NCBI GenBank assembly: GCA_017656135.1 | Contig: JACDOJ010000012.1 | Coordinates: forward strand, 1 to 42,640 | DNA length: 42,640 nucleotides | Source: Bacillota bacterium | GTDB taxonomy: Bacteria; Bacillota; UBA5301 | Direction: 5' to 3' | Shown: piece by piece, positions 1 to 42,640 of the stretch | Position numbering within the stretch: position 1 is the first letter of the stretch | Layout of the letters: each line of letters starts with the position of its first letter | Made by a program: the position numbers and the translations under genes | The notes under the pieces: model-generated | The model's database searches: none | Seen by the model: the letters and a program-made list of their open reading frames with translations, nothing else | Told to the model about the DNA's origin: nothing

Positions 1-163
1 CGGCCACCGGGACCCAGTGATGCTTGAGAAGAGAGCCGTTTAATTCGATCCACCGATAGCCCAAGGTCTTTTGGCCCCGAAGGCCAAAGGAGAGGGGACC
101 GGTGGTGATGACCGGAACACCGTAGGTATTGATTTCACTGGCCGCAGCTCTGAGGGGAAGCAC
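1..163 (-). CDS. Unidentified partial ORF cut by left window edge
   Basis: A frame on the minus strand is open from a stop codon at 215-217 to the left edge of the window. The only plausible in-frame start is a GTG at 161-163, and it has no convincing ribosome binding site, so this may equally be a degenerate fragment. The readable part is about 54 codons from the GTG and is moderately hydrophilic, with the stretches SEINTYGVPVITTGPLSFG and GYRWIELNGS. I do not recognise a family. It would be transcribed away from the cytochrome gene at 406. Confidence 0.35.
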   Translation of the reverse strand, partial: MLPLRAAASEINTYGVPVITTGPLSFGLRGQKTLGYRWIELNGSLLKHHWVPVA

Positions 164-405
164 CCTCTTGCCTACTCTTTCCCTGCCACTTTCTACAAAA
201 TCTCCGCCAACAGTTTATTAGATAGACCAAACAAAGACACTCCTTGCTAACAAAAAAGTTCGAAATATAGCAGGATTTTGCCACTATGACCAAGAACCTT
301 CTATCGAGCCCCCTTATGGGGGGGGTATTAAGTACTAATTATAGTTTTGTTATAGTTTTGCTGCCCGTTTCCAATAACCACTAATCTTTTCGGAGGTGCA
401 CGAAA
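164..405. other. Intergenic region upstream of the split-Soret cytochrome gene
   Basis: This stretch holds no convincing gene. It contains a C5-TTAT-G5-type hairpin near 310-325, an 11-bp tandem direct repeat at 339-360, and a strong ribosome binding site (GGAGGTG, 392-398) for the gene at 406. Base composition shifts to AT-rich after 325, as expected of a promoter. No clear -35/-10 pair with good spacing was found; each copy of the direct repeat contains a TATAGT that could act as a -10. Confidence 0.5.
339..360 (+). repeat. 11-bp tandem direct repeat in promoter region
   Basis: The 11-mer TTATAGTTTTG occurs twice back to back, at 339-349 and 350-360, ending 45 bases before the cytochrome start codon. 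The spacing of 11 bases is close to one helical turn, so a regulator could bind both copies on one face. Each copy also offers a TATAGT -10 candidate. The function is inferred from position only. Confidence 0.6.
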
Positions 406-1197
406 ATGAAGGAAGAGAAAATGGAGAAAATGAGCAGGAGAGAATTCTTAGTCGGTACCGGTGGATTTGCAGCCGGTGCTGCCGTAGGCGCAGTTTTAGG
501 CGGAGGCGTATTCAACCTACTTCCAGCCGCGGCTGCCGAAGCTACTTATCCGTATCCGTATGTGAAGCTGGACCCGGAAAAAGTGCGGAAATACGGCTAT
601 GAACTGTATTACCAGGGTGGCTGCATGTACGGTGCTGCTAGCGCAATCATCAAGGCTCTGGCTGAGGAAGTCGGCGCCCCGTTCAGCTCTTTCCCCGTTG
701 ACATGTTCAAGTACGGTGCCGGCGGAGTAGCCGGTTGGGGGACCATCTGCGGCACTGTCAACGGCGCTGCTGCCGTCATCAACCTCGTAGCACCCAAGCC
801 CGAGGCATTCCCGATGATCAGCGAACTTTTGGGCTGGTACTCAGAGACTCCCTTGCCCAGCAAGAAACTGGACGCCATTGCCAAATTCCAGGATCAGGCT
901 CAGAGCGTTGCCACAACTCCCCTCTGCCACTCTTCCGTCTCTAACTGGTGCGAAGCCAGCGGCCAAAAAGAGAGTTCTCCGCAGCGCTTGGACCGGTGCG
1001 CCAAGTTGACCGGTGACGTCGCCGCCAAGGCTGTTGAGCTCCTGAACGCCTGGAAAGACGGCAAATTCGCACCTGTTTACAAAGTGCCCGCAGAGACCGC
1101 CAAGTGTATGGGCTGCCACGTCGGCAAAGACAGCATGCTCAACAACTCCTTCGGCAAAATGAACTGCACCAGCTGTCACGACGACCACACCAAGTAA
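406..1197 (+). CDS. Tat-exported split-Soret-type dihaem cytochrome c
   Basis: The 263-residue protein starts with a twin-arginine signal (SRREFLVG, residues 10-17) followed by an Ala/Gly-rich hydrophobic stretch to about residue 45. The mature part begins with a GGCMYGA and KYGAGGVAGWGTICG region of the C_GCAxxG_C_C type (residues 71-116). It ends with two CxxCH haem motifs, CMGCH at 234-238 and CTSCH at 254-258. This arrangement and length match split-Soret cytochrome c of Desulfovibrio, a dihaem protein of the exported electron-transfer pool. Additional cysteines at 174, 182 and 198 could bind a metal cluster, which is inference. The ATG at 406 has GGAGGTG 7 bases upstream. The gene is monocistronic, with a strong terminator after it. 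No cytochrome maturation genes are in the window. Confidence 0.85.
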   Translation: MKEEKMEKMSRREFLVGTGGFAAGAAVGAVLGGGVFNLLPAAAAEATYPYPYVKLDPEKVRKYGYELYYQGGCMYGAASAIIKALAEEVGAPFSSFPVDMFKYGAGGVAGWGTICGTVNGAAAVINLVAPKPEAFPMISELLGWYSETPLPSKKLDAIAKFQDQAQSVATTPLCHSSVSNWCEASGQKESSPQRLDRCAKLTGDVAAKAVELLNAWKDGKFAPVYKVPAETAKCMGCHVGKDSMLNNSFGKMNCTSCHDDHTK

Positions 1198-1219
1198 AGA
1201 ATCTACAAGCCGAGACTAT

Positions 1220-1256
1220 AACCCCCGGATCACGACGACTCCGGGGGTTTCTTTTT
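1220..1256 (+). terminator. Rho-independent terminator after split-Soret cytochrome gene
   Basis: A 10-bp perfect stem (AACCCCCGGA at 1220-1229 with TCCGGGGGTT at 1240-1249) has a 10-base loop and is followed by a T-rich run. It lies 22 bases after the stop codon and isolates the cytochrome gene from the next one. Confidence 0.9.
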
Positions 1257-1337
1257 GGGTAGAGTTGACCTTCTTCTCAGCCCGTCCCCGCAATATAAAT
1301 AAGTGAGAATGATTAGGGCCTTTAGGAGGGGACGACT

Positions 1338-3050
1338 GTGGATAGATGGTTGAAATATGGTGGGGCCGTGGTAATCCTGGGAATCATGACCCTTTTAGCC
1401 TCTTCTTGGAACGGTATCATCCTCGCTTCCTTAGAGCGGTACCAGACCCCATTCTCGCTCTCATCTTACATGGTCACAGCCAGAGAGACAGTGGGAGAGC
1501 CCCAAACCGAGCGCATAATTTGGGTCATCGCTGACGGACTCTCCCCTGAAGCCGTCGGAAAGCTGCCGTTTTTAAGCGCATTATCCAAAGAAGGAGCCTA
1601 CCGGGAGCTTACCACCGGCCAACCGGGCTTTTGCAAGCCGAGTTACGCCACCATTTCCTCAGGAGCCTGGCCGGAGGTCCACGGCGTCTTGTTCGATGGC
1701 TATCAGGGAGCCATGGCCGTCGACAACCTTTTCCTACGTTTGAAAGAAGCAGGACTCAAGACCGATGCAGTGGCCCACCGGTGGTGGCGGGAACTGAACG
1801 GCAACTACTTCAGCGACAAATCCCTGTTCTACACCGCCCACGAATCCAGCAACAGCCTGATGGACCAGCGGGTTTACCGCCAGGCCTTGGACTTTGTGCA
1901 AAACTCCGACTCCCACCTGCTTTTGGTTCATTTCCCCAAGCAGTCCACAGTAAATAACCTTGACAAGTTCATCTCCGGGCTGGCTGCGGATATTGATTTT
2001 CAGCAGGAAACTCTCTTCATCACCTCAAGCAGCAGCCCAACTGGTACGGTTCCACTGATTGCTGCAGGCAAAGGGATTTCTCCCGGTCACTATGATCCTG
2101 CAAACCAGATCGACCTCGCCACAACCATCGCCGGCCTGTCGGGCATCACCGGGCCCACGGAGGCCCAAGGAAGGATTCTCTGGGAGATGCTGACGGTTCC
2201 GGCACAGTACCGTTCTAGATTAGAGCGGGCCAGAACCCAAGTTTTTGCCGAGTTTGCCTCGGCCTACGTGACGAAGTTGGGGTATTCCGGACTGACCCGA
2301 AAGAACCTTTCAGAAGCCGCCTTAATCCTCGATGAGTCAGAGCGGCTGCACCGCACCGCCATCTATGAAGGGGCGTTCCAGGCGGCCCAAGATGCCCACA
2401 GGATTCTTAGCGCAGCCTTAGCCCAAGTCAGAGAGGACAAAATCTGGCGGGGACGCTGGGGGCGGCTGCCGGTGGTCATTCTATTGGTCGCCCTTATCGC
2501 TTGGGCCCAGAGCAAACCGGCCTTCCGCCACCGGCTGATTCTCTTTGCCGCCGGTCTCCTCTATCTTCTCTGGTACCAGCTCTTCTTCAGCGGAGTCTTC
2601 CAAAACGCCTTTGGTCCGGAGCTCCTAGCGAACCTCTCTGAAAGCGGTTTCTTCAGGGTGTTTGCAGTCCCAGCCTACCTCGGAGTGGTCCTGACCCTGC
2701 TCCTTACCGGCCTCTTACGCCGCCTTTGCCAAGCCTTTCCGCCCTTGGCCCGGCCGGAAGAAGGCTACTGGGAAGCCTTCTCCGACTATTTGGCCGCGAT
2801 TATGGGAATTCATCTCTGGCTGACCCTGCTGGCCGCCCTCGGTTTCTTAGTGCACGACACCGTTGTCAGCTGGTACGTGCCTGATCTCAAGTGGATCACC
2901 ATTACCTTGGCGGTCTTGCAGCAGATCATCTACCTAGCCCCGGTTATCCTGGTGGCCCCCGCTCTACCTTTCGGGGAGAACTATCTTTTCAATTTAGTTG
3001 TCAAGTCAAAGACAAAGCAGGATATGCCTGAAACTGGATATAATAGATAA
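1338..3050 (+). CDS. Membrane protein with degenerate alkaline-phosphatase-superfamily domain
   Basis: The 570-residue protein has one N-terminal membrane segment (about residues 8-30), then a domain of the type I phosphodiesterase/alkaline-phosphatase fold (about 58-285), then at least five C-terminal membrane segments (about 375-555). The start of the fold is well kept: VIADGL with Asp66, the metal ligand position, and KPSYATISSG, with Ser102 or Thr105 at the nucleophile position. The later Asp-His-Gly metal motif before the VPLI strand is replaced by a run of serines (residues 230-233), and the mid-domain Asp/His pair is not evident. The domain is therefore probably altered or inactive as a phosphatase. 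GTG start at 1338 with AGGAGGGG just upstream. Only 37 bases separate it from the next gene, suggesting an operon. The substrate is unknown. Confidence 0.7.
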   Translation: MDRWLKYGGAVVILGIMTLLASSWNGIILASLERYQTPFSLSSYMVTARETVGEPQTERIIWVIADGLSPEAVGKLPFLSALSKEGAYRELTTGQPGFCKPSYATISSGAWPEVHGVLFDGYQGAMAVDNLFLRLKEAGLKTDAVAHRWWRELNGNYFSDKSLFYTAHESSNSLMDQRVYRQALDFVQNSDSHLLLVHFPKQSTVNNLDKFISGLAADIDFQQETLFITSSSSPTGTVPLIAAGKGISPGHYDPANQIDLATTIAGLSGITGPTEAQGRILWEMLTVPAQYRSRLERARTQVFAEFASAYVTKLGYSGLTRKNLSEAALILDESERLHRTAIYEGAFQAAQDAHRILSAALAQVREDKIWRGRWGRLPVVILLVALIAWAQSKPAFRHRLILFAAGLLYLLWYQLFFSGVFQNAFGPELLANLSESGFFRVFAVPAYLGVVLTLLLTGLLRRLCQAFPPLARPEEGYWEAFSDYLAAIMGIHLWLTLLAALGFLVHDTVVSWYVPDLKWITITLAVLQQIIYLAPVILVAPALPFGENYLFNLVVKSKTKQDMPETGYNR

Positions 3051-3087
3051 ATATTGGCAAATCATTCAAGTGAAATGAGGTCTAGAG

Positions 3088-4374
3088 ATGGTACTTTTCG
3101 AAACTGGCACGGTCCGGATAAAATACGGCGCTGATTTTCAGTATTTGGACTTAGAGACTGTGAAACTCAAATCCATAATCGCTGCCAGCGGTGTCAACAC
3201 CATCTCTGATATTGCGGCCTCGGTGCGAAGCGCCCTGGATAAACCGGTTGATAGCAGTGCGCCTCTCTCCAGTCGGGTCAAAGCCGGAGAAAGCGTTCTT
3301 CTGGTAGTTAACGATTATACCCAACGCTGGTTTCGTCCCCACCTTTTCCTCCCGCACTTAGTTGATTACCTGAACGAGTGCGGGATTCCTGATGAGAAGA
3401 TCGCCATACTCATCAGCAACGGTTCCTTCCGTCCCAGACCGGACCAGCACCGTTGTATCGTAGGCGATGAAGTACAGGAACGTATCAGAATCTACGACCA
3501 CGATAGCCAAAAAGATGAACCCCTCTACCTTGGCACTACCACCCAGGGAGTCCCGGTGTACATAAATAGCCTAGTGAAATCCTTTGACCACCTCATTTTG
3601 ACCAATGGGATCAGTTACGACCTCTTGGCAGGCTTCAGCGGCGGAAGAACCAGCGTCTGCCCTGGTATCTGTGGGGCTGAAACCATCAAGGCCAACCACA
3701 ACTTAGCCACGTTAAGCAGTTCCGGCTTTGAGATCGGACCGGGACTCTTGTCGGCAAACCCGCTCCACCAGGACATGATGGAAATCTGTGCCATGGCCCA
3801 CCCAATCTTCAATTTCAGCGTCATCTGTAATGAGACCGGCAAGCACGTCGCCTATTTCGCCGGTGACTGGGATACCTCCTGGGAGATCGGCTGTTACGCC
3901 CTGCAGCAAATCTACGCGGTCCCGGTCCCTGACCCGGTGGACGTAGTCATTGCCTCTGTGGGAGGCTATCCCAAGGATCAAACCTTCTACGGTTCCGTCA
4001 AGGGGCTGTACCAGTGCACCGGGGCAGTAAAACCAGGGGGAACCATCATCTACCTAGCTGAATGTAGCGAAGGACACGGCAATTCTACTTTTTTTGAATC
4101 CATGCAGTTGGGGAGCTCCCAATCCATCGAACTCTCCTTGGCCTCTGAATTCAGCGTGGCTAAGCAAGTAGCTTTCCTCCACTCGCAGGTTGTGGAAAGC
4201 TACAATGTGATTTTAGTCAGCTCTTTAAGTGAATCTGAGTGCCTGCAGCTGGGCATGAAGCCTGCCTACTCCTTGGCGGATGCCATCAGCCAGCTGCGCT
4301 CCGAGCTGAAAACAAAGCCTGAGATAGCAGTGCTACCCCAGGCTGATTTAACTTTACCGATCCCTCTTAAGTAA
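3088..4374 (+). CDS. Divergent LarA-like (DUF2088) protein
   Basis: The 428-residue protein matches the nickel-dependent lactate racemase LarA family in length and in its central AGFSGGR...PGICGAETI...NH region (residues 181-204). In LarA a lysine in the SGGxK motif covalently holds the nickel-pincer cofactor, and histidines and an Asp/Arg pair line the active site. Here the lysine position is Thr188, the GTHR histidine is Phe114, the histidine three residues before AGF is Asp178, and the DxTR arginine is Gln79. Only the NH histidine (204) is plainly kept. Racemase activity is therefore doubtful; a different reaction or a non-enzymatic role is possible. It follows the phosphatase-like gene closely. 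No larBCE cofactor genes are in the window. The RBS is weak. The gene converges on the RND pump gene with 8 bases between the two stop codons. Confidence 0.75.
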   Translation: MVLFETGTVRIKYGADFQYLDLETVKLKSIIAASGVNTISDIAASVRSALDKPVDSSAPLSSRVKAGESVLLVVNDYTQRWFRPHLFLPHLVDYLNECGIPDEKIAILISNGSFRPRPDQHRCIVGDEVQERIRIYDHDSQKDEPLYLGTTTQGVPVYINSLVKSFDHLILTNGISYDLLAGFSGGRTSVCPGICGAETIKANHNLATLSSSGFEIGPGLLSANPLHQDMMEICAMAHPIFNFSVICNETGKHVAYFAGDWDTSWEIGCYALQQIYAVPVPDPVDVVIASVGGYPKDQTFYGSVKGLYQCTGAVKPGGTIIYLAECSEGHGNSTFFESMQLGSSQSIELSLASEFSVAKQVAFLHSQVVESYNVILVSSLSESECLQLGMKPAYSLADAISQLRSELKTKPEIAVLPQADLTLPIPLK

Positions 4375-4382
4375 GCTTTACA

Positions 4383-7300
4383 TCAGGCTTGGCTGCCGAC
4401 AGCCGGTTGGTTCTTTCTCTGAAACAGCCGGCGTATTTTTTGCCCCAAACTGTCCAGGGAGGCATATATGACCGGTACTACCACTAGGGTTAAGAAGGTG
4501 GCCACTGTCAGCCCGCCAATAACCACCACGGCTAAGGGAGAGCGCAGTTCTGCACCTTCGCCAAAGCCTAAGCTCATCGGTAAAAGAGCCAGAATTGTGG
4601 TCAGAGCCGTCATAAAGATTGGCCGCAAGCGCACGGGCCCGGCTTTCTTCAAGGCTTCCACAGCAGAGAGACCTTTCCGCCTCAGTTGGTTGGTGTAATC
4701 CACCAGGACGATGGAGTTGTTAACCACAATTCCGGCAAGCATGATGATCCCAATAATCGACACTGTCGAGAAAAGCTTGCCGCTGAGGAACAATCCCCAC
4801 ACCACCCCGATGAACGCCAAAGGCACAGCCATCATAATCGTAAATGGATGGACCAGTGATTCAAACTGAGCCGCCAGGATCATGTAGACAAAAACAATGG
4901 CCAGAACCAGTGCCAAGAAAAGGTCCTGGAAGGAATTGGCCATCTCCTTAGACTGACCACCCATGGAGTAGGAATACTGCGGTGGCAGGGGATAGCGGTC
5001 TAACCGTTTCTTGATTTCCTGAGTTACAGTCCGCAGGTCGGCACCGATAATATCGGCTGAGATCTCGACGACCCTCTCCTGATTTTCCCGGGTGATGAAG
5101 TTAGGGCCTTCTTCCAGTACCAGCTGTGCCACTTCCTTCAGGGGGACACGTACCCCAGTGGGAGAGGTTATCATCAATTGACCCAACCGGTCAACCGAAG
5201 CGGTACCATCTCTGGCCAGCTGCACTATCACATCATACTCCCGGCCGTCAACCTTGTACCTAGTAGCGGTAGTCCCTTCAACAGCGGTGCGAACTTGGGA
5301 AGCTATAGTATAGGCATTTAATCCTAAAGCGGCTGCCCGATCTCGATCTATGTGCACCTGCAGTTCGGGACGGCCTGAATCCAGGCTCGATTCCACCTCC
5401 CGGGTCCCTTCGACTCCTTTAACAATTTCCACAACATCATCAGAAATCTGATACAAGGTTTCTAGGTCCGGGCCTTTGATCTTTACGGAAACGGGTTTAC
5501 CCCCTTCTCCCATCATCGACGTCATCGTCAGGGCATTTACACTAATCTCGGCCCCGGGAATCTTACTGACCCTCTGGCGGATCCACTCCGCAATTTCCAC
5601 ATCAGATCTCTGCCGCTTATCTTTATCTGATAAGCTAATTAAGTAGGAAGCACGGTCACTGCTGTTTCCAGAAGTAAGCCCAAAGTTGTCTTGGGCACCC
5701 ACAGTTGCAAACACCGATTCAATCTCGGGAACTTGTGCCAGAATCGAATCTATTGTTCCGGCGACCTCCTCAGTCTTCTCCAAGACAGTGCCTTTCGGCA
5801 TTTTAACGTTTACCTGTATCATGCTGAAATCAGCTTTCGGCATGAACTCAGCCCCGATCTTGGGAACCAGAGCCATACTTCCTACAAACATCAGCGTCAC
5901 CAGAACAATGGTTGTTCTTCTATGAAGTAAACACCATTCCAGGAGACAGGTGTACCAGTACTTAACACCTTTTTTCTCTGTTTCAGCGGATTCGGCTCCC
6001 TCACTAACATCTCTCTTTGGTTCCCCTTTGTGCAGGGTCAAAAATTTGGAAGATAACATCGGAACAAGAGTCAGAGCTACAAACAGCGACGCCAGCAGCG
6101 AGAAGGTAACGGTAAGAGCCATTTCCTTGAAGAGCTGGGAGGTAAGCCCGCTAGTAAAGACGATGGGTAGAAAGACAACGACCGTAGTGAGGGTTGAAGC
6201 CACGATGGCCATCCCCACTTCACTGCTCCCTTCTTTGGCAGCCTCCAGCATAGAGTAGCCCTGTTGCCGGTAACGGTAAATGTTCTCTAAAACCACGATA
6301 GAGTTATCCACCAGCATACCGACACCTAAAGCCAAACCGCCAAGAGTCATCATATTTAAGTCCAAGCCGGCGAAATATACCAAAACAAACGTGGTAATAA
6401 CCGAAATCGGAATGGCAATGCCAACTATGAGTGTGCTGGTAACGTTCCGCAAAAACAGGAGCAGAATTAACAAAGCTAGTAACCCACCGTAAATTGCGCT
6501 GTCTTTCAAACTGTCGATAGACTGTTGAATGAATTTAGCATCATTTGAGACAACCTCAAAAGAGATAGCACCAGGCAGGTCTTTTCGAATCTTGGCTATC
6601 TCTTTAAGGACGGCTTTGGATACTTCTACCGTATTGGCATCGGTTTCTTTATTAATTGATAGGCGAACCGCCGTCTTGCCGTCTAAGTAAACGTACCCGT
6701 CATCGTCATCAAAAGTATCTGATACCTGGGCAACCTCTTTCAGTTTAACCACTGCGCCCGAGGGGGAGAGAATATTCAAATTCGCAATCTGGTTAACATC
6801 GGTAAACTCGCCGGTCGTTCTGACCTGTAATTTTAGGTTGCCGGAACGCACCTCTCCTCCTGGCAGATTCAGATTTTCTGCCTGCAAGGTTTGGACTATC
6901 GACTGCAGGCTAAGTCCATAAGCGTTGAGTTTCTCTTGGTCCACATCGACCTCAATGATTCGGGTCTGCCCCCCCGAAACGCTGACTGAAGCTACTCCCT
7001 CAACCCGTTCTATCCGAGGCTTGATTTCATCCTCCGCCACCCTTTTCAGCTCGGCCAGGTCATCGATACCACTGACCGCCAGATACATCATAGGTTGCAA
7101 AGAGGGGTCAAACTTTACCACCATAGGTTTTTCGGCATCTTCCGGAAGAAAAGATTCGACCATATCAATTTTCTCCCGAATATCCAAGAGGGCAAAGTCC
7201 ATGTCGGTGCCCCAATCAAACTCAACAACCACTACTGACTGTCCGGCAGAACTGGTCGAGGAAAGGTTCTTAACATTTGCCACTGTGCCTAAGACATCCT

Positions 7301-7502
7301 CGATCGGCCGGGTAATCATGTTCTCAATCTCCTGAGGGCCGGCTCCTTCATAAGAAGTAATAACCGCAGCCACCGGAAAAGTCATTTTGGGAAAAAGATC
7401 GATATTTAACCGGCTAATAGAAACTGTGCCCAGAACCAAAATTAAGAGAAAGATCATTAAGGTCGCAACCGGCCGCTTGATAGAAAGCTCAGATATCTTC
7501 AT
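4383..7502 (-). CDS. RND-family efflux transporter, inner-membrane pump
   Basis: The 1039-residue protein has the classic RND layout: an N-terminal membrane segment (about 11-31), a large extracytoplasmic domain, membrane segments 2-6 (about 330-490), a second N-terminal-like helix, a second large domain, and the last membrane block (about 855-1010). The fourth membrane segment carries GMLVDNSIVVLEN, where AcrB has two adjacent aspartates, and the tenth carries AGIVVNNSIVLVDY, where AcrB has its lysine. This Asp-Asn and Asn pattern is like SwrC/YerP-type pumps of Bacillota. It likely exports lipophilic compounds using the proton gradient. The ATG at 7502 directly follows the TAG of the fusion-protein gene, with GAGGTGAG overlapping that stop, so the two are translationally coupled. 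It is the last gene of the TetR-TolC-MFP-RND operon. Confidence 0.93.
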   Translation of the reverse strand: MKISELSIKRPVATLMIFLLILVLGTVSISRLNIDLFPKMTFPVAAVITSYEGAGPQEIENMITRPIEDVLGTVANVKNLSSTSSAGQSVVVVEFDWGTDMDFALLDIREKIDMVESFLPEDAEKPMVVKFDPSLQPMMYLAVSGIDDLAELKRVAEDEIKPRIERVEGVASVSVSGGQTRIIEVDVDQEKLNAYGLSLQSIVQTLQAENLNLPGGEVRSGNLKLQVRTTGEFTDVNQIANLNILSPSGAVVKLKEVAQVSDTFDDDDGYVYLDGKTAVRLSINKETDANTVEVSKAVLKEIAKIRKDLPGAISFEVVSNDAKFIQQSIDSLKDSAIYGGLLALLILLLFLRNVTSTLIVGIAIPISVITTFVLVYFAGLDLNMMTLGGLALGVGMLVDNSIVVLENIYRYRQQGYSMLEAAKEGSSEVGMAIVASTLTTVVVFLPIVFTSGLTSQLFKEMALTVTFSLLASLFVALTLVPMLSSKFLTLHKGEPKRDVSEGAESAETEKKGVKYWYTCLLEWCLLHRRTTIVLVTLMFVGSMALVPKIGAEFMPKADFSMIQVNVKMPKGTVLEKTEEVAGTIDSILAQVPEIESVFATVGAQDNFGLTSGNSSDRASYLISLSDKDKRQRSDVEIAEWIRQRVSKIPGAEISVNALTMTSMMGEGGKPVSVKIKGPDLETLYQISDDVVEIVKGVEGTREVESSLDSGRPELQVHIDRDRAAALGLNAYTIASQVRTAVEGTTATRYKVDGREYDVIVQLARDGTASVDRLGQLMITSPTGVRVPLKEVAQLVLEEGPNFITRENQERVVEISADIIGADLRTVTQEIKKRLDRYPLPPQYSYSMGGQSKEMANSFQDLFLALVLAIVFVYMILAAQFESLVHPFTIMMAVPLAFIGVVWGLFLSGKLFSTVSIIGIIMLAGIVVNNSIVLVDYTNQLRRKGLSAVEALKKAGPVRLRPIFMTALTTILALLPMSLGFGEGAELRSPLAVVVIGGLTVATFLTLVVVPVIYASLDSLGQKIRRLFQRKNQPAVGSQA

Positions 7503-9077
7503 CTATCTCACCTCAACTGGAGAACCGTTCTTGACCTGATGTTGCCCTTTGATAATAACCTGAGCGCCTTCAGTCAGGCCTGACCGTACGGCAATCATCC
7601 CTGCACTCTCCAGACCCACTTCGATTTCGCAAACCTGTGCTCTGCCGTCTTCAACGGTGTAGACAAAGGGCTGGCCTCGGTCATAGAGTACAGCATCAAC
7701 CGGCACAATCAAGACATCCTTTTCGGTTCCGACAACAAAAGTAACCGTACCGAACATGCCGGCCTTTAACTGATTATCCTCATTTTTAACGCTGATCTTT
7801 ACTGGGAACTGCTGGGTCCTAGTATCGGCCATGGGACTGATGGTCTGGATAGTCCCGTAGAAAGTTACTCCCGGCAAGGCAGTTGCAGTCAAGGGAACCT
7901 GGTCTCCCACTGACAACTTGTTAATATAGGACTCAGGGACAAAAACCTCGGCCTCCATGGTCCGAGTATCCACCAGTACACAGCCGGGATTACCTGGTGC
8001 CACTACACCGCCTTCTTCTACACTCAATTGAGCCACTTGCCCGAAGATGGGGGCGGTGACCTGAGTGTATTCCAGCTGAAGTTTAGCCAGTTCCCAAGCG
8101 GTCTTGGCTTGCTTAACCTGGGCTTTAGCGGCATCCAACTGTTCTTTGGTAGCGCCCTTTTTCACCGCCGCCAGGCGAGACTCAGCTGCGGCTAAACCGG
8201 CTTTAGCCACTTCAACTTGAGCCTCAGCAGCATCAACCTGCCCAACCAAGGAGATGGGGTCAGAGTAAGACTCCTGAGCCAACTCCAAAGACTCCTTGGC
8301 TGAATCCAAGCCAATTTCGGCTTGACGCAGCCGTTCTACAGCGCTTTCATAAGAGGCCTTAGCAGACTCATATTGAAGCCTTACGCCATCAAGCTGCTGC
8401 CGGGAAATCATATCTTTTTGAAACAGCTCCTGCATCCGCCGGTATTCTGTTTCCGCGTTTTCATAAGCGATCTCAGCCTGATCCACACCGCTTTTTGCCG
8501 CTTCCAGCTGCGATTTAGCCAGCTCAACCTGAGTCTCAGCACTTTGCAGCTGCTGCTTGTATTGGGTCCGGTCAGCCAACATCTGCTCAGCGTTCTCCAA
8601 ACTCTTAATAGCTCCGGCCAAACTGGCCTTGGCCTGGGCTACAGCGGCCTCCGCCTGCCGGATCTCTTCTTCAGAGGCCCCTTTCTCCAGCTGGGCCAAG
8701 TTGGCTTTGGCAGCCTCGTAAGCTGCTTCCGCCTGCTGAACCTGGAGACGATACTGGCGATCCTCAATAGTGAAGAGGACTTGGCCTTTCTCCACCCAAT
8801 CACCTACTGCCACCTTAACCTCTTGAACGGTGCCGGAAACCTTCGGAACCACCGGCACAGTACTGGCAGGAGCAAAAGTCACATTCAATTCGATCTCTTG
8901 AGTGATATCACCTCTGCTCACCTGATAAGTCTCTACAGGAACTACTTTTTCCTGCTGGGTTTTACTGTCAACAGAGAGCGCCATAGCTGGCCTCTCAGCA
9001 GAGTTATTGCTGATGTAAAAGTATCCTCCTATGGCAATTAGGACAATAATACCCAATATGATCGGCCCCTTACGCAT
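7503..9077 (-). CDS. Periplasmic adaptor (HlyD/membrane fusion protein) of RND pump
   Basis: The 524-residue adaptor has one N-terminal membrane anchor (residues 1-24), a lipoyl half, a long Ala/Gln/Glu-rich coiled-coil hairpin (about 80-350), the second lipoyl half, a beta-barrel and a membrane-proximal domain. It is longer than the usual 370-420 residues because the hairpin is extended: a similar unit, KGAxxE followed by AxAxVxQAK, occurs near both ends of the hairpin. A TTG 21 bases further upstream is also in frame, but the ATG at 9077 has GGGGGTGG at the right distance. That ATG overlaps the TolC stop in the form ATGCGTAA. The adaptor links the RND pump to the TolC-like channel. Confidence 0.92.
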   Translation of the reverse strand: MRKGPIILGIIVLIAIGGYFYISNNSAERPAMALSVDSKTQQEKVVPVETYQVSRGDITQEIELNVTFAPASTVPVVPKVSGTVQEVKVAVGDWVEKGQVLFTIEDRQYRLQVQQAEAAYEAAKANLAQLEKGASEEEIRQAEAAVAQAKASLAGAIKSLENAEQMLADRTQYKQQLQSAETQVELAKSQLEAAKSGVDQAEIAYENAETEYRRMQELFQKDMISRQQLDGVRLQYESAKASYESAVERLRQAEIGLDSAKESLELAQESYSDPISLVGQVDAAEAQVEVAKAGLAAAESRLAAVKKGATKEQLDAAKAQVKQAKTAWELAKLQLEYTQVTAPIFGQVAQLSVEEGGVVAPGNPGCVLVDTRTMEAEVFVPESYINKLSVGDQVPLTATALPGVTFYGTIQTISPMADTRTQQFPVKISVKNEDNQLKAGMFGTVTFVVGTEKDVLIVPVDAVLYDRGQPFVYTVEDGRAQVCEIEVGLESAGMIAVRSGLTEGAQVIIKGQHQVKNGSPVEVR

Positions 9078-10386
9078 TTGGATCCACCCCCGGAACAATT
9101 TTTTCGATCTGGCCCATAGCCTTGAAGAGATCCACTACAGCTAGATAGTAATCGTACTCGGCAGTGCATCTATCACTTCTAGCCTGGTTCAAAGTGCTTT
9201 CTGCTGTAAGGAGCTCCACGTTGGTGGCCGCCCCCAGTTCATACTTGGCCTTGGTAAACTCGTAGTTCTCTTCCGCCTGCTCCAGATTGAGAAGGGCAAG
9301 CTCCCGAGCCTGGCTGGCCTCGGAGATCGCCAGGTGTTTCTGTTTGATTTCCAGCTTGATGCCGTTCTCGGCCTGGGCAAAAGATTGGCGGGCTTTCTCC
9401 AAATTGGCCTGAGCCTCCTCCACTCCTGCAGCCCCAGCCCCACCGTCCGAAAATTTCCACTCGGCGTTCAGGGTCAACTGCCACTGAGCCTGACTCAAAT
9501 CCAGAGTACCCCCTTGGGTTCCGTAACTGCCCACCAGGACCACACTGGGTTTCCAGTAGTCCTGGGCCATTTTCAGGTTCTCTTCGGCCATTTTCACAGC
9601 CAAGCGCAGGCCGGCCACCTCCGGCCGGCTCTGGAGAGCCAAAGCCGTAGCCTCCTCCACGCTGGGCAAAGAGTAGGCAAAGGAATAGGCCAAAGGTGCC
9701 AGTGTTATCTCTTCTTGGTCAGAGAGGCCCAAAAGGTTCTTGAGGTTTGCTTCGGCCAGCCAGTATCCGTGCTGGGCACGGGTCGCCGCTTGCTCGGCCT
9801 GGACCAGCTGGATTTTAGTGGCCAGAAGGTCGGCTTTGGTGGCATAGCCCAGCTCCAGGTTGGTCTCAACCAGCTTCAAGTGCTCCTGGACGATTTGAAC
9901 ATAGTCTTGGCTAACTTTCCGGAAGCTGTCGGCCTTGAGCAAGTTGATGTAGCCCTGCACGGCCTGGTAGATGGTTTGGGAAAGCTGTCGGTCGTATTCA
10001 AACTCAGCAGATTCCTCGCCTAATTCAGCCAGCTTTATTCCAGAGCTGATCTTACCGCCGGTGTAGAGAGCCCACTGCAGGTTGAGGCTGGTGGAGAACA
10101 CATCATCAGACATAAAGAGAGGTTGTTCTTCTTCAAACTTGGAATAACTCCCGCTCAGCGAAAGGGACGGCCTTTTGGCAGCCTCGGCCTTCTTCACCCC
10201 GGCTGCAGCTCCAGCCAGAGCAGCTTCAGCCGGACCCATGTTCAGCTCATTCCGAACCGCCAACCGAATGGCTTCTTCCAAATCCAGCTGGATGGCGGCG
10301 GGGCTTGCCAGTGCCGACCCAACAGCAGTCAATAACAATACGCAGGCGAACACCAGTTGCGAGGTGTCGCGCAGGCGAAAAACCAT
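9070..10386 (-). CDS. TolC-family outer-membrane-factor-like protein
   Basis: The 438-residue protein has a signal peptide (residues 1-27, ending ALAS) and then two long alpha-helical repeats rich in Ala, Glu and Gln, typical of the OEP/TolC family. The LEEAIRLAVRN start of helix 1 is a family hallmark. In diderm bacteria TolC forms the outer-membrane duct of tripartite pumps. Homologues also occur in several spore-forming Clostridia, where the location is not settled. The ATG at 10386 has GGGGGAG upstream. The gene overlaps the adaptor gene by 8 bases and follows the TetR gene by 26 bases, so all four genes form one unit. Confidence 0.9.
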   Translation of the reverse strand: MVFRLRDTSQLVFACVLLLTAVGSALASPAAIQLDLEEAIRLAVRNELNMGPAEAALAGAAAGVKKAEAAKRPSLSLSGSYSKFEEEQPLFMSDDVFSTSLNLQWALYTGGKISSGIKLAELGEESAEFEYDRQLSQTIYQAVQGYINLLKADSFRKVSQDYVQIVQEHLKLVETNLELGYATKADLLATKIQLVQAEQAATRAQHGYWLAEANLKNLLGLSDQEEITLAPLAYSFAYSLPSVEEATALALQSRPEVAGLRLAVKMAEENLKMAQDYWKPSVVLVGSYGTQGGTLDLSQAQWQLTLNAEWKFSDGGAGAAGVEEAQANLEKARQSFAQAENGIKLEIKQKHLAISEASQARELALLNLEQAEENYEFTKAKYELGAATNVELLTAESTLNQARSDRCTAEYDYYLAVVDLFKAMGQIEKIVPGVDPNA

Positions 10387-10412
10387 CTTTTTCTCCCCCT
10401 TACAACCCGTAT

Positions 10413-11024
10413 CTAGCTGCTAATACCGTGTAGTAACAAAGTAAACACAAATAGGGTTTCTTTTTCCTCGTTTAACTCTTCACCCGTGAGCAAATGCTGG
10501 CTGCCGATGCCAGCGAGGATCCCAGAAAGGGCCAAAGCCACTTTTTCCGGATCCAACTCCTGCCGGAAGAGCCCGGCCGCTACCCCTTCGGCAATAAGCT
10601 CAGCATTGATTTTTATAAACCTTTTTCGCCACTCCATAAAACGAGCGTGGAATCCCTGGCTGAGACCTTGGATACCTGTGGAAACTACTTTGCTTAAGTA
10701 ATGCTGCTCCTTGAAGAAAAGCAGGTACTCCTCAATGACCCTGCGCAGTTTGGCATCTGGTTTCAGCTCCCCGTCGCTTAACACCAATTTCAGCCGAGCA
10801 TAGACTCTGCTCAGCCCGGTCTCGATAATCCCTATAAAAAGCTCTTCTTTGCTGGCAAAATACCAGTACACAGTACCTTTAGCTACGCCGGCCCTCTCGG
10901 CAATTCTGGTCATAGTCGCGTTGTGATACCCGGATTCACTGAACACCTTGACAGCCGCCTCAAGGATCCTGTCTTTAGTCTCTTCACTTTCTCCCACAGC
11001 AAGAACTTTGTCGGCCCTGGCCAA
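10413..11024 (-). CDS. TetR/AcrR-family repressor of the efflux operon
   Basis: The 203-residue regulator has an N-terminal TetR helix-turn-helix (about residues 16-62, with the typical TMTRIAERAGVAKGTVYWYF) and a helical ligand-binding domain. The start is TTG at 11024, with GAGGAGGT about 7 bases upstream. It is the first gene of the operon that continues with the TolC, adaptor and RND genes. An inverted repeat lies between its promoter and its start codon, so autoregulation of the whole pump operon is very likely. The ligand is unknown and is probably a substrate of the pump. Confidence 0.92.
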   Translation of the reverse strand: MARADKVLAVGESEETKDRILEAAVKVFSESGYHNATMTRIAERAGVAKGTVYWYFASKEELFIGIIETGLSRVYARLKLVLSDGELKPDAKLRRVIEEYLLFFKEQHYLSKVVSTGIQGLSQGFHARFMEWRKRFIKINAELIAEGVAAGLFRQELDPEKVALALSGILAGIGSQHLLTGEELNEEKETLFVFTLLLHGISS

Positions 11025-11041
11025 CTATATTACCTCCTCTC

Positions 11042-11053
11042 GACCGGACGGTC
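11042..11053. promoter_or_regulatory. Candidate TetR operator
   Basis: GACCG-GA-CGGTC is a 5-bp perfect inverted repeat with a 2-base centre. It is flanked by AGTCAA, so the site resembles the TTGACTGACC-type operators of TetR repressors. It lies just downstream of the predicted -10 element and upstream of the TetR ribosome binding site, where a bound repressor would block transcription. Confidence 0.6.
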
Positions 11054-11064
11054 AGTCAATCCCA

Positions 11065-11093
11065 ATTCTACCTGTGATGGAGTTTAATGTCAA
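11065..11093 (-). promoter_or_regulatory. Sigma-A-type promoter of the tetR-tolC-MFP-RND operon
   Basis: On the minus strand a perfect TTGACA (-35, at 11088-11093) is separated by exactly 17 bases from TAGAAT (-10, at 11065-11070). The start site would fall near 11058, immediately before the candidate operator at 11042-11053. This is the best promoter match in the window. Confidence 0.8.
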
Positions 11094-11207
11094 TACCTGT
11101 AGATTCTTGTTCTCGGATACCCTGGGTAGAAAAACAGATGCGCAACCTGTGGAGAGCAGCGCTTTTCTAAGTTTGAAAAGTGCCTATTGGCTCCTTAACT
11201 GATTAGT

Positions 11208-11699
11208 TTAGCCACGGGAGAGGATTTTCTGCATGTAAATGACATCCAACCAACGTCCGAATTTATAGCCCACTTCTTTCAGTAGACCAACCTGCTCAAA
11301 CCCGTATTTTTTGTGCAGGTTCACACTGGCCTGGTTCTCCCCGGTGATCCTGGCCACCATCGTGTGAAAACCGCCTTCAATTGCGCGGGCCATCAGCTCC
11401 TCCAATAGGCGGGTTCCGATGCCCTGTCTCTGGTATTCTTCGGCCACGTAAATGGAGTGTTCCACCGTAAAGCGGTAGGCCGGCCGCTGGGAAAAAGGAG
11501 AGAGAGAGCCCCAACCCATGACTTCTTTCTCTTCAGCCACCAAGACCGGATATATCCCCCCATGCTGGGCAAACCACTCCTCCCGCTGCTCTATGCTGGT
11601 AGGCTGGGTATCGAAAGTGGCCGTGCTCTTTTCCACAAAGGTGTTGTAAATGTCGTTAATCCGGCTAAGGTCCCCTATTTCAGCCAAGCGAATCTTCAT
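11208..11699 (-). CDS. GNAT N-acetyltransferase, MnaT/phosphinothricin acetyltransferase-like
   Basis: The 163-residue protein is a full-length GNAT enzyme of the Pat/MnaT type. It shows the DIYNTFVEKSTATFD start, the VEHSIYVAEEYQ strand, the acetyl-CoA loop RQGIG (91-95), NQASVNLHKKYGF and the closing GYKFGRWLD motif shared with E. coli MnaT. Such enzymes acetylate methionine sulfone, methionine sulfoximine or phosphinothricin-like amines. The frame stays open for another 546 bases upstream, but the ATG at 11699 begins at the family start, and everything upstream lies on top of the transporter gene. It is the second gene of an operon behind the MFS gene (17-base gap), which suggests a paired export and modification resistance module (inference). 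Confidence 0.9.
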   Translation of the reverse strand: MKIRLAEIGDLSRINDIYNTFVEKSTATFDTQPTSIEQREEWFAQHGGIYPVLVAEEKEVMGWGSLSPFSQRPAYRFTVEHSIYVAEEYQRQGIGTRLLEELMARAIEGGFHTMVARITGENQASVNLHKKYGFEQVGLLKEVGYKFGRWLDVIYMQKILSRG

Positions 11700-11716
11700 A
11701 CTACCACTTCTTTGTG

Positions 11717-12865
11717 TCAACGTCCTTTCGGAAGTATCAGAAACATTCCTAACGCTGCAGAGACTCCCATTATCCCCCCAAAGATAAAGGGGGCCTTTGG
11801 GCCTATACTGGTCCAGAGGAAACCGGCAATTAAAGAAGCCGGTAAAAGACCTAACCCTACCAACATGCTGTGCAGCCCCAAGGCCGTGGCCCGGTTGTGG
11901 GCCGGAGCGAGCTCCGCCACCAGAGCCCTTTCCACCCCTTTGGTCAGAGCCTCGTAAAGCCCGTAGAAACCAAAGAGCCACCAGATCTGAGCCGCATGAC
12001 TGGCAAAAGCGAAGCCAAAGTAGACTAGGCCGTAGAATATGTAACCGGCTGTCAACAGCCTCCTCCGCCCCACTTTGTCCGAACGGCGGCCGGCGGGAAT
12101 GGAAAAGAGGCTGTATACCAGGTTGTAGACCAGGTAAACCAGGATCACCTGGGCCGGGGATATACCTAGGTCGACAGCTCTGAGCAATAAGAACTGGTTT
12201 GAGGAGTTGCCCAGAGTGAAGAGAAAGGCGATGAGCAAAAACCACTTCAACCTGCTGTCCAAAGCCTTTAAATCCCAGCTAAAGGTGGGCCTTTCCGCCC
12301 CTTGTCGCTGTGCCGCTCCTTCTCTGACCAGCAGTAAGACGCTGACCCCAACAGTGGCCGGGATCAATGAGTACAAGAAGGCCCTGGAGTACTCTCCCTG
12401 GTAGCGAGTGAAGAGAACAAAGGCAATTCCCACCCCGATGACGGCACCTAAAGTGTCCAACGCCCGGTGTAAACCGTAGGCGCTGCCCAGCTTCCCTCTG
12501 TCGGCAGATTCGGCAATCAAGGCATCCCGTGGGGCCGTCCGGATCCCCTTGCCAAACCGGTCAATGACACGCCCCAAAAGCACCCCGGTCCAGGAAGTCG
12601 CTAGGTAAAGAGCGAGTTTCCCAAAAGCGGCTGAAGCGTATCCGACGACTGCCAAGGGTTTCCGCCTCTGAATTCGATCTGAATAGTAGCCAGAGAAGAC
12701 TTTAAGCAAACTGGCCAGGCTTTCGGCGATCCCTTCGATGATGCCGACGAAGGCGGGAGTGGCGCCGAGCTTGGCGGTGAGAAACAAAGGAACTAAAGGA
12801 TAGACCATTTCGGAGCTGATGTCAGTGAACAGACTGACCAGTCCTAATAAGACTATCGTACGCAC
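11717..12865 (-). CDS. MFS transporter
   Basis: The 382-residue protein has about 12 membrane segments. It also has the MFS loop motifs YYSDRIQRRKP (loop 2-3) and AGRRSDKVGRRR (loop 8-9), and RVIDRFGKGIRTAPRD, typical of a group of prokaryotic drug/solute exporters. A TTG at 12886 is in frame, but the GTG at 12865 has AGGAG 8 bases upstream and gives the usual short N-terminus before segment 1. Substrate not predictable. It lies upstream of the acetyltransferase gene in one operon and diverges from the SHOCT gene. Confidence 0.88.
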   Translation of the reverse strand: MRTIVLLGLVSLFTDISSEMVYPLVPLFLTAKLGATPAFVGIIEGIAESLASLLKVFSGYYSDRIQRRKPLAVVGYASAAFGKLALYLATSWTGVLLGRVIDRFGKGIRTAPRDALIAESADRGKLGSAYGLHRALDTLGAVIGVGIAFVLFTRYQGEYSRAFLYSLIPATVGVSVLLLVREGAAQRQGAERPTFSWDLKALDSRLKWFLLIAFLFTLGNSSNQFLLLRAVDLGISPAQVILVYLVYNLVYSLFSIPAGRRSDKVGRRRLLTAGYIFYGLVYFGFAFASHAAQIWWLFGFYGLYEALTKGVERALVAELAPAHNRATALGLHSMLVGLGLLPASLIAGFLWTSIGPKAPFIFGGIMGVSAALGMFLILPKGR

Positions 12866-12984
12866 ATAGTCATCTCCTAGGGGCAAACTGCATAATCCTT
12901 CTCTCCCTTGGTGTAAATTACCTTCCTCTGTTTTCAGGCATCGGCTGCAATCCGGGAATACTAAGAGCCCAGGAGGTGTTAATT

Positions 12985-13218
12985 ATGATGCACTGGTGGC
13001 CACCATATTACGGCGGGTTTGGTTGGTACTCCTTCCTTCCTTTGCTCTTCTTGGGTCTCATCCTGGTGGGCGGGTATTTCTTGCTTCGATCCTACCTGGC
13101 AGGCACCCAAAAGGCACTGCTGGGTGAGGACCCCCGGGAGATTTTACGCAAGCGCTACGCCAGGGGTGAGATCTCCAAAGAAGAGTACCTAGCTATGAAA
13201 AAAGACCTGGAAGATTAA
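12985..13218 (+). CDS. Small SHOCT-domain membrane protein
   Basis: The 77-residue protein has a Trp/Tyr-rich N-terminus and one membrane segment (about residues 14-38). It ends in a short oligomerisation (SHOCT) motif, DPREILRKRYARGEISKEEY (about 49-68). SHOCT tails are found on many small membrane proteins and are thought to mediate oligomerisation. The GTG at 12976 is part of the ribosome binding site AGGAGGTG; the ATG at 12985 fits better. The gene ends 12 bases before the cytochrome c gene, so the two form an operon. Confidence 0.85.
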   Translation: MMHWWPPYYGGFGWYSFLPLLFLGLILVGGYFLLRSYLAGTQKALLGEDPREILRKRYARGEISKEEYLAMKKDLED

Positions 13219-13230
13219 GGAGTGGATTTT

Positions 13231-13917
13231 GTGAAGCCCCGATTCAGCCGCTACCTGGGTATAGTCCTGTTAACCGTTGGAATTGTCGGTGCTGTAGTCA
13301 CATCCACCGACAACTCCGGAGGCTTCTTGGCCGACCCAGGCTGGCAGTATCCGCCTAGGCCCGGAGGTCCCCCCTGGAGCAGTCAGTTCGGTCCCTACAC
13401 CGCCCCGTACGGCTGGCAGGACCCTCAAAACCTGTATACGCCGCCTCCTCAAGGCAACATCCCAACCCCGCCGGTCCCAGGTCCTTACTGGAATCAGCCT
13501 GATGGGAACCAAGCAGAGCCCCCTGATGAAGAGGAGCAAGTTTATGAATCCAACGGCGAAAGCATCTACTACACCCTAACTACAGCCGAAGGAGAACCGG
13601 TCATAGCCCAAATCCGCAATATGGGCCGTTTTCACCGGAACATTAGCTGCTCCAGCTGCCACGGAACACAAGGTCAAGGCGGGTACGTAGAGATGGGCCG
13701 CGAGTCTAAGGTGGCCCCTGCCATTGATTGGGAAACCCTAAGTAAAGACGTGGGCGGCGATGAAATGCTACGCCCGGCCTATACCGAAAGCACCCTCGGC
13801 AGGGCTATAACCCAAGGCATAGATTCTGCCGGACGCATTCTGGATTACTTAATGCCCCGGTTTCAGCTGGCTGACCAAGACCTAGCCGACTTAATTGACT
13901 TCCTCAAAACCTTGTAA
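13231..13917 (+). CDS. Membrane-anchored monohaem cytochrome c
   Basis: The 228-residue protein has an N-terminal membrane anchor (about residues 8-24), a long Pro/Gly/Gln-rich linker (about 35-100) and a C-terminal class I cytochrome c domain. The haem motif is CSSCH (140-144), and Met208 in YLMPRFQL is the likely sixth ligand. The ending DLADLIDFLKTL is typical of this fold. An in-frame GTG at 13222 overlaps the ribosome binding site AAGGAG, so GTG 13231 is preferred. The linker would let the haem domain swing at the outer membrane face. A partner oxidase or reductase is not in the window. Confidence 0.88.
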   Translation: MKPRFSRYLGIVLLTVGIVGAVVTSTDNSGGFLADPGWQYPPRPGGPPWSSQFGPYTAPYGWQDPQNLYTPPPQGNIPTPPVPGPYWNQPDGNQAEPPDEEEQVYESNGESIYYTLTTAEGEPVIAQIRNMGRFHRNISCSSCHGTQGQGGYVEMGRESKVAPAIDWETLSKDVGGDEMLRPAYTESTLGRAITQGIDSAGRILDYLMPRFQLADQDLADLIDFLKTL

Positions 13918-14053
13918 TTCTGGAATAATCGCCCTTCCCCAACAGATATTACAGCAAGGAAACCAGCCCACCCAGAGGGTACTAAGAGAGAGTGAGCCAA
14001 AGTCCACAGCAGATTCGTAGTCACCGACGCAGCTAGAAGGGGAGGAAGACTTG

Positions 14054-14767
14054 ATGCAGCTCAAATCCAGCATCTGGGCCACCATTCTTTTTTTAATCAT
14101 CTATTTTTTCACCGGGGCCGCCTCAGGTACTCCGGATAATCTTGCTGACCCAGGTTCCCCTTCCTTCCGACCTGGACAAGCATCGACTGCTTCCAAAAGC
14201 AACAGCCTTGAAGGTAAAGTCATCGTCATTGACCCCGGTCACGGCGGCTATAACACCGGAGCAGTTGGAGCCAGCGGGCGAACCTTTGAAAAAACCAACG
14301 TTCTCTTTATCGCCAAAGACTTAAAGAACATGTTGGAGAAGGCCGGCGCAAAAGTCATTATGACCAGGGATAGTGATATATCCCCGGAATTTGGCGGCAT
14401 GGACCAACTGGAGTCCAGAGTGGCCATCGCCAACTCAGCCGATGCCGACATCTTCGTCAGCATCCATAATGACTCCAACCAAGATCGGACCATCGTCGGA
14501 ACCACTACCTACTACTACGGCTCTGGAGAGTCCCGACGCCTGGCCGAATCGATCCAGTACCACCTGGTTAAACAGTTGGGCTCCAGAAATCACGGCACCA
14601 AAATTGCTCCCTTTCACGTGCTAAAAAGCACCCGGATGCCGGCAATCCTAGTGGAAGTGGGTTTCATCTCCAACTATTGGGAGGAAAAACAGCTGGCTGA
14701 TCCGGCCTACAGATATAAGGCCAGCCTAGGTATATTTAACGGCATCAAAGACTACTTCACTCGCTGA
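14054..14767 (+). CDS. N-acetylmuramoyl-L-alanine amidase (Amidase_3)
   Basis: The 237-residue protein has a signal peptide or N-terminal anchor (about residues 6-24), a short linker and one Amidase_3 domain (about 55-237). The zinc ligands are His63 (DPGHGG), Glu79 (FEKTN) and His138 (SIHND), and the catalytic Glu201 lies in VEVGF, so the enzyme should be active. It cleaves the amide between muramic acid and the stem peptide of peptidoglycan. ATG 14054 is preferred over the adjacent TTG 14051; GGAGGAAG precedes it. No cell-wall-binding repeats. Its 3' end overlaps the convergent membrane-protein gene by 11 bases. Confidence 0.92.
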   Translation: MQLKSSIWATILFLIIYFFTGAASGTPDNLADPGSPSFRPGQASTASKSNSLEGKVIVIDPGHGGYNTGAVGASGRTFEKTNVLFIAKDLKNMLEKAGAKVIMTRDSDISPEFGGMDQLESRVAIANSADADIFVSIHNDSNQDRTIVGTTTYYYGSGESRRLAESIQYHLVKQLGSRNHGTKIAPFHVLKSTRMPAILVEVGFISNYWEEKQLADPAYRYKASLGIFNGIKDYFTR

Positions 14768-16004
14768 TGTGACTTTCCCCGGGAAAGATGTTTTTCCGCC
14801 TTTTTTTTGCCGGCCAGAACAGACTGGAGAGGAAATAGAGATACCCTGCTGTCAAAAGGCAGCCGGCCAAGGCCAGGGCCCAATGCCAAAACCGGCCCCA
14901 ACCGGCGATTAACTCCCCTAATTCACTGTTGAGGGAAACCAAGGCAACCTGCCAGAAACTCAGAAAATAAAGGCTCAGTCCAAAGCGAAGGAGGCCCTGG
15001 GTGCCCAGGGCGCGAGCCTGGAAAGGTATACCAAGCTGCCTCCCGTGCCGAGCAGGAAAGAGCACCAGGCCGGCCAGGAAAAAAGGCCAGATGAGGCTCT
15101 TGAAGTGAAACTCCCTGACCTGGATGGTGAAGGAGGGAATATCGGCCAAGAATGCCACTGTCAACCCGCTCAAGATGAGCACCCAAGACCAGCCAGTCCA
15201 GTGAACAGTACCATCCAGGTAAACTCGGTCTTTGCTCACGACCTCCCGGAGAATGAGCCAGGAAAGAGGAATCAGCTCCACCAGACGCAAAATCCCCGGC
15301 AATTCAGATAGATGCCAACCGGTAAATATCCACACAATGTGCAAGATAAGCCCAGCCAGGCTGCAGAGCAGAATCATCCACCCCGTGGTAATCAGAAGCC
15401 TTTCAGCCTGATGAGGCCTGATGATCCCCCTATCCAAAAGTAGCCAGGTCCAGGTGGTAACCCAGAGCAAAACCACGGCCCCTCCCAACCAAGGGTGGGT
15501 CAGCTGAAACCAGTAAGGTGCCGGCGCCGTCAGGCAGAGCAAGGCGTAGACTCCCAAGAGGCCCAAAGCCAACAGCCCGGCATGCAGGGCAAATCCCCAG
15601 GCCCTCCCGGAAGCGGTGAAGCGGGAGCGCCAGTAGATGTTGGCAGAGAGGGCGATGAGGTCCGCTCCCAGGATCAGCAAGGCGCCTTGGGCAGAAACCA
15701 TGGCCACCACCAGGGCTGTAGCCAGTAGGGCAAACCAGACCCTATCCCACGAGCTAACCGGAAAGAATCCTTGAGGAAGATACCAGGTGTAGTAGAAGTA
15801 GAGAAGGGCAAGATAACCGGCTATGACAGCAAAGATGTAGAAAAGAAAATAGACCGGCAAGCTTTGGGTCGCTGCCGGCATGAATAACCTGTCCCCGTTC
15901 AGGCTGAAGGCGAGTTGGGCTCCGTCTAAGACCAAGGTTCCCAAAAAGGAGACCACCGCGAGCCAGAAATACCACGTCGCTGGCATCTGAAGAGGAGAGC
16001 GCAT
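14757..16004 (-). CDS. Polytopic membrane protein of unknown function
   Basis: The 415-residue protein is almost entirely hydrophobic, with about 11-12 membrane segments and many Trp and Tyr residues. The last stretch is a short basic cytoplasmic tail (KKRRK). I do not recognise the family. No haem-ligand pattern typical of NnrS or oxidase subunit I could be assigned with confidence, although several His residues sit in or next to segments. The ATG at 16004 has TAGGAGGT upstream. It lies alone between convergent and tandem neighbours, so context gives no clue. Confidence 0.75.
   Translation of the reverse strand: MRSPLQMPATWYFWLAVVSFLGTLVLDGAQLAFSLNGDRLFMPAATQSLPVYFLFYIFAVIAGYLALLYFYYTWYLPQGFFPVSSWDRVWFALLATALVVAMVSAQGALLILGADLIALSANIYWRSRFTASGRAWGFALHAGLLALGLLGVYALLCLTAPAPYWFQLTHPWLGGAVVLLWVTTWTWLLLDRGIIRPHQAERLLITTGWMILLCSLAGLILHIVWIFTGWHLSELPGILRLVELIPLSWLILREVVSKDRVYLDGTVHWTGWSWVLILSGLTVAFLADIPSFTIQVREFHFKSLIWPFFLAGLVLFPARHGRQLGIPFQARALGTQGLLRFGLSLYFLSFWQVALVSLNSELGELIAGWGRFWHWALALAGCLLTAGYLYFLSSLFWPAKKRRKNIFPGESHISE
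14773..14795 (+). terminator. Weak terminator-like hairpin after the amidase
   Basis: CTTTCC and GGAAAG pair around a 3-base loop, and the hairpin is followed by ATGTTTTT. It lies within the 3' end of the convergent membrane-protein gene. The short loop and interrupted T-run make it only a candidate. Confidence 0.4.
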
Positions 16005-16104
16005 GTCGAAACCTCCTACTTCAGATGTACTCAGCTAAAAGGGGGATAATGTTAGTGAGCCGTGGCATTTTTGCCGAATTGTTTGGCCCGGTGCTCTGCA
16101 AGTA

Positions 16105-17409
16105 TTAGGAATTGATCCTATAATTCCTGCTTTTTACATGTTGATAGTAGAGAGTGACCAGGCCGGCGAAGACGAAGAAGAGCCCTAATCCCTGAATGAC
16201 GGCGGGCTCGCTCCAAACCAAAAAGAGCCCCAGACCGACAAAGCACAGGCTCAGACCGACCATCACTTTGCGCCAAAGGCCTTCGATAGAGCCTTCCAGT
16301 CTTTGCCACCAACCAACCTGCTCTTCTTTCCCGGCATCTCCTGCTCCGGCGGTGATTTGCTTACGCAAGACCACATAGACCGAGGACTCTTTGGCCGGGT
16401 AAAGGACCGGTTGGTTCACCCCTGTAAAGAACAGGGCGCTGTTCTTCTGGGGAGAAAAGTCGGCCTCAAGCCCCTTGGAGTGGCAGTAAGTCTCCGCCAA
16501 GAACTCGCCCCGCTTAATTATGGCCGGGATGTACTGGGTGTCCAGAATCCCGATATCGTAGATCAGCGGATTGAGGATGACAATGGGTTTCTCCCGGACA
16601 ACATTATCCTGAAGATCTGCAGCCAGCTGGTCCATGCTCATGATATCCACACTCTGCCCCAGGATATCGATGACCCCGTTATCCACCAGGTTCTCCTGGC
16701 GCAGCCCGGCGTAGCCCAAGTCTACGGCGATCACTCGGTCGGCTCCGGCCAGTTTGACCGCCACACCTAGAGGCAGGTTATCCCTGAGACCGCCGTCCAC
16801 ATAGTAGTGGCCTTTGTAGCGATAGGGTTCAAAGACGCCGGGAATTCCGATGGAGCAGCGGACCGCGTCAGCCACTGAGATATCGGAAATCAGGCGGAAT
16901 CCGGAGAAACCCGGTCCGTAGCCGGCGATCAGCTGACCTTTTCCCGGTGCAAAAACCACCTCAGTACCGTCATTGATGTCCACCGCCGTCAAATAGAGGT
17001 CCAGAACTTGCTCAGCCTGCTTAGGGGATAGGGTCCTGTAGTCCTGAAAGTGCTTTAGATAGCGCAGGTTCTTGTGGATGTAGCGGCGGAGCTTGGCCCC
17101 TTTCACCAGCCCTTTGACCTCAGTCAAGTCCAACTTGATCAAGGCCTTCCACAACCGGCCCAGGGCGATATCGATGAACCGCCCTTCCTTCCCTATAATT
17201 GCTAAATAACGCTCTTCAATCTCAGCCGGAGTTAAGCCGGAGGCGTACAATGCAGCTACCACAGCCCCACCTGAGGTTCCCACAACACAGTCAGGTTTAA
17301 TCCCGTACCGAGCCAAAACCTTAAGCACCCCAATTTGGGCGGCGGAACGAAGGCCTCCTCCGGAAAGTACCAATGCCAGTTTCTCTCTTTTACTCTCAGT
17401 GGAACGCAC
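16105..17409 (-). CDS. Patatin-like phospholipase with C-terminal membrane anchor
   Basis: The 434-residue protein carries a complete patatin domain (about residues 10-300). The oxyanion loop is SGGGLRS (16-22), the nucleophile Ser46 lies in GTSGG, and the catalytic Asp205 lies in DGGLRD. These serine hydrolases release fatty acids from lipids. The C-terminus, after about residue 375, has two adjacent membrane segments and a basic end, so the enzyme is probably held at the cytoplasmic membrane face. The GTG at 17409 is preceded by GGAAGGTGA. It diverges from the flavoprotein gene at 17496 across an 86-base region with a clean inverted repeat. Confidence 0.9.
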   Translation of the reverse strand: MRSTESKREKLALVLSGGGLRSAAQIGVLKVLARYGIKPDCVVGTSGGAVVAALYASGLTPAEIEERYLAIIGKEGRFIDIALGRLWKALIKLDLTEVKGLVKGAKLRRYIHKNLRYLKHFQDYRTLSPKQAEQVLDLYLTAVDINDGTEVVFAPGKGQLIAGYGPGFSGFRLISDISVADAVRCSIGIPGVFEPYRYKGHYYVDGGLRDNLPLGVAVKLAGADRVIAVDLGYAGLRQENLVDNGVIDILGQSVDIMSMDQLAADLQDNVVREKPIVILNPLIYDIGILDTQYIPAIIKRGEFLAETYCHSKGLEADFSPQKNSALFFTGVNQPVLYPAKESSVYVVLRKQITAGAGDAGKEEQVGWWQRLEGSIEGLWRKVMVGLSLCFVGLGLFLVWSEPAVIQGLGLFFVFAGLVTLYYQHVKSRNYRINS

Positions 17410-17450
17410 CTATCCAATCACCTTCCCCAGCTTCCCTGTTATATAATGCT

Positions 17451-17468
17451 AAGCATTTGGCAATGCTT
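17451..17468. promoter_or_regulatory. Inverted repeat between divergent patatin and flavoprotein genes
   Basis: AAGCATT-TGGC-AATGCTT is a perfect 7-bp inverted repeat with a 4-base centre. It sits four bases after a TATAAT (17442-17447) and 15 bases before the flavoprotein ribosome binding site. It could be an operator for one or both genes or a 5' mRNA hairpin. No -35 of good quality was found for the TATAAT. Confidence 0.55.
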
Positions 17469-17495
17469 TGAATGGTCTTTGAAAGGAGGAGTATG

Positions 17496-18380
17496 ATGCC
17501 AGATGACCTTTACTCTCCTGATGTCCTCTACGATGTTGCCGTAGTCGGCTGCGGACCGGCAGGGCTCTCTGCCGCCATCACTGCCAAAATCCGCAATAAA
17601 CAGGTGGCCGTCTTCGGAGTGGAGTTTTGCACCCCCAAGCTGCACAGTGCCGAAAAAGTAGACAACTACCTCGGTTTTAAAGATATTTCCGGAGCCAAGC
17701 TTCGAGACCGGTTTTTTGAGCATTTTCACAGCATGGGCCTTAAAGAACGCCCTGGAAGGGTAGACAGCATTCTTCCTATAGGAGACCGCTTCAACTTGGT
17801 AGTCAAAACCGATGTCTTTCAGGCCCGAACGGTGATCCTGGCCACCGGAGTGGCTACCACCAAATACCTGCCAGGAGAAAAAGACCTTATCGGCAAGGGC
17901 GTGAGTTACTGTGCCACCTGTGATGCCAATTTGTACAAAAACAAAGATGTGGCTGTCTTGGGTTACTGCGGCGAGGCGGTAGAGGAAGCCAATTTCCTAG
18001 CCGAGATCTGCAACAAGGTCTATTTTGTCAAGCAGTTCAAAGGCGTGGTCCACCTTGACCCTAAAGTTGAGGTGATCACCGAAAAACCCCTGGGTATCGT
18101 CGGCCAGGAGCGGGTTAGCAAGCTATCCCTCCAGGAACGCAACCTGGACGTGGACGGGGTTTTCATCGTCCGGGAGGTCACCCCAGCAGCCCAGCTAGTT
18201 CCCGGCCTGGAGATGACGAAAGGAGCCATTCACGTGAAGCGGAACCTCTCAACCAACATCCCAGGTGTCTTCGCGGCCGGAGATTGCACCGGAGCTCCCT
18301 TACAGCTGGCCAAAGCAGTAGGCGAAGGCAATGTGGCTGCCATCAGCGCTGCCAAGTACCTGGATAACCTGAAAAGGTAG
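17496..18380 (+). CDS. Thioredoxin-reductase-like flavoprotein lacking NADPH motifs
   Basis: The 294-residue protein has the low-molecular-weight thioredoxin reductase fold: an FAD site GCGPAG (18-23), the ATG motif near 116-118, the redox pair Cys139/Cys142 in CATCD, and the C-terminal FAD motif GVFAAGDCTG. In NADPH-dependent enzymes the second dinucleotide fold has GxGxxA followed by HRRxxxR. Here these are GYCGEA (156-161) and a VKQFKG stretch with no HRR. This resembles the ferredoxin-dependent (FFTR) and related clostridial reductases. The electron donor is therefore probably not NADPH (inference). ATG 17496 is 5 bases after AAGGAGGA; an upstream in-frame ATG at 17472 precedes that site and is less likely. 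Confidence 0.82.
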   Translation: MPDDLYSPDVLYDVAVVGCGPAGLSAAITAKIRNKQVAVFGVEFCTPKLHSAEKVDNYLGFKDISGAKLRDRFFEHFHSMGLKERPGRVDSILPIGDRFNLVVKTDVFQARTVILATGVATTKYLPGEKDLIGKGVSYCATCDANLYKNKDVAVLGYCGEAVEEANFLAEICNKVYFVKQFKGVVHLDPKVEVITEKPLGIVGQERVSKLSLQERNLDVDGVFIVREVTPAAQLVPGLEMTKGAIHVKRNLSTNIPGVFAAGDCTGAPLQLAKAVGEGNVAAISAAKYLDNLKR

Positions 18381-18433
18381 TACACCTCACCCTCATTATC
18401 TACCAACATCTGGAAGTTGTAAAGGGATGAAGA

Positions 18434-18463
18434 AAGCGAGGACATTGCCGGCCCTCGCTTTTG
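18434..18463 (+). terminator. Terminator between flavoprotein and spoIIP genes
   Basis: AAGCGAGG (18434-18441) pairs with CCTCGCTT (18453-18460), with an 11-base loop, followed by TT on the plus strand and by CTTTCTT on the minus strand. It lies between two convergent genes, so it may serve both. Confidence 0.7.
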
Positions 18464-18465
18464 GC

Positions 18466-19725
18466 CTACTCTTTATCTTTGTCTTGGTCTTCTTCCTCAG
18501 GCGGAATTTTAATTTCCCGCTTATGTTTCTCTGTCTTCCCCACCTGGCCAAAGAAACCGGCCATCTCCTTGGACCGGAATTTGGAGAGCATATACTTGAT
18601 GCCACCGAGTCCTTTGGAGTTGACCAAGGCATAACCGACGAAACCGACGACAGCTATCCCTAAGAGCCAAAGGGCGGAAGTCCAACCACCGGATTGGTCG
18701 CCGGCCGCACGTCGTTCCAGGCTGACCCCTCTAGCGGGAGGCTGCTGTGGGGCTCGGCCCCTCTGAGCTTCTTCTCTGGCCTGAGGTGCGGTCACTCCCA
18801 CCATGGAAGCCAGGACTTTGCCCATCATTTCGGCGGCTGCTTGAGCCCGTTCCAACCTGTTAGTATGGGTTCCAAACTCAAGGAGTATAGCTCTGGGAGC
18901 CAGGTCCTGGTTGTAGTTGCCTTTGGCCCAGAAGATCTCCTTGACCAAGCCTGGAAACATCTCATTGGCTTTAGCTTTAATCCTCTTGGCAAAGTCGAAG
19001 TTGACGGAACGGTTGGCGTTTTGTTTGCCGACTACGATCCTAACCTGAGCGATAGGTTTCCCTTTGACCTCCCTGCGGTAGTAGTTAGGGTCAGGGATAC
19101 CGTCACGGTGAACATCCACCAGGATCGCAGGACGCTCTTTGAGGAGTTTTAAGGCCGTAGACCGGCTCCGGTTGTAGGAGTTAGCGTCCCGGGGATGGTG
19201 AAGGGTCTCGGAAACCTTGGCCTTGACCCCGTTTTGCTCTAGAGATTTGGCCAAAGCATCACCGACTTGGTAGATATCACCCTTCTTTTCCTGGTGGGTT
19301 CCGGAATTAGGTACATAAGACTCTTCACTGTGGGTGAAGTAAATGCCGATCTTCGGTTCTTGGTTCCCGTTATCGTTGGCTTGAGTCGGAATGCTCTCTG
19401 CGGTCCTGCTGCCGGTAATGGCTCCGGTTTTCTGGACTAAAACCCAGCCCGGCTGCTCCAGGTCCACCTTACCATCGTACTTGGCAGTGGCCTCAAATTT
19501 ATCGACTGAGATAATCCTGTATCCGGAATCATCCTCAGTAATCAAGTAGTCACCGACTGAAACCAGAGAAGCCAACTTGGAGACAATCTTGCCGGTTTCA
19601 TCTTTGATAGTGTAGTAGTCCTTCCCACCGTGCTGGTCAAAAGGGGTCAGATCCAAAGCAGCCACAGGTTGCGTCACCAGGACAACGATAAGGGCCGCTA
19701 TTTGTAACGCCAGTCTTCTCTGCAT
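18466..19725 (-). CDS. spoIIP: Stage II sporulation protein P (SpoIIP) family
   Basis: The 419-residue protein has a signal peptide (about residues 1-24), a beta-rich region (about 25-105) and the SpoIIP amidase/endopeptidase domain (about 125-315). Family residues are visible in FTHSEESY, VDVHRDG and LLEFGTHTN, where His and Glu are the expected zinc and catalytic ligands. SpoIIP degrades septal peptidoglycan during engulfment together with SpoIID. Unusually, a C-terminal membrane segment (about 345-365) and a charged cytoplasmic-type tail follow. ATG 19725 is preferred to the GTG six bases upstream, because AAGGAGGGA is too close to the GTG. It follows the DUF1614 gene by 24 bases, in one operon. 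Confidence 0.87.
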   Translation of the reverse strand: MQRRLALQIAALIVVLVTQPVAALDLTPFDQHGGKDYYTIKDETGKIVSKLASLVSVGDYLITEDDSGYRIISVDKFEATAKYDGKVDLEQPGWVLVQKTGAITGSRTAESIPTQANDNGNQEPKIGIYFTHSEESYVPNSGTHQEKKGDIYQVGDALAKSLEQNGVKAKVSETLHHPRDANSYNRSRSTALKLLKERPAILVDVHRDGIPDPNYYRREVKGKPIAQVRIVVGKQNANRSVNFDFAKRIKAKANEMFPGLVKEIFWAKGNYNQDLAPRAILLEFGTHTNRLERAQAAAEMMGKVLASMVGVTAPQAREEAQRGRAPQQPPARGVSLERRAAGDQSGGWTSALWLLGIAVVGFVGYALVNSKGLGGIKYMLSKFRSKEMAGFFGQVGKTEKHKREIKIPPEEEDQDKDKE

Positions 19726-19749
19726 TTCCACTCCCTCCTTCTGCGGCTA

Positions 19750-20460
19750 CTAGTCTTTTTTCTTTTGGTCAGCATCAATTTCATTGATGTCGTCTTCAAT
19801 GACATTAGAAACCTTGAGGCCGGGTGGAGCTTTCCGATCTTTGGCCGGTCCCCCGCCCAGGCGTTCCCGGGTTTCCCCAATAACTTCAGCCAAAGTCACC
19901 GCCAGCACACCGGAGATAACCACTGCATCAAAGCCACCGGCTCCGCCGATGCTTACTGTGCCTCGGATGCCCTGGGAGAGAGCCGAAAAGTAGTAAGCGG
20001 CCTCGGTGAAGAGGACTCCCAAGGTACCGGCGATAAAGGCCGAACGCCTGGAACGGCCAGCTAAGTAACCGACCAGGCCTCCAACCATCCCAATCACATA
20101 AAGCGGATCAATGATATCGGCCCGGCCGTGACCGAACCCCCGCAGCAAATAACGGACCCCCAAAAGGGCAACACCGGTGACCAAGGTAGCCACCAGGGCT
20201 CTAGTCCATTCTTTGGTGGTACCAGCTTTGAAGAGCAAGTAAATGGCAAGAGCAATCGGCAGCAAGCCTCCGCCCACATTCAAGGAGACTTGAACCGGCC
20301 GGCTGCTGATGGGGATATCAATGAAGCTGCCGGCGGCGATCAGCACAATGAACAAGAGCGCTTGAGAATCAGTTAAGTGCAAGCGATCAAATACACGGTC
20401 AGCCAAACCGGCAAAGATTAACACAGTCAGGCTGACTAGGACTATCAGACCAATCGACAC
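19750..20460 (-). CDS. DUF1614 membrane protein
   Basis: The 236-residue protein has about seven membrane segments and an acidic, Lys-rich tail after residue 205. Features of the DUF1614 family include the SFIDIPI region, the NVGGGLLP stretch and the late IGGAGGFDAVVISGV segment. The biochemical role is unknown. GTG 20460 is preferred, with GGAGGTG 6 bases upstream; the upstream GTG at 20469 is inside that site. Placement directly before spoIIP suggests a sporulation-linked or envelope role (inference). Confidence 0.8.
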   Translation of the reverse strand: MSIGLIVLVSLTVLIFAGLADRVFDRLHLTDSQALLFIVLIAAGSFIDIPISSRPVQVSLNVGGGLLPIALAIYLLFKAGTTKEWTRALVATLVTGVALLGVRYLLRGFGHGRADIIDPLYVIGMVGGLVGYLAGRSRRSAFIAGTLGVLFTEAAYYFSALSQGIRGTVSIGGAGGFDAVVISGVLAVTLAEVIGETRERLGGGPAKDRKAPPGLKVSNVIEDDINEIDADQKKKD

Positions 20461-20565
20461 CCTAAACACCTCCTCTTCTTCGAGGTTATGGTGTCCAGGG
20501 CCAATTTCGGATATGTAAGACAGTTTTTCCCTGCCGCTTGGCTAGCTAATCACAGGAGAAAGGGA

Positions 20566-20631
20566 ATGAAACGAGTTGATAAAATTGAAAACATGTGGCA
20601 TACTGAAATCCATGAGCGGCAAATATTGTAA
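20566..20631 (+). CDS. Possible 21-residue leader ORF before a DUF3006-like gene
   Basis: An ATG at 20566 with a strong purine-rich site (AGGAGAAAGGGA) just upstream opens a 21-codon frame that ends with TAA at 20629-20631. That stop is 4 bases before ATG 20636 of the downstream gene, which has no ribosome binding site of its own. The layout fits translational coupling through a leader peptide; a frameshift relative to the next gene is the alternative. Confidence 0.35.
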   Translation: MKRVDKIENMWHTEIHERQIL

Positions 20632-20908
20632 ATCTATGCTAATCAGTTGGATCCTTGTACTGGTTTTGTCTGGAGCTGTAATGGCTAAAGCGGAGTATTC
20701 ATTCACCGCGGTCTTGGATTGGTCCGGACCAAAGTGGGCTGTTCTCCTTGGCGATGACGGCAGCTGGTGGCCGCTTCCCCGGGAAACACTAGGAAAGATC
20801 GGGGAAGGAGCGGTCTTGCGGGTAACTTTGATTCTGGAGGAAGATCACTCGGAGCTGGTCCGGCGAAAGGAAGTGGTTTCCAGGCTATTTTCGGCCCTTC
20901 TCCAGTAA
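20612..20908 (+). CDS. Exported DUF3006-like protein
   Basis: The gene encodes a short N-terminal hydrophobic segment ending ALA-type (SGAVMAKA) and a C-terminal domain of about 65 residues with the pattern of DUF3006: a strand, WPLPRETL, a GEGAVLRVTL strand and a closing basic helix. The domain aligns with the neighbouring gene at 20885 (WPADCLP, GDILTIEI). Candidate starts are TTG 20576, ATG 20612 and ATG 20636; none has a good ribosome binding site, and I list 20612. The last 24 bases overlap the convergent cytoplasmic DUF3006 gene. Function unknown; the signal suggests that this copy acts outside the membrane. Confidence 0.6.
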   Translation: MSGKYCKSMLISWILVLVLSGAVMAKAEYSFTAVLDWSGPKWAVLLGDDGSWWPLPRETLGKIGEGAVLRVTLILEEDHSELVRRKEVVSRLFSALLQ

Positions 20909-21112
20909 CTTGTTAAGCAAGCCTTTCACTCGCTCCTGGGCTTCACGAGTCTGAGCTTCATCTTTGGCTATTTCGATAGTGAGGATGTCGCCCTCCTCGG
21001 AGCCGGAGGGAAGGCAGTCAGCCGGCCAGAGGATCTCCTGAGTCTCCTGGGGGCGGATCAGCAGCCTAGCCTGTCCACTCTCAATCTGCTCTAAGGTAAC
21101 TTGGAACTTCAT
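20885..21112 (-). CDS. DUF3006 protein
   Basis: The 75-residue soluble protein fits DUF3006, a small domain commonly encoded next to ComEC-type metallo-hydrolases. Features are a VTLEQIE start, a WPADCLP turn, a GDILTIEI strand and a C-terminal helix of about 25 residues. The ATG at 21112 follows AGGAGCGAG and comes 12 bases after the stop of the metallo-beta-lactamase gene, so both are in one operon. The molecular role is not established. Confidence 0.82.
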   Translation of the reverse strand: MKFQVTLEQIESGQARLLIRPQETQEILWPADCLPSGSEEGDILTIEIAKDEAQTREAQERVKGLLNKLLEKGRK

Positions 21113-21124
21113 CTCGCTCCTCCT

Positions 21125-22231
21125 TTACAGGGTAATAAGGTCTCTGATTTTGGCTAAAGTCTTCTCCCCGATCCCTTTAACCTGCAGCAAGTCTTCAGGG
21201 GAGGTAAAAATACCGACTTTCAATCTGTATTCAATGATCCTTCTGGCCAAAGTCTCGCCGATACCGGGAAGCTTCTTCAGCTCCTCTACGGAGGCGGTGT
21301 TGATGTTGATCAGGTGGCTCTCAAGATCCCCGGTAGCCCCGATCTCCAGAAGGACCTGCTGGGAATTAATGATGGAATACTTACTGCCGTCGGTACGAAT
21401 GACAATGGTTCCCTGACGGTCAGTGCGTAAAATGGTGGCCCCGACTTCCCGCAACCTCTCTAGAGGCTCTTTGTGGGGATGGCCGTAGGGATTACCGGCG
21501 CCGCACATGATGACAGCTACTTGCGGACCCACTGCTTCCAGGAACTCCCGACTTGAGCTGGAGTGGCTCCCATGGTGGCCGACTTTGAGGACCTCTGCCG
21601 GTTCCAGATGACCCCCGGAGATCATCTCCAGTTCAGCCTCCTGGCCGGCATCCCCGGTGAAGAGAAAACCGACCTTACCATAACGTAAGAAGAGAACGAT
21701 GCTGGCCTCGTTGAGACTACCGTAGTCCATGATCTTTCGGGGACCGGTGGGCCAGAGGACAGTGAGGTCAACTTGGGGGGCCAAGTCAATTTTGTCTCCT
21801 GCTCGGGCCAGTTGAAAAGGTATGTTCTTGGCATCTAATTTTTTAAGGTAGTTTTCAAAAATTTTGGAGGTATGAATCTGCCCGGAATCATACACCTGTT
21901 TCACTTCAAAGGAGTCCAAAACCGCCAAGAGCCCGCCGATATGGTCAGCATGAGGATGAGTTCCAATTAAGACGTCAATCTGTTGAACCCCTTGGGCTTT
22001 AAGGTACTTAACAACATCCGGCCCGGCCCGGTGGTCACCGGCATCTATTAACATGGTCCGGCCTCCGGGAGTGAGAACCAAAATGCTGTCCCCTTGACCG
22101 ACGTCAATGAAGTGGACCTCCAGTTGGCCTGGCTCCGCCCCCCAGGCAACGCACTGACCGAAGAGGAGGAGAGTGAGAACCACCAGACTGAAGAGCAGAA
22201 CCCTATGCTTCAAAAGAAAATGTGTCGACAT
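21125..22231 (-). CDS. ComEC/Rec2-type metallo-beta-lactamase protein with HhH tail
   Basis: The 368-residue protein has a signal peptide (about residues 10-32), a metallo-beta-lactamase domain (about 36-290) and two helix-hairpin-helix units at the C-terminus (about 307-368; KLPGIGETLA and QVKGIGEKTLA). Metal ligands are visible in HPHADH (92-97), in FTGDAG and in GHHGSH. The domain matches the extracellular ComEC nuclease-like domain, and the tail matches the DNA-binding part of ComEA. A secreted DNA-processing enzyme is the natural reading (inference). Its start overlaps the phosphodiesterase gene by 22 bases, indicating translational coupling. Confidence 0.88.
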   Translation of the reverse strand: MSTHFLLKHRVLLFSLVVLTLLLFGQCVAWGAEPGQLEVHFIDVGQGDSILVLTPGGRTMLIDAGDHRAGPDVVKYLKAQGVQQIDVLIGTHPHADHIGGLLAVLDSFEVKQVYDSGQIHTSKIFENYLKKLDAKNIPFQLARAGDKIDLAPQVDLTVLWPTGPRKIMDYGSLNEASIVLFLRYGKVGFLFTGDAGQEAELEMISGGHLEPAEVLKVGHHGSHSSSSREFLEAVGPQVAVIMCGAGNPYGHPHKEPLERLREVGATILRTDRQGTIVIRTDGSKYSIINSQQVLLEIGATGDLESHLININTASVEELKKLPGIGETLARRIIEYRLKVGIFTSPEDLLQVKGIGEKTLAKIRDLITL

Positions 22232-22692
22232 TCAATTCCCCGCCCTAATTCGATTATGCCAACAGAGCACTTCGGTTCCCAGCGGCGATCGGTAGCAGAT
22301 CCAGGGTTAAAGAGGTGAATACCGTTGACGGTTTCATTATATGGGGAATGACTGTGTCCAAAAACAACTAAATCCACATCCTCAAAGAGGGACAACGCCC
22401 GCTCTGGGACGGTATTGCCTGTCCCCAGATGTCCATGGGTGAGGCCGATCCGGTAGCCCGCCAACTCCAACTTCAATTGAAAAGAGAGGTCATGGGCCAA
22501 GTAGAGCGGGTCGCAGTTCCCGACCACCGCTTTAACCGGAGCAAGGGCCCCCAGTTCCACTAAGACTTCTTCGGAAACCAGATCTCCGGCATGGAGAATC
22601 AGGTCCACATCAGCGAAGGCCTCAAAGACTTTTGGTGGCAAATTCTTGGCCCTCCGGGGGATATGTGTATCCGAAATAGCCCCTATTATCAT
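22210..22692 (-). CDS. YfcE/MJ0936-type metallophosphoesterase
   Basis: The 160-residue protein has all calcineurin-like motifs of the small phosphodiesterase family: GAISDTH (metal 1), HAGDLV, GNCD, THGH and FGHSHSP. Members of this family hydrolyse phosphodiesters with Mn or Ni. ATG 22692 gives the usual start (MIIGAISDTH) and has GGTGA 5 bases upstream; an in-frame ATG at 22710 lies in AT-rich sequence without a site. It is the first gene of a three-gene operon with the ComEC-type hydrolase and DUF3006. Confidence 0.88.
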   Translation of the reverse strand: MIIGAISDTHIPRRAKNLPPKVFEAFADVDLILHAGDLVSEEVLVELGALAPVKAVVGNCDPLYLAHDLSFQLKLELAGYRIGLTHGHLGTGNTVPERALSLFEDVDLVVFGHSHSPYNETVNGIHLFNPGSATDRRWEPKCSVGIIELGRGIECRHIFF

Positions 22693-22716
22693 TCTTATCA
22701 CCATCATCAAAATTAT

Positions 22717-22732
22717 TTTAATTATAATTAAA
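22717..22732. promoter_or_regulatory. 16-bp perfect palindrome in divergent intergenic region
   Basis: TTTAATTATAATTAAA reads the same on both strands. It lies 25 bases upstream of the phosphodiesterase start and 74 bases upstream of the trihaem cytochrome start. It may be an operator or part of an AT-rich promoter upstream element. Confidence 0.5.
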
Positions 22733-22805
22733 GGAAATACTCTGTTTTGGAAGTAAATACCTATGTGAGTTCTTTTTAACCATTATACCAAGGAGGTGAA
22801 GATAA

Positions 22806-23102
22806 ATGAAGAAAACGGTAATCATCCTGAGCATCTTGAGTCTTTTGTTGATGAGTTTTGGAGCCCTGGCTATGGCCGCCGGCTGCGCCGATTGCCATAG
22901 CAACATCGCCGAAGGACTGGGTGGTCCTCATAAGTCTCTCGGCACAACTACCGACTATGAGGCCTGCTTGAAGTGCCACAAGTCCGGAAAAATGGCCTTG
23001 GGACCCATCCTACACAAAGTTCACCTGGTGAACAACAAGGACTTTGATTGCAAAGCCTGCCACGGTGTCAAGGATGACGGTTCTATCTTCTTGGTCAAAT
23101 AA
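22806..23102 (+). CDS. Small trihaem cytochrome c
   Basis: The 98-residue precursor has a Sec signal peptide (residues 1-25) and a mature domain of about 73 residues with three CxxCH motifs: CADCH (27-31), CLKCH (54-58) and CKACH (82-86). His42, His70 and His73 are candidate distal ligands for bis-His haems. This is the scale of cytochrome c7/c3-like electron carriers, which shuttle electrons outside the membrane. ATG 22806 has a near-perfect AAGGAGGTGA. The gene stands alone with a terminator behind it. Confidence 0.9.
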   Translation: MKKTVIILSILSLLLMSFGALAMAAGCADCHSNIAEGLGGPHKSLGTTTDYEACLKCHKSGKMALGPILHKVHLVNNKDFDCKACHGVKDDGSIFLVK

Positions 23103-23118
23103 GACCAAGAAGATACTT

Positions 23119-23155
23119 AGCGAGCCGCAGGTGCTTCCTACGGCTCGCTTCTTTA
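23119..23155 (+). terminator. Terminator after trihaem cytochrome gene
   Basis: AGCGAGCCG (23119-23127) pairs perfectly with CGGCTCGCT (23141-23149) around a 13-base loop and is followed by TCTTT. It lies between convergent genes and may also help stop pfkA transcription. Confidence 0.8.
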
Positions 23156-23169
23156 AAATACCGTCTTTA

Positions 23170-24270
23170 TTAGTCCCCAAAGCAGATACCCACCGATTTG
23201 GCAGCGTAGACCAGATCCCCCTCTGGGTCCACCCGTTTCATCTCCCTGACCGCTTCATCCAAATCCACGCTGTCGATGTTGGGAGTTCTTAGGCAAACCA
23301 TCCTACCAAACCGGCCTTCCACAACCAGCTTCACCGCTGCCGCTCCAAACCTGGTGGCCAAGATCCGGTCAAAGGCGGAGGGACTGCCTCCACGCTGGAG
23401 GTGGCCTAGTACCAAGGATCTGGTTTCCACGGCACACTCAGCGGCAATGTCCTGAGCCACCTTTTTACCGATCCCACCTAAGCGCACCGGGTCAAAGGTA
23501 TCGTTTACATACTCGCTGACAACCATGCTGCCCCCTTTGGGTGCCGCCCCTTCGGCTACCACCACGATACTGAATTTTTTGCCCTGTTCCGTCCGGCTCA
23601 TAATCTTGGCACAGACCTTGCTGAGATCATAGGGAATCTCCGGGATCAAGATGACGTCGGCTCCCCCGGCTAGACCGGCCTCCAGGGCGATCCACCCGGC
23701 ATAGCGGCCCATGACTTCCAAGACCATAACCCGGTGGTGGGATTCGGCGGTGGTGTGCAGCTTGTCCAAGGCCTCGGTGGCCGTATTGACGGCAGTATCA
23801 AAACCGAAGGTGACATCGGTGGCATTCAAGTCATTGTCTATGGTTTTAGGAACACCAACTATTTTTACACCCTGCTGGGCCAGCTCTCGGGCAACCTTTA
23901 GAGAGCCATCACCACCAATGACCACCAGTGCTTCGATGCCGTATTTGGCTAAGTTGTCCAGGATAATGGGGGTACAATCTCGCGGTCGGGTAACTCCGTT
24001 CTCATCCTTCCAAGGGTACTGAAAGGGGTTGGCTCGGTTGGTTGTGCCCAAGATCGTCCCACCGCGCGGCAGAATGCCTACAACATCAGCAGGGGTAAGG
24101 GGTTTAATCCAGCCATGGATCAATCCTTCAAAACCGTCGTTTATCCCCATTACCTCTAAATCGTAGCGGTTGACGGCAGTCTTAACCACTGCTCTGATGA
24201 CCGCATTCAGTCCCGGGCAGTCTCCGCCTCCAGTCAAAACTCCTATCCGCTTGACACCTTTGCCCATCAT
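23170..24270 (-). CDS. pfkA: 6-phosphofructokinase, G104/K124 (group III-like) type
   Basis: The 366-residue enzyme phosphorylates fructose 6-phosphate in glycolysis. Motifs are TGGGDCPGLN at the N-terminus, GGDGS (119-123), PKTIDND (141-147, with the catalytic Asp) and LGHLQRGGSPS. At the phosphate-donor site it has Gly in GGDG, as in ATP enzymes, but Lys in PKTIDND, as in PPi enzymes. This mixed signature is known in actinobacterial and clostridial PFKs, several of which use ATP. The donor should not be assumed. ATG 24270 has AGGAG 8 bases upstream; the GTG at 24279 lies inside that site. It follows the DUF2225 gene by 11 bases. Confidence 0.9.
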   Translation of the reverse strand: MMGKGVKRIGVLTGGGDCPGLNAVIRAVVKTAVNRYDLEVMGINDGFEGLIHGWIKPLTPADVVGILPRGGTILGTTNRANPFQYPWKDENGVTRPRDCTPIILDNLAKYGIEALVVIGGDGSLKVARELAQQGVKIVGVPKTIDNDLNATDVTFGFDTAVNTATEALDKLHTTAESHHRVMVLEVMGRYAGWIALEAGLAGGADVILIPEIPYDLSKVCAKIMSRTEQGKKFSIVVVAEGAAPKGGSMVVSEYVNDTFDPVRLGGIGKKVAQDIAAECAVETRSLVLGHLQRGGSPSAFDRILATRFGAAAVKLVVEGRFGRMVCLRTPNIDSVDLDEAVREMKRVDPEGDLVYAAKSVGICFGD

Positions 24271-24281
24271 AAAAAACACTC

Positions 24282-25271
24282 CTAACTGGCTGAAATATGT
24301 TTTCGCAAGGCTTCTTTGAGCTCAGCTTCGGTGGAAACCATGAGGTCCCGCGGGGGGATATCAATAACCAGGTCAAGTAAGGCCCTGACGACGCTGCTGG
24401 ATTCCAGGTCCGGCTCGCCACCCCACCAGCGCCCCACCTGTTCCAACCAGCGGACTTGATCGTGGTAAATACGGACTCTGGCCATCGACTTGATTCGTCG
24501 GGGGGTAGGGGTCGTGGTTTCCTCCACTGCCGACGCCGGTTCAGCCTGAGCGATAACTCCTGGCTCAGCCACTCGAGAGTCAATCTCTGATTCCGCTGAC
24601 TCTGTCGCCGGTTCCCGCCTGTTGGCCTCCCGGGCCAACTGCCACATCTCCCGGGCCAACCTCTTGGTACTTGGGCGAATATCCTTCATCCCCACAGCTC
24701 TGCTGAACCAAACTACGGCCTCTTGGTATTTCTCCAACCGCCGGTGTAGCTCGCCAATTAAGTAGGTGAGGTCAGAGAGGGCCATCTTGATCTCCCGTTC
24801 GTGGTCATAGGCACGAAGATAGGAGCTCAGCGCTGCCTCCAATAAGGCCCGTTCTTTTTCCCTCTCTTCCATCTCCCGGTAAAGCCAGGCCGTCTTTAAA
24901 TAGAGCCCACCTAAAACAGAATGGGGGGATTTGAGGGCTTGGGCACAGGTTATGGCCCGGAGATAACTCTCGACCGCCTGTACCAAAGTCCGCCTGCCGG
25001 TGAGGTTTACCGGCCCCAACTTCTCCAGTACCGGTTTCAGTTTTTTGGCATCCCCAGGTTTGAGACTATCAAAACTGCTCTTCGGTGCAGAGTAGCCGCA
25101 ACCAGGGCAAACCACAATCCCGTACCAATTAGGATTGCAGTTTCGATATTGGACCCGGAAATCGCTGTCCCGTTTCTCCACGATACAGAGAGAGTGGCGT
25201 ACCATGATTTGGGGAAAGGTGCTCTGGCAAATGGGGCAAACTACATCCTTTTCGTACAATACATCCGTCAT
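24282..25271 (-). CDS. DUF2225 protein with ribbon-helix-helix-like C-terminus
   Basis: The 329-residue protein begins with a DUF2225 zinc-ribbon region (CPIC at 12-15, Cys45, CPGC at 55-58). A TPR-like helical array follows (about 95-220; KYQEAVVWFSRAV), then a low-complexity acidic Thr/Pro linker (about 222-258). The C-terminal segment (262-305) has a short basic strand (ARVRIYHDQV), a Trp-rich helix and a SSVVRALLDLVIDI helix. This layout resembles ribbon-helix-helix DNA-binding domains and is not usual in DUF2225 proteins as I know them. ATG 25271 has AGAGGAG upstream. Its gene is immediately upstream of pfkA in the same operon. Function unknown. Confidence 0.75.
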   Translation of the reverse strand: MTDVLYEKDVVCPICQSTFPQIMVRHSLCIVEKRDSDFRVQYRNCNPNWYGIVVCPGCGYSAPKSSFDSLKPGDAKKLKPVLEKLGPVNLTGRRTLVQAVESYLRAITCAQALKSPHSVLGGLYLKTAWLYREMEEREKERALLEAALSSYLRAYDHEREIKMALSDLTYLIGELHRRLEKYQEAVVWFSRAVGMKDIRPSTKRLAREMWQLAREANRREPATESAESEIDSRVAEPGVIAQAEPASAVEETTTPTPRRIKSMARVRIYHDQVRWLEQVGRWWGGEPDLESSSVVRALLDLVIDIPPRDLMVSTEAELKEALRKHISAS

Positions 25272-25445
25272 ACAAAATCTTCTCCTCTAGTATCAGAGTT
25301 GTTCCAGTGAATCCAAGTATGAGCAATAAAACCCAAGGTGATCTGGACCAAAATTTACCTTATTTGCAGAATTCTTCACATTCCTAGGAATTCCCTGTTG
25401 AAGAAACTCCTGTGGTCCGAGACGAATAATGAGGGAGGATAGCAG

Positions 25446-25471
25446 TTTACAGTGTGGAATATTTCTGTAAA
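25446..25471. promoter_or_regulatory. Inverted repeat upstream of ACT-paaK-iorAB operon
   Basis: TTTACAG (25446-25452) and CTGTAAA (25465-25471) form a perfect 7-bp inverted repeat with a 12-base spacer, 31 bases before the first start codon. The centre-to-centre distance of 19 bases, close to two helical turns, fits a dimeric regulator. No clear -35/-10 pair could be assigned, so whether it acts as repressor or activator site is open. Confidence 0.5.
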
Positions 25472-25502
25472 TCAGGCTTAAAAGGTTAGAAATGGAGCGA
25501 AA

Positions 25503-25934
25503 ATGATGATTGCACGACAAATTTCGGTATTCCTGGAAAACCGGCCCGGACGATTGGCCGATGTGCTGATCCCCCTGGCCCAAGCAGGCCTAAACCTCAG
25601 GGCCATCTCAGTGGCTGACACCACTGACTTCGGCATCCTTCGGCTCATGGTCGACCAGCCGGAAAAAGCGGTGGCGGTTCTAAAAAAAGCCGGGATCACC
25701 TGCACCCTCAACGAAGTGATAGCAGTGGAGATTCCCAACACACCCGGTGCCCTGGCTGAGGTAGTTCAGTTATTAGCCAAAAAGTCCATCAACGTGAATT
25801 ACCTTTACCCCTTCTCCCGCAGCGCTTTAATCTTGCTGAAAACCAGCGATAATGAGCGGGCGGTAGAAGTCCTGAAGAGCGCCGGGTTTGCCTTAGTCGA
25901 TGAAACTAACCTCTACACGGAAGGAGGTCAGTAA
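25503..25934 (+). CDS. Tandem ACT-domain protein
   Basis: The 143-residue protein consists of two ACT domains (about residues 5-68 and 70-136), each starting with the ligand-binding turn: [10 protein letters not shown] and [13 protein letters not shown] domains bind amino acids. Small double-ACT proteins are commonly encoded next to PaaK and IorAB in anaerobes and are thought to sense aromatic or branched-chain amino acids. ATG 25503 has GGAG 5 bases upstream. It overlaps paaK by one base (TAATG). Confidence 0.88.
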
Positions 25935-27238
25935 TGATTTGGGATAAAAAGGAGCAACTTTCTCGGGAGGAGTACCGCTCGATCCAGTCCGAACGCTTGC
26001 AAAAGACGGTCCAGTATGCTTACGAGAGGGTCCCCTTTTACCGCCGGAAGATGCAGGAGTTAGGCCTCGAACCAGATGATATTAAGGGACTTGAAGACCT
26101 GGAAAAACTGCCGGTCACCAGTAAAGAAGACCTCAGACACAACTACCCCTTCGGACTCTTCGCCGTCCCCTTGGAGGATGTGGTCAGGCTCCACGCCTCC
26201 TCTGGCACCACCGGCAAGCCCATTGTTGTCGGTTATACCGAAAACGACATGGAAACCTGGACGGAACTGGTAGCCCGAATGGTGACCCAGGCCGGGGTAA
26301 CCCGGGGGGATGTAGCCCAGATCTGCTTCGGCTACGGTCTTTTCACTGGAGGCTTCGGCCTTCACTACGGTCTGGAACGAGTAGGTGCCACAGTCATCCC
26401 CGCCTCCTCCGGAAACACCGAGAAACAGTTGATGCTGATGGAAGACTTCGGTACCACTGTTCTGGTCAGTACCCCTTCTTACGCCCTGTACTTGGCAGAG
26501 GTCGCCGAGCGCATTGGTTTAGACCCGGTCAAGGACTTGAACGTCCGTTTAGGCTTATTCGGCGGAGAACCCTGGTCGGAGAGTATGCGCCAGGAGATTG
26601 AGAGCCGCTGGGGCATGACCGCCACAGACAACTACGGTCTCAGTGAAATAGGCGGCCCCGGATTCGCCGGTGAGTGTTCCTGCCGGTGCGGAATGCACAT
26701 CTCTGAGGATCACTTCCTGGTTGAGCTAGTTGACCCCGACACCCTGAAGCCGTTGCCCCCTGGCTCCAAAGGCGAGCTTTTGGTCACAACCTTGACCAAG
26801 GAAGCCATGCCGGTTATCCGCTACCGAACCAAGGACATCACCAGGCTCTTTTATGAGCCCTGTGCCTGCGGACGAACTACAGTTCGGATGGAGAAGGTCA
26901 CCGGACGTACAGATGACATGCTAATCATCAGAGGAGTCAACGTGTTCCCGTCTCAGATCGAAGCGGTTTTGATGGAAGTTCCCGGTGTTTCCCCCTTCTA
27001 CCAGTTGGTAGTGGAGAAAGACGGCTACCTCGATACCCTGGAAGTACAAGTGGAATTAGTACCAGAATATTTCACCGATAATTACGCCGACCTGGAAAGA
27101 TTAGAGCGATTGATCGAGAAGCAACTATATAAAGTCTTATCGGTGACGGCCAAAGTGAAATTGTTAGAGTCTGGTTCCATCGAACGGACCACCGGCAAAG
27201 CCAAACGGGTCATTGATAAACGGCCAAAACTGGCTTGA
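25934..27238 (+). CDS. paaK: Phenylacetate-CoA ligase (PaaK family)
   Basis: The 434-residue AMP-forming ligase activates aryl-acetates to their CoA thioesters. It has the phosphate loop SSGTTGKP (89-96), the [13 protein letters not shown] motif, a Cys-rich CSCRCGMH segment typical of PaaK, YRTKDIT and the C-terminal hinge with [21 protein letters not shown]. In this setting it may work in reverse, conserving ATP from aryl-acetyl-CoA made by IorAB from amino acids (inference from context). The ATG overlaps the ACT stop, and GGAGG lies just upstream. iorA follows 25 bases later. Confidence 0.93.
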
Positions 27239-27263
27239 CCATATTAATTAGGAGGTTACAGCT

Positions 27264-29003
27264 TTGAAAGTACTGCTCTCGGGTAATGAAGCCCTTGCCC
27301 GGGGTGCCTACGAAGCCAATGTCAAAGTGGCCACTGCGTATCCGGGCACACCCAGCACCGAAATTTTGGAGACAATGGTTAAGTATGAGGAAATTAAATC
27401 CCAGTGGGCTCCCAACGAAAAGGTGGCGCTGGAGGTGGCCATCGGGGCCTCCATGGCTGGCGTCCGAGCCCTGGTCGCCATGAAACACGTGGGCCTCAAT
27501 GTGGCCGCCGATCCGTGGATGACCTTAAGTTACACAGGAGTAGGCGGCGGCCTGGTTCTGGTCTCCGCTGACGACCCTGGGATGCACAGTTCCCAGAACG
27601 AACAGGATAACCGCTATTACGCCAAAATGGCCAAAGTACCGATCTTAGAGCCCTCCGACAGCCAAGAGGCCAAAGACTTCGTCGGGCTAGCCCTCCAGAT
27701 CAGCGAAGAGTTTGAGACACCGGTCCTCCTTCGGACCACCACGAGAATCTCCCACTCCAAGAGCCTGGTGGAACTGAAAGACCGCCAGTGGACCCCGCTG
27801 AAAAAATACGAAAAGGACATTGAAAAATGGGTTATGATTCCGGCCCATGGGCGCCTCCGCCACCTGGTGGTAGAAGCCAGACAGAAAGACCTGAGTGAGT
27901 GGATTTGGAAGAGCCGAATTAACCACTGGGAGATCAAAGACCGCTCCATAGGGATTATCACCTCGGGAGTCAGCTACCAGTACGTCAAAGAGGCTTTTCC
28001 GGAGGCCTCTATCCTGAAGCTGAGTATCATCTACCCCCTCTGCGAAAAGCAGATTCGCCTCTTTGCAGGCGAGGTGGAACGGCTCTATGTAGTGGAGGAA
28101 CTGGATCCCTTCTTAGAGGAGCAAATCAGGGCCTTAGGCATAGAGGTTACCGGCAAAGAGATTATACCGGAAACCGGAGAGCTCAGCACTGAAATTCTCC
28201 GGAAGGCCTTCTCCCCTAAAGAAGAGTCACTCTTCAAAAACAGGCCTAAACCCCTGGCCAAAAGGCCTCCGGTTCTCTGCGCCGGCTGTCCCCATCGGGC
28301 CAGTATCTACGGTCTCAAGCGATTGGGCTTAAAAGTTACTGGAGATATTGGCTGTTATACCTTGGGTGCCCTGCCGCCTCTTTCCGGCATGGACTCCACG
28401 GTCTGCATGGGTGCCAGCATCGGAATGGCTGAAGGCTTTACCCTAGGCAACGAGGAGTACGAAGGTAACACCGTGGCTGTCATCGGCGACTCCACTTTCC
28501 TACACACCGGCATCCAGGGCCTTTTGGACGCGGTTTACAACAATGTCAACATCACTGTGGTCATCTTGGACAACCGGACTACAGCCATGACCGGCCACCA
28601 GGAACACCCCGGCACAGGGAAAACCTTAAGAGGCGAGAAGACCAAGGCCGTTAACCTCTCCAGACTGGTGGAGGCCCTGGGGGTGGAAAAGGTCACCGTG
28701 GTTGACCCTATGGACCAGGAGAAATTCAAAAAGGCGGTGGAAGATTCCCTGGCTTATGAAGGTCCGGCCGTGGTCATCTCCCGGCGGCCCTGTATCCTGA
28801 AGGTTAAAAAATACTCTGAGCCCTACCAGGTAGATTCCACCAAATGTGATGGATGCCACTCCTGCATCCAAGTGGGTTGCCCGGCGATCTCCGTTACCGG
28901 CTGTCACGTAGCCATCAATCAGACTACCTGTGTCGGCTGTGGGCTCTGTGCCCAAGTCTGTCCGCAGCAAGCCATCAAGAAAGTAGGTGAAACCAGTGCC
29001 TAA
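27264..29003 (+). CDS. iorA: Indolepyruvate:ferredoxin oxidoreductase, alpha subunit
   Basis: The 579-residue subunit has the pyrimidine domain, a Rossmann-like middle, the TPP-binding domain (GDIGCYTLG and VIGDSTFLHTG followed by an LDN motif) and a C-terminal 2[4Fe-4S] ferredoxin domain with eight cysteines from about residue 528 on (CDGCHSC and CVGCGLC motifs). IorAB oxidatively decarboxylates aryl-pyruvates, from Trp, Phe and Tyr, to aryl-acetyl-CoA and reduces ferredoxin. The start is TTG 27264, with TAGGAGGT about 9 bases upstream. It overlaps iorB by 8 bases. Confidence 0.95.
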   Translation: MKVLLSGNEALARGAYEANVKVATAYPGTPSTEILETMVKYEEIKSQWAPNEKVALEVAIGASMAGVRALVAMKHVGLNVAADPWMTLSYTGVGGGLVLVSADDPGMHSSQNEQDNRYYAKMAKVPILEPSDSQEAKDFVGLALQISEEFETPVLLRTTTRISHSKSLVELKDRQWTPLKKYEKDIEKWVMIPAHGRLRHLVVEARQKDLSEWIWKSRINHWEIKDRSIGIITSGVSYQYVKEAFPEASILKLSIIYPLCEKQIRLFAGEVERLYVVEELDPFLEEQIRALGIEVTGKEIIPETGELSTEILRKAFSPKEESLFKNRPKPLAKRPPVLCAGCPHRASIYGLKRLGLKVTGDIGCYTLGALPPLSGMDSTVCMGASIGMAEGFTLGNEEYEGNTVAVIGDSTFLHTGIQGLLDAVYNNVNITVVILDNRTTAMTGHQEHPGTGKTLRGEKTKAVNLSRLVEALGVEKVTVVDPMDQEKFKKAVEDSLAYEGPAVVISRRPCILKVKKYSEPYQVDSTKCDGCHSCIQVGCPAISVTGCHVAINQTTCVGCGLCAQVCPQQAIKKVGETSA

Positions 29004-29613
29004 AGTCACTAATATAGCCCTGGCCGGGGTCGGCGGGCAAGGGATCATCCTCGCCGGTAACCTCCTAGCCCAAGCCGCCGCGCTCTCCGGGTACGATGTT
29101 AAGCTCGCCGAGGTTCACGGCATGGCCCAGCGGGGAGGGAGTGTCATCACCCAGGTCAGGTTTGGCGAAAAAGTCTACTCCCCCACTTTCGGCAAAGGCA
29201 GCGCAGACTACCTGGTCGCCTTTGAGCGTCTGGAAGCCCTGCGCCATCAAGATATCCTCGCTGATGACGGAGTACTCCTGCTTAGTGATACTATCATTCA
29301 GCCAATTACCACAGCCACCGGCAGCGCTCCCTACCCTAGGGACATCCTGGACCGGCTGAAAAAGAAGTGCCCCCGCTTCTACAGCTTCAGCGCCGAGTAC
29401 AAAGCGGAAAAACTGGGCAACCCTAAGGTAGCCAATGTCTTAATGCTGGGTGTCCTTTCCATCTTCTTGGAAGAGATCCTTGAAGCGGTCTGGGAAGAGG
29501 CTCTGGAATTGGTGGTGCCCCCTAAACACCTCGAGCTGAACCGACTGGCCTTTGCTGAAGGGAGAGCATTAGGAAACCAGCTGGCCCATAGCCAGAAAGT
29601 TAATTCCAACTAA
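28996..29613 (+). CDS. iorB: Indolepyruvate:ferredoxin oxidoreductase, beta subunit
   Basis: The 205-residue gamma-type subunit starts with the family motif GVGGQGIILAGNLL and continues with EVHGMAQRGGSVITQVR, both hallmarks of IorB and related 2-oxoacid oxidoreductase gamma domains. It pairs with IorA. GTG 28996 is preferred: AGGTGA lies 6 bases upstream, whereas the in-frame GTG at 28987 overlaps that site. Last gene of the ACT-paaK-iorAB operon. Confidence 0.94.
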   Translation: MPKVTNIALAGVGGQGIILAGNLLAQAAALSGYDVKLAEVHGMAQRGGSVITQVRFGEKVYSPTFGKGSADYLVAFERLEALRHQDILADDGVLLLSDTIIQPITTATGSAPYPRDILDRLKKKCPRFYSFSAEYKAEKLGNPKVANVLMLGVLSIFLEEILEAVWEEALELVVPPKHLELNRLAFAEGRALGNQLAHSQKVNSN

Positions 29614-29683
29614 GCTCTCCAGCTAAAGCAGGCAAAATCATCAAGAAGACGACGGTTTCAGCAAAGGGAAAGACCCCAGAATG

Positions 29684-29717
29684 CATGGGCGTCTAATCAC
29701 GAACACCCATGTTTTTC
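29684..29717 (+). terminator. Terminator of ACT-paaK-iorAB operon, inside the queT 3' end
   Basis: CATGGGCGT (29684-29692) pairs with ACACCCATG (29703-29711) with one C-A mismatch, followed by TTTTTC. It covers the last codons and stop of the convergent queT gene, so a single sequence is both code and terminator. Confidence 0.6.
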
Positions 29718-30154
29718 AGGAGTTTTACCAAAGGAACGCCTAAGAGAAAGACCACCACTGCCTCACTGGCCCCGATACTGAAGACCATATACCAGTAAGG
29801 CAGGGTGTAGATGTAGTGAAGGTAGATGCTGATCAGAAAGGCATTGAAGACCACCGGCGATAGGTAAGCGATGATTGGTTTTCTCCGGTATCTCCAAGTG
29901 ACATAGGCGGCCAGCAGGGTCACCAGGCTGCCTCCGAAGATGTCCCAAAGTCCCAGACCGCCCAGGAGGTTGCCTAAAAGGACCCCGATGTACAGGCCGG
30001 GAATGGCCTCAGGGTACAGCATGGGCAAGAGGGTAAGGGCTTCGGCCACCCGGAACTGAATAGGGCCAAAGCTCACCGGCGCGAGCAGCCAAATCAGAAT
30101 AACGTAGAGGGCAGCTATGATGGCCGCCCTGATCAGACTTTTACTATCTCTCAC
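29693..30154 (-). CDS. queT: QueT-family queuosine-precursor transporter (ECF S component)
   Basis: The 153-residue membrane protein has five to six hydrophobic segments and QueT family features: PVSFGPIQFRVAEALTLLP, the GVLLGNLLGGLGLWDIFGGSLVTLLA block and the closing IGASEAVVVFLLGVPL. QueT captures a queuosine precursor (preQ0/preQ1) and works with the shared ECF energising module encoded elsewhere. GTG 30154 is preferred, with TAGGAG 8 bases upstream. It is downstream of degV with an 11-base gap. No preQ1 riboswitch is seen, as expected for the second gene of an operon. Confidence 0.88.
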   Translation of the reverse strand: MRDSKSLIRAAIIAALYVILIWLLAPVSFGPIQFRVAEALTLLPMLYPEAIPGLYIGVLLGNLLGGLGLWDIFGGSLVTLLAAYVTWRYRRKPIIAYLSPVVFNAFLISIYLHYIYTLPYWYMVFSIGASEAVVVFLLGVPLVKLLKNMGVRD

Positions 30155-30165
30155 TGGCAGCACTC

Positions 30166-31008
30166 CTAGTAATACGAGATTCCTAAGGCTCCTGGTCCAA
30201 CGTGCGTCCCCAGCACGGCCCCGGCTTCCGCCACCGGCGGCAGCTCCTCTAGCCCTAGTTTGACCTTGAGAAGTTCCCGCAATTCCTGAACCTTATCCGG
30301 AGCTGCAGTGTGAACCACACCTAACCTGATTTTGCCCCGTTTCTCCAAATCAGCCTGGGCCAGCTCCACCAGCTTAAGGAAAATCTGTTTTTGAGAACGT
30401 ACTCTGGAGTGAGGGACCAGCCCGCCATTTTCCATGGTGATGATAGGCTTGAAATTCAGCATGGATCCGAGGAAAGCGGCAACCTTGCCAATACGTCCCC
30501 CTTTATACAAATACTCCAAGGTATCGATGGCAAAATACAGTTTGACTTGGGACCGAACCTCTTTGACTAAGTCCACAATGTCTTCCAGCTCCCAACCATT
30601 GGCTGCTGCCTCAGCGGCAGCGATGACCTGCCAGCCCAAACTGAGTGTTACCGCCTCTGAGTCAATAACCTCGACCTGGCCGGCCGGTGCCGAGAGTTTG
30701 GCTAGGCTGGCACTTTGAAAGGTACCGGAGAGAACCGATGACAAGTGGATGGAGAGAACTTTCTTGCCCTGGGAAATCAGCTCTTCGTAAACCTTCACAA
30801 AATCCCCCACCGCGGGCTGAGAGGTAGACGGCATCTCCACACACTCTTTGAGCATGGGGAAAAAGGTGTCCGGAGGGAGCTCCGTTTGGTCTTTATAGGA
30901 TCTTTTGCCTATATGCACGTAGAGAGGAACAACGTGAATATCGTACTTCTCTTTGTATTCCGCTGGAATGTCTGCGGTGCTGTCGGTCACTATGGCCACG
31001 GTCGACAA
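30166..31008 (-). CDS. DegV family fatty-acid-binding protein
   Basis: The 280-residue protein is a complete DegV protein: VTDSTADIP at the start, STSQPAVGDF, HLSSVLSGTFQSA, IDTLEYLYKGGRIGK and a terminal GAVLGTHVGPGALGISYY. DegV (FakB) proteins bind a fatty acid in a central tunnel and present it to the FakA kinase, which is not in this window. The start is TTG 31008 with GGGAGGT upstream. First gene of the degV-queT operon. Confidence 0.92.
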   Translation of the reverse strand: MSTVAIVTDSTADIPAEYKEKYDIHVVPLYVHIGKRSYKDQTELPPDTFFPMLKECVEMPSTSQPAVGDFVKVYEELISQGKKVLSIHLSSVLSGTFQSASLAKLSAPAGQVEVIDSEAVTLSLGWQVIAAAEAAANGWELEDIVDLVKEVRSQVKLYFAIDTLEYLYKGGRIGKVAAFLGSMLNFKPIITMENGGLVPHSRVRSQKQIFLKLVELAQADLEKRGKIRLGVVHTAAPDKVQELRELLKVKLGLEELPPVAEAGAVLGTHVGPGALGISYY

Positions 31009-31117
31009 CCCGATAACCTCCCTTAGGACAAGTCAATAAATTTTTATTCCCCAGCTAAAACCAGAATACCTGCCAACGGTGGTGGACAGGAATAAGAATA
31101 AGAAAGGAGATGAGAGC

Positions 31118-31507
31118 ATGCGCAGCGTCCTCGCTTATTTCCCATCTTCCCAAAAGGCCCAGAAAGTAGCGGACATCCTCGAAAAACAAGGATACAAAAC
31201 CCAGATAGACTCGGTCCACAAGTTCCCGGGAGAGGGGATCATCAAGAGAATGAACCCTCTGACCGGGCGCTTTGGCTCCTTGGCCAAGCTCACCCTGGAC
31301 ACTGACTTAGACCAAGTCACCGTCGGGGAGGACAGCACCTATGTAGGCACCCTTTACGCTGCTGACCCAGGAGCCAGCGGCATGGCCGGAGCGCCTCAGG
31401 AGGAAGCCGCCGACGGCACCAATTGGCAGTTGACCGTGGTCGTCAAAGATGACGCAGATGCTGAGAAAGTCAACCTCATCTGCAAAAAACACGGCGCCCT
31501 GACCTAG
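31118..31507 (+). CDS. Small conserved-looking protein of unknown function
   Basis: The 129-residue soluble protein starts at ATG 31118, with AAAGGAGATG upstream; an in-frame GTG 39 bases further upstream lacks a site. The N-terminal half (MRSVLAYFPSSQKAQKVADI) looks like a ferredoxin-like or YflT/GS17M-like alpha-beta fold, and a Gly/Ala/Pro-rich linker (about 95-110) precedes a last strand-helix unit. I cannot name a family. It diverges from degV and overlaps the 3' end of the DUF1786 gene by 4 bases. Confidence 0.7.
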   Translation: MRSVLAYFPSSQKAQKVADILEKQGYKTQIDSVHKFPGEGIIKRMNPLTGRFGSLAKLTLDTDLDQVTVGEDSTYVGTLYAADPGASGMAGAPQEEAADGTNWQLTVVVKDDADAEKVNLICKKHGALT

Positions 31508-32541
31508 GGGAGGTCGAGGTAGCCGCCGGCTGCCAAGAGGCCGAATGACCCTGAGAGCATCATGTCGCCAAAAGGAACGGCAAAGTAATAACCTAGGTCT
31601 TTAACCAAGCCTCGGTTGGGCCCTGTCACCACTACCTGTTTGAAATCCTCAGGGTCAAGCTCCCGGTACTCTGCTCTGATGCTGGCACCGTGGCCCCCGT
31701 CATTAAAGACCTCTTCGTGGGTCAGCTGGCCGGACTGCAATTTCTCCACCAGTTCGGCTATCTTTCCTGTAGTCATGGCCCCGGTGTGGTGTTCTGCCAG
31801 TCCCCAGACCTCGTCTCCTTTAACCAGAAAAATTAAGGTATGACCGTTCCCGATGTTGAGGAGAGTGAAACCCCGCTCTTGAATGGCTCTGACCTCAGGG
31901 TCACAGAGAGCGCCCCAGACAGCGGCACCCCCAGTATCCATCAGCAAAGCCCCGGGAACCGTCTCCTGAACCGCCCGCATCCGGTTGTAAACTTCGGGTA
32001 CTTCTCGGTAAACCAGGTCGGAAAGACGCCCTCCCTGCTCCAAAAAGCGTCTCCAGAGGCTGAAGCGGAACTCCCGGTTGCTGCCCTGAGGGGAATAGCC
32101 GTGATCCTGCACCGCCACCGCGTACTGGCTGGGTAGGGTTATTCCAAAAGGAGCCAGAGCGGCCTGGAGAGCAGGAACATCCACATCTCCCAGCCAGACC
32201 TCTTCGGCTTCCTCTGGGATCCTCTCTACGATCTGAACCCCCCCAGACCTCACCTCATCAAGGTTGTCCCCGATGGTCAGGGCCGCCGCTTCAGTGGCAT
32301 AGACAGGGAGACCCGCCGCGAGGTGTTTCTTCACCGCCTTGGAACTAGGGCCACCGCCCATGGTAACTCCGGTGAGCCCCAGAGGTTTCCCTGCCTCAGT
32401 GATTCTTTTGATTCTTTCAGCGACCAGCACTGTCGGGGAAGGGAGGACCATCTTCACACAGTTTTCTAGGGGAATGCCCGGCTCGTAGATGATGATGTCT
32501 TGTGTCCCTCTGCCAACATCAATAGCTACAACCCGTTCCAC
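31504..32541 (-). CDS. DUF1786 (ASKHA-fold-like) protein
   Basis: The 345-residue protein starts with VVAIDVGRGTQDI, like the phosphate-1 loop of the actin/Hsp70/sugar-kinase fold. It has further nucleotide-fold motifs at LLMDTGGAAVWG, LLNIGNGHT and VVTGPNRGL. This is the pattern of DUF1786 (COG4012), found mainly in archaea and anaerobic bacteria; the biochemical role is unknown. GTG 32541 has GGGAGTGA upstream. It lies 4 bases after a coiled-coil membrane gene that overlaps glpX, so the three form an operon. Confidence 0.78.
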   Translation of the reverse strand: MERVVAIDVGRGTQDIIIYEPGIPLENCVKMVLPSPTVLVAERIKRITEAGKPLGLTGVTMGGGPSSKAVKKHLAAGLPVYATEAAALTIGDNLDEVRSGGVQIVERIPEEAEEVWLGDVDVPALQAALAPFGITLPSQYAVAVQDHGYSPQGSNREFRFSLWRRFLEQGGRLSDLVYREVPEVYNRMRAVQETVPGALLMDTGGAAVWGALCDPEVRAIQERGFTLLNIGNGHTLIFLVKGDEVWGLAEHHTGAMTTGKIAELVEKLQSGQLTHEEVFNDGGHGASIRAEYRELDPEDFKQVVVTGPNRGLVKDLGYYFAVPFGDMMLSGSFGLLAAGGYLDLP

Positions 32542-32545
32542 GATT

Positions 32546-32965
32546 TCACTCCCAGCTTTTTTTGGTTTTCTTTGCGCGCTCCCGTTCCAAGCGCCTGAGG
32601 GTTTTAACTAGATTACTCTTCTCCATGTATAACTGATTCAAGTACTGGATGGTTCCCTCTTTTTCCCGCCACCTGGTCCACTTGGGAATCCGGCTGGCCG
32701 AGATCATGAACCACAACGCCCCCGGAGTGGCCACCGCGAAGATAAAGAAATAGGCGAGAGGCCCCAAACCCAGAGCAAAATAGGCGTAGGTGAAGCCTAA
32801 AATTCCCGCTAAAAACAGGGCCAAGGGGGCGGCGGTTCGGACCTCGGAAGAGTGTCTGGCCTCAGCCTCCTGCCTTTTCTGATACTCTACTAGCTCGGCT
32901 TTAGTTACCCTTTCAATCTCTTTATTCAGTTCGGCGATCCGTTTTTTCAGCGCTTTTTCGTCCAT
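32546..32965 (-). CDS. Coiled-coil membrane protein, unknown
   Basis: The 139-residue protein has a charged N-terminal coiled coil (about residues 1-42), two closely spaced membrane segments (about 45-90) and a second charged helix (about 98-139) rich in Lys, Arg and Glu. Both ends would face the cytoplasm. I do not recognise the family. Its ATG at 32965 overlaps the glpX stop codon, so it is translationally coupled to that gene. Confidence 0.75.
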   Translation of the reverse strand: MDEKALKKRIAELNKEIERVTKAELVEYQKRQEAEARHSSEVRTAAPLALFLAGILGFTYAYFALGLGPLAYFFIFAVATPGALWFMISASRIPKWTRWREKEGTIQYLNQLYMEKSNLVKTLRRLERERAKKTKKSWE

Positions 32966-33984
32966 CAGACCGTCAACTCGCGACTGCGTTGCTTGGAGCG
33001 CACAGTCTTGTACCTAAGGTCATGGTAGGCCTGGATAAAACGGACTGTTCTGGTCTTGGCCCGCATGACCACTGAGTGGGTTATGGCCCGATCACCTTGG
33101 TAACGGACGCCTTGGAGCAATTCCCCATCGGTAATACCGGTGGCTGCAAAGATGATCTGATCTCCGGAAGCCAGGTTCTCGGTGTAGTAGACCTTCTCCG
33201 GGTCAAAGCCCTGCTGGACGGCTTTTTCCTTGGACTCTTCATCTGGAAACCATAGTTTGGCCTGGATCTCTCCACCTAGACACTTGAAGGCGGCAGCGGT
33301 CAAAACCCCTTCCGGTGCCCCCCCGATACCCATGAGCATGTCCACACCGGTATCTGGCAGGGCCGCGGAGATGCCGCCGGAGACATCCCCGTCACTGATG
33401 AGTTTGATTCTGGCCCCGCAATCCCGGACCTCCTGAATCAGTCTCGCGTGCCGGGGGCGGTCGAGAATGACCACCGTCAAATCCCGGACTTTCTTGCGCA
33501 AGGTGGCGGCCACCACCCGGAGGTTCTCCCGCACCGGAGCATTGATGTCAATTTGGCCGGCTGCCTCCGGTCCCACTGCAATCTTATTCATGTACCAGGC
33601 GGTGATGGGGGCCAGGGACCCTTTTTTGGCGGCTACAATCACGGAAACGGCATTTGGAAGGCCATAGGCCACTAGGCGGGTGCCTTCCACCGGGTCCACG
33701 GCGATGTCCATCTCAGGCCCGTCATATGCCCAATTCCCGACCTTTTCACCGATGTATAACATTGGAGCCTGGTCCTTCTCCCCCTCACCGATGACGACCG
33801 TGCCCCTGATATCCACTAGGTCCAGCATTCCCCGCATACCGTCAACAGCAGCCTGGTCGGCGGCTTCTTTGTCGCCGCGTCCCATGAAGCGCCCGGCCCT
33901 CAAAGCCGCTGTCTCTGTAACCCGGACTAAATCCAGCATCACTTCCCGTTCAATATCTGCAGTAATATTCGAAGACGTGGTCAA
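32965..33984 (-). CDS. glpX: Class II fructose-1,6-bisphosphatase
   Basis: The 339-residue enzyme matches GlpX across its length: AALRAGRFMGRGDKEAADQAAVDGM, VIGEGEKDQAPML, the metal site DPVEGT, GMGIGGAPEG-type loop (MGIGGAPEG) and a late DGELLQGVRY. It hydrolyses fructose 1,6-bisphosphate in gluconeogenesis, opposing the phosphofructokinase encoded 9 kb away. The start is TTG 33984, with GGAGGGA 7 bases upstream. First gene of the glpX-coiled-coil-DUF1786 operon. Confidence 0.94.
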   Translation of the reverse strand: MTTSSNITADIEREVMLDLVRVTETAALRAGRFMGRGDKEAADQAAVDGMRGMLDLVDIRGTVVIGEGEKDQAPMLYIGEKVGNWAYDGPEMDIAVDPVEGTRLVAYGLPNAVSVIVAAKKGSLAPITAWYMNKIAVGPEAAGQIDINAPVRENLRVVAATLRKKVRDLTVVILDRPRHARLIQEVRDCGARIKLISDGDVSGGISAALPDTGVDMLMGIGGAPEGVLTAAAFKCLGGEIQAKLWFPDEESKEKAVQQGFDPEKVYYTENLASGDQIIFAATGITDGELLQGVRYQGDRAITHSVVMRAKTRTVRFIQAYHDLRYKTVRSKQRSRELTV

Positions 33985-34048
33985 AAACGCTCCCTCCAGG
34001 TAAGCAATTACTTATCTGTGATTATCCAAGTACGGTGAATTCTCCTTC

Positions 34049-34078
34049 CAAAATAAGAAAGCGACCCGCTTGGGCCGC
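34049..34078 (-). terminator. Terminator after the small 85-residue gene
   Basis: On the minus strand GCGGCCC and GGGTCGC form a 7-bp stem with one G-T pair and an AAGC loop, followed by TTTCTTATTTT. It separates the small gene at 34102 from glpX. Confidence 0.75.
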
Positions 34079-34101
34079 GCATCACCGCATAGCTTCTTTT
34101 T

Positions 34102-34359
34102 TTAATACCGTTTTGGGTGCGGTTTGCTCCGTTCCTCTCCCTCGATAGGAGTGCCCAGTTCCGCAGCTACCTCTTCCATGTACCTGGCCCGAGAGAGGTC
34201 GCTGGGATCCAATGTTGACCAGTGCCAACCCATAATCATTGGTAAAACAATACCGTCTTCAACCCCAGTTCGTTCCAGAGTCACATCCTGGCTCTCACCC
34301 TGGTCTTTGTCACGGCCAACCCGGAGCCCGCCTTTATCTTTCCCTTGGAAACTGCCCAC
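34102..34359 (-). CDS. Small hydrophilic protein of unknown function
   Basis: The 85-residue protein is strongly charged, with a Gly/Lys/Asp-rich N-terminus, a conserved-looking core (GIVLPMIMGWHWSTLD) and a basic end. GTG 34359 is 6 bases after AAAGGAGGT; the in-frame TTG 6 bases upstream is too close to that site. It lies between the RsfA-like gene and glpX and has its own terminator. I know no family for it; size and composition recall small spore-associated proteins, which is only a guess. Confidence 0.6.
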   Translation of the reverse strand: MGSFQGKDKGGLRVGRDKDQGESQDVTLERTGVEDGIVLPMIMGWHWSTLDPSDLSRARYMEEVAAELGTPIEGEERSKPHPKRY

Positions 34360-34433
34360 CTTCAAACCTCCTTTGCCTGGCCTTTGGTCATAGCTTTACC
34401 GTCGACCGGCCGTGGCATACAGGAGGAAACTTC

Positions 34434-35144
34434 CTAAAGGGAGCGTTTCAGTTTAACCACATTCCCAAATTTATCCACGGTAACTTCCAGGCGGGACGCA
34501 AAATCCCCTAGGACCCTGATTTTATCCACAGAGCTCAGCCGCATAAACTCGCTGAAGATGGCTTCCAAGTCATCATAGACCTCCCGGAGCTCTTTCCGCT
34601 CCGCCTCCAGCCTCTGGCGTTCACTGGCGAGCTCAGCCTGGAGCACCTCTTTCTCCCGGGTCAAATGTTCAACATGGTCCTTCAGCCGGATATTCTCCTG
34701 CTTCAGTTCGTCATATTTCTTGAAACTCTGCAAAAACTCAGGCAAACCGGTGTATTTTTCCTCCCGCAGCTGGTTTACCTGTTTCTTGATCAACTCCAGC
34801 TCCAGCTCTATCTTTCTGGCCCTGGCCGGAAAATACTTCAGGGCCTCCAAAAGGTCCTCATTCTCTGCGGAATCCGTTTCCTCAGAACACCGACCTGCTT
34901 CCTGTTGGGAAGAAACAGGCTTGTTCAGCACTTCTTCCAAACGGCCCTGCTTAGCCAGGCGGCGGTACTCTTTTGGTTGGATGTTGCGCTCCTTGAGAAG
35001 CTGATAAAACCGATAGGCCAACCCCCCTAAAGGGCGGTCTAATTTTTTGGCCAAATCCCGCCGGCCCTCCTTATTGTACCAGGTGTTGAGTATCAGGTTG
35101 TCCTCTTCCGGCGTATAACGACGTAAACTTGCTGTTTCAGCCAA
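34434..35144 (-). CDS. RsfA-like Myb/SANT-type regulator with coiled coil
   Basis: The 236-residue protein begins with a Myb/SANT-like helix-turn-helix (about residues 8-55: YTPEEDNLILNTWYN and LDRPLGGLAYRFYQL), as in prespore regulators of the RsfA family. A long coiled coil follows (about 105-205), then a short C-terminal domain. RsfA modulates sigma-F-dependent genes in Bacillus; here the homology is by architecture. The start is TTG 35144 with GGGAGGGA upstream. The 167-base region upstream contains a TATACT -10 candidate without a good -35. Confidence 0.7.
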   Translation of the reverse strand: MAETASLRRYTPEEDNLILNTWYNKEGRRDLAKKLDRPLGGLAYRFYQLLKERNIQPKEYRRLAKQGRLEEVLNKPVSSQQEAGRCSEETDSAENEDLLEALKYFPARARKIELELELIKKQVNQLREEKYTGLPEFLQSFKKYDELKQENIRLKDHVEHLTREKEVLQAELASERQRLEAERKELREVYDDLEAIFSEFMRLSSVDKIRVLGDFASRLEVTVDKFGNVVKLKRSL

Positions 35145-35311
35145 AACAATCCCTCCCGCAAGTAGCGTGAAAGTAAGTATAGTCTGATATATATTGATGC
35201 CCAGAACTCGGAAAATAATACCATTACTTGTAAGAGAAAAACAAATCTACTGCGGTCGTGGATTGGCTCAACAAGCACTTCACTAAAGTTAACAAAAGTT
35301 TGGGTGACTTT

Positions 35312-36232
35312 TTAAAGACCCGGCTCTAAAGACGCATGCGTACGTTTCAACCCGGTGAGCAGGTCAGTCTCGGCCTGCCACCCCAGCACTTCCCTGGCCT
35401 TGCTGGGATCCAAGGCGCTGTGCAGGATCTCCCCAGGCCGTGGTTTTTCATACCGAGGGGTTATGCTTCTTTTGATGACTTTCTCAAAGGCACGGACCAG
35501 TTCATTGACGGAGATCCGGCTGCCGGTGCTGATGTTGAAGGTGTCATCTACACCGGTCTCAAGAGCGACCAAGTTGGCCCTGGCCACATCCTCCACATAG
35601 ACGAAATCACGGGTCTGTTCCCCGTCACCAAAGATAACCGGCTGCTCCCCGGCGGCCAGGCGATGAGCAAAGATGGCTACCACCCCACCTTCCCCGGTGG
35701 CACTCTGGCGAGGACCGTAGACATTGGCGTAGCGCAAGATAGTATACCCGCTACCGGCCTCTCTGGCTAAAATCCTGAGGTAGTGCTCAGGTGTGTACTT
35801 ACTGATCCCGTAAGGCGCCAGGGGCACGATGGCATCTTCTTCTTTCAGCGGCAGCCGAACAGGGTTACCATAAATAGCTGCAGACGAAGCGTAAACTATT
35901 CGCCGCGCTCCGACCCGAAAGGCCTCTTGAAACAGATTTATACTCCCCAAGATGTTAACCTGGGCATCATGCAGGGGCTTGGACAAAGAGGTAGTTACAT
36001 CCACCTGGGCAGCGTGGTGAATCACGTAATCCGGCTGCACCGCCTTTAGCATCTCTCTCACCGCAGCATAGTCAGTCAGGTCAATCTGGAAGAACTCCGC
36101 CTTGGGATTAAGATTCGCCAGCCGGCCTGTGCTGAGGTTATCCAGCACAAAGACTCTGTAGCCGGCGGCCACCAATCTATCTACCACATGGGAGCCGATA
36201 AAGCCGGCCCCCCCTGTTACCAACACTTTCAT
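35312..36232 (-). CDS. NAD-dependent epimerase, UDP-glucose 4-epimerase-like
   Basis: The 306-residue extended short-chain dehydrogenase has the NAD loop GGAGFIG (7-13), the DNLSTG turn that binds the adenine ribose, YASSAAIYG, the catalytic Tyr141 and Lys145 (YGISK) and the downstream RYANVYGPRQ motif. This is the GalE/WbpP-like group that interconverts UDP-sugars for envelope glycans. The ATG at 36232 has AGGAGGG 8 bases upstream. No glycosyltransferase genes are adjacent, so the sugar cannot be specified. Confidence 0.9.
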   Translation of the reverse strand: MKVLVTGGAGFIGSHVVDRLVAAGYRVFVLDNLSTGRLANLNPKAEFFQIDLTDYAAVREMLKAVQPDYVIHHAAQVDVTTSLSKPLHDAQVNILGSINLFQEAFRVGARRIVYASSAAIYGNPVRLPLKEEDAIVPLAPYGISKYTPEHYLRILAREAGSGYTILRYANVYGPRQSATGEGGVVAIFAHRLAAGEQPVIFGDGEQTRDFVYVEDVARANLVALETGVDDTFNISTGSRISVNELVRAFEKVIKRSITPRYEKPRPGEILHSALDPSKAREVLGWQAETDLLTGLKRTHASLEPGL

Positions 36233-36352
36233 CTGTGTTTCCCTCCTAACACCTCTCTTTTTCTGCTCCTTGCCGGCTTTTCCTCCATTCCCAACCTGCC
36301 AGGGGAGTTCATATAATAATCTGGTTTCAGTTTAAGGCAAGGAGTGGTCTGG

Positions 36353-36679
36353 ATGCAGGAACTAATCCCCTTTGATTTGCAGTTTTTCGCCAAAAAAGAA
36401 GATGGTGAAACTCCTCCCCCGACCAAAGCCAAAGGCAAAAAGAAACGGGAAACCGCGGGGCCCAAGAAAAGCCGTTCCAGCAGCAGTCGAAAAAAGAAGA
36501 AGACCTCTGACTTCACAGATGACGAGCTCATCCGGTATGTAGTCCAACCAGGAGACACCATCTACAACCTGGCCCGCAGGTTCCACACCACCCCCCGCCG
36601 GATCTGCGAGCTAAACAAGCTCCACAAACCCACATTACTGATTCCTGGGGATGTCATCGTCCTTCCGGAGAACTTTTAA
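36353..36679 (+). CDS. LysM protein with FlhB-like N-terminal segment
   Basis: The 108-residue protein has a short start IPFDLQFFAKKEDGE, followed by a Lys/Arg/Ser/Pro-rich region (about 18-55) and one LysM domain (about 60-106: YVVQPGDTIYNLARRF ... LLIPGDVIVLP). LysM binds peptidoglycan sugar chains. The first 30 residues resemble the cytoplasmic N-terminus of FlhB-type export proteins (LQFFA followed by KTE..TPKK), with no signal peptide. ATG 36353 has AAGGAG 8 bases upstream; the GTG at 36344 overlaps that site. A TATAAT at 36312-36317 is the likely -10. A sporulation-type coat or cortex role is possible. Confidence 0.75.
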   Translation: MQELIPFDLQFFAKKEDGETPPPTKAKGKKKRETAGPKKSRSSSSRKKKKTSDFTDDELIRYVVQPGDTIYNLARRFHTTPRRICELNKLHKPTLLIPGDVIVLPENF

Positions 36680-36680
36680 G

Positions 36681-36719
36681 AAATAAAAACCGGGTGTGAA
36701 CCTTGTCGGTCCACACCCG
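36681..36719 (-). terminator. Terminator of the DUF3794/LysM gene
   Basis: On the minus strand CGGGTGTG and CACACCCG pair, with additional inner pairing, followed by GTTTTTATTT. It lies between two convergent genes and faces the DUF3794 gene. Confidence 0.8.
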
Positions 36720-36746
36720 AAAAGAAGGTCTCTGGCAGTGGTTTTC

Positions 36747-38420
36747 TTATCCTACCGAAGGAATGCGCAGCCTTTGGCCGACAGCCAGTTCATCGGTATC
36801 TTCCAACTTGTTGTATTCAGCGAGGAACTCCACTGTCGTCCCGTACTGCCGGGCCAGCTTCCAGAGGGTGTCGCCCTTTTGAACAACAACCACCCGGATA
36901 CTGGCACCGTCCTTGGGTGCCGGTACAGCTAGAGCTGCTTCCATAACCAGTTCCGTTTCGACTACATCCACCGCCTCAATATCCAGGGTCACCAGGATAT
37001 TGGCCTCCAAGGTGAAGGGATCTAGGACATTGACTGCAGCCGTAGTCACATTGGCATCGACTTTGACCAACATACCAGGTTCTACCCCGGCCAGCTCAAA
37101 GGTCTCTTTGAATTCAAACCCATGGTCGATGCTAAGGCTATCCAAGACCTCTTCGCCTAACTCATTCTCACCGAGGTAGAGGACATCCAGGTGCACCTTG
37201 CCGCCGACGGTGATCTTATCCTGAGCAACCTTGCACTGACTCACCTTTGGTTTTGACCGAACACTCAAGACATCTTTGAGCTCTGACTTGGAAGCAGCGA
37301 TGCCTGGAGAACCGGTGACTACCAATTCCTTGTGGGTTTCAGCCGCAGTCTGGGGCACGTTAAAAAGCCGCCGGTTCAGATCGACCCTCTCTTCCCCTTC
37401 GGTTTCCGCAGAAACCACGGTTTCCAGGGAGAACTCTTCATAAACGGCACCTTTGGCCTGAAGAAGCACCGTGGCCTCAACTTTTTCAGCTGCCACAGCT
37501 TTGGCGGTGCAGCCAGTGACAGCCACTTTCAGTTCCGGAGTCATATCCGGCTTTAAACCGGATACATCCTGGGAGAGCATAAACTTAGCCCCGGCGGAGA
37601 TTTCCTTCTTGACAATTTTCGGAACGCTGGGAGCGGCCTCGGAGAAGTCGGTCAGGAAATCCTCATCTGCTTCCGACTCTTCCCCTTGCGGCTCATCTTT
37701 TTGCTCCGGCTGGGGAGGCTCAGGCTGCTGGGGCTGGTAAAGCAGTTCGAAATCCAGCTCTCCTTCGACGATCACTTTCCCGGCCAGGCAGCGGCTTTTG
37801 TCGATTCTGGGTTTCACCCCAACCCGCAGCAGTTCAGCTATGGGAGGATCAGCTTTGGCCAGGACGAGACTGGCCTCGATGGCTTTTTCTAGGGCAAGAG
37901 GAGTGACAAAGCTCTTGATTTCTTTGCTCTCTTTAGTGACGTTGACTTTCAGGTCGGCCCCGGTTATATCGGTTAAAACCCTGGTTTCGGTGAGCTGAGC
38001 CGCTTCCACCTCATAGGCCAGAACTAGGTCACACTTGATGGTCTTGTCTTTGCCGGCAGAGGCAGTTACACTCTCAACCTGTACACTGGCAGAGATCTGG
38101 GTCTGGGGTGCCACCTCTCCACCTAAATCCACCGGAATCACGTACTCCAAGGCTTTGGGAAATTCCACACCTTTGAAGGCCAGCTGCTCTCCGCCTTTGG
38201 CGGCGTAGATGATTCCGATGTCCACTGTACCTTTCAAGATCACCTGCCCTAATTCGAAAACAGGTTCCTCGGGGCACACCAATCCTTCGGCATAAACGAT
38301 CTTGTGAACCTCTGGGAAACCCGGGGGCAGCTCCAGAGTGCACTCCTCGACACTGCTGCCGTCGGCCCCGCTGAGAGGTATCGGTATCTTCAGCACCCGC
38401 TCCTGAACATTGATGCTCAT
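36747..38420 (-). CDS. DUF3794 (SPOCS) repeat protein with C-terminal LysM
   Basis: The 557-residue protein contains at least three DUF3794/SPOCS beta-rich units (about 30-130, 195-330 with an acidic Pro/Gln/Glu insert at 232-262, and 385-490). It ends in a LysM domain (about 508-555: VVVQKGDTLWKLARQYGTT ... VGQRLRIPSVG). DUF3794-LysM proteins are found in spore-forming Clostridia and resemble SafA/SpoVID-type coat or cortex-interface morphogens. No signal peptide, consistent with action inside the mother cell around the forespore. The ATG at 38420 follows a GGGGGAAGG-type site. Monocistronic with its own terminator. Confidence 0.88.
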   Translation of the reverse strand: MSINVQERVLKIPIPLSGADGSSVEECTLELPPGFPEVHKIVYAEGLVCPEEPVFELGQVILKGTVDIGIIYAAKGGEQLAFKGVEFPKALEYVIPVDLGGEVAPQTQISASVQVESVTASAGKDKTIKCDLVLAYEVEAAQLTETRVLTDITGADLKVNVTKESKEIKSFVTPLALEKAIEASLVLAKADPPIAELLRVGVKPRIDKSRCLAGKVIVEGELDFELLYQPQQPEPPQPEQKDEPQGEESEADEDFLTDFSEAAPSVPKIVKKEISAGAKFMLSQDVSGLKPDMTPELKVAVTGCTAKAVAAEKVEATVLLQAKGAVYEEFSLETVVSAETEGEERVDLNRRLFNVPQTAAETHKELVVTGSPGIAASKSELKDVLSVRSKPKVSQCKVAQDKITVGGKVHLDVLYLGENELGEEVLDSLSIDHGFEFKETFELAGVEPGMLVKVDANVTTAAVNVLDPFTLEANILVTLDIEAVDVVETELVMEAALAVPAPKDGASIRVVVVQKGDTLWKLARQYGTTVEFLAEYNKLEDTDELAVGQRLRIPSVG

Positions 38421-38495
38421 GCTCCTTCCCCCTTTACCAAACTAGTACAGTATATTTAAGCCATAGTCAGGCCATTCCGCTTTTTCTGTACATAC

Positions 38496-39614
38496 CTATG
38501 AACTCCGGGCGGGAATTATTTCTCCGCTAATGAACTCTTTGCCGATCTGGTGCCAAAAGGACTCTCCCTCCCGGCCAAAATCAAAGATGCAGGCCCCACC
38601 TAAGTTATACTTGTTGATGAAGGCAACTTTTTGAGGCAGCTCCCGGTCGTAGCCTGAGCCCCCTAAGCCGATCACCATTTGCCAGCAGGGAACCTCCTTC
38701 AAAGCCGCTCTGATGCTGCGTCCCATTTCCCCGGAATCAGAAAAAGGCTCAAAGATCAGGTAGTCAGCGTCTTGGGCCAGGCAGGAGTAATCAATGGCTT
38801 TCTGGGTCTCTGATGAGGGATAGGGCAGGGTGAGGGCAAGAGTCTGTCTGGAGAAGGCCCGTCGGGTAAGTCGTAGGAACCGGGAGTAGAGGTAGAAGTG
38901 GCGGGGCAGCAGCCCAGCCGGACCCTGAATTACCAACCCCTCAGGGCTCAGAGCTTTGATGCTGGCTGTCATGGCTGAGAGGGCCTTCTTGCAGCCCTTG
39001 CCGGTGAAGAGCAATGCCTCCAGATCTCGGTGGGCATCGGGTAGCTTGAGGGCAACCCAGAACGGAAGCCGGTGACGTCTGGCCCAGTCCTGCAGGTCCC
39101 GGCGGGTGCAAAGCTCCCCGGTAACCGTCTTCTCTGCGGTCAAGGCCAAACCGGCGGTGATAAAAGCATCCAGTTTGCTCCCGTGTCGGAAGAGGGGTTG
39201 GACTGGCTGGTATTCGCCGGAGGAATGGAGGGCCAGCAAGATGCGTTTGGGGATTTTCAAGCGCTGACCGGCGGTGACTCGAAAGTCGGTAATTCCGTTT
39301 TCAGTAGCTAAGACTTGAGGGGAAATCTGGTGGGCCTGGGCGATGCTGCGCAGGGTTTCACCCTGTTTGACCAGATGGAAGCGGTAACGACCAAAGGTGT
39401 TGGAGTTGAGAACGCTCCAGGTGCGAGGGCCAACAATTCCATCAGGGTAGATGTGATGATCCCTTTGCAGGGCTTCTACCGCCTCCTCGGTGACCAGGCC
39501 GAAAAAGCCGTCCACCGGTCCCACTTCATAGCCTAACAGAGCCAGCTGACGCTGGATCTCTTTGACTTTAGGGCCCTTATCACCGAATTTAAGCACCTTG
39601 ACAGGTTTGAACAC
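38496..39614 (-). CDS. Peptidoglycan-binding/LysM protein with degenerate GH18 domain
   Basis: The 372-residue protein has a PG_binding_1 domain (about 8-70: GDKGPKVKEIQRQLALLGY ... DGIVGPRTW), a LysM domain (about 78-123) and a C-terminal TIM-barrel-like region (about 125-370) resembling the GH18 domain of spore cortex enzymes such as SleL/YaaH. GH18 enzymes need a DxxDxDxE motif; the equivalent strand here reads PEGLVIQGPAGL (about 224-235), so the catalytic glutamate appears to be lost. The barrel end (NKYNLGGACIFDFGREG) is typical. GTG 39614 is preferred, with GAGGTGG 6 bases upstream; GTG 39629 lies inside that site. Possibly a non-catalytic cortex-binding protein. Confidence 0.75.
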   Translation of the reverse strand: MFKPVKVLKFGDKGPKVKEIQRQLALLGYEVGPVDGFFGLVTEEAVEALQRDHHIYPDGIVGPRTWSVLNSNTFGRYRFHLVKQGETLRSIAQAHQISPQVLATENGITDFRVTAGQRLKIPKRILLALHSSGEYQPVQPLFRHGSKLDAFITAGLALTAEKTVTGELCTRRDLQDWARRHRLPFWVALKLPDAHRDLEALLFTGKGCKKALSAMTASIKALSPEGLVIQGPAGLLPRHFYLYSRFLRLTRRAFSRQTLALTLPYPSSETQKAIDYSCLAQDADYLIFEPFSDSGEMGRSIRAALKEVPCWQMVIGLGGSGYDRELPQKVAFINKYNLGGACIFDFGREGESFWHQIGKEFISGEIIPARSS

Positions 39615-39677
39615 AGGAAACCACCTCACCTCATCTTAGGCTGTCTGGTTAGCCTATGCCCACGGATGTGAAGTGGT

Positions 39678-39714
39678 GAAAAGAAAAACCCACAAGCCAT
39701 CCCTGGTTTGTGGG
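39678..39714 (-). terminator. Terminator after lonC
   Basis: A 10-bp stem with one G-T pair (39689-39698 with 39705-39714) and a 6-base loop is followed on the minus strand by TTTTTCTTTTC. It ends the yybS-rplI-lonC transcript. Confidence 0.85.
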
Positions 39715-39738
39715 AGCATTCCGTTTTGGGGCTGTGAT

Positions 39739-41703
39739 TTAGCCGGCCAGGTTTTCCAGGCCTTTATTTACCTCTTCTCCGAAGAAATGGGGGATCGCCT
39801 CACTGATAGTGGAGATGGGGATGATTTCCATGCCCCGTAAATCAGTGGGAATATCGGAGGCATTCTCTTTAGGAATCAAGACCTTGGCGATGCCGGCTTG
39901 TTTGGCACCATAGATCTTCTCATAGACCCCACCTACAGGTTTGACTTTGCCTTGGATGGAGATCTCCCCGGTTATAGCAACATTCTGATAGATCGGCCAG
40001 TTCTCAATAGCGCTGATGATCACCAAGAGAATAGCTGCTCCAGCTGAGGGCCCATCTATCCGTCCGCCGCCGACCACATTCACGTGAATATCGTAATCGG
40101 AGATCTCTTTGCCGGTGAGGCGCCTTAGCACAGAAGCAGCGTTAAAGACCGAATCCTTGGCCATGCTTCCGGCGGTCTCATTGAACCGCAGCTGTCCCTT
40201 GCCTTTCTCCCGGGCCGGGAAGGCCACAGCCTCGATCTCCAGCACCGAACCTAAAAATCCGGAAACACCCAAACCGAAAATGTGCCCCACTTCAGCCACA
40301 TCTGACCCTTTGGTAGTGACATAGGGGGTGAGTCGTGAAGACTGCAGAACCTCCAAGAGATCCTCTTTGGTGATCTCCACCACAGAATTCTCCCGGTCGG
40401 GATCCTCGGAATTCAGCCGGTACAGAGCAATGCCATAGGCGTCAGCGAGAATCCGGGTGGCCTGCCGGCCTTCAATGGTATAATCAGAGATTAGCTCCGC
40501 CACTCCGTCGGCAAGACGAACCCCAATCCGTTCGGCTGCCTCCCGGACTATCCGCTGGATATCCTGGGGGGTGAGGGGCTCAAAGAAGACCTCAGCACAG
40601 CGAGAACGCAACGCTGGATTGATCTCGGAAGGATCACGGGTGGTGGCACCGATCAGGATGAAGTCAGCCGGAGCTCCTTCTTCAAAAAGTTTTTTGATGT
40701 ATTTCGGGACGTTCTCATCATCCGGATCGTAGTAGGCCGAATCAAAGTAGACCCGCTTATCCTCTAAGACTTTCAGGAGCTTATTCTGAAGCATCGGATC
40801 CATTTCACCGATCTCATCGATGAAGAGGATACCACCGTGGGCCTCCGTGACCAGACCCGGTTTTGGTTCCGGAATACCGCTCTCGGCCAGATCGCGGCGA
40901 GCACCCTGATAAATGGGATCATGAACCGAACCCAACAGCGGGTTAGTAACCTCCCGGGGATCCCAGCGCAAGGTGGCCCCATCAGCCTCAACGAAGGGTG
41001 CTTCGGCATCAAAAGGGGTGTACTTGAGCTTTTTGGCCTCTTCCAAAGCCAGTCGGGCCACAGTTGTCTTGCCGACTCCCGGTGGCCCGTAAAGGATCAC
41101 ATGCTGCGGATACGGGGAGGCGATCTTGGCCATCAAGGCTTTAATGGCCCGGTCCTGCCCGACAACCTGGTGGATATTTTTGGGGCGAAAAGCCTCCAGT
41201 GTAGATTTGGAGAGGGACTTCTGCTCCAGGAGCTCAAGCTCGGCGTATTTCTTCAAGGTCTGGGCGTTATCAGGTCCGCCGTCCTCTTTCAGAACCTGCA
41301 GCCTGATCTCACGGATGTACTCCTCATGCCGCTCCTGCATCTTCTCGGCTATTTTCTTTTCAATCTGCTCCTCAACGGTGCGCCTGGCCAGAATCTCGGC
41401 GATCTCTGACTCCAGCTCATCCAGAAGATCAGGTATGTCCTCTAAAGCGGGCAGTTCATCAATGGTAGGGTCCTCGTAGACGATCCTTTCCAGAGCCAAA
41501 GCTCTTTCCCGGACGTCATCGGAGCGCATCAAGTGCAAAGCCTCCAGCTTTCCTGCGCGCAGGACCAAACGGTCTGAACCGAAGATATCAGAGAGCAGGC
41601 CAAAAACAGCGTTGACCTGCAAAGCCAGCTGATCTTCGCCTAAAAAATCGGTTTTGGCCATCTTGCGCTCGCCTTTCAAAAACTTATCCATGAAACCCCT
41701 CAC
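39739..41703 (-). CDS. lonC: LonC-type ATP-dependent protease (spore Lon family)
   Basis: The 654-residue protein has a helical, charged N-terminal region (about 17-170), an AAA+ ATPase (Walker A GPPGVGKTT at 206-214, Walker B FIDE at 294-297, arginine finger region ALRSRC) and a C-terminal Lon protease domain with the Ser553/Lys596 dyad (DGPSAG and VYEK). It lacks the LonA substrate domain. The length and N-terminal coiled region (RHEEYIREIRLQVLKEDGG) fit the LonC group, restricted to spore formers, more than the shorter LonB; that choice is from memory of the families. GTG 41703 has AAAGGGG 7 bases upstream; ATG 41691 and ATG 41661 are alternatives. It follows rplI by 44 bases. Confidence 0.87.
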   Translation of the reverse strand: MRGFMDKFLKGERKMAKTDFLGEDQLALQVNAVFGLLSDIFGSDRLVLRAGKLEALHLMRSDDVRERALALERIVYEDPTIDELPALEDIPDLLDELESEIAEILARRTVEEQIEKKIAEKMQERHEEYIREIRLQVLKEDGGPDNAQTLKKYAELELLEQKSLSKSTLEAFRPKNIHQVVGQDRAIKALMAKIASPYPQHVILYGPPGVGKTTVARLALEEAKKLKYTPFDAEAPFVEADGATLRWDPREVTNPLLGSVHDPIYQGARRDLAESGIPEPKPGLVTEAHGGILFIDEIGEMDPMLQNKLLKVLEDKRVYFDSAYYDPDDENVPKYIKKLFEEGAPADFILIGATTRDPSEINPALRSRCAEVFFEPLTPQDIQRIVREAAERIGVRLADGVAELISDYTIEGRQATRILADAYGIALYRLNSEDPDRENSVVEITKEDLLEVLQSSRLTPYVTTKGSDVAEVGHIFGLGVSGFLGSVLEIEAVAFPAREKGKGQLRFNETAGSMAKDSVFNAASVLRRLTGKEISDYDIHVNVVGGGRIDGPSAGAAILLVIISAIENWPIYQNVAITGEISIQGKVKPVGGVYEKIYGAKQAGIAKVLIPKENASDIPTDLRGMEIIPISTISEAIPHFFGEEVNKGLENLAG

Positions 41704-41747
41704 AGCAAAGCCCCTTTCTCCTGCTTGCCATCGTTAGCTTGCTCATA

Positions 41748-42194
41748 CTATTCAGCGACAACTTGCAGGTTAACTCTGGCCGTCACTTCCGGGTGCATTT
41801 TAATCTCAATTTCCCGAGCACCTAAGGTCTTAATCGGTTCACTTAATTCTACTTTACGTTTATCGATTGTGACCTGGAAGGTCTTGGTGATGGTTTCAGC
41901 AATATCTTTTGAGGTAATGGAACCGAAGAGTTTACCGCCTTCTCCGGTCTTGGCCTTGATAACCACCGTCTTACCGTTGATCTTGTCGGCCGCGGCCTGA
42001 GCCTCCTCCTTTTCCTTCCGGAGCCGGGCCTTTTCCGCTGCCTGCTGCTGTTTGAGGTTCTTCAGGTTCCCGGCGGTGGCCTCCACAGCCAGGCCCTTGG
42101 GCAGCAGGAAGTTACGGGCGTATCCATCTTTTACCTCCACAGCCGAACCGGCTTTGCCGACCCCTTTAACATCAGCCTTTAAAATGACCTTCAT
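41748..42194 (-). CDS. rplI: 50S ribosomal protein L9
   Basis: The 148-residue protein matches L9 throughout: the N-terminal RNA-binding domain with [13 protein letters not shown], the long connecting helix (about 40-75) and the C-terminal domain with [14 protein letters not shown]9 binds 23S rRNA at the L1 stalk base. ATG 42194, preceded by AGGAGGGGA. Its first 23 bases overlap the yybS 3' end, so translation is coupled; the yybS-rplI order is common in Bacillota. Confidence 0.98.
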
Positions 42195-42640
42195 CTGTTC
42201 CCCTCCTTAGATGGCGAAAATCAACTAAATTATCTGCAAACCCCAGCCAAGCCAGAAACGGACTGGCAATGAAGAAAACCACCACGAGAATAAGCACTTT
42301 CACGCCTGTGCCTGCTTGCAGTTTGATGTCAATCACTGACCAGGCCAGGGCTAAGCCTTCAACACTCAAGGCAAAGAACCCTACAAAAAGAAGATTGGTA
42401 AATACCGCTTCCAAGACCGGACTGGCTTGGGCCACCAACGGGCCACCTAACATCAAAAGGAGCAGGGCGTAAGAAACCCACTTGGGGAAGATCCAATCCC
42501 TAAAAGGCGGAAAACTCGGCACCGGTGAACCTAACTTGGCCAAAACAAGCCCGCCCAGCCAATAGGCCAAATAAGGCATAACAGCTCCCCTCCTTAGATG
42601 GCGAAAATCAACTAAATTATCTGCAAACCCCAGCCAAGCC
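42172..42640 (-). CDS. yybS: YybS (DUF2232) membrane protein, C-terminal part, cut by right edge
   Basis: The frame is open from the right edge of the window to the stop at 42172 (155 residues readable). The visible part has four membrane segments and ends with a [15 protein letters not shown] motif, the usual FDFR-type ending of DUF2232 proteins. A methionine at 42579 is in frame, with AGGAGGGG upstream on the minus strand, but family length (about 300 residues) implies a start beyond the window. Oddly, the 18 residues encoded at the edge are the same as the C-terminal AWLGF...LRRG segment, because the DNA there is a 55-bp exact repeat. The protein may thus be artificially or genuinely duplicated. 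Function unknown; co-location with rplI is typical. Confidence 0.75.
42199..42253. repeat. 55-bp direct repeat, internal copy
   Basis: This copy spans the rplI ribosome binding site and the yybS 3' coding end. It is identical over 55 bases to 42586-42640. The offset is 387 bases, exactly 129 codons, so both copies are read in the same yybS frame. The match stops on the left at 42198/42585 (T versus C). Confidence 0.95.
42586..42640. repeat. 55-bp direct repeat, terminal copy at window edge
   Basis: The last 55 bases of the window are identical to 42199-42253. The repeat runs right up to the edge, so its true length to the right is unknown. On the minus strand this copy encodes the same 18 residues as the end of yybS and places an AGGAGGGG before the in-frame ATG at 42579. 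Confidence 0.95.

Follow-up and report, generated by a model that had tools for sequence, protein, structure and literature searches.

Ribbon-helix-helix (RHH) proteins bring paired strands into the major groove of DNA (PMC6514445, PMC3325190). In the RHH regulator AmrZ, DNA is read by the alternate strand residues K18, V20 and R22, and phosphates are contacted at the beginning of helix 2 (PMC3325190). A second relevant architecture is that of PcfF, in which a DNA-binding RHH part is joined to a stalk that recruits a protein partner (PMC6514445). For the DUF2225 family, the sole functional report found is a preprint, in which inactivation of the DUF2225 protein LEPBIa0550 of Leptospira biflexa results in a motility defect (PMC12236494). 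The family is widespread, being present in 118 of the 299 genomes of the phylum covered by a whole-protein search, yet it has almost no published function.

The window analysed here, a stretch of 42,640 nucleotides, carries on its minus strand an open reading frame (24282..25271) that encodes, according to its translation, a protein of 329 amino acids composed of a DUF2225 part and a C-terminal tail. It is the single DUF2225 gene in the genome. Residues 5-212 (24636..25259, minus strand) match DUF2225 (PF09986) with an E-value of 8.3e-54 and 183 bits against a Pfam cut-off of 21. This domain starts with a zinc-ribbon-like CPxC...CPxC N-terminus, followed by TPR-like helices. Paired CPxC zinc-ribbon cysteines are typical of DUF2225, and the four residues concerned, C12, C15, C55 and C58, are invariant in all 15 tailed homologues. 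The TPR matches in the middle of the body are weak and below the Pfam cut-off; the Foldseek search with the full-length model listed TPR proteins alone, a search by which the tail was barely probed. In the full-length AlphaFold model, built with 15 homologues, the body is confident, with pLDDT above 90 in most blocks up to residue 220, while residues 222-259 fall below 50. Low pLDDT and an excess of acidic residues delimit a disordered linker at residues 222-257 (24501..24608, minus strand): the 38 positions from 220 to 257 hold nine D/E and one K/R. The initial annotation had described a tail attached by an acidic linker to a zinc-TPR protein. The residue counts bear out the acidic linker, and the DUF2225 match, the invariant cysteines and the TPR folds fit a zinc-ribbon-like and TPR-like body.

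The 117 residues that follow position 212 have no match in Pfam or NCBIfam, and in the whole-protein search of the phylum a minority of the DUF2225 matches reach the end of the window protein. Of 398 genomes, 20 were matched by a profile built from 15 tails; the match in one of them, G012 (E 0.0027 in a frame of 468 amino acids), was taken as chance and this genome was rejected as a tail carrier. Two more tail searches around the tailed genomes were positive in 5 of 10 and 21 of 63 cases. The tail model was applied to 52 loci, which yielded 36 distinct tails, and a scan of named genomes, with 80 loci kept and 21 of them tailed, added four new ones (L177, L178, L189, L190), giving 40 distinct tails in total. 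The conserved tail domain corresponds to residues 258-329 (24285..24500, minus strand), as delimited by the 36 aligned tails and the four additional ones. It is also recovered independently, since a model based on 32 tails that do not belong to the window's class detects the window tail with an E-value of 9.3e-12 among 512 sequences. Among the carriers known by name are Heliobacterium chlorum, Heliobacterium mobile, Heliophilum fasciatum, Syntrophomonas palmitatica and a Thermincola MAG. A DUF2225 domain precedes every tail found. In the single-contig genome G302 (L043, approximately 1500-1760 on the minus strand; L082, 4822-5043) the tail lies in another frame than DUF2225, immediately behind it and next to nine consecutive A; the gene may be split, or the break may stem from slippage or from an error in the sequence.

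A maximum-likelihood tree built on 111 DUF2225 domains places all 40 tailed rows on one side of one branch (support 99/92), the split between tailed and tailless rows is present in 200 of 200 bootstrap trees, and none of 500 label shuffles gave a value as low. The 111 rows leave out two long-branch sequences, L214 and L234, with no tail detected in either; both fell among the tailed rows in an earlier tree, in which eight tailed loci were mislabelled, and their inclusion would require extra changes. The tail is therefore not a chance likeness in one sequence, a reading ruled out by the 40 distinct tails of one clade, but a conserved unit confined to a single DUF2225 clade, which would have acquired it once. 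This clade includes Heliobacteriaceae, Syntrophomonadaceae and Thermincola-type bacteria. Scanning the tails against Pfam, NCBIfam and PHROGs returned no consistent family; the tail is a real domain that none of the three collections names. Unlike the window protein, the products of 59 of the 80 related DUF2225 loci lack it and end at most 18 residues past the DUF2225 match, among them those of Paenibacillus, Brevibacillus, Bacillaceae and one Spirochaetia genome. With 71 of the 111 tree rows also tailless, the conversion of DUF2225 into a DNA-binding adaptor suggested in the initial annotation does not extend to the family as a whole, as most of its members are without the tail. Separately, other DUF2225 matches, for example in G017, G101, G134, G211 and G093, lie in tailless open frames of 398-573 amino acids, and the tail model found no match in the first four of these; additional C-terminal extensions may therefore exist in the family.

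As regards its fold, the tail begins with a putative β-strand at residues 262-269 (24465..24488, minus strand), recognized by hydrophobic alternation, whose outward positions 263, 265 and 267 are M, R and R in the window. The full-length AlphaFold model shows coil over residues 260-269 and then helices at 270-279, 291-304, 307-310 and 315-328. The first of these, helix A (HDQVRWLEQV, 24435..24464), and the second, helix B (SSSVVRALLDLVID, 24360..24401), would complete an RHH unit, and helix C at 315-328 (24288..24329) extends beyond the minimal RHH; all three are on the minus strand. The segment SSVVRALLDLVIDI, with which the helices end in the initial annotation, was found at residues 292-305, as claimed there. 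Positions 262, 264, 266 and 268 are hydrophobic in 30, 35, 31 and 36 of the 36 tails, respectively, and the outward positions 263, 265 and 267 in just 3, 14 and 1. The best periodicity of residues 262-268 is 180 degrees, the shuffle fraction for the β-moment is 0.014, and the helix moment of the same segment over the 36 tails is 0.17, with a shuffle fraction of 0.60. Within the helices, Q272 is present in 35 of 36 tails, W275 in 34, R/K at position 296 in all 36, and E315 and L318 in 35 each.

The same reading emerges from the comparison of profiles. Five RHH templates were tried (RHH_1, RHH_3, both together, a non-redundant mix, and Arc), of which RHH_3 gave the best result: in hhalign, the 36 tails score 24.1 against 15 RHH_3 members, with an E-value of 1.6e-4 for one comparison. 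The strand and both helices, A and B, fall into a single register, the loop being six residues longer in the tail. Against 23 non-redundant RHH sequences (RHH_1, RHH_3 and Arc) the score is 20.9. Neither of these values was reached by any decoy; the decoys were 86 windows taken from unrelated gene families, a set reduced from 94 after removal of eight windows that came from the DUF2225 cluster, the top-scoring of which covered the tail; among 500 random unrelated pairs, the top score was 18.0. True RHH pairs score 28.4-74.7 on this scale. The TetR_N control, from which locus L161 was left out owing to stops in the assumed frame, gave 14.2 over 16 aligned columns, and a TetR-type helix-turn-helix is not supported. 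None of 100 column shuffles reached 24.1, the reversed alignment scored 10.3, and the signal was kept without the heliobacterial tails (23.2) or without the window's class (22.3).

The RHH models of Pfam and NCBIfam match none of the 36 tails, and with the RHH_1 (PF01402), RHH_3 (PF12651) and Arc (PF03869) HMMs no tail was matched at E-values up to 10, which means that the tail is not filed under those Pfam families. Taken alone, the RHH_1 members score 14.9, a value equalled or exceeded by 4 of 86 decoys, and the Arc members 9.5, with 40 of 86 decoys as high; neither amounts to a signal, and the RHH signal consequently rests on RHH_3-type sequences. On their own, the four tails from the class of the window score 9.3, which is noise, so that the window tail is tied to RHH only via its relatives. 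Searching the tail profile against PDB sequences matched no RHH chain. The 15-tail profile gave a weak and unrelated match to YvdT (E 0.096), and the 36-tail profile one to an engineered I-CreI-type endonuclease (E 0.0012) that covers 38 profile positions in the helix region and is not read as homology.

Taking the strand alternation together with the calibrated profile comparison, an RHH-like fold is the best available reading of the tail, moderately supported and probably correct. The previously proposed RHH-like character of residues 262-305 is thus partly supported, on these two counts, and is not reproduced by the monomer model of the isolated tail (AlphaFold, 15 sequences), where a helix over tail residues 4-28 takes in the strand, with pLDDT of 56-69 there. 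Ribbon strands form only in the dimer, and a monomer model is therefore probably a poor test. Foldseek and VIA searches with this low-confidence monomer returned no significant match and no RHH chain, which is not counter-evidence.

For the function of such a fold, the following arrangement is proposed. The tail would pair with a second copy through its strand and helices; the paired strands, with 263, 265 and 267 facing outward (R265 and R267 in the window), together with a basic arm consisting in the window of R258, R259 and K261, would enter the DNA major groove. Two zinc-ribbon/TPR bodies would thus be tethered to the tail dimer by flexible acidic linkers, and each TPR body could bind a partner protein while the ribbon reads DNA, bringing that partner to DNA sites. 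Both dimer formation and DNA binding are steps that we infer. Across the tails, a basic residue occupies positions 258, 259 and 291 in 75, 75 and 83 per cent of cases, although residue 291 of the window is S and not K/R. The outward strand positions vary: in other tails 263 is mostly Q/K, 265 is mixed and 267 is H/S/N, and residues such as P, F or M sometimes occur, so that there is no conserved DNA-reading set. The prediction that the tail binds DNA stands at about even chances, and the combination of an RHH fold with DNA binding, the best explanation of the data as a whole, is likewise evenly poised.

Two other interpretations of the tail compete with this one. It may be a different small helical domain, with three or four helices and only an incidental RHH likeness. 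The isolated-tail model, all helical at a mean pLDDT of 73.6, is consistent with such a domain, as are the lack of any match to a curated RHH family and the RHH_1 and Arc profiles without signal. However, the two-residue alternation over 262-268 in 36 tails misfits an amphipathic helix, the full-length model breaks the helix before residue 270, and the RHH_3 match stands in register above every decoy; this interpretation is accordingly considered unlikely. The other accepts the RHH fold and assigns it to the pairing of DUF2225 proteins or to docking on another protein, with no DNA binding. What is conserved in the tail is mainly its core and helix positions (Y269, Q272, W275, L276, R296, D300, E315 and L318), the outward strand being variable, and the DUF2225 body is a TPR-like scaffold; the genes neighbouring the homologues differ between families, with no common target gene evident. 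All of these features would suit a pairing role. Against it, positions 263 (Q/K/R) and 267 (H/S/N/T/R/Q) are mostly polar and a basic arm precedes the strand, as expected for a DNA-facing ribbon, and residues that determine specificity may vary freely between lineages. The variable outward residues fit lineage-specific sites and a pure pairing role equally. Such a role without DNA is regarded as a minority possibility, rather improbable.

A further interpretation, in which the protein specifically regulates the operon it shares with pfkA and thereby glycolysis, depends on the surroundings of the gene. The next gene downstream is pfkA (23170..24279, minus strand), encoding 6-phosphofructokinase (PF00365, E 2.4e-114). 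Its probable ATG at 24270 is separated by a gap of 11 nt from the DUF2225 stop (24282-24284), which a GGAG overlaps, and from this layout the two genes are presumably transcribed as one unit. Moreover, pfkA adjoins the gene in all four DUF2225-bearing genomes of the window's class (G000, G001, G002 and G004). In the other 15 tailed genomes, it was not found within 7-16 kb of the gene in any case, although the tail is kept. Adjacency to pfkA, the layout behind the co-transcription put forward by the initial annotation, is hence confined to the window's class among these genomes, and pfkA as a general partner is rejected. The neighbours in the other tailed genomes are varied and often include QueC, a QueD-type 6-pyruvoyl tetrahydropterin synthase, GTP cyclohydrolase I, SurE or a Fur regulator (for example at L093, L089 and L083), together with a radical SAM protein that we take to be of the QueE type. 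The upstream region offers one feature in favour of an operon regulator, a 26-nt block (25434-25459) that lies between the divergent DUF2225 and ACT-domain genes and is shared with two related genera; genome-wide, it has one exact occurrence, its own, and two with three mismatches, versus two for the reversed control. The divergent ACT/AMP-ligase genes are closer to this block than the start of DUF2225 is; the block may be their promoter and tells little about the DUF2225 protein. The intergenic stretch contains no direct repeats and one weak, overlapping palindrome. Control of pfkA by this protein is therefore judged very unlikely.

Other features surround this locus in the window. On the plus strand, 25503-29613 spans an ACT-domain pair protein, an AMP-binding ligase and, after these, two open reading frames that read like indolepyruvate ferredoxin oxidoreductase subunits. 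Also on the plus strand, an open reading frame of 98 amino acids (22806-23102), whose start is signal-like and which holds several CxxCH motifs, reads like a small secreted multihaem cytochrome. On the minus strand, one of 368 amino acids (21125-22231) reads like a ComEC-type metallo-β-lactamase part fused to a ComEA-like helix-hairpin-helix end.

The tail gives DUF2225, whose function is unknown, a new domain layout. If it does bind DNA, it would provide the first handle on what one branch of DUF2225 does. In its full form, the proposal is that this DUF2225 clade, by gaining an RHH domain, turned into DNA-binding adaptors of a new type, with the zinc-ribbon/TPR scaffold recruiting a partner to sites chosen by the paired tails; we consider this extended version tentative, and somewhat doubtful as a whole. 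No DUF2225 protein with an RHH tail is named among the papers listed by a literature search of open-access main texts.

Compared with the described systems, LEPBIa0550-type DUF2225 proteins have in common with the window protein the zinc-ribbon/TPR body of residues 5-212. No motility genes lie close to the window gene in the stretch read. On the side of the tail, the CopG-like RHH_3 family aligns over the putative strand and helices A and B, and differs in its shorter loop; the tail has in addition an extra C-terminal helix, has no HMMER match to the family and is placed C-terminally on a body of 200 residues. The likeness to AmrZ is one of position: residues 263, 265 and 267 and the mostly basic 291 occupy the places of the residues described for that regulator (PMC3325190), and, by the same comparison, the basic positions 258, 259 and 291 fit RHH phosphate contacts. 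It differs in that the matching tail residues vary between lineages. Finally, the layout proposed for the window protein, a DNA-binding part joined to a part for a partner, is that of PcfF; the DNA-binding part is N-terminal in PcfF and would be C-terminal in the window protein, where the partner part would be the TPR body.
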